A stretch of DNA of 20,752 nt, from IMG/VR virus record IMGVR_UViG_3300042922_000574, positions 1 through 20,752 of that record; one strand, given 5' to 3'. Within the stretch, counting starts at the first letter, position 1; the number at the start of each line of letters is the position of its first letter. Positions 1 through 20,752 of the stretch are shown here, piece after piece. The notes beneath the pieces were generated by a model that saw nothing but the letters and a program-made list of their open reading frames with translations, was not told where the DNA came from and did not search any database. The translations under genes and the position numbers were made by a program. This DNA comes from a virus.

Positions 1-264
1 ATCAAGCGGGTTGTTCCCGATCCGGTTCCTACCGAGATCAAGACAGCCGGCGCTCAGATCGCTAGAGAGGCGGCGGCGGGCAAGTTGTACACGGCCACGC
101 AGAAGGAAGTGCAGAGCAAAACGGTTTCGGCCCAGTCCGGCACGTCCGTGAGCAAGACCTACGTGGCCGGATCTACTGATCAGTCGGCGGGTGTGAACTT
201 CGCCTTGGCGCTACTGGAGCCTTGGATCAAGCGCTCCGGCGTGATGATGCTGAAAAGGATCTGA
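1..264 (+). CDS. Head-tail connector, C-terminal part (DnaT-like/gp6-like family)
   Basis: This is an open frame from the window edge to TGA 262-264; the last 87 residues of a protein whose start lies to the left. The visible segment has VPTEIKTAGAQIARE, a serine/threonine-rich middle and an ending FALALLEPWIKRSG. That pattern (proline before a helix, polar strand region, then a helix with a Leu-x-Pro-Trp turn) resembles the C-terminus of the Pseudomonas phage family often labelled DnaT-like ssDNA-binding protein, which sits at the head-tail adaptor position and is probably a gp6-like connector. The next gene starts 2 nt later, so the two are co-translated. The family call is from memory and from position; the label DnaT-like should not be read as a replication function. 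Confidence 0.55.
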   Translation: MKRVVPDPVPTEIKTAGAQIAREAAAGKLYTATQKEVQSKTVSAQSGTSVSKTYVAGSTDQSAGVNFALALLEPWIKRSGVMMLKRI

Positions 265-266
265 TC

Positions 267-659
267 ATGAGTATGCGCGAAGAGATTCAGGCCGAAATGG
301 CTGAGGCGTTCGACGATCCTGACGGCCTCGCTGACGCGCTCCAGCCGGTGACCGGTGTGCGTAAGGTCGGGGGCGAGTATGACCCCGACCTGGGCGGCGA
401 GACGCCGGAGACCACCATCACTTACATGGGGCGCGGCGTCTTGGGCAGCTACCTGTCCAAGGAAATCGACGGCTCACTGATCCAAACCACCGACAAAAAG
501 CTTCTGGTGCTGCAAAACGAGCTGTTCGTGTCAGAGGCCGGTGTGCCGACAACGGTGCCCGCTACCCCGGCCATCGGCGATATCGTCAATGGGTTGCGGG
601 TGATGAACGTGTCTGCGGACCCTGCTGATGCAACGTGGACGGCGCAACTGAGGAAATGA
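267..659 (+). CDS. Putative head-tail joining (stopper) protein
   Basis: This encodes 130 residues starting MSMREEIQAEMAEAF. The frame is open further upstream to a TTG at 222, but ATG 267 has an AAAGGA Shine-Dalgarno about 8 nt upstream and avoids overlapping the preceding connector. The N-terminal helix is followed by DPDGLADALQPVTG, a GGE-YDPDLGGETPET turn and beta-rich sequence (LLVLQNELFV) ending in a strand pattern. Its position between the connector and a gp10-like protein is that of the head-closure or stopper component that caps the portal before tail attachment. Homologues are sometimes misnamed glutamate 5-kinase; no kinase motif is visible. The function rests mainly on gene order. 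Confidence 0.6.
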   Translation: MSMREEIQAEMAEAFDDPDGLADALQPVTGVRKVGGEYDPDLGGETPETTITYMGRGVLGSYLSKEIDGSLIQTTDKKLLVLQNELFVSEAGVPTTVPATPAIGDIVNGLRVMNVSADPADATWTAQLRK

Positions 660-660
660 C

Positions 661-1245
661 ATGGCCGCTCAATCCGGCAGCTTCGCCCTAAGCTTGGCCG
701 AGTTCGCCGCGCAAACCAGCGAAGCGATCGATGCCAGTGTGCGCGAGATCATCATCGAGGTCGGCAGCAGCCTGATCCGCATGTCTCCCGTGGGCAACCC
801 GGAGATCTGGGCGCAGAACGCAGTTACCTCCGAGTACAACAAGGCTGTCGACGAACACAACACTGCGCTGCGCAGCGACCCAGCGAACCTGACCAAGGGT
901 GGCAGGCTCAAGAAAGGTCGCAAGCTCAACGACGGCATGGACGTCAAGGCGCCAGAAGGATACGTCGGCGGCCGGTTCCGTGCGAACTGGCACATCTCTC
1001 TCGGTGTGGTCGAAAGCGTCACCTTTGACGAGGTAGACCCGAGCGGTGCCGAGACCACAGCCGCACTGGTCGCAGCCATGAGCGACTTCACCGCTGGCCA
1101 GATCGCCTACATCATCAACAACTTGCCCTATGCGATTCCGCTGGAGTTCGGCCATTCGACCCAGGCCCCCGGCGGAATGGTTCGGGTAACCGTGGCTCGC
1201 TTCCAGCAAATCGTGTTGGAGGCTATCAGGAACAACCAGGTATGA
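661..1245 (+). CDS. HK97 gp10-like tail completion (neck) protein
   Basis: This 194-residue protein is of the HK97 gp10 / phage neck family, which sits at the head-proximal end of the tail. The diagnostic part is the C-terminus, where YAIPLEFGHSTQAPGGMVRV (residues about 157-176) matches the family's conserved tyrosine-leucine-glu-tyr/phe-gly segment followed by a proline-glycine-met-val-arg turn. A lysine-rich stretch around residues 78-90 and the GGRFRANWHISLG strand precede it, as usual. The gene begins 1 nt after the previous stop, and its TGA overlaps the next ATG in an ATGA junction, so translational coupling is likely. Long antisense frames across this gene are shadows. Confidence 0.8.
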   Translation: MAAQSGSFALSLAEFAAQTSEAIDASVREIIIEVGSSLIRMSPVGNPEIWAQNAVTSEYNKAVDEHNTALRSDPANLTKGGRLKKGRKLNDGMDVKAPEGYVGGRFRANWHISLGVVESVTFDEVDPSGAETTAALVAAMSDFTAGQIAYIINNLPYAIPLEFGHSTQAPGGMVRVTVARFQQIVLEAIRNNQV

Positions 1246-1661
1246 GTCATGCAATCATCGCCTCGATCTACGAGGCAAAGCTGATCGCCTGGAACGCTGC
1301 CAGGTCGGAAAAACTCAAGATCGTTTTTGAGAACATGGCGTATACGCCCGCAGCTGGCGAGACCTACCTGCGGGCGTTCACCATTCCGGGCGACACGGCC
1401 AGCAACACGCTCGGGGGAGACCACCGGCTTTATACCGGCGTGTTCCAGGTCAGCGTCATTTCCCCGGCCGGCACCGGTAAAGCGAAAACCACCCCTATTG
1501 CTGCCGAGCTCATCGCGTTATTTCCGCTTTATGTGCGCGACGTGAAGAACGGTTTTGTAGTTACGCCCATGACGCCTGTAGATGTCGGCCCAGGCATCAC
1601 TGGCGGTTCAACCTACACCGTCCCGCTGTCGTTCACCTACCGGTCCGACACCACGCCATAA
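1242..1661 (+). CDS. Tail terminator protein (DUF4128-like, lambda gpU analogue)
   Basis: The 139-residue length is close to tail terminator proteins, which form the hexameric ring that ends tube polymerisation and docks the tail to the head. Supporting features are the N-terminal helix IIASIYEAKLIAWN, the centre YLRAFTIPGDTASNTLGG and the beta strand GVFQVSVISPAG, which resemble the DUF4128 group of Pseudomonas phages. It overlaps the gp10-like gene by 4 nt and is followed by a hairpin and then the tube gene, the standard terminator-then-tube order. The family assignment is by pattern and position. Confidence 0.78.
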   Translation: MSHAIIASIYEAKLIAWNAARSEKLKIVFENMAYTPAAGETYLRAFTIPGDTASNTLGGDHRLYTGVFQVSVISPAGTGKAKTTPIAAELIALFPLYVRDVKNGFVVTPMTPVDVGPGITGGSTYTVPLSFTYRSDTTP

Positions 1662-1683
1662 CCCGCCCGCTGGGCAAATCCTG

Positions 1684-1704
1684 AACCCGCCTTTGAGCGG
1701 GTTT
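1684..1704 (+). terminator. Hairpin before the tail tube gene (weak terminator or processing site)
   Basis: AACCCGC (1684-1690) pairs perfectly with GCGGGTT (1697-1703) around a 6-nt loop. Only a short T run follows (TTTCGTCATTT), so termination would be weak. It lies in the 69-nt gap before the tail tube gene, the most abundant tail protein, and may protect or process the 5' end of that message instead. Confidence 0.45.
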
Positions 1705-1730
1705 CGTCATTTCTGCAAAGAGGAAAACCC

Positions 1731-2378
1731 ATGAGCGTCAAAATCCCCAACGGCACCACATTCGAGATCGCCGCCACTCTCAGCGTGCCCAAAGCGTTCA
1801 CTGCGATCAGCAACGCCAAACCAGCGGTGCTCACTGCGGCGGCCCACGGCCTGACCAATGGCGACGTGATCGTGATCGATTCTGCCTGGGCGAAGTTGAA
1901 TGGCCGCCCGGCTCGCGTTATCGATTCGGATACTGGCGAATTCTCCGCCGAGGGCGTGGACACCACCAGCGTGAAAAGCTACCCGGTAGGCTCTGGCGCG
2001 GGGACTATTCGCGAGGCGACCGGCTGGACGCAAATCGCTCAGATTACCGAGCCTACTGCGAACGGTGGTGAGCAACAGTTTCTGACCTACGGCTTCCTCG
2101 AAGACGATGATGACCGCCAACTCCCAACCAACAAATCTGCCAGCAGCATGACGCTGCCGGTCGCTGACGACCCAGCGCAGGCCTATGTCTCGATCGTTGA
2201 AGCGGCTGACGAGGACAAGGAGCCACGCCTCATTCGTGCAAACCTGCCGGGCGGCGCGACGATTTACTACTACGCGTACGTGTCGATCACCGCGACCCCG
2301 ACACTGAGCCGAAACAACATCATGACGCGGACTATCACTCTGTCGTTCGCATCTCGCCCAACTCGCTACAACGCCTAA
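1731..2378 (+). CDS. Major tail tube protein (lambda gpV analogue)
   Basis: This 215-residue protein forms the stacked hexameric rings of the tail tube. It starts MSVKIPNGTTFEIAA at an ATG preceded by AGAGGAAAA, a strong Shine-Dalgarno. Sequence features include an early AVLTAAAHGLTNGDVIVID segment typical of Pseudomonas phage tube proteins, an acidic loop EDDDDRQLPT near residue 125, and a C-terminal strand-rich half (ATIYYYAYVSITATPTLSRNN) of the tube fold. It follows the terminator and precedes the G/GT chaperones, as in lambda. Strong beta character and the absence of any enzyme motif fit a structural role. Confidence 0.85.
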   Translation: MSVKIPNGTTFEIAATLSVPKAFTAISNAKPAVLTAAAHGLTNGDVIVIDSAWAKLNGRPARVIDSDTGEFSAEGVDTTSVKSYPVGSGAGTIREATGWTQIAQITEPTANGGEQQFLTYGFLEDDDDRQLPTNKSASSMTLPVADDPAQAYVSIVEAADEDKEPRLIRANLPGGATIYYYAYVSITATPTLSRNNIMTRTITLSFASRPTRYNA

Positions 2379-2387
2379 GGGGGTCCA

Positions 2388-2771
2388 ATGGCAAAGTTTT
2401 CCATCGCGCCGAAACCGACCTTCACGGTCGACGTGGCAATCCCGCAAGTCGGCGAAAAGCCGGCCATGGTGCCGTTTACTTTTAAGTATCGCGATCGAAC
2501 CGCGCTTGCCGAGTTGTTCGACTCCTGGAAGGCCAAGGCAGAGGCTATCGGCGAACGTTTCAAAGGCACAGAGCCGACGCTTGCCGAAGTCACTGCTGCG
2601 GAAGTCGAACAGGGCGTCGATCAGATCAAAGATCTGGTTGTTTCGTGGGGGTTCGGCGACAAGCTCAACGATGAGTCGATAACGGCGCTGGTGAAGAGCT
2701 GCATCGGCGTTTCAGATGCCGTCGTGAAAGCCTATAGCGAGGCCTTCGGCAAGGCCCGTCTGGGAAACTAA
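2388..2771 (+). CDS. Tail assembly chaperone, short form (gpG-like)
   Basis: This 127-residue protein is the unshifted product of the G/GT pair. Such chaperones coat the tape measure protein and recruit tube subunits, and are absent from the finished virion. The body has an N-terminal strand region (KPTFTVDVAIPQVGEKP) and the typical YRDRTALAELFDSWKAKAEAIG helix, then VVSWGFGDKLNDESITALVKS, the pattern of Pseudomonas phage tail assembly chaperones. A GGGGG Shine-Dalgarno lies 4 nt before the ATG. The gene ends CTG GGA AAC TAA, where a slippery heptamer touches the stop codon, so a fraction of ribosomes should continue into the next frame. Confidence 0.85.
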   Translation: MAKFSIAPKPTFTVDVAIPQVGEKPAMVPFTFKYRDRTALAELFDSWKAKAEAIGERFKGTEPTLAEVTAAEVEQGVDQIKDLVVSWGFGDKLNDESITALVKSCIGVSDAVVKAYSEAFGKARLGN

Positions 2772-3091
2772 CCGCCGCTGCCCGTGCGCTTTACGAGGTT
2801 GAGAGTGATGCCGAGCAGATGGCGATGTTCGGCTTTTCTCCTGACGACTACGACGAAACCTTCGAAGTCTGGCCGGACAACTGGAAATCATTCCTTGTTA
2901 TGGACTCGATGTGGACCCAGTGGCGCACTGGTGCATGCGGCGCAACCGGTCTCGATTACGGCGTTCTCACTGACGTGATGAAGCTTCTCGGTATTCCTGC
3001 CGAGGAACGTTCACGCGTGTTCCAAGACATTCGCGTCATGGAATCGGAGGCGATCGCAGTCATGGCTGCGGCCCGCGACAACAGCCCTTAG
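2388..3091 (+). CDS. Tail assembly chaperone frameshift fusion (gpGT-like), -1 slip at 2762-2768
   Basis: Slipping one base back on G GGA AAC (2762-2768), just before the TAA of the short form, joins the G frame to an open -1 frame that runs to TAG 3089-3091. The fusion would be about 234 residues: 127 from G and 107 from T. The T part contains ALYEVESDAEQMAMFGF, then DETFEVWPDNWKSFLVMDSMWTQWR, the DUF1799-like signature found in gpT-type domains. The T frame has no good start of its own: ATG 2819 (MAMFGF) lacks a Shine-Dalgarno and would cut off the conserved entry helix. Lambda uses GGGAAAG in the same place and direction. The fusion links tape measure to tube subunits during assembly. Confidence 0.82.
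2762..2768 (+). other. Programmed -1 frameshift site GGGAAAC
   Basis: In the G frame the bases read G GGA AAC followed at once by TAA. This fits X XXY YYZ, and a -1 slip re-pairs as GGG AAA and then reads CTA ACC GCC into the T frame. The direction, site and neighbours match the lambda G/GT arrangement; the last base is C instead of G. Confidence 0.82.
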
Positions 3092-3118
3092 AAACGGGCA
3101 TTTATTCAAGGTGAGTCG

Positions 3119-6100
3119 ATGAACATTGCAGAGCTCGGCGTCAAGATCGACTCGGCCGATGCAATTCAGGCTAAAACCAGTCTGGATGAAATGGCGAAGG
3201 CCGGCGGCCGCGCAGAGCAGTCCGCCGTTTCGTTGATGAACGAAATGCAGGCGCTGGAGAAATCGCTATCTACCAGCGCCAAGACCACTCAGGATCTCGC
3301 AAAGCAGCGCGAAGCACTGGCAAAGCTGACAAAAACCGGCGCCTATGGCGAGGCTGAGGCAGCGAAGCTATCAGCGCAGCTCGACAAGCAGCAGGTGGCG
3401 CTGGCCAAGTCGGCCATGGATGAGCAAAAGGCTCTGAACAGCCTGCTGGGCGCAATTGACCCGGCCCGCGCTGCGCTGTCCAAACTGGACACGCAGGTTG
3501 AGCAACTCGGCAAGCATTTAGACGCCGGTCGCATCAGCCAGGACCAATACAACTCAGCGCTGAGTAAGATCGACAAGGACTACGACAAGCTCGAAAAAAC
3601 CACCACCGGCTTCGACAAACTTCGCCTCGGCACCCGCCAGGCCCAAGAGAACGTCGTGCAGCTGGGTAATGCCCTGTCGTCTGGAGACTGGGGAAGTGGG
3701 GTTCGCGCCGTTGCTCAGCTGGGAGCCGGGGCCGGCGCCGGTGCCGCTGGCTTGCTCGCTATTCTTGCGCCACTCGCACTGGCTGCCGCAGCTGTTGGCG
3801 CGCTGGCCGTCGCCTATTACAAGGGCAGCGAAGAACAGGACGCCTATAGCAAATCCTTGATCCTCACCGGCAACTACGCAGGTGTGAGTGCCGGTCAGTT
3901 GGGCGAAATGGCTCGTCAGGTGAGTGCCACTGTAGGCACTACCGGTCAGGCGGCTGAAGTGCTCGCGCTGCTGGCGGGAAACGGAAAAATTGCGGGAGAG
4001 AGTTTTGCCGGGATCACCCAGGCTGCTGTGTCAATGCAGGAGGCTACCGGCAAGGCAGTCAGCGAGACGGTTACCGAATTCGCCAAGCTCGCCGATGACC
4101 CGGTAAAAGCGTCCGCCGCGCTCAATGAGCAGTACCACTATCTGACCGCTTCGGTTTATTCGCAGATTGCAGCGCTGGAACAGCAAGGCGACCACGCTGG
4201 CGCGGTAATGCTTGCGACTGAGCAGTACGCCGATGCGATCAACGAGCGCACGCCGCGCATTCTGGAGAACCTGAGCTTTTGGGAGAAGGGATATAAAGCG
4301 GTTGCGCGCGCGGCAGACAATCTGAAGAACATCGGCCGTCCTGATATCGACGCTGATATTGAGCAGGCCCGGCGCAATCTCGCTTCCGCACAAAAGGGCG
4401 ACGTCGGGGCGTTTCAAAACCAGAAGGAGATGGTCGAGCTCTACTCCAATCAGCTGAACATGCTGGAGGACCAGAAGGCAGCCCAGGCCGATATCGCAAA
4501 ATGGGAAGGCGAGCAGGCGAAAGCGCAGGGCGATGCAGTGTCGTCGATGTCGAAGATCGACGCGTTGGCCAAGTCCTCTTGGACGAACGAGCAGAAGCGC
4601 ACCGAGGCTATAAAGGAGTACAGGCGCCAACTCGATGACATACGCAAGGTCGCTCCGAACGATCCGCGCCTGAGCCAGGCAGCTATCGACAAGAACATTG
4701 CGAACATCAACGACAAGTTCAAGGATCCAAAAACACCTGCCGGTAGCGTCGACACTACAGGCTTCAATAACGCGAAAAACGCTTTGGCCGAGACACTGGC
4801 CTACTACAAAAATGCTGACAAGGAACTTGAGGCGTCTCAGCGCGCCGGTGTCATCTCCCAAGCAGATTACACCGAGCAGCGCGTGAGCCTACTCAACCAG
4901 CAGGCCAACGAAGTTTCCCTAAGCTACCAGGCTGAAATTGATGCCCTCGAAGCGGTCAAGGCCAAGAAGGGCACGACCAGCGCTCAGATCATTCAGATTG
5001 ACCAGAAAATTGCCGACGCCCGCAGTGCCATGGTTAAGGCGCAGCAGGACAGCGACAGCGAGCTGGCCCTGATCGCGACCAACGAAGAGGGCCGTCTTCG
5101 TAAGCAGACTCTGGCGGTCAACTCTTACACGAGTGCTTTGCAACAGCAGGTCGACACCCTTCGTCAGCAGGGGCTGCGGGCCGCGTCCGGCCTCGGACAG
5201 GGAGACCGGCAGCGCGGACTGACCGAGCAGCAGAACGGAATCGACGATCGATTCAATCAGCAGCGTCTGGAGTTGGCCAACCAGTACGGCGATGGCTCAC
5301 GCGGTATGAGCCTCGAGGAGTACACCCAGAAGCTCGCCGCGCTGAAAGCCACGCAGCAAGATCTGCACGACACGGTGCAGGCGAACTACGACGACATGAC
5401 AGTCGCCCAAGGCAGTTGGAGTGCCGGTGCTTCCTCAGCTTGGCAGAACTACTTGGAATCAGCCCGTGATGTCGCGGGACAGACGAAAAGCCTGTTCACC
5501 AATGCCTTCAGTTCGATGGAAGACGCTGTCGTCAACTTCGCCATGACCGGGAAGCTGTCGTTTGCTGACTTCACCAAGTCGATTCTGGCGGACATGGCGC
5601 GGATCGCTACCCGTCAGGCCAGTTCGGCGCTGCTGAGCAGTCTGGTTGGCGCTGGCGCAAGCTACTTCGGTGGAGGCGGCGCGGCAACCTCGGCAGGCTC
5701 CGCTGCGGCGGGATACAGCGGTGACTTGTCAGGCTTCACGCCGGGCAGCGTCCAAGCGAATGGTGGTGCATGGTCCGGTGGCGTTCAGATGTTCGCCAAT
5801 GGCGCGGCGTTCACCAACTCCGTCGTGAGCAAGCCGACAGCCTTCGGCATGGCAGGCGGGCAGACCGGCGTCATGGGCGAGGCAGGGCCTGAGGCAATCA
5901 TGCCACTGACCCGCACCGCCGGCGGTCAACTGGGCGTCCGGGCAATCAGCGGCGGCGGGAGTGGGGGCGGCAGCGTCTACAACTTCCCCGTCGCGGTATC
6001 GGTGCAAACCCAGGGCAATGGCGGCGCGGCCAGCACGGAAGACACCTCGCAGCTTGGCAAGGGGATTCAGCAAGCGGCGAAAGCCGAAGCTGAAACCGCC

Positions 6101-6160
6101 ATCGCGCGAGCGCTGCAGCCCGGCGGCTCAATCTGGAAACTCACGAACGGGAGGGGCTGA
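3119..6160 (+). CDS. Tail length tape measure protein (lambda gpH analogue)
   Basis: This 1013-residue protein sets tail length and is probably injected with the DNA. The N-terminal 190 residues are alanine/glutamine/lysine-rich helix (coiled coil). A hydrophobic stretch around residues 204-233 (AGLLAILAPLALAAAAVGALAVAYY) could enter the membrane. More long helices follow to about residue 720. Residues about 765-850 match the lambda-family tape measure C-terminus: SLFTNAFSSMEDAVVNFAM then GKLSFADFTKSILADMARIA. The end is glycine/serine-rich with GEAGPEAIMPL, a common motif of these proteins. The ATG has an AAGGTGAG Shine-Dalgarno. The stop overlaps the next start in TGATG. Lambda gpH is 853 residues, so a somewhat longer tail is expected. 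Confidence 0.95.
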   Translation: MNIAELGVKIDSADAIQAKTSLDEMAKAGGRAEQSAVSLMNEMQALEKSLSTSAKTTQDLAKQREALAKLTKTGAYGEAEAAKLSAQLDKQQVALAKSAMDEQKALNSLLGAIDPARAALSKLDTQVEQLGKHLDAGRISQDQYNSALSKIDKDYDKLEKTTTGFDKLRLGTRQAQENVVQLGNALSSGDWGSGVRAVAQLGAGAGAGAAGLLAILAPLALAAAAVGALAVAYYKGSEEQDAYSKSLILTGNYAGVSAGQLGEMARQVSATVGTTGQAAEVLALLAGNGKIAGESFAGITQAAVSMQEATGKAVSETVTEFAKLADDPVKASAALNEQYHYLTASVYSQIAALEQQGDHAGAVMLATEQYADAINERTPRILENLSFWEKGYKAVARAADNLKNIGRPDIDADIEQARRNLASAQKGDVGAFQNQKEMVELYSNQLNMLEDQKAAQADIAKWEGEQAKAQGDAVSSMSKIDALAKSSWTNEQKRTEAIKEYRRQLDDIRKVAPNDPRLSQAAIDKNIANINDKFKDPKTPAGSVDTTGFNNAKNALAETLAYYKNADKELEASQRAGVISQADYTEQRVSLLNQQANEVSLSYQAEIDALEAVKAKKGTTSAQIIQIDQKIADARSAMVKAQQDSDSELALIATNEEGRLRKQTLAVNSYTSALQQQVDTLRQQGLRAASGLGQGDRQRGLTEQQNGIDDRFNQQRLELANQYGDGSRGMSLEEYTQKLAALKATQQDLHDTVQANYDDMTVAQGSWSAGASSAWQNYLESARDVAGQTKSLFTNAFSSMEDAVVNFAMTGKLSFADFTKSILADMARIATRQASSALLSSLVGAGASYFGGGGAATSAGSAAAGYSGDLSGFTPGSVQANGGAWSGGVQMFANGAAFTNSVVSKPTAFGMAGGQTGVMGEAGPEAIMPLTRTAGGQLGVRAISGGGSGGGSVYNFPVAVSVQTQGNGGAASTEDTSQLGKGIQQAAKAEAETAIARALQPGGSIWKLTNGRG

Positions 6161-6498
6161 TGGCCATCGAGACATTCACTTGGCCAACCCAGCACGGTGA
6201 CGCGCCCGAGATCTTGTATCGGGTGCGCACCGCGCAGTTCGGCGACGGCTACAAACAGGAAGTTGGCGACGGGCCAAACAACAAGGAAGACGCTTACCCG
6301 ATCACCTACAGCGGACCTCAGGCCAAGGTTCTGGAGATCATGGCGTTCCTCGATCGTCATGCCGGCGCGAAAGCCTTTCTGTGGACCACGCCACTGGGCC
6401 AGCTTGGCCTGTTCACCTGCAAGAACCCCGTACCCACTCCGGTGGGCGGCGGCGTTTTCAGACTCACCGCCACGTTCGAGCGGGCATTCCATCCATAA
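6160..6498 (+). CDS. Minor tail protein M
   Basis: This 112-residue protein is of the lambda gpM family and acts at the distal tail tip, where it joins the tip complex with gpL and gpJ. It begins with FTWPTQHGDAPEILYRVRTAQFGDGYKQEVGDG, carrying the family's conserved phenylalanine-glycine-aspartate-glycine-tyrosine motif. The middle AKAFLWTTPLGQLGLFTC and the C-terminal VFRLTATFERAF are also typical. It starts inside the TGATG overlap with the tape measure stop, after GGAGGGG, so the genes are translationally coupled. The length is close to lambda gpM (109). Confidence 0.92.
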   Translation: MAIETFTWPTQHGDAPEILYRVRTAQFGDGYKQEVGDGPNNKEDAYPITYSGPQAKVLEIMAFLDRHAGAKAFLWTTPLGQLGLFTCKNPVPTPVGGGVFRLTATFERAFHP

Positions 6499-6507
6499 GG
6501 GGCAATC

Positions 6508-7257
6508 ATGCCGCTGATCAGTGACATCCAGGTTCTTGAGCCTGGCAGCGAAGTGCTGCTCTTTGAATTGGACGGCACAGACTACGGCGCTGACTTGTTG
6601 CGCTTCCACGGGCACGCGATACCGCACACGCCGGCCGAATTGATTGCCGCCGGCGCTAATGCCGACCAGCTGCCGGCCAAGGCGATCTACTGGCAAGGCA
6701 ACGAGTACAGCGCCTGGCCGATGCAGATCGACGGTATCGAGGCGAACGGCGACGGCACGGCGGTACGACCGACGCTGTCCGTCGGCAACGTCAACGGGCG
6801 CATCACCGCTCTCTGTCTGGCCTTCGAAGATCTGCTCGAATTCAAGCTGACGATGCGCCACACGCTCGGCACTTACCTCGACGCGGCGAACTTCCCGGCC
6901 GGCAATCCGACGGCAGATCCAACCCAAGAGACAATCGAGGTCTGGTACATCGACCAGAAGACGAACGAGGACGGGGAAAACGTCAGTTGGGAGCTGGCCA
7001 GCCCGGGCGACGTCGGCAATGAGTCAATCGGCCGGCAAGCGACAACTCTGTGCCACTGGTGCCTTACCGGCGGTTACCGGGGGCCGAACTGCGGGTACAC
7101 CGGACCGTACGTCACGAAGGACGGAGTCATCACCGACAACCCCGAACTGGACCAATGTGACGCCACGCTGGGCAAGGGCTGCATCCCGCGCTTCGGCGAA
7201 GGCAACCCACTGCCGTTTGGTGGCTTCCCGGCTGTTTCCCTGATCGCACGGAGCTGA
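6508..7257 (+). CDS. Minor tail protein L, probable Fe-S protein
   Basis: This 249-residue protein is of the lambda gpL family, a tail-tip protein. The N-terminal region (SDIQVLEPGSEVLLFELDGT) and the middle RPTLSVGNVNGRITALCLAFEDLLE are characteristic. The C-terminal domain keeps four cysteines at about residues 185, 195, 217 and 225, in LCHWCLTGGYRGPNCGY and DQCDATLGKGC, spaced much like the four that hold a [4Fe-4S] cluster in lambda gpL; C182 is an extra one. The start follows AAGGGG and a 9-nt gap after M. It is followed one base later by K. Confidence 0.93.
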   Translation: MPLISDIQVLEPGSEVLLFELDGTDYGADLLRFHGHAIPHTPAELIAAGANADQLPAKAIYWQGNEYSAWPMQIDGIEANGDGTAVRPTLSVGNVNGRITALCLAFEDLLEFKLTMRHTLGTYLDAANFPAGNPTADPTQETIEVWYIDQKTNEDGENVSWELASPGDVGNESIGRQATTLCHWCLTGGYRGPNCGYTGPYVTKDGVITDNPELDQCDATLGKGCIPRFGEGNPLPFGGFPAVSLIARS

Positions 7258-7258
7258 C

Positions 7259-8029
7259 ATGCGAAAGCACATCTTGAACGCGATCCAGGCGCACGCGGCA
7301 GTCGAGTACCCGAAAGAGTGCTGCGGGCTGCTGCTGGCGATCGGTCGCAAGCAACAATACTTCCCCTGCATCAATGTCTCTACCGAGCCAAGCGAAGAGT
7401 TCCGGATCAATCCCGAGGAATACGCGGCGGCCGAGGACATCGGTGAGGTGATCGGCGTGGTGCACTCACATCCGGACGCGACCAGCAGACCGTCACCGCG
7501 CGACCTCGCCATGTGCGAAGCGACTGCGATGCCCTGGTACATCCTGAGCTGGCCGGAAGGCGATCTGCGGACCATCGTTCCCACCGGTGAAGTGCCGCTG
7601 CTGAAACGGCCTTTTGTACACGGCGCCTGGGACTGCTGGCAGGTCTGCGCCGATTGGTACAAGCGCGAGTGGGGCTTGGAGTTCGAGCCCTTCAAGCGCG
7701 CCGATGGCTGGTGGGAAAGCAATGAAAACACCAGTCTGTACGAGGCGAACTACGAGGCCGCCGGCTTTTACCGTGTCGACCAGCCGCAGCGCGGCGACAT
7801 GATCGTGATGGAAGTGGGGCGCACGGTTTATCCGAACCACGCCGGCATTTTTCTCGGCGCTGATCCAGCTCTGCCGGGCGAAGATGCCGCCACGTTTGGC
7901 CCCGGGCCTTTCCTGCTGCACCACCTGTACGGCAGGCCTTCAGAGGTCATTGTCTTCGGTGGGCCTTGGCTCGATCGCACACGTCTAATCCTGAGGCATA
8001 AATTCTATCAACAAACCGCGTATTACTAA
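7259..8029 (+). CDS. Tail assembly protein K: JAMM peptidase plus NlpC/P60 hydrolase
   Basis: This 256-residue, two-domain protein is of the lambda gpK type. Residues about 1-110 form a Mov34/JAMM domain with E20 (PKECCGLLL) and an intact H69-x-H71-x7-S79-xx-D82 zinc motif in VVHSHPDATSRPSPRD. Residues about 115-225 form an NlpC/P60 domain with the catalytic cysteine C126 (HGAWDCWQ) and histidine H194 (PNHAGIF). Such proteins assist tip assembly and may cut peptidoglycan cross-links during entry. It starts 1 nt after L. Base composition turns AT-rich in the final nine or so codons (KFYQQTAYY), right where the accessory block begins, so the extreme C-terminus may have been replaced by the insertion. 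Confidence 0.93.
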   Translation: MRKHILNAIQAHAAVEYPKECCGLLLAIGRKQQYFPCINVSTEPSEEFRINPEEYAAAEDIGEVIGVVHSHPDATSRPSPRDLAMCEATAMPWYILSWPEGDLRTIVPTGEVPLLKRPFVHGAWDCWQVCADWYKREWGLEFEPFKRADGWWESNENTSLYEANYEAAGFYRVDQPQRGDMIVMEVGRTVYPNHAGIFLGADPALPGEDAATFGPGPFLLHHLYGRPSEVIVFGGPWLDRTRLILRHKFYQQTAYY

Positions 8030-8062
8030 GCTTCATGGATGGTATTAACCTTACACCCAGCT

Positions 8063-8091
8063 TTGGCGATGCGTGTTAATGGTGGTAGATT
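8063..8091 (+). promoter_or_regulatory. Possible promoter of the Imm-like/lipoprotein block
   Basis: TTGGCG (8063-8068) and TAGATT (8086-8091) are 17 nt apart; each matches the sigma-70 boxes at 4 of 6 positions. It lies in the AT-rich gap after K, upstream of the Imm-like start at 8118. This is a pattern match only. Confidence 0.3.
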
Positions 8092-8117
8092 GCTGCGATC
8101 AATTTAGGGAGATGAAT

Positions 8118-8444
8118 ATGGTGGAAATAGGACTGGGGATAGTTTTTATCTTCTTGATGATCGCCACTTACTTTTTGCCGTCATTCAATGCTTTCAGTCG
8201 AAAGCACCCGGACAGATGGTCTATTTTTATGCTGGATCTTTTTCTCGGCTGGACCCTCATTGGATGGGTCGTCTCCCTCGTTTGGTCTGTCTCCTCAATA
8301 ACGTCTCCGGGCAAGCCCCGGGTTCAATTTCACGCTGAAGACGATAAGTATCAGAAGCTCGAAAAAATCGGTAGCCTGAAGGAAAAAGGCCTCCTCACGG
8401 AAAGTGAATTTGAGGCTGAGAAAGCCAAACTTCTGCAAAGCTAA
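8118..8444 (+). CDS. Imm-like superinfection immunity membrane protein with SHOCT domain
   Basis: This 108-residue membrane protein starts at ATG 8118, which has AGGGAG six bases upstream; the earlier ATG 8112 touches that Shine-Dalgarno, and 8073 has none. Helix 1 spans about residues 4-22. Helix 2 spans about 33-58 and contains the family signature RWSIFMLDLFLGWTLIGWVV, matching T4 Imm-type superinfection immunity proteins (asn/asp-leu-phe-leu-GWT-gly-W). Residues 78-106 (KYQKLEKIGSLKEKGLLTESEF) form a SHOCT domain, a short helical module common in membrane-linked proteins. T4 Imm blocks DNA entry of related phages at the inner membrane. Placed as an accessory gene inside the tail operon, this is a good candidate for a prophage-expressed exclusion gene; activity is inferred. 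Confidence 0.75.
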   Translation: MVEIGLGIVFIFLMIATYFLPSFNAFSRKHPDRWSIFMLDLFLGWTLIGWVVSLVWSVSSITSPGKPRVQFHAEDDKYQKLEKIGSLKEKGLLTESEFEAEKAKLLQS

Positions 8445-8500
8445 AAGAAAAAACTCGATCCATTTGTTACCTTCGGTGAGTTAGATAGCGGGGAATAAAC

Positions 8501-8845
8501 ATGCGAATTGCGATGGGAGCACTCGCGGTAGCGCTGTTGGCGGGGTGTGTATCGCCCGGCGATCTGCAGAAAAATGACCCGAGCTTCAAGGCAACAACCG
8601 CGAAAGACCCTAAGCGCTATGCGCTGTGTGTTTTCCCGAAATGGCAGGACGCCAGAAGCGATGCCTCAATGTCCGAAACAGAAAACGGATACAGATTGCT
8701 GGTCGCGAGCAACAATATGACAGACGAGCTGCTGGATATTCGCAAAGCACCGAAGGGCAGTTCCGTCACGCTGTATCAGCGCATGGCATGGTCGCCAGGC
8801 TATGGCCGCGGAGACATGAAGCAGGCAATAAAAGATTGCCTTTGA
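8501..8845 (+). CDS. Small predicted lipoprotein (accessory/moron)
   Basis: This 114-residue protein has a lipoprotein signal: MRIAMGALAVALLAGC with a LAGC lipobox and the modified cysteine at residue 16. Valine at +2 favours the outer membrane by the E. coli rule. The mature part holds two more cysteines (RYALCVFPKW near 43 and the C-terminal DCL), possibly a disulfide, and no recognised enzyme motif. GGGGA lies 6 nt before the ATG. It follows the Imm-like gene by 56 nt with no terminator between, and is closed by one at 8859-8880, so both are probably one unit. Small phage lipoproteins such as Cor of N15/phi80 and Llp of T5 mask outer-membrane receptors. A similar role is possible here but there is no clear similarity to them. 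Confidence 0.7.
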   Translation: MRIAMGALAVALLAGCVSPGDLQKNDPSFKATTAKDPKRYALCVFPKWQDARSDASMSETENGYRLLVASNNMTDELLDIRKAPKGSSVTLYQRMAWSPGYGRGDMKQAIKDCL

Positions 8846-8852
8846 ACACAAA

Positions 8853-8880
8853 AAAACAGCCGCTGAAAGGCGGTTTTTTT
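8853..8880 (+). terminator. Intrinsic terminator after the lipoprotein gene
   Basis: GCCGC (8859-8863) pairs with GCGGT (8870-8874) around TGAAAG, followed by seven T (8874-8880) and preceded by an A run (8851-8856) that can extend the stem and make it bidirectional. It ends about 6 nt before the Shine-Dalgarno of gene I. Confidence 0.75.
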
Positions 8881-8896
8881 ATGTCTGGAGAAAGCC

Positions 8897-9487
8897 GTGA
8901 CAGCACCTGCACATTGCCGCCCGATGATGACAACCATTCTTTTATCCGGTCCGCTGATTAAACGGTTCGGGCGAGTGCACTACCGCGAACTGGGCAGCCG
9001 TTCCGTAGGGGAGGCGTTCAAGGCGCTGAAGTGCACGCTAGAGGGATTCGACGCAGCGATCAAAGACTTGGAGCGGCGCGGTCTGCGCTTCGCCATTTTC
9101 CGGAACAGAAAGAACGTACCTGAGAAGGATTTCGCGCTGGGCGGCGCTCAGGAAATCCGCATCGTGCCGGTGGTTGGCGGCAGCAAGCGTGCTGGCCTGC
9201 TTCAAACGATCATCGGCGCAGTCCTGATTGCTGCATCGTTCATTCCGGGGTTTCAGGCTTTGGCCCCGGTGGGCATTGCACTTGTTGCCGGCGGTGTCAT
9301 CCAAATGCTCAGTCCGCAGGCCTCGGGCCTAAAGCAGAGCGCCTCCCCCGAAAACTCCCCGTCCTACGCCTTCGGCAGCGCCAAGAACACCACGGCCAGC
9401 GGCAACCCGGTACCGATCTGCATCGGCGAGCGCCGCTGGGGTGGAATGATCATCTCAGCCTCCATCCTGGCTGAGGACAAAGTGTAA
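8897..9487 (+). CDS. Tail assembly protein I
   Basis: This 196-residue protein is of the lambda gpI family, needed for tip assembly with K and J but not clearly kept in the virion. GTG 8897 is chosen because GGAG (8887-8890) is 6 nt upstream; the ATG pair about 30 nt later has no Shine-Dalgarno. The family signature is visible in GPLIKRFGRVHYREL, the central EALKALKCT-like helix (residues 39-48), and FRNRKNVPEKDF. A glycine-rich hydrophobic stretch covers about residues 101-138 (AGLLQTIIGAVLIAASFIPG). The C-terminus ends with NPVPICIGERRWGGMIISAS, as expected. It is cut off from K by the Imm/lipoprotein block and from J by a minus-strand gene, although I normally abuts both. Confidence 0.9.
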   Translation: MTAPAHCRPMMTTILLSGPLIKRFGRVHYRELGSRSVGEAFKALKCTLEGFDAAIKDLERRGLRFAIFRNRKNVPEKDFALGGAQEIRIVPVVGGSKRAGLLQTIIGAVLIAASFIPGFQALAPVGIALVAGGVIQMLSPQASGLKQSASPENSPSYAFGSAKNTTASGNPVPICIGERRWGGMIISASILAEDKV

Positions 9488-9492
9488 AAAGT

Positions 9493-9777
9493 TTATGACT
9501 GAGGGGAGGCGGAAGGGCGCGGTTGCTTCTTAAAGTTTGAGGTCCGAATGTACCTGGCAAGCATCCATAATCCGCTACCAACTGCGGCAAACACTAGAGC
9601 GAAAATCAATTCGGCAAATCCCTGACCAATCTGTTGGGGCGTTACATATCTGGAGAGCATTTTTACCGAAGAGGTGATGATTGTGTATGCAGTGAAAATC
9701 CACAACACGGATGAAATTGCGTACACCGGAAGCGAAAGGATTGTTCGTAGCCAAGCTGGAGCTTTTTTCATCAGCAC
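9493..9777 (-). CDS. Small two-helix membrane protein, unknown function (moron)
   Basis: This 94-residue protein lies on the strand opposite to all tail genes, in the gap between I and J. The GTG at 9777-9775 is preferred over ATG 9771 because AAGGA lies 5 nt before it. Hydrophobic helices span about residues 11-35 (LRTILSLPVYAISSVLWIFTAYTII) and 51-75 (GQGFAELIFALVFAAVGSGLWML), separated by a short loop with RYVTPQQ, and the C-terminus is basic and polar. A TAGAAT box (plus coordinates 9833-9838) about 55 nt upstream could be a -10, but its -35 is poor. The gene is less GC-rich than I and J. It could be a phage accessory membrane protein; I do not recognise a family, and a holin role is not supported. 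Confidence 0.6.
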   Translation of the reverse strand: MLMKKAPAWLRTILSLPVYAISSVLWIFTAYTIITSSVKMLSRYVTPQQIGQGFAELIFALVFAAVGSGLWMLARYIRTSNFKKQPRPSASPQS

Positions 9778-9826
9778 TTATGTCCTTGATGACTGAGTCG
9801 AGCGCCTCATCGTAGGAGGGCTCAGC

Positions 9827-9856
9827 ATGCGAATTCTATCATCACGACTTTTATAG
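9827..9856 (+). other. Nine-codon ORF with a perfect Shine-Dalgarno
   Basis: AGGAGG (9814-9819) sits 7 nt before ATG 9827, followed by MRILSSRLL and TAG. The site is the strongest Shine-Dalgarno in this gap yet has no gene. It may be a leader peptide, or the remnant of a gene lost when the minus-strand moron arrived. Confidence 0.3.
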
Positions 9857-9866
9857 AAATGCCATT

Positions 9867-9890
9867 AAGCCGCCCAAGAGGCGGTTTTTT
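9867..9890 (+). terminator. Intrinsic terminator just upstream of J
   Basis: GCCGCC (9869-9874) pairs with GGCGGT (9880-9885) around CAAGA, extended by two A-T pairs, and is followed by T 9885-9890. It ends about 7 nt before CTGGAGG, the Shine-Dalgarno of J, so late transcription must read through it. Confidence 0.75.
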
Positions 9891-9907
9891 AATGCCTGGA
9901 GGAAAGC

Positions 9908-12900
9908 ATGGGCGCACCAGCAAAGATCGACATCCACGGCGAGAAGGGCGGTAGCAGCAAGCCGAAGTCTCCGACTGAAGCCAGCGACAGCTTGCGCTCG
10001 ACCAACCTTGCAAAACTGCTGATCGCCGTGGGCGAGGGTGAGTTCGACAGCGTCCCGACCGATTACGACATCTACCTGGACAACACGCCGATCCGCGATG
10101 CCAGCGGTAACTACAACTTTCCGAACGTGAAGTGGGACTGGCGCCCGGGCTCGGTGGATCAGACCTACATCCCGGGCATTCCGTCTGTTGAGAACGAGAC
10201 TTCGCTGAACATCGAGCTGCGCAGCGATTCGCCGTGGGTGCGCTCGATCACCAATACCCAGCTTTCCGCAGTCCGCATGCGTTTAGCGTGGCCGGCGCTG
10301 CAACACTCTGATGACCAGGGCAATGTCGGCGGCTACCGCATCGAGTACGCAATCGACGTCGCCACCGACGGCGGTGCCTATCAGCAGGTGCTGGTGGACG
10401 CAGTCGACGGCAAGACCACCACGCGCTACGAGCGCTCGCGCCGCATCGATCTGCCAGACGCCACCACCGGCTGGCAGATCCGCGTGCGCCGCCTGACGCC
10501 GAACCAGAACACCAACAAGATCGCCGACACCATGCTGGTAGCCGGTTATACCGAAGTCATTGACGCCAAGCTGCGTTACCCAAACACGGCGCTGCTCTAC
10601 ATCGAGTTTGACGCCGAGCAGTTCACCAACATCCCGGCCGTCACCGTGAAGTGCAAGGCCCGCCGCTGGATGGTGCCGAGCAACTACGACCCGATCCTGC
10701 GCTCCTACACCGGGACGTGGGACGGTTCGATGAAATCGGCCTGGACCAATAACCCGGCGTGGATCACATACGGTATCTGCACTGAAGACCGCTTCGGCCT
10801 GGGCAAGCGCATAAAGCCGTTCATGGTCGACAAGTGGGAGCTGTACCGAATCGCCCAATACTGCGACCAGCTGGTGCCGAACGGGCTCGGTGGCCAGGAA
10901 CCGCGCTTCCTCTGCGATATGAATCTGCAAGGCAAGGCTGACGCTTGGTCGCTGCTGCGCGACATCTCGGCGATTTACCGGGGCATGACGTACTGGGCGC
11001 AGGGCCAGCTGGTGATGCAGGCGGACATGCCGCGCGCGCAGGACTTCGACTACGTGTTCACCCAGGCAAACGTCATCAATGGCAAGTTCTCATATGGCAG
11101 CGCCTCGGCGAAGACTCGTTACACCCGGGCACTGGTCAGCTACGACAATCCGGCGAACAACTACGATACCGATGTCATTCCGTTCGCTGACCTGGATCTG
11201 CAACGCCGCTACGGCGACCGGCCGACCGAGCTGAGCGCCATTGGCTGCACACGCGCCTCCGAGGCCCAGCGCCGTGGCAAGTGGGCGATCCTCAGCAACA
11301 ATCAAGACCGCACCGTCTCGTTCAAGACCGGTATGGAAGGCGTTATCCCGCTGCCCGGGCACATCATCCCAGTTGCAGATTCGCTGCTGGCTGGTCGTGA
11401 GGTGGGCGGCCGTATCTCGGCGGTGGCGGGGCGGGTTATCACGCTCGATCGCGACACCCAGGCCAAGGCCGGTGATCGACTGATTATCAACCTGCCGGGC
11501 GGACGCGCCGAAGGTCGGACCGTGCAAAGCGTCAACGGCCGCGCCGTGACCGTCACAGTCGCCTACAGCGAGCCGCCGGTGGCGCAGCTGCAATGGGCAC
11601 TCGACGCCGATGATCTGGCAATCCCGCTGTATCGCGTGCTGCGCACCAAGCGCACCACCGAGGGCGATTACGAAATCAGCGCGCTCCAGTTTGAACCGAG
11701 CAAGTTCGCTTTCATCGACACCGGTGCACGATTGGAAGAACGCCCGATCAGCGTGATTCCAATAACCGTTGTTCCGGCGCCTGCGAGCGTGTCGCTTTCG
11801 TCGACGTCGTCGGTTGTGCAGGGGATGGCCGTGGCCACCATGACCATCAGCTGGCCAGCCGTGGATGGCGCCGTCGGCTATGACGTGGAGTGGCGCAAGG
11901 ACAGCGGCAACTGGATCAAGCTACAACGCACTGGCATGACCAACGTGGACGTGGTCGGCATCTATGCCGGTGCCTACGTGGCTCGCGTCCGCGCAGTGAG
12001 CGCCTTCGACATCACGTCGCCGTGGCGCAACTCAATCCTGACCAACCTCAGCGGCAAGCAGGGGCTGCCGCCGGCGCTGGCGTTCCTGACTGCCACGCCG
12101 CTGCTGTTCGGCATCTACCTCAAGTGGGGATTTCCTGCTGGCGCCGAGGACAGCCAGCGCACGGAGATCTGGTACGGGCCGACGACTGATCTGGAAGCCG
12201 CGTCCAAGCTGACAGATCTGGCTTATCCGCAGAGTGATTTCTCCATGCTCGGCCTGCGCGCCGGTGTGACCTTCTATTTCTGGGGCCGAATCGTCGACAA
12301 GATCGGCAACATCGGGCTGTGGTATCCGATCGGGCTTGGCGTGCAGGGGCAATCCAGTTCGGATGCCGCCGCCATTCTGGAAATGATCGCCGGACAAATC
12401 ACGGAAACGGAGCTTGGTCAGGACCTGCGAGACGAGATCGACAAGATCCCAGGCTTGCAGGCGCAGATCGATGCGCTCGACGGCCTGAAAGGCTACGACC
12501 CGGAAGCCACCTACGAAGAGTACGACCTGGTGGTGCAGGGCAAGCGGATCTATCAAGCCAACGGCCCGGTACCGGTCGGAACTCCTCCGCCGAACCCGCT
12601 CTACTGGCTCGATGTTGGGCAGACTGTGGAAACGGCGAACGGCCTTGCCCAGCAGGTCGCGACCAACACCGCCGAGATCATCGAACTCGACGGAGAGATT
12701 ACTGCGCAAGCGACAGCCTTCGAAGCCCTTCGCGCCTCTTACCGGGACGATGACGGAGCTGGCGATCTCGCGGACGCGATCAAAAGCTACACCAGCACCG
12801 CTTCGCTTGCGTCCGAATCGAAGGTTCGAGCCTCTCAAAACGAGGCAATGGCAAGGCGTGTGACGACCTTCGACGCCAAAATCGCAGAGAACGCGGCGAA

Positions 12901-13474
12901 TATCACCGAGCTTGAAGAGGTGGTGACCACCAACGAATCGGCGACAGCAACGAAGATCGAGCAGTTGAATGTGTCGGTGGGAGATAACTCGGCGGCCATT
13001 CAACAAACCTCGACCGCCTATGCGGACACCGCCGGAAAGCTGAGCACGATGTGGTCGGTGAAAATGCAGGTCACGGCGAATGGGCAGTACGTCGCCGCCG
13101 GCATCGGCCTCGGCATCGAGAACACCGGTGCTGGGCTGCAAAGTCAGTTGCTCGTCAGCGCCGACCGCTTCGCCATCGTCAACACCATTACCGGCGGCGC
13201 GATCGCGGTGCCGTTTGCGGTGCAGGGCGGGCAGGTATTCATGAACTCGGCGTTCATCCAGGACGCGTCGATCGGGAACGCCAAGATCGGCTTCTTCATC
13301 CAGTCGGATAATTACATCGCCGGCGTCCAAGGCTGGCGCATCGACAAGGCTGGCAACTTCGAGTTGAACAGCCCGCTGGGCGGTGGCGCTCGCCAGGTCA
13401 TCAACAACAACGGCGGCAAAGTTTTCGATGAGAACGGCGTGAAGCGCTATCAGTGGGGGAACTTGAACGCATGA
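9908..13474 (+). CDS. Central tail fibre / host specificity protein J
   Basis: This 1188-residue protein is of the lambda gpJ family, the tail-tip hub and receptor-binding fibre. The N-terminal 600 residues are the conserved hub (LLIAVGEGEF near residue 40; VKCKARRWMVPSNYD; WSLLRDISAIYRGMTYW). A fibronectin III domain lies at about 622-705 (MTISWPAVDGAVGYDVEWR), with a second FnIII-like stretch to about 814. Residues about 861-904 look like a small carbohydrate-binding module: YDPEATYEEYDLVVQGKRIY then GTPPPNPLYWLDVG. Helical, glutamine-rich repeats follow, then a DUF1983-like domain near 1030-1140 (LSTMWSVKMQVTANGQYVAA). The ATG follows CTGGAGG by 6-7 nt. The variable C-terminus should set host range. 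It is close to lambda gpJ in length (1132). Confidence 0.95.
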   Translation: MGAPAKIDIHGEKGGSSKPKSPTEASDSLRSTNLAKLLIAVGEGEFDSVPTDYDIYLDNTPIRDASGNYNFPNVKWDWRPGSVDQTYIPGIPSVENETSLNIELRSDSPWVRSITNTQLSAVRMRLAWPALQHSDDQGNVGGYRIEYAIDVATDGGAYQQVLVDAVDGKTTTRYERSRRIDLPDATTGWQIRVRRLTPNQNTNKIADTMLVAGYTEVIDAKLRYPNTALLYIEFDAEQFTNIPAVTVKCKARRWMVPSNYDPILRSYTGTWDGSMKSAWTNNPAWITYGICTEDRFGLGKRIKPFMVDKWELYRIAQYCDQLVPNGLGGQEPRFLCDMNLQGKADAWSLLRDISAIYRGMTYWAQGQLVMQADMPRAQDFDYVFTQANVINGKFSYGSASAKTRYTRALVSYDNPANNYDTDVIPFADLDLQRRYGDRPTELSAIGCTRASEAQRRGKWAILSNNQDRTVSFKTGMEGVIPLPGHIIPVADSLLAGREVGGRISAVAGRVITLDRDTQAKAGDRLIINLPGGRAEGRTVQSVNGRAVTVTVAYSEPPVAQLQWALDADDLAIPLYRVLRTKRTTEGDYEISALQFEPSKFAFIDTGARLEERPISVIPITVVPAPASVSLSSTSSVVQGMAVATMTISWPAVDGAVGYDVEWRKDSGNWIKLQRTGMTNVDVVGIYAGAYVARVRAVSAFDITSPWRNSILTNLSGKQGLPPALAFLTATPLLFGIYLKWGFPAGAEDSQRTEIWYGPTTDLEAASKLTDLAYPQSDFSMLGLRAGVTFYFWGRIVDKIGNIGLWYPIGLGVQGQSSSDAAAILEMIAGQITETELGQDLRDEIDKIPGLQAQIDALDGLKGYDPEATYEEYDLVVQGKRIYQANGPVPVGTPPPNPLYWLDVGQTVETANGLAQQVATNTAEIIELDGEITAQATAFEALRASYRDDDGAGDLADAIKSYTSTASLASESKVRASQNEAMARRVTTFDAKIAENAANITELEEVVTTNESATATKIEQLNVSVGDNSAAIQQTSTAYADTAGKLSTMWSVKMQVTANGQYVAAGIGLGIENTGAGLQSQLLVSADRFAIVNTITGGAIAVPFAVQGGQVFMNSAFIQDASIGNAKIGFFIQSDNYIAGVQGWRIDKAGNFELNSPLGGGARQVINNNGGKVFDENGVKRYQWGNLNA

Positions 13475-13794
13475 GCTTCGGCATAAGGATATGGGGCGCC
13501 GATGGGGCGCTCCAGCTGGACGAGAACTCATTCACTATTCGCGTCGTGCTTTCAGTGCAAGTGACCTTCGCGCTTGGAGCCAGCAAAGGAACGCAGGATT
13601 TCGCCGTTCCCGGCGTAGGCCCTGGCAACGGAACGGCGATCGTGATCCCGATCGGCACCTATTCGCAGAACCAGATGCAGTTCGAAACCGAGATGCTCGA
13701 CGGAGTCGTCCGCGTCTACAACTACACCCGGACTTACGCGGCGAGTACCACGTCTTCCGGAACCATGCGCTTGATAGTAATGAGGTGGAGCTGA
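13471..13794 (+). CDS. Small tail-tip protein, MS[FY]G family (A)
   Basis: This 107-residue protein starts at ATG 13471, inside an ATGA overlap with the J stop and downstream of GGGGG; an upstream GTG at 13453 in the same frame would run into J. MSFGIRIWGADGALQLDENS is followed by beta-rich sequence (VVLSVQVTFALG, TAIVIPIGTYSQNQMQF) and ends in MRLIVMRWS. I do not recognise a named domain, but the N-terminus (MS-aromatic-G-hydrophobic, then a Leu-Asp turn) resembles that of the next gene, suggesting a shared strand-rich fold. Its position right after J implies a tip decoration or fibre-attachment role. Confidence 0.7.
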   Translation: MSFGIRIWGADGALQLDENSFTIRVVLSVQVTFALGASKGTQDFAVPGVGPGNGTAIVIPIGTYSQNQMQFETEMLDGVVRVYNYTRTYAASTTSSGTMRLIVMRWS

Positions 13795-14474
13795 TGAGCT
13801 ACGGCGTTCAGTTCACAAACAACAATAACGTCGTCACTTTGGATTCAGAGTATGCACGGCTGATGGTCATTGCTTCAGGGCGATATGCACCAAACCAAGA
13901 GTCTGGGCTTGGCTCGGTTACCACGTTTGCACGCCCCGTCACCTCGCAAGAGCCTCCGCTCGTATTCGTGCGACCTGACACTATCAACGGGGTAGCAGGA
14001 CTTTGCCGGATGAGCCTTCTCGGCTCTGCGGGTAACTGGACTGGCTTTTATGTCAGGGCGTACGACGTCAGCGTTGCCGGCCTGAATGGGCGTTATTTCG
14101 TCGCCGCCTTTGGTGCCCAGCCTGTTGCTCAATACGGGATGCGTTTGTGGGACGGCGCCGGAAAGCTGCTATTTGACTCCGGCACTCCGAACGCAACGTT
14201 TACTCGCGCGTTTCAGAGCTGGACGTATGTTCGCTATGACACCACCCCTCAGGGCCTGACGCGAATCTTCTACAGCGTTCCGTTCAACTTCCCTGAGAAC
14301 GAGTACATGTTGCTCAACACATTCGGCATGCCGATGACTTCCGGAAGCGGTATCCCTCGCGATCTTTATTGCTGGTGGGATTTCCCAAACAACACGCTCT
14401 ACGCCATCACCATTGCGGCATCGAACCCCTTCGCTTTCTTCCTGCCGGCCGTGTTCGCCAAACAAGCCGCATAA
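13794..14474 (+). CDS. Small tail-tip protein, MS[FY]G family (B)
   Basis: This 226-residue protein starts at ATG 13794 in a TGATG overlap with the previous stop, after GGTGGAG. The frame is open back to 13491 but that part only shadows gene A. It begins MSYGVQFTNNNNVVTLDSEY, matching the start of A, then has mixed strands with tandem aromatic residues (GNWTGFYVRAYDVSV, LYCWWDFPNNTLYAI). No enzyme motif is visible. Proteins of this type occur after J in other Pseudomonas siphophages and may connect side fibres to the tip. It is separated from the tail fibre by 20 nt that include a TAGGAT Shine-Dalgarno. Confidence 0.7.
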   Translation: MSYGVQFTNNNNVVTLDSEYARLMVIASGRYAPNQESGLGSVTTFARPVTSQEPPLVFVRPDTINGVAGLCRMSLLGSAGNWTGFYVRAYDVSVAGLNGRYFVAAFGAQPVAQYGMRLWDGAGKLLFDSGTPNATFTRAFQSWTYVRYDTTPQGLTRIFYSVPFNFPENEYMLLNTFGMPMTSGSGIPRDLYCWWDFPNNTLYAITIAASNPFAFFLPAVFAKQAA

Positions 14475-14494
14475 CTCTTTTATAGGATGCACCC

Positions 14495-15688
14495 ATGCCC
14501 TGGTACAAAACGGGAACGGTCTCTGTCACCCAAAATTCCAATGCGGTGATCGGCACAGGCACTGCATTTATCGCAAACAGCCGGGTAGGCGACGGGTTTC
14601 GCGGGCCTGACGGTCGCTGGTACGAAGTGACCAACATTGCCAGCAATACTGCATTGTCGATCTCGCCGAACTACGAAGGTCCGACAGCGACTGGCGGGCT
14701 CTACGCAATCATGCCGGTGCAGGGCTACCAGAAGGATCTTTCCGACCAGGTGCGGGTGATCCTCAACAACTACGGCGATAAGCTGGCGGCGCTGGGCACC
14801 ACAGGCAACTACGAGATATTGCCGCTGGAGAAGGGTGGGACTGGGGGCAGCAATCCGGGAGAAGCACTTACGGGGTTCGGCTTCTCGGATTTCATGAAAA
14901 CGATGGTTGATGACGTCAATGAATCAGCAGCAAGGGGTACGCTTATTGCCGCCAAGAGCGGGGCGAATTCAGATATCACAGAAATCAACGGGCTGACCAA
15001 GCCCCTCAGTGCCGTTCAAGGTGGTGCAGCGCCTTGCTTCATTGAGGGGCTGTACCTCACCTGGCTAAGCGCCACGTCCATTTCGCTTGGCACCGGCGCC
15101 GCATTCATCCCGGGCACCGGCAAGATAATCCAAGTATCCAGCTCGATTATAGTTTCTGGTTTGTCACTCGCTGCGAACGCTTGGTATTACGTGTATCTAT
15201 ATGACAATGCAGGCGTGCCGGCGGTGGAGGTCGTCACAACGCAGCCGTCCGCGACTTATTTTGGCATCGCCCGTACAAAAACTGCCGATCAATCCAGGCG
15301 CTATATAGGCGCAATAAAAACCAATGCTTCGGGTCAAGTATTGCAGTTTCAGCATGAACCGACCGGTTTTATCTATTGGATTGCCGCCACCAATGGAGCG
15401 CCCTTTCGTGTCCTGAACGGCGGAGTGCAGACTGCCCCGGTAGCGTTTTCTTTGGGTCCCGTCGTCCCCCCCGTGAGCTTCACCGCGCTCATCAACGTCA
15501 GCCCAAGCACAACGCCGGCCCTGCTTTATCACGCTTCAGCATTAGGTCAGATGATCCGGCAACAGACAGCGACGGCGGTATTGGGTGGCTTGCCATTCCC
15601 GCTCGATGCAACCCAGCGCATGGGTTACGCCGTTCTTAGCGGCGGATCCGTGATTATTGATGTTTGTGGATTTTTGAATGAAAGGTGA
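14495..15688 (+). CDS. Tail fibre protein
   Basis: This 397-residue protein begins MPWYKTGTVSVTQNSNAVIGTGTAF, the N-terminal attachment domain found in many Pseudomonas phage fibres (a small beta domain with WYEVTNIASNTALSISPNY). A linker ILPLEKGGTGGSNPGEAL, the glycine-threonine-glycine fibre motif, follows at about residues 108-125. The rest is beta-rich and low in charged residues, as expected for a receptor-binding trimer, ending GGSVIIDVCGFLNER. It overlaps the downstream assembly chaperone reading region by a few bases at most. Host-cell target, probably lipopolysaccharide, is not visible from sequence. Confidence 0.8.
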   Translation: MPWYKTGTVSVTQNSNAVIGTGTAFIANSRVGDGFRGPDGRWYEVTNIASNTALSISPNYEGPTATGGLYAIMPVQGYQKDLSDQVRVILNNYGDKLAALGTTGNYEILPLEKGGTGGSNPGEALTGFGFSDFMKTMVDDVNESAARGTLIAAKSGANSDITEINGLTKPLSAVQGGAAPCFIEGLYLTWLSATSISLGTGAAFIPGTGKIIQVSSSIIVSGLSLAANAWYYVYLYDNAGVPAVEVVTTQPSATYFGIARTKTADQSRRYIGAIKTNASGQVLQFQHEPTGFIYWIAATNGAPFRVLNGGVQTAPVAFSLGPVVPPVSFTALINVSPSTTPALLYHASALGQMIRQQTATAVLGGLPFPLDATQRMGYAVLSGGSVIIDVCGFLNER

Positions 15689-15692
15689 TCGC

Positions 15693-16025
15693 ATGTGGGC
15701 AGTTAAGTCTGATGGCTCTTGGCGGTGTGTGGATTCGTCCATCCCGGTTGAGCCGGGCGAATCTGTTTTTGAAGAAATACCCGAATGGGCATTTAGAGCC
15801 GCTGAGCAAAAACTTGAATCGCAGGAGGCGGAGAGGGTTGGTGCGGTTTGGCGTGATGAGGAGCTTTCCATAATCGCTGACCAACTCATGGCTATTGAAG
15901 AGAGTGAGGCAGGAGTAGAAGTCGCGGATCTCCTGCCTGGTTCAAGGTTTTCTTGGCTTAGCTATCGGTCGGCAGTGCGCAAATGGGCTGGCGCCGTGGA
16001 GCGCAAACCTGACCGCCCAGTTTGA
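15693..16025 (+). CDS. Tail fibre-associated assembly chaperone (Phage_tail_APC-like)
   Basis: This 110-residue protein starts at ATG 15693 (MWAVKSDGSWRCVDSS), with AAAGGTG (15681-15687) 5 nt upstream. ATG 15678 would place that Shine-Dalgarno inside the gene. The N-terminal part is a small strand domain; the helical C-terminal half, about residues 47-103, has RDEELSIIADQLMAIEES and FSWLSYRSAVRKWAGA, the arg-asp-glu-leu and tryptophan-leu-x-tyr-arg pattern of the chaperones that follow fibre genes in Pseudomonas phages. It probably helps the upstream fibre fold or trimerise. It is the last gene before the AT-rich acyltransferase cassette. Confidence 0.72.
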   Translation: MWAVKSDGSWRCVDSSIPVEPGESVFEEIPEWAFRAAEQKLESQEAERVGAVWRDEELSIIADQLMAIEESEAGVEVADLLPGSRFSWLSYRSAVRKWAGAVERKPDRPV

Positions 16026-16051
16026 TTGTTGCAACAAATACCTCAGCCTCC

Positions 16052-16060
16052 TGCTAAAAT
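16052..16060 (+). promoter_or_regulatory. Possible extended -10 promoter for the plus-strand acyltransferase
   Basis: TGCTAAAAT has the TGn extended -10 element next to TAAAAT (5 of 6 to TATAAT). A start of transcription about 7 nt later would leave a short leader before ATG 16086. The nearest -35-like TTGCAA (16029-16034) is 20 nt away, which is long, so the extended -10 would have to compensate. Confidence 0.35.
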
Positions 16061-16085
16061 GTCATTTTCGGTACGTTCGGTCGAC

Positions 16086-17141
16086 ATGAATAATAAGCAC
16101 ATGCCAGCCCTTGACGGGCTTCGAGGGATTGCGGCTCTTATAGTGGTTGTCAGTCACTACAGCAACGAAACAAATCTATGGGGTGGTTCCCTTGGGTCAG
16201 GTGCTGGCCAAGCAGGCGTCATATTATTTTTCATTCTATCGGGCTTCCTGATAACCAAGCTTCATATTGATCAGCAGTTCAATTTAACAAACTGCGGAAC
16301 GTACGCTATCCGAAGAATTGCCAGGGTCTACCCTTACTTTGTGATTGTCGCTGCGCTTCCAGCCTTCTTAGTTTGGGTTGGCTTTCCAGGCAAGATAGGA
16401 ATGGTTGAAATCGATTCGTTTCCTAAATATTTACGACAGATTCTTCTAGTAGAGCGAGGCGCTAACGTATTTTGGACTATTCAGGTTGAGATATTATTCT
16501 ATGCAAGCTTTATCGGTATTTGGATTTTTGCTAGAGCGGTAAGAAACTCGATAATCGTTTTTGTGATGGTTGCCCTTGTCATGGTTTGTAGCCTATTACT
16601 CAAGCCTAAGACAGGGTTTCTGTTCTTCGACTCAGCGCACATCTTTTTGATTGGCGTCCTTTCAGCGATTGCTTACAAATGGATGCCGAATAGACTTACT
16701 GGCTTAGCATGGTCTGTTGCAGGCTTGTCTCTGCTTTTGTCTGTACCTTTGACGTTTCCGGTGATTTATAAGTCATTGACTGGGGTTGAGATTGATCCAT
16801 GGCTTAGTATTCTTGTTCTAGCACAGTTAGCTACGCTCTTTAATCTCTCTCTAAGAGGGTCAGGTCTATTGGGTGGTTTCCTTTCTAGCAAAGTGCTTGT
16901 TTGGTTAGGTAAGATTTCCTACTCAATTTACTTACTGCATTACTTTGTATTGGTTGGTTTTCTTTCCTTGGCTGGGCCTGTACCAAATCATGCTATATAT
17001 TTCACCTGTGTCATGAGCTTGGTTATACCGATTTCATGGGTTGGATATAAATATGTAGAGATGCCGGTCCAGAGGCTTGTGTTAAACATGCCGACTGCCG
17101 CCAGTCGGCTTTTTTCAATACGAGCAAGTAAGGTGATTTAG
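16086..17141 (+). CDS. Membrane O-acyltransferase, acyltransferase-3 family (putative O-antigen modification)
   Basis: This 351-residue integral inner-membrane protein has about ten hydrophobic helices. ATG 16086 (MNNKHMPALDGLRG) is preferred; the frame is open to 16026 and has ATG 16059 inside the putative promoter. Family motifs are LDGLRGIAALIVVVSHYSN with R13 and H24, VILFFILSGFLITKL, RRIARVYPYF, and the late KISYSIYLLHYFVLV. These enzymes move acetyl groups onto surface sugars; in phages they change O-antigen and block re-infection. Codon use is strikingly AT-rich compared with flanking tail genes, a sign of recent transfer. A strong terminator hairpin lies inside its last 18 codons. The substrate cannot be told from sequence. 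Confidence 0.85.
   Translation: MNNKHMPALDGLRGIAALIVVVSHYSNETNLWGGSLGSGAGQAGVILFFILSGFLITKLHIDQQFNLTNCGTYAIRRIARVYPYFVIVAALPAFLVWVGFPGKIGMVEIDSFPKYLRQILLVERGANVFWTIQVEILFYASFIGIWIFARAVRNSIIVFVMVALVMVCSLLLKPKTGFLFFDSAHIFLIGVLSAIAYKWMPNRLTGLAWSVAGLSLLLSVPLTFPVIYKSLTGVEIDPWLSILVLAQLATLFNLSLRGSGLLGGFLSSKVLVWLGKISYSIYLLHYFVLVGFLSLAGPVPNHAIYFTCVMSLVIPISWVGYKYVEMPVQRLVLNMPTAASRLFSIRASKVI
17090..17115 (+). terminator. Intrinsic terminator inside the 3' end of the acyltransferase CDS
   Basis: GCCGACTG (17090-17097) pairs perfectly with CAGTCGGC (17102-17109) around CCGC, followed by six T (17110-17115). It ends about 24 nt before the stop codon TAG 17139-17141, so a transcript ended here would lack the stop. 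Confidence 0.7.
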
Positions 17142-17168
17142 GTGGCATAGCGTTTCTATAAATAATCG

Positions 17169-17191
17169 GCCCGCATTCGCGGGCTTTTTTT
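17169..17191 (+). terminator. Intrinsic terminator before the SleB-type hydrolase
   Basis: GCCCGC (17169-17174) pairs with GCGGGC (17179-17184) around ATTC, followed by seven T (17185-17191). It is the second terminator behind the acyltransferase and lies about 5 nt before TCTGGAG, the Shine-Dalgarno of the next gene. Confidence 0.85.
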
Positions 17192-17207
17192 CGTCTGGAG
17201 AAAAGTG

Positions 17208-17630
17208 ATGCCTGTAACCGAGAAAGACCGCGACATCCTCGCCCGCACAATTTGGGGTGAGGCGAGAGGCGAGGGAACCGCTGGCCAGATCGCCGTGGCC
17301 TGGACGATCCGCAACCGCGTGTTCGATGGAAAGGAAAAGTCGTGGTGGGGGGAGGGCTATGCCGGCGTCTGTCAGAAGCCGTGGCAGTTCAGCTGCTGGA
17401 ACAAGACCGATCCAAATTATCAGTTCCTGATCGGCGTGAAACAGATCCCGTTCCGCGAGCTGGCGCAGTGCCGTATCGCTGCTGACCAGGTCATCGATGG
17501 CAAGGTGCAGGACCCAACAGGCGGGGCCACCCACTATTACGCCACCAGCATCAAGGCGCCTGCATGGGCGGCAAAGGCAAAGCAGACATTCAGGCTCGGT
17601 CACCACATCTTCTTCAAGGATGTGCCGTGA
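17208..17630 (+). CDS. Cell wall hydrolase, SleB/Hydrolase_2 type
   Basis: This 140-residue protein starts at ATG 17208 with GGAG 7 nt upstream (GTG 17205 would leave only 4 nt). No signal peptide is visible. The N-terminal motif LARTIWGEARGEGTAGQIAV with a likely catalytic E18, and VCQKPWQFSCWN at about 54-65, are those of SleB-like lytic transglycosylase/amidase domains that cut peptidoglycan; residues about 101-120 hold DPTGGATHYYATS, also conserved. It could serve as an endolysin or as a virion-linked enzyme. It sits directly after an acyltransferase cassette and is separated from the GH19 endolysin and Rz/Rz1 by a second one, so the phage has two unrelated muralytic genes. Confidence 0.85.
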   Translation: MPVTEKDRDILARTIWGEARGEGTAGQIAVAWTIRNRVFDGKEKSWWGEGYAGVCQKPWQFSCWNKTDPNYQFLIGVKQIPFRELAQCRIAADQVIDGKVQDPTGGATHYYATSIKAPAWAAKAKQTFRLGHHIFFKDVP

Positions 17631-17673
17631 GGCAGCCGCTATCCTGTTGCTGAACCCAAAGGCAGGAGGCGGC

Positions 17674-17712
17674 ATGGAAAGTGTAGAACTAAGTAGGTGG
17701 CGTTCTCTCTAA
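17674..17712 (+). other. Twelve-codon ORF with a perfect Shine-Dalgarno (possible truncated gene)
   Basis: AGGAGG (17664-17669) lies 4 nt before ATG 17674, followed by MESVELSRWRSL and TAA 17710-17712. The sequence becomes AT-rich within the last few codons, where the minus-strand acyltransferase cassette begins. This looks like the 5' stump of a phage gene, perhaps a holin, cut by the insertion; its identity cannot be read. Confidence 0.35.
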
Positions 17713-17744
17713 AGAAAATTACGATATTTGAGATGGGCTGAGTA

Positions 17745-17769
17745 TAGGCGGTCCTCACATCCACGCCTA
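17745..17769 (-). terminator. Weak hairpin at the end of the minus-strand acyltransferase
   Basis: On the minus strand TAGGCG pairs with CGCCTA (plus coordinates 17764-17769 and 17745-17750) around a 13-nt loop, overlapping the TAG stop. No T run follows on that strand, so termination would be inefficient. Confidence 0.3.
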
Positions 17770-18903
17770 AGAATTCTTGAGTTCCTCTTTGCTATCTTTA
17801 ATTTTATATTCATGTTGGTCTGCCCAGTATAACAGTCTGGCCCTGATGTGACCCGATAGCCGGCTCTCAAGATAATGATGAGAGATAGTAGCAAGAAGCA
17901 ATGCAACTGATGTGGTGAGAAATACATGCGACCATGTATGCGTCAAATCTGGTCGTCCCAAAGCTGTTATCAATTTGGACAATACTTGCTGCGCTATCGG
18001 GTGGCAAAGATAAAGCGAGAAGGATATCTTGCCTAGCCATAATAGTACTGGTGGGGCTTTGATTGCATCAACGGAGCCGGATATTGACAGCAGGATGAAA
18101 GCAAGAGCAAGTGGTCCGCCCCACTGGTCCATTCCATGAAATTTGTAAAGGCCCGAGTAGGCGCACCAAATTGCGAATGCCACGGCTATTAGCGTGATTG
18201 AATAATCGACATGGCCACGCGGTAGTCTCAACTTTGAGCTGAATGCGACGCCCGCGATAACTCCGGCTGGGAATGTCCAGAGCATTGGATTGGTTATCAG
18301 ATTTAAGTATCGCGACTCGAAGCCATAGTTGTTCATTGCACTCGTTGAAACATAGCCCGTAGTGATAAGTGGTAAAATAATAAGAGATGCTACTAGCCAA
18401 AGCATCGCCACAGTCCAGCGATGCTTGCCAGCCATAAGGCAGAGCCCAAATACTAGATAGAAATACATCTCGAAATTGAGCGTCCAGCCTACGCTCCAAG
18501 GCATGTCAAAAAAAGGAGGATTATTAGAGTTGATTGGTATGAAAATAAAGCTAAGAAGTATTTCTTTAAGGTGTATCGGAGCGCTTAAATACTCTCCATT
18601 TTTAACTAGCAATAAGCCTGTAATTGCTACTACTAGATAGACTGGCAGTATTCTCGATCCGCGCTTGATTAAAAACTTGATAGTGTACTTCAACGTGCCA
18701 TCAGCGTCCCTAGTCGTGTAGGCCATGATGAAGCCGCTGATTAAGAAAAAAAGATCCACTCCCATCGCACCTGGAAAGAAAACGGCTTCAGCTAGCCCTT
18801 CACTCGGTGTTCCCAGTAGAAAGTATCGGGCATGCGTGAAGACCACCAATATAGCTGCGACGCCACGCAGGCATTGAAGCCACTCCAAATTCCTCGTTTC
18901 CAT
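17767..18903 (-). CDS. Membrane O-acyltransferase, acyltransferase-3 family, minus strand
   Basis: This 378-residue multi-helix inner-membrane protein is transcribed against the late operon. ATG 18903-18901 (METRNLEWLQCLRG) has AAGGA 5 nt upstream, so the longer frame to 19032 is not used. Motifs are CLRGVAAILVVFTHARY with R13 and H24, MGVDLFFLISGFIMAY, KRGSRILPVYL, and KISFSLYLCHPIAQQVL near the C-terminus. The same family covers OafA-like O-antigen acetylases. It is only loosely similar to the plus-strand acyltransferase outside these motifs, so the pair is not a recent duplication. Low GC relative to the flanking lysis genes and an own promoter mark it as a lysogenic-conversion cassette. 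The acyl acceptor is unknown. Confidence 0.85.
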   Translation of the reverse strand: METRNLEWLQCLRGVAAILVVFTHARYFLLGTPSEGLAEAVFFPGAMGVDLFFLISGFIMAYTTRDADGTLKYTIKFLIKRGSRILPVYLVVAITGLLLVKNGEYLSAPIHLKEILLSFIFIPINSNNPPFFDMPWSVGWTLNFEMYFYLVFGLCLMAGKHRWTVAMLWLVASLIILPLITTGYVSTSAMNNYGFESRYLNLITNPMLWTFPAGVIAGVAFSSKLRLPRGHVDYSITLIAVAFAIWCAYSGLYKFHGMDQWGGPLALAFILLSISGSVDAIKAPPVLLWLGKISFSLYLCHPIAQQVLSKLITALGRPDLTHTWSHVFLTTSVALLLATISHHYLESRLSGHIRARLLYWADQHEYKIKDSKEELKNS

Positions 18904-18934
18904 GTTGTTCCTTTTTAAATATATATCGGCGTTG

Positions 18935-18962
18935 ATTATACGTAGCCAACTCTGAGTGGCCA
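18935..18962 (-). promoter_or_regulatory. Promoter of the minus-strand acyltransferase
   Basis: Read on the minus strand, TGGCCA (plus 18957-18962; 4 of 6 to TTGACA) and a perfect TATAAT (plus 18935-18940) are 16 nt apart, ending about 32 nt before ATG 18903. It would let a lysogen transcribe the gene independently of phage late transcription. The -35 lies in the palindrome GTGGCCAC, which might be an operator. Confidence 0.55.
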
Positions 18963-19014
18963 CTGGGTACGGGCCATTTGTAGTGAGTTGCGGTCTATCA
19001 CCAGTGGAGAAACT

Positions 19015-19548
19015 ATGTCTATCACTACGCAAAATTTGCTGCTGATTCTACCGAACGCCCGCACCCAAGCGGGCGTTTTTGTTTCCGCCCTGAACACTGC
19101 CATGCAGCACTACCAGATCGTCGGCCCAAAGCGCGTTGCCGCGTTCATCGCTCAGATCGGCCATGAATCTGGCCAGCTGCGCTACGTCCGTGAGATCTGG
19201 GGGCCGACTGCCGCTCAGCGCGGTTATGAGGGACGCGAAGACCTGGGCAATACCGTGCCGGGCGACGGGCGCAAGTATTGCGGACGAGGACTGGTCCAGA
19301 TCACCGGCCGGGCGAACTACGCCAAGTGCGGCGAGGCGCTGGGTCTCGACCTGATCAATCACCCTGAATTGCTTGAGCTGCCGCAGCATGCCGCTATGTC
19401 AGCAGCGTGGTTCTGGAAGCAGAAGGGCTTGAATGATTTGGCCGATCGGGACGACTTCAACACCATCACCCGCCGCATAAACGGCGGGTTGAACGGCTTG
19501 CAGGATCGTCTGGAAATCTGGAAGAAGGCGCGCGAGGTGCTGGCGTGA
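19015..19548 (+). CDS. GH19 (chitinase-type) endolysin
   Basis: This 177-residue protein starts at ATG 19015, with TGGAGA 4-5 nt upstream; the frame extends to 18988 without a Shine-Dalgarno. It belongs to glycoside hydrolase family 19, and phage members cut the glycan strand of peptidoglycan at lysis. The catalytic pair is probably E51 (QIGHESGQL) and E60 (YVREIWGPTAAQ); GRGLVQITGRANYAKCGEALG at about 90-110 and TRRINGG near 156 are also conserved. No signal peptide or transmembrane segment is seen, so a holin should be needed. Its GTGA junction with Rz puts it in a lysis cassette. A strong hairpin lies over codons 14-21. Confidence 0.9.
   Translation: MSITTQNLLLILPNARTQAGVFVSALNTAMQHYQIVGPKRVAAFIAQIGHESGQLRYVREIWGPTAAQRGYEGREDLGNTVPGDGRKYCGRGLVQITGRANYAKCGEALGLDLINHPELLELPQHAAMSAAWFWKQKGLNDLADRDDFNTITRRINGGLNGLQDRLEIWKKAREVLA
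19054..19080 (+). terminator. Terminator-like hairpin inside the endolysin gene
   Basis: AACGCCCGC (19054-19062) pairs perfectly with GCGGGCGTT (19069-19077) around ACCCAA, followed by T to 19080: a classic terminator shape, lying 39 nt after the start codon. It encodes NARTQAGVF, a normal stretch for the family, so the structure may be coincidental or an attenuator. Confidence 0.45.
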
Positions 19549-20066
19549 CCGTGCCGTGGCGGTTGATCGGCTTGCTGGTGCTGGCGCTCGCCGGCTTCGG
19601 CAGCGCCTGGCAGTTTCAGGACTGGCGCTACGGCCGCCAGTTGGCCGAGCAGGCCAAGCTCAACGGCGAGACGCTCAATCAGCTTGCCACGGCCGGCGCT
19701 GAGGCGCAGAAGGCCTAACAAGACAAGCGGCTGGCGCTCGAGCAAAAGCTGGCAGCCAGTGAGCAAACCCATTACAGGAAATTGAGTGATGCCCAACGTG
19801 ACCAGGATCGCCTGCGCGATCGCCTTGCCACTGCTGATCTGCGGCTGTCAGTCCTCATCGATGCGGATTCAGCCGGTGGCTGTGACGTGCCAAAGGCCCC
19901 CGGCGCCGGCCGCGTGGATCATGCAGCCGTACGAGCCCGACTTGACCCGGCGCATGCTCAACGAATTATCGCCATCACCAACACCGGTGACCGTGGACTG
20001 ATCGCGTTGCAGGCGTGTCAGGCCTATGTGAGGGCACTCAGTTCTGCCGATCCCGCGCATCCCTGA
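19545..20066 (+). pseudogene. Rz: Rz inner-membrane spanin, interrupted by an ochre codon
   Basis: The frame starts at GTG 19545 in a GTGA overlap with the endolysin stop. It reads MTVPWRLIGLLVLALAGFGSAW, an N-terminal membrane helix, then a charged alanine/glutamine-rich coiled coil. At 19716-19718 the frame hits TAA after EAQKA (residue 57), then resumes as QDKRLALEQKLAASEQTHYR and runs to TGA 20064-20066 (RDRLATADLRLSV, RALSSADPAHP). Without the stop it would be 173 residues, normal for Pseudomonas phage Rz. A single C-to-T change (CAA to TAA) explains it. The rest of the frame is intact, so the mutation looks recent. A sequencing error is possible. Rz with Rz1 bridges the two membranes to rupture the outer membrane in lysis. 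Confidence 0.85.
19789..20001 (+). CDS. Rz1: Rz1 outer-membrane spanin lipoprotein, nested in Rz
   Basis: This 70-residue protein lies in the +1 frame relative to Rz, wholly inside its 3' part. ATG 19789 (or GTG 19786) follows AGGA at 19776-19779. MPNVTRIACAIALPLLICGC is a short lipoprotein signal with the modified cysteine at residue 20 (ICGC; a C at -2 is unusual but tolerated). The mature part is short and proline-rich (CQRPPAPAAWI, SPSPTPV), the Rz1 hallmark. It is intact although Rz is interrupted 70 nt upstream of its start, so any translational coupling to Rz is probably reduced. It should work with Rz, not alone. Confidence 0.82.
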   Translation: MPNVTRIACAIALPLLICGCQSSSMRIQPVAVTCQRPPAPAAWIMQPYEPDLTRRMLNELSPSPTPVTVD

Positions 20067-20364
20067 GAAGGCTCTGATTCTCTTGGAAGAGATGGTCCCT
20101 CTGGTGCGACACCTCAGCGAATCTGCGTTTTTCGCTCAGTAACTCCCCCTCGGTGTACTGAAGCTTTGCCCTGAGAGAGTTACGCTCCTCCCTGAGAGCG
20201 TCATTGTCTCTGACCAAGCCCTGAATATTTTCCCGTGCACGCTCCAGCTTGAGGGTGAGAGCTTCGAATTCGTTCTCGTACATCCTGAGCTGGTGTCGGC
20301 ACGTTTCGAGCGGGGTCGGGTTGCCGAGCCAATCGTCGGTGTCTTCTATATAGAGGGGGTCCAC
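20038..20364 (-). CDS. Predicted coiled-coil protein under a LexA-box-like site
   Basis: This 108-residue, highly charged protein starts at GTG 20364-20362 (MDPLYIEDTDDW), with AAGG 7 nt upstream. The first 25 residues are acidic; from about residue 22 to the end it is almost continuous coiled coil with leucine heptads (LETCRHQLRMYENEFEALTL, VRDNDALREERNSLRAKLQ). No catalytic motif is visible. Its stop lies 29 nt inside the convergent Rz 3' end. A LexA-box-like site overlaps the expected promoter region 18-37 nt upstream of the start, so it is probably SOS-induced. I do not recognise a named family. Coding potential is supported by the codon pattern, Shine-Dalgarno and control site. Confidence 0.6.
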   Translation of the reverse strand: MDPLYIEDTDDWLGNPTPLETCRHQLRMYENEFEALTLKLERARENIQGLVRDNDALREERNSLRAKLQYTEGELLSEKRRFAEVSHQRDHLFQENQSLLRDARDRQN

Positions 20365-20381
20365 GTGAGCGCCTTACTGGA

Positions 20382-20401
20382 TACTGGTTGCATATACAGT
20401 A
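20382..20401 (-). promoter_or_regulatory. LexA (SOS) box upstream of the coiled-coil gene
   Basis: The plus strand reads TACTGGTTGCATATACAGTA. It has CTG (20384-20386), ten bases, then CAG (20397-20399), and on the minus strand it matches TACTGTATATATATACAGTA at 16 of 20 positions. It lies 18 nt upstream of GTG 20364, where a bound repressor would cover the promoter or start region. Confidence 0.75.
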
Positions 20402-20442
20402 ATCGAGAGGCGGAACGTAGGCGAGGCTGCGGCGACGAGCTG

Positions 20443-20652
20443 TCAGTCCGGCGCCATCAAAACAGCCAAGGTCATTTTGATGAATTCTTCATTCCGATCG
20501 AGCGCGGCCAGAGAGCTTCGGACATTTTCGGCGACATCGGCTGATCCGCGCTGCTCGACCCAAAGGGTGAGCTCCATGATGGCGGCTTCAAGGGCAAGTT
20601 GGTTTTCGTTGATCTTGGCGAGCAGGGAAGGGAGTAGATCTGAGTTCGGCAT
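20443..20652 (-). CDS. Small acidic helical protein, unknown function
   Basis: This 69-residue protein starts at ATG 20652-20650 (MPNSDLLPSLLAKINENQLALEAA) with GGAGG 7 nt upstream, a strong Shine-Dalgarno. It is helical and acidic, with LWVEQRGSADVAENVRSSLA and LDRNEEFIKMTLAVLM, and no signal peptide. Similar small proteins occur in Pseudomonas genomes near prophages, from memory only. It lies 78 nt upstream of the coiled-coil gene on the same strand, with the first LexA box in between. A second LexA-box-like site stands about 76 nt before its start. Together they look like a short SOS-controlled run of genes at the prophage edge. Confidence 0.68.
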   Translation of the reverse strand: MPNSDLLPSLLAKINENQLALEAAIMELTLWVEQRGSADVAENVRSSLAALDRNEEFIKMTLAVLMAPD

Positions 20653-20727
20653 TGGGTGTCCTCCATGGAAGAACCCAGAATAGCAGAGGGAGATTTGATC
20701 GGCAGAACGCCGGGGAAGGGCAGAGCA

Positions 20728-20743
20728 CTGTAGGAAAATACAG
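20728..20743. promoter_or_regulatory. Second LexA-box-like site
   Basis: CTGTAGGAAAATACAG has the CTG-N10-CAG form with an AT-rich core. It is about 76 nt upstream of the start at 20652 on the minus strand, or it could serve a gene to the right of the window. The spacing to the visible gene is longer than usual. Confidence 0.6.
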
Positions 20744-20752
20744 CGCTAAGTT

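Follow-up and report, generated by a model that had tools for sequence, protein, structure and literature searches.

The Imm protein of phage T4 blocks DNA entry. As cited in PMC10883804, gp15 of phage HK97 has an exclusion function that depends on the tape measure protein (TMP) or tube genes, and Cor of N15 and phi80 is a small prophage protein that is encoded near the tail genes and renders the receptor FhuA inactive. Expression of the envelope lipoproteins of mEpimmI phages, which are of several sequence types and whose genes lie in the structural cluster, leads to phage exclusion (PMC11893012). As cited in PMC11480721, Ltp of TP-J34 is a superinfection-exclusion lipoprotein whose target is the TMP. 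The preliminary description of the locus analyzed here had taken its pairing of an Imm-SHOCT protein with a lipoprotein not to be a standard described system, and we likewise found no such pair described in the open-access literature.

The imm-lip unit and its borders

The window, that is, the whole stretch of DNA that we analyzed, is a virus record of 20,752 bases with a lambda-like tail module, and the isolated phages retrieved with its lipoprotein are Pseudomonas phages. Table 1 shows the features of the unit and its surroundings. The reverse-strand open reading frame (ORF) in the I/J interval had no family match among Pfam and PHROG profiles. Downstream of the tail genes, two ORFs (16026-17141 on the plus strand and 17767-19032 on the minus strand) resemble membrane acyltransferases and are candidates for a possible O-antigen modification.

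Table 1. Coordinates of the imm-lip unit and neighboring features in the window
Feature	Position	Strand	Description
Tape measure gene	3119-6160		Followed by genes L, K, I, and J
Tail assembly gene K	7259..8029	+	JAB + NlpC/P60 (Pfam PF14464/PF00877, phrog_30); upstream border of the slot
Extended -10 promoter, TGGTAGATT	8083..8091	+	35 nt before the imm ATG; geometry as in the pre-lip motif of relatives
Ribosome binding site of imm, AGGGAG	8106..8111	+	Read from sequence
imm	8118..8444	+	108 aa; Imm_superinfect domain, two hydrophobic segments, SHOCT tail
Possible internal extended -10, TGTTACCTT	8465..8473	+	Weak; upstream of lip; no counterpart in L071 or L072
lip	8501..8845	+	114-aa lipoprotein, LIP-A/phrog_914; signal peptide, residues 1-15; lipobox Cys16
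Rho-independent terminator	8858..8880	+	lip/I interval; stem 8858-8875 plus T tract
Tail assembly gene I	8897..9487	+	phrog_32, E 1e-62; downstream border of the slot
Two-helix moron ORF	9493..9777	-	I/J interval; separate from the imm-lip unit; also in L005, L012, L072, L134, L136, and L141

The product of imm matched the Imm_superinfect family (Pfam PF14373; E value of 4.8e-18 and 65.2 bits, with a curated cut-off of 27.9) and PHROG 1039 (phrog_1039), annotated as "immunity to superinfection" (E value of 4.5e-22), and its C terminus matched the SHOCT domain (PF09851; E value of 2.5e-6 and 27.5 bits, with a cut-off of 27). It contains the motif GWTLIGW, and its hydrophobic segments lie at about residues 1 to 27 and 34 to 59. 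The ATG at 8118, which is kept in the alignment with the relatives L071 and L072, is the likely start. Judging from family and position, the protein would act in exclusion.

The product of lip matched the phrog_914 profile over its full length (residues 1 to 114; E value of 2.2e-34). It has a signal peptide with the lipobox LLAGC, of which G15 and C16 were invariant in an alignment of 31 sequences, identifying it as a lipoprotein; C43 and C113 were also invariant, and a Cys43-Cys113 disulfide is likely. Lipoproteins without Asp at position +2 are likely to be placed in the outer membrane. Since the residues that follow the lipobox cysteine are VSP, with no Asp at +2, this placement is likely for lip as well. 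The AlphaFold model of lip had a pLDDT of 86.6, and the LIP-A structure alignment (A4) comprised the window and the viral-collection loci, with two database records left out. The predicted LIP-A fold is mixed alpha/beta, and its model gave no informative or confident match of known function in the PDB and a viral structure library. The same was true, in the PDB, of the model of LIP-B (phrog_890, weakly DUF2846), the second lipoprotein type found in relatives and unrelated to LIP-A.

A plain -35/-10 scan of the window returned no promoter, and the one before imm was detected only through comparison of relatives. In 74 of 107 loci, an extended -10 motif (TGNTANNNT) preceded lip by 32 to 36 nt, versus 2.4% in mononucleotide shuffles, and where lip follows K without an insert, the TGA of the motif, as read from sequence, doubles in many cases as the K stop codon. 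In the window, TGGTAGATT lies before imm at the distance that separates the motif from lip in relatives, and it is conserved in L071 (TGGTAAATT) and L072 (TGATAGATT), so that by their anatomy imm and lip belong to a single unit; the motif was also kept in L203, L205, and L206. The terminator between lip and I was seen in 106 of 108 distinct loci. By this anatomy, imm-lip is a moron transcription unit between tail genes, with its own promoter and terminator, and it can probably be read in the lysogen. These results bear out the preliminary description, which had recognized an Imm-type protein (GWT-x-x-GW signature, two helices, and SHOCT tail) followed by a lipobox protein, with a candidate promoter at one end of the pair and a terminator at the other.

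The lipoprotein site before gene I

Among 66 viral loci retrieved by the lipoprotein, lip preceded I wherever I was present. In order to avoid the bias of a lipoprotein query, 80 loci were also retrieved by gene I (the best 80 of 557, so that these are close relatives only), and in all of those with upstream DNA (79 of 79), LIP-A or LIP-B was directly before I. A lipoprotein was found in every relative examined, most of them without Imm. The gap between K and lip was shorter than 70 nt, here called the empty state, in 27 of 91 loci and was filled in the other 64, reaching up to 3.7 kb. K and I had been described initially as normally adjoining; in the close relatives examined, the lipoprotein precedes I, and only imm is an insert compared with the empty state. 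There are other arrangements: in L424 and L426, LIP-B is found in the I/J interval or behind I, not between K and I, and in phiAH14a (L002, 14640-14984; L385), LIP-A and a tail assembly gene are found beside the repressor region, apart from the phage's own K-LIP-B-I-J tail module.

The cargo of the K-lip slot was varied and included a chemotaxis receptor, Panacea/SocA, YafO-type and toxin-antitoxin-like proteins, and other lipoproteins. PADLOC detected no defense family among imm, lip, and the cargo sampled. A complete methyl-accepting chemotaxis protein lies between K and the lipoprotein in L028, L029, and L030 (about 2249-3889). L006 and L016 have a Panacea/SocA-like protein, supported by a Pfam match for L006, that is followed immediately by a membrane protein, a possible toxin-antitoxin or defense pair. 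Directly before lip, an additional lipoprotein (CLDES/CFE type, about 193 residues) was found in L102, L110, L115, L131, and L049; in L102 and L110, it follows the same promoter motif, and the L102 protein had no confident Pfam or PHROG family. L015 carries a LIP-B-like lipoprotein and LIP-A in tandem (3426-4342).

Behind one promoter and one signal peptide, there are two main unrelated mature domains, LIP-A and LIP-B, as well as rarer ones, and the break in identity is the lipobox cysteine. LIP-A and LIP-B DNA sequences were about 70% identical within the signal peptide and no more alike than expected by chance past the lipobox; in the best pairs, identity was 96% from -45 to +48, a stretch that covers the promoter and signal peptide, and fell to about 25% beyond it. 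In the same way, L203, L205, and L206 shared 99% over imm and the signal peptide and 26 to 35% beyond. In a scan with the leader sequence, the mature domains fell into five clusters, and for members of the two large clusters, the next gene was I in nearly every case. The repeated replacement of the mature domain at one site suggests that the specificity of the lipoprotein is under selection. The divergence of LIP-A followed that of the tail fiber J only weakly (rho of 0.22 for the N part and 0.14 for the C part), and therefore, a lipoprotein matched to the phage's own receptor by coevolution with J is not supported.

The lipoprotein could also be a host-derived envelope fitness or lysogenic-conversion factor, with Imm as the only antiviral component, a reading that we regard as rather unlikely. 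In 299 Pseudomonas genomes sampled, LIP-A was matched in 246 and LIP-B in 107, with an Imm match in 14. Many of the LIP-A matches were weaker, and those inspected were at chromosomal sites without tail genes, so that phages may have acquired the lipoprotein from their hosts, and the LIP-A family need not be antiviral. The weak covariation with J and the presence of a chemotaxis receptor and toxin-antitoxin-like genes among the slot cargo would also fit this explanation. However, unrelated mature domains have been replaced repeatedly at one site, which points to a selected specificity, and the analogous mEpimmI lipoproteins, again of several types, do exclude phages. A gene beside one chromosomal LIP-B homologue (L406), which we take to resemble a TonB-dependent receptor gene, had no counterpart at the other chromosomal LIP-B homologues resolved and was discarded as a lead.

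Imm-type genes beside lip and beside the tape measure gene

An Imm gene directly precedes lip in the window, in the viral loci L071, L072, L203, L205, L206, and L113, and in Pseudomonas genomes G090, G092, and G219. In L113, the Imm domain has a zinc-ribbon tail and its gene overlaps lip by 1 nt; genes of the same zinc-ribbon type share 4 nt with lip in G090 and G092 (LIP-A) and in G219 (LIP-B). In G113, there is an Imm match directly before LIP-B, which is absent from the follow-up ORF list. The search for the same pair in other prophages, proposed at the outset, has thus revealed a neighborhood that recurs in several lineages and with either type of lipoprotein. Near-identical imm DNA was joined in L203, L205, and L206 to three lipoprotein alleles (LIP-A, LIP-B, and a divergent LIP-A), and related imm genes have a LIP-A partner in the window and a LIP-B partner in L071.

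A profile-guided scan for Imm-SHOCT provided 65 full-length loci, of which 55 lay immediately before the tape measure gene, 5 occupied the K-lip slot, 3 were elsewhere, and 2 were cut by contig ends. The neighbors were TMPs by PHROGs in all eight scanned (8/8), and a terminator followed imm in each of the 53 distinct pre-TMP loci (53/53, with 0.4 expected from shuffles). Divergence of Imm was weakly related to that of the TMP start (rho, 0.31) and not related to that of the TMP end (rho, 0.07), with which no coevolution was seen. The position of Imm-SHOCT next to the tape measure gene offers a testable prediction about the target of Imm.

One could imagine a dedicated two-component device in which Imm and the lipoprotein act across both membranes, each needing the other. 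The cotranscription of imm and lip indicated by the anatomy of the window, the repeated occurrence, in several lineages, of Imm genes immediately preceding lip, and the overlap with lip in the zinc-ribbon class speak for it. Against it, lip occurs mostly without Imm, Imm-SHOCT occurs mostly without lip, and the same imm is found with different lipoprotein types; the two do not behave as a matched pair, and we consider such a device unlikely, clearly more so than a host-derived lipoprotein, with stacked independent layers as the best fit. Of the two-layer device put forward in the preliminary description, what stands is a recurrent moron unit that encodes a predicted inner-membrane protein together with a lipoprotein; the notion of a single dedicated device does not. 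Finally, that imm and lip are virion or tail-assembly factors and not morons is highly improbable, since the constant position before I within the tail operon is outweighed by their own promoter and terminator, the lipoprotein signal peptide, the replacement by unrelated domains, and the weak covariation with tail genes.

Proposed stacked exclusion layers and known systems

We favor, with moderate confidence, the reading that a single moron unit combines two independent superinfection-exclusion layers, stacked on a platform with a swappable lipoprotein. The promoter-imm-lip-terminator moron would lie within the late tail operon and be readable from the repressed prophage. The lipoprotein, as the fixed occupant before I, would act in the envelope and would most likely interfere with the adsorption of incoming siphophages or with the release of their DNA, and its specificity would change by swapping the mature domain behind the constant promoter and signal peptide. 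Imm-SHOCT would be an optional inner-membrane layer, most likely one that stops incoming DNA at the tape-measure/inner-membrane step, like HK97 gp15 and, as regards DNA entry, T4 Imm. Both layers would work independently, the common promoter stacking them without making a single machine. Points against this reading are the low covariation of LIP-A with J and of Imm with the TMP, the weaker chromosomal LIP-A homologues, and the two lipoprotein folds, neither of which gave a confident match of known function. A further, more tentative proposal is that the site before I is an allele-switching exclusion locus, at which unrelated domains are joined by recombination at the lipobox to an invariant promoter and signal peptide, lysogens differ in the phages that they exclude, and Imm or other envelope proteins share the transcript and form a second layer; we see this as possible, albeit with the odds against it.

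If the stacked-layer reading is correct, a widespread Pseudomonas-type prophage family keeps in its late operon a fixed site, with its own promoter, for interchangeable envelope exclusion proteins. This would help to predict which lysogens resist which phages, and the natural set of domains swapped behind one leader would allow tests of how lipoproteins choose their targets.

Exclusion by the lipoprotein is proposed by analogy with Cor and the mEpimmI lipoproteins. The latter resemble LIP-A and LIP-B in being lipoproteins of several sequence types from a structural cluster of temperate phages, a likeness of kind and position, and they belong to another host; Cor differs in location, being downstream of J in N15. 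Ltp of TP-J34 comes from a Gram-positive host and has two repeat helix-turn-helix domains, in contrast to the mixed alpha/beta fold predicted for LIP-A. The window Imm shares with T4 Imm (PF14373, phrog_1039) the GWT-x-x-GW signature and the membrane segments but has a SHOCT tail and is part of a prophage-type moron unit, whereas T4 is a lytic phage. HK97 gp15 is reportedly a YebE-like single-helix protein, not an Imm domain, and the window imm is located before lip instead of before the tape measure gene. HK97 has the same layout: gp15 and a terminator precede its tape measure gene, another terminator precedes I, and the I/J interval holds morons in both forward and reverse orientation. The Imm-SHOCT relatives occupy the same slot as gp15, directly before the tape measure gene and with a terminator, and the reverse-strand ORF of the window has the same position as the HK97 reverse moron gp23.
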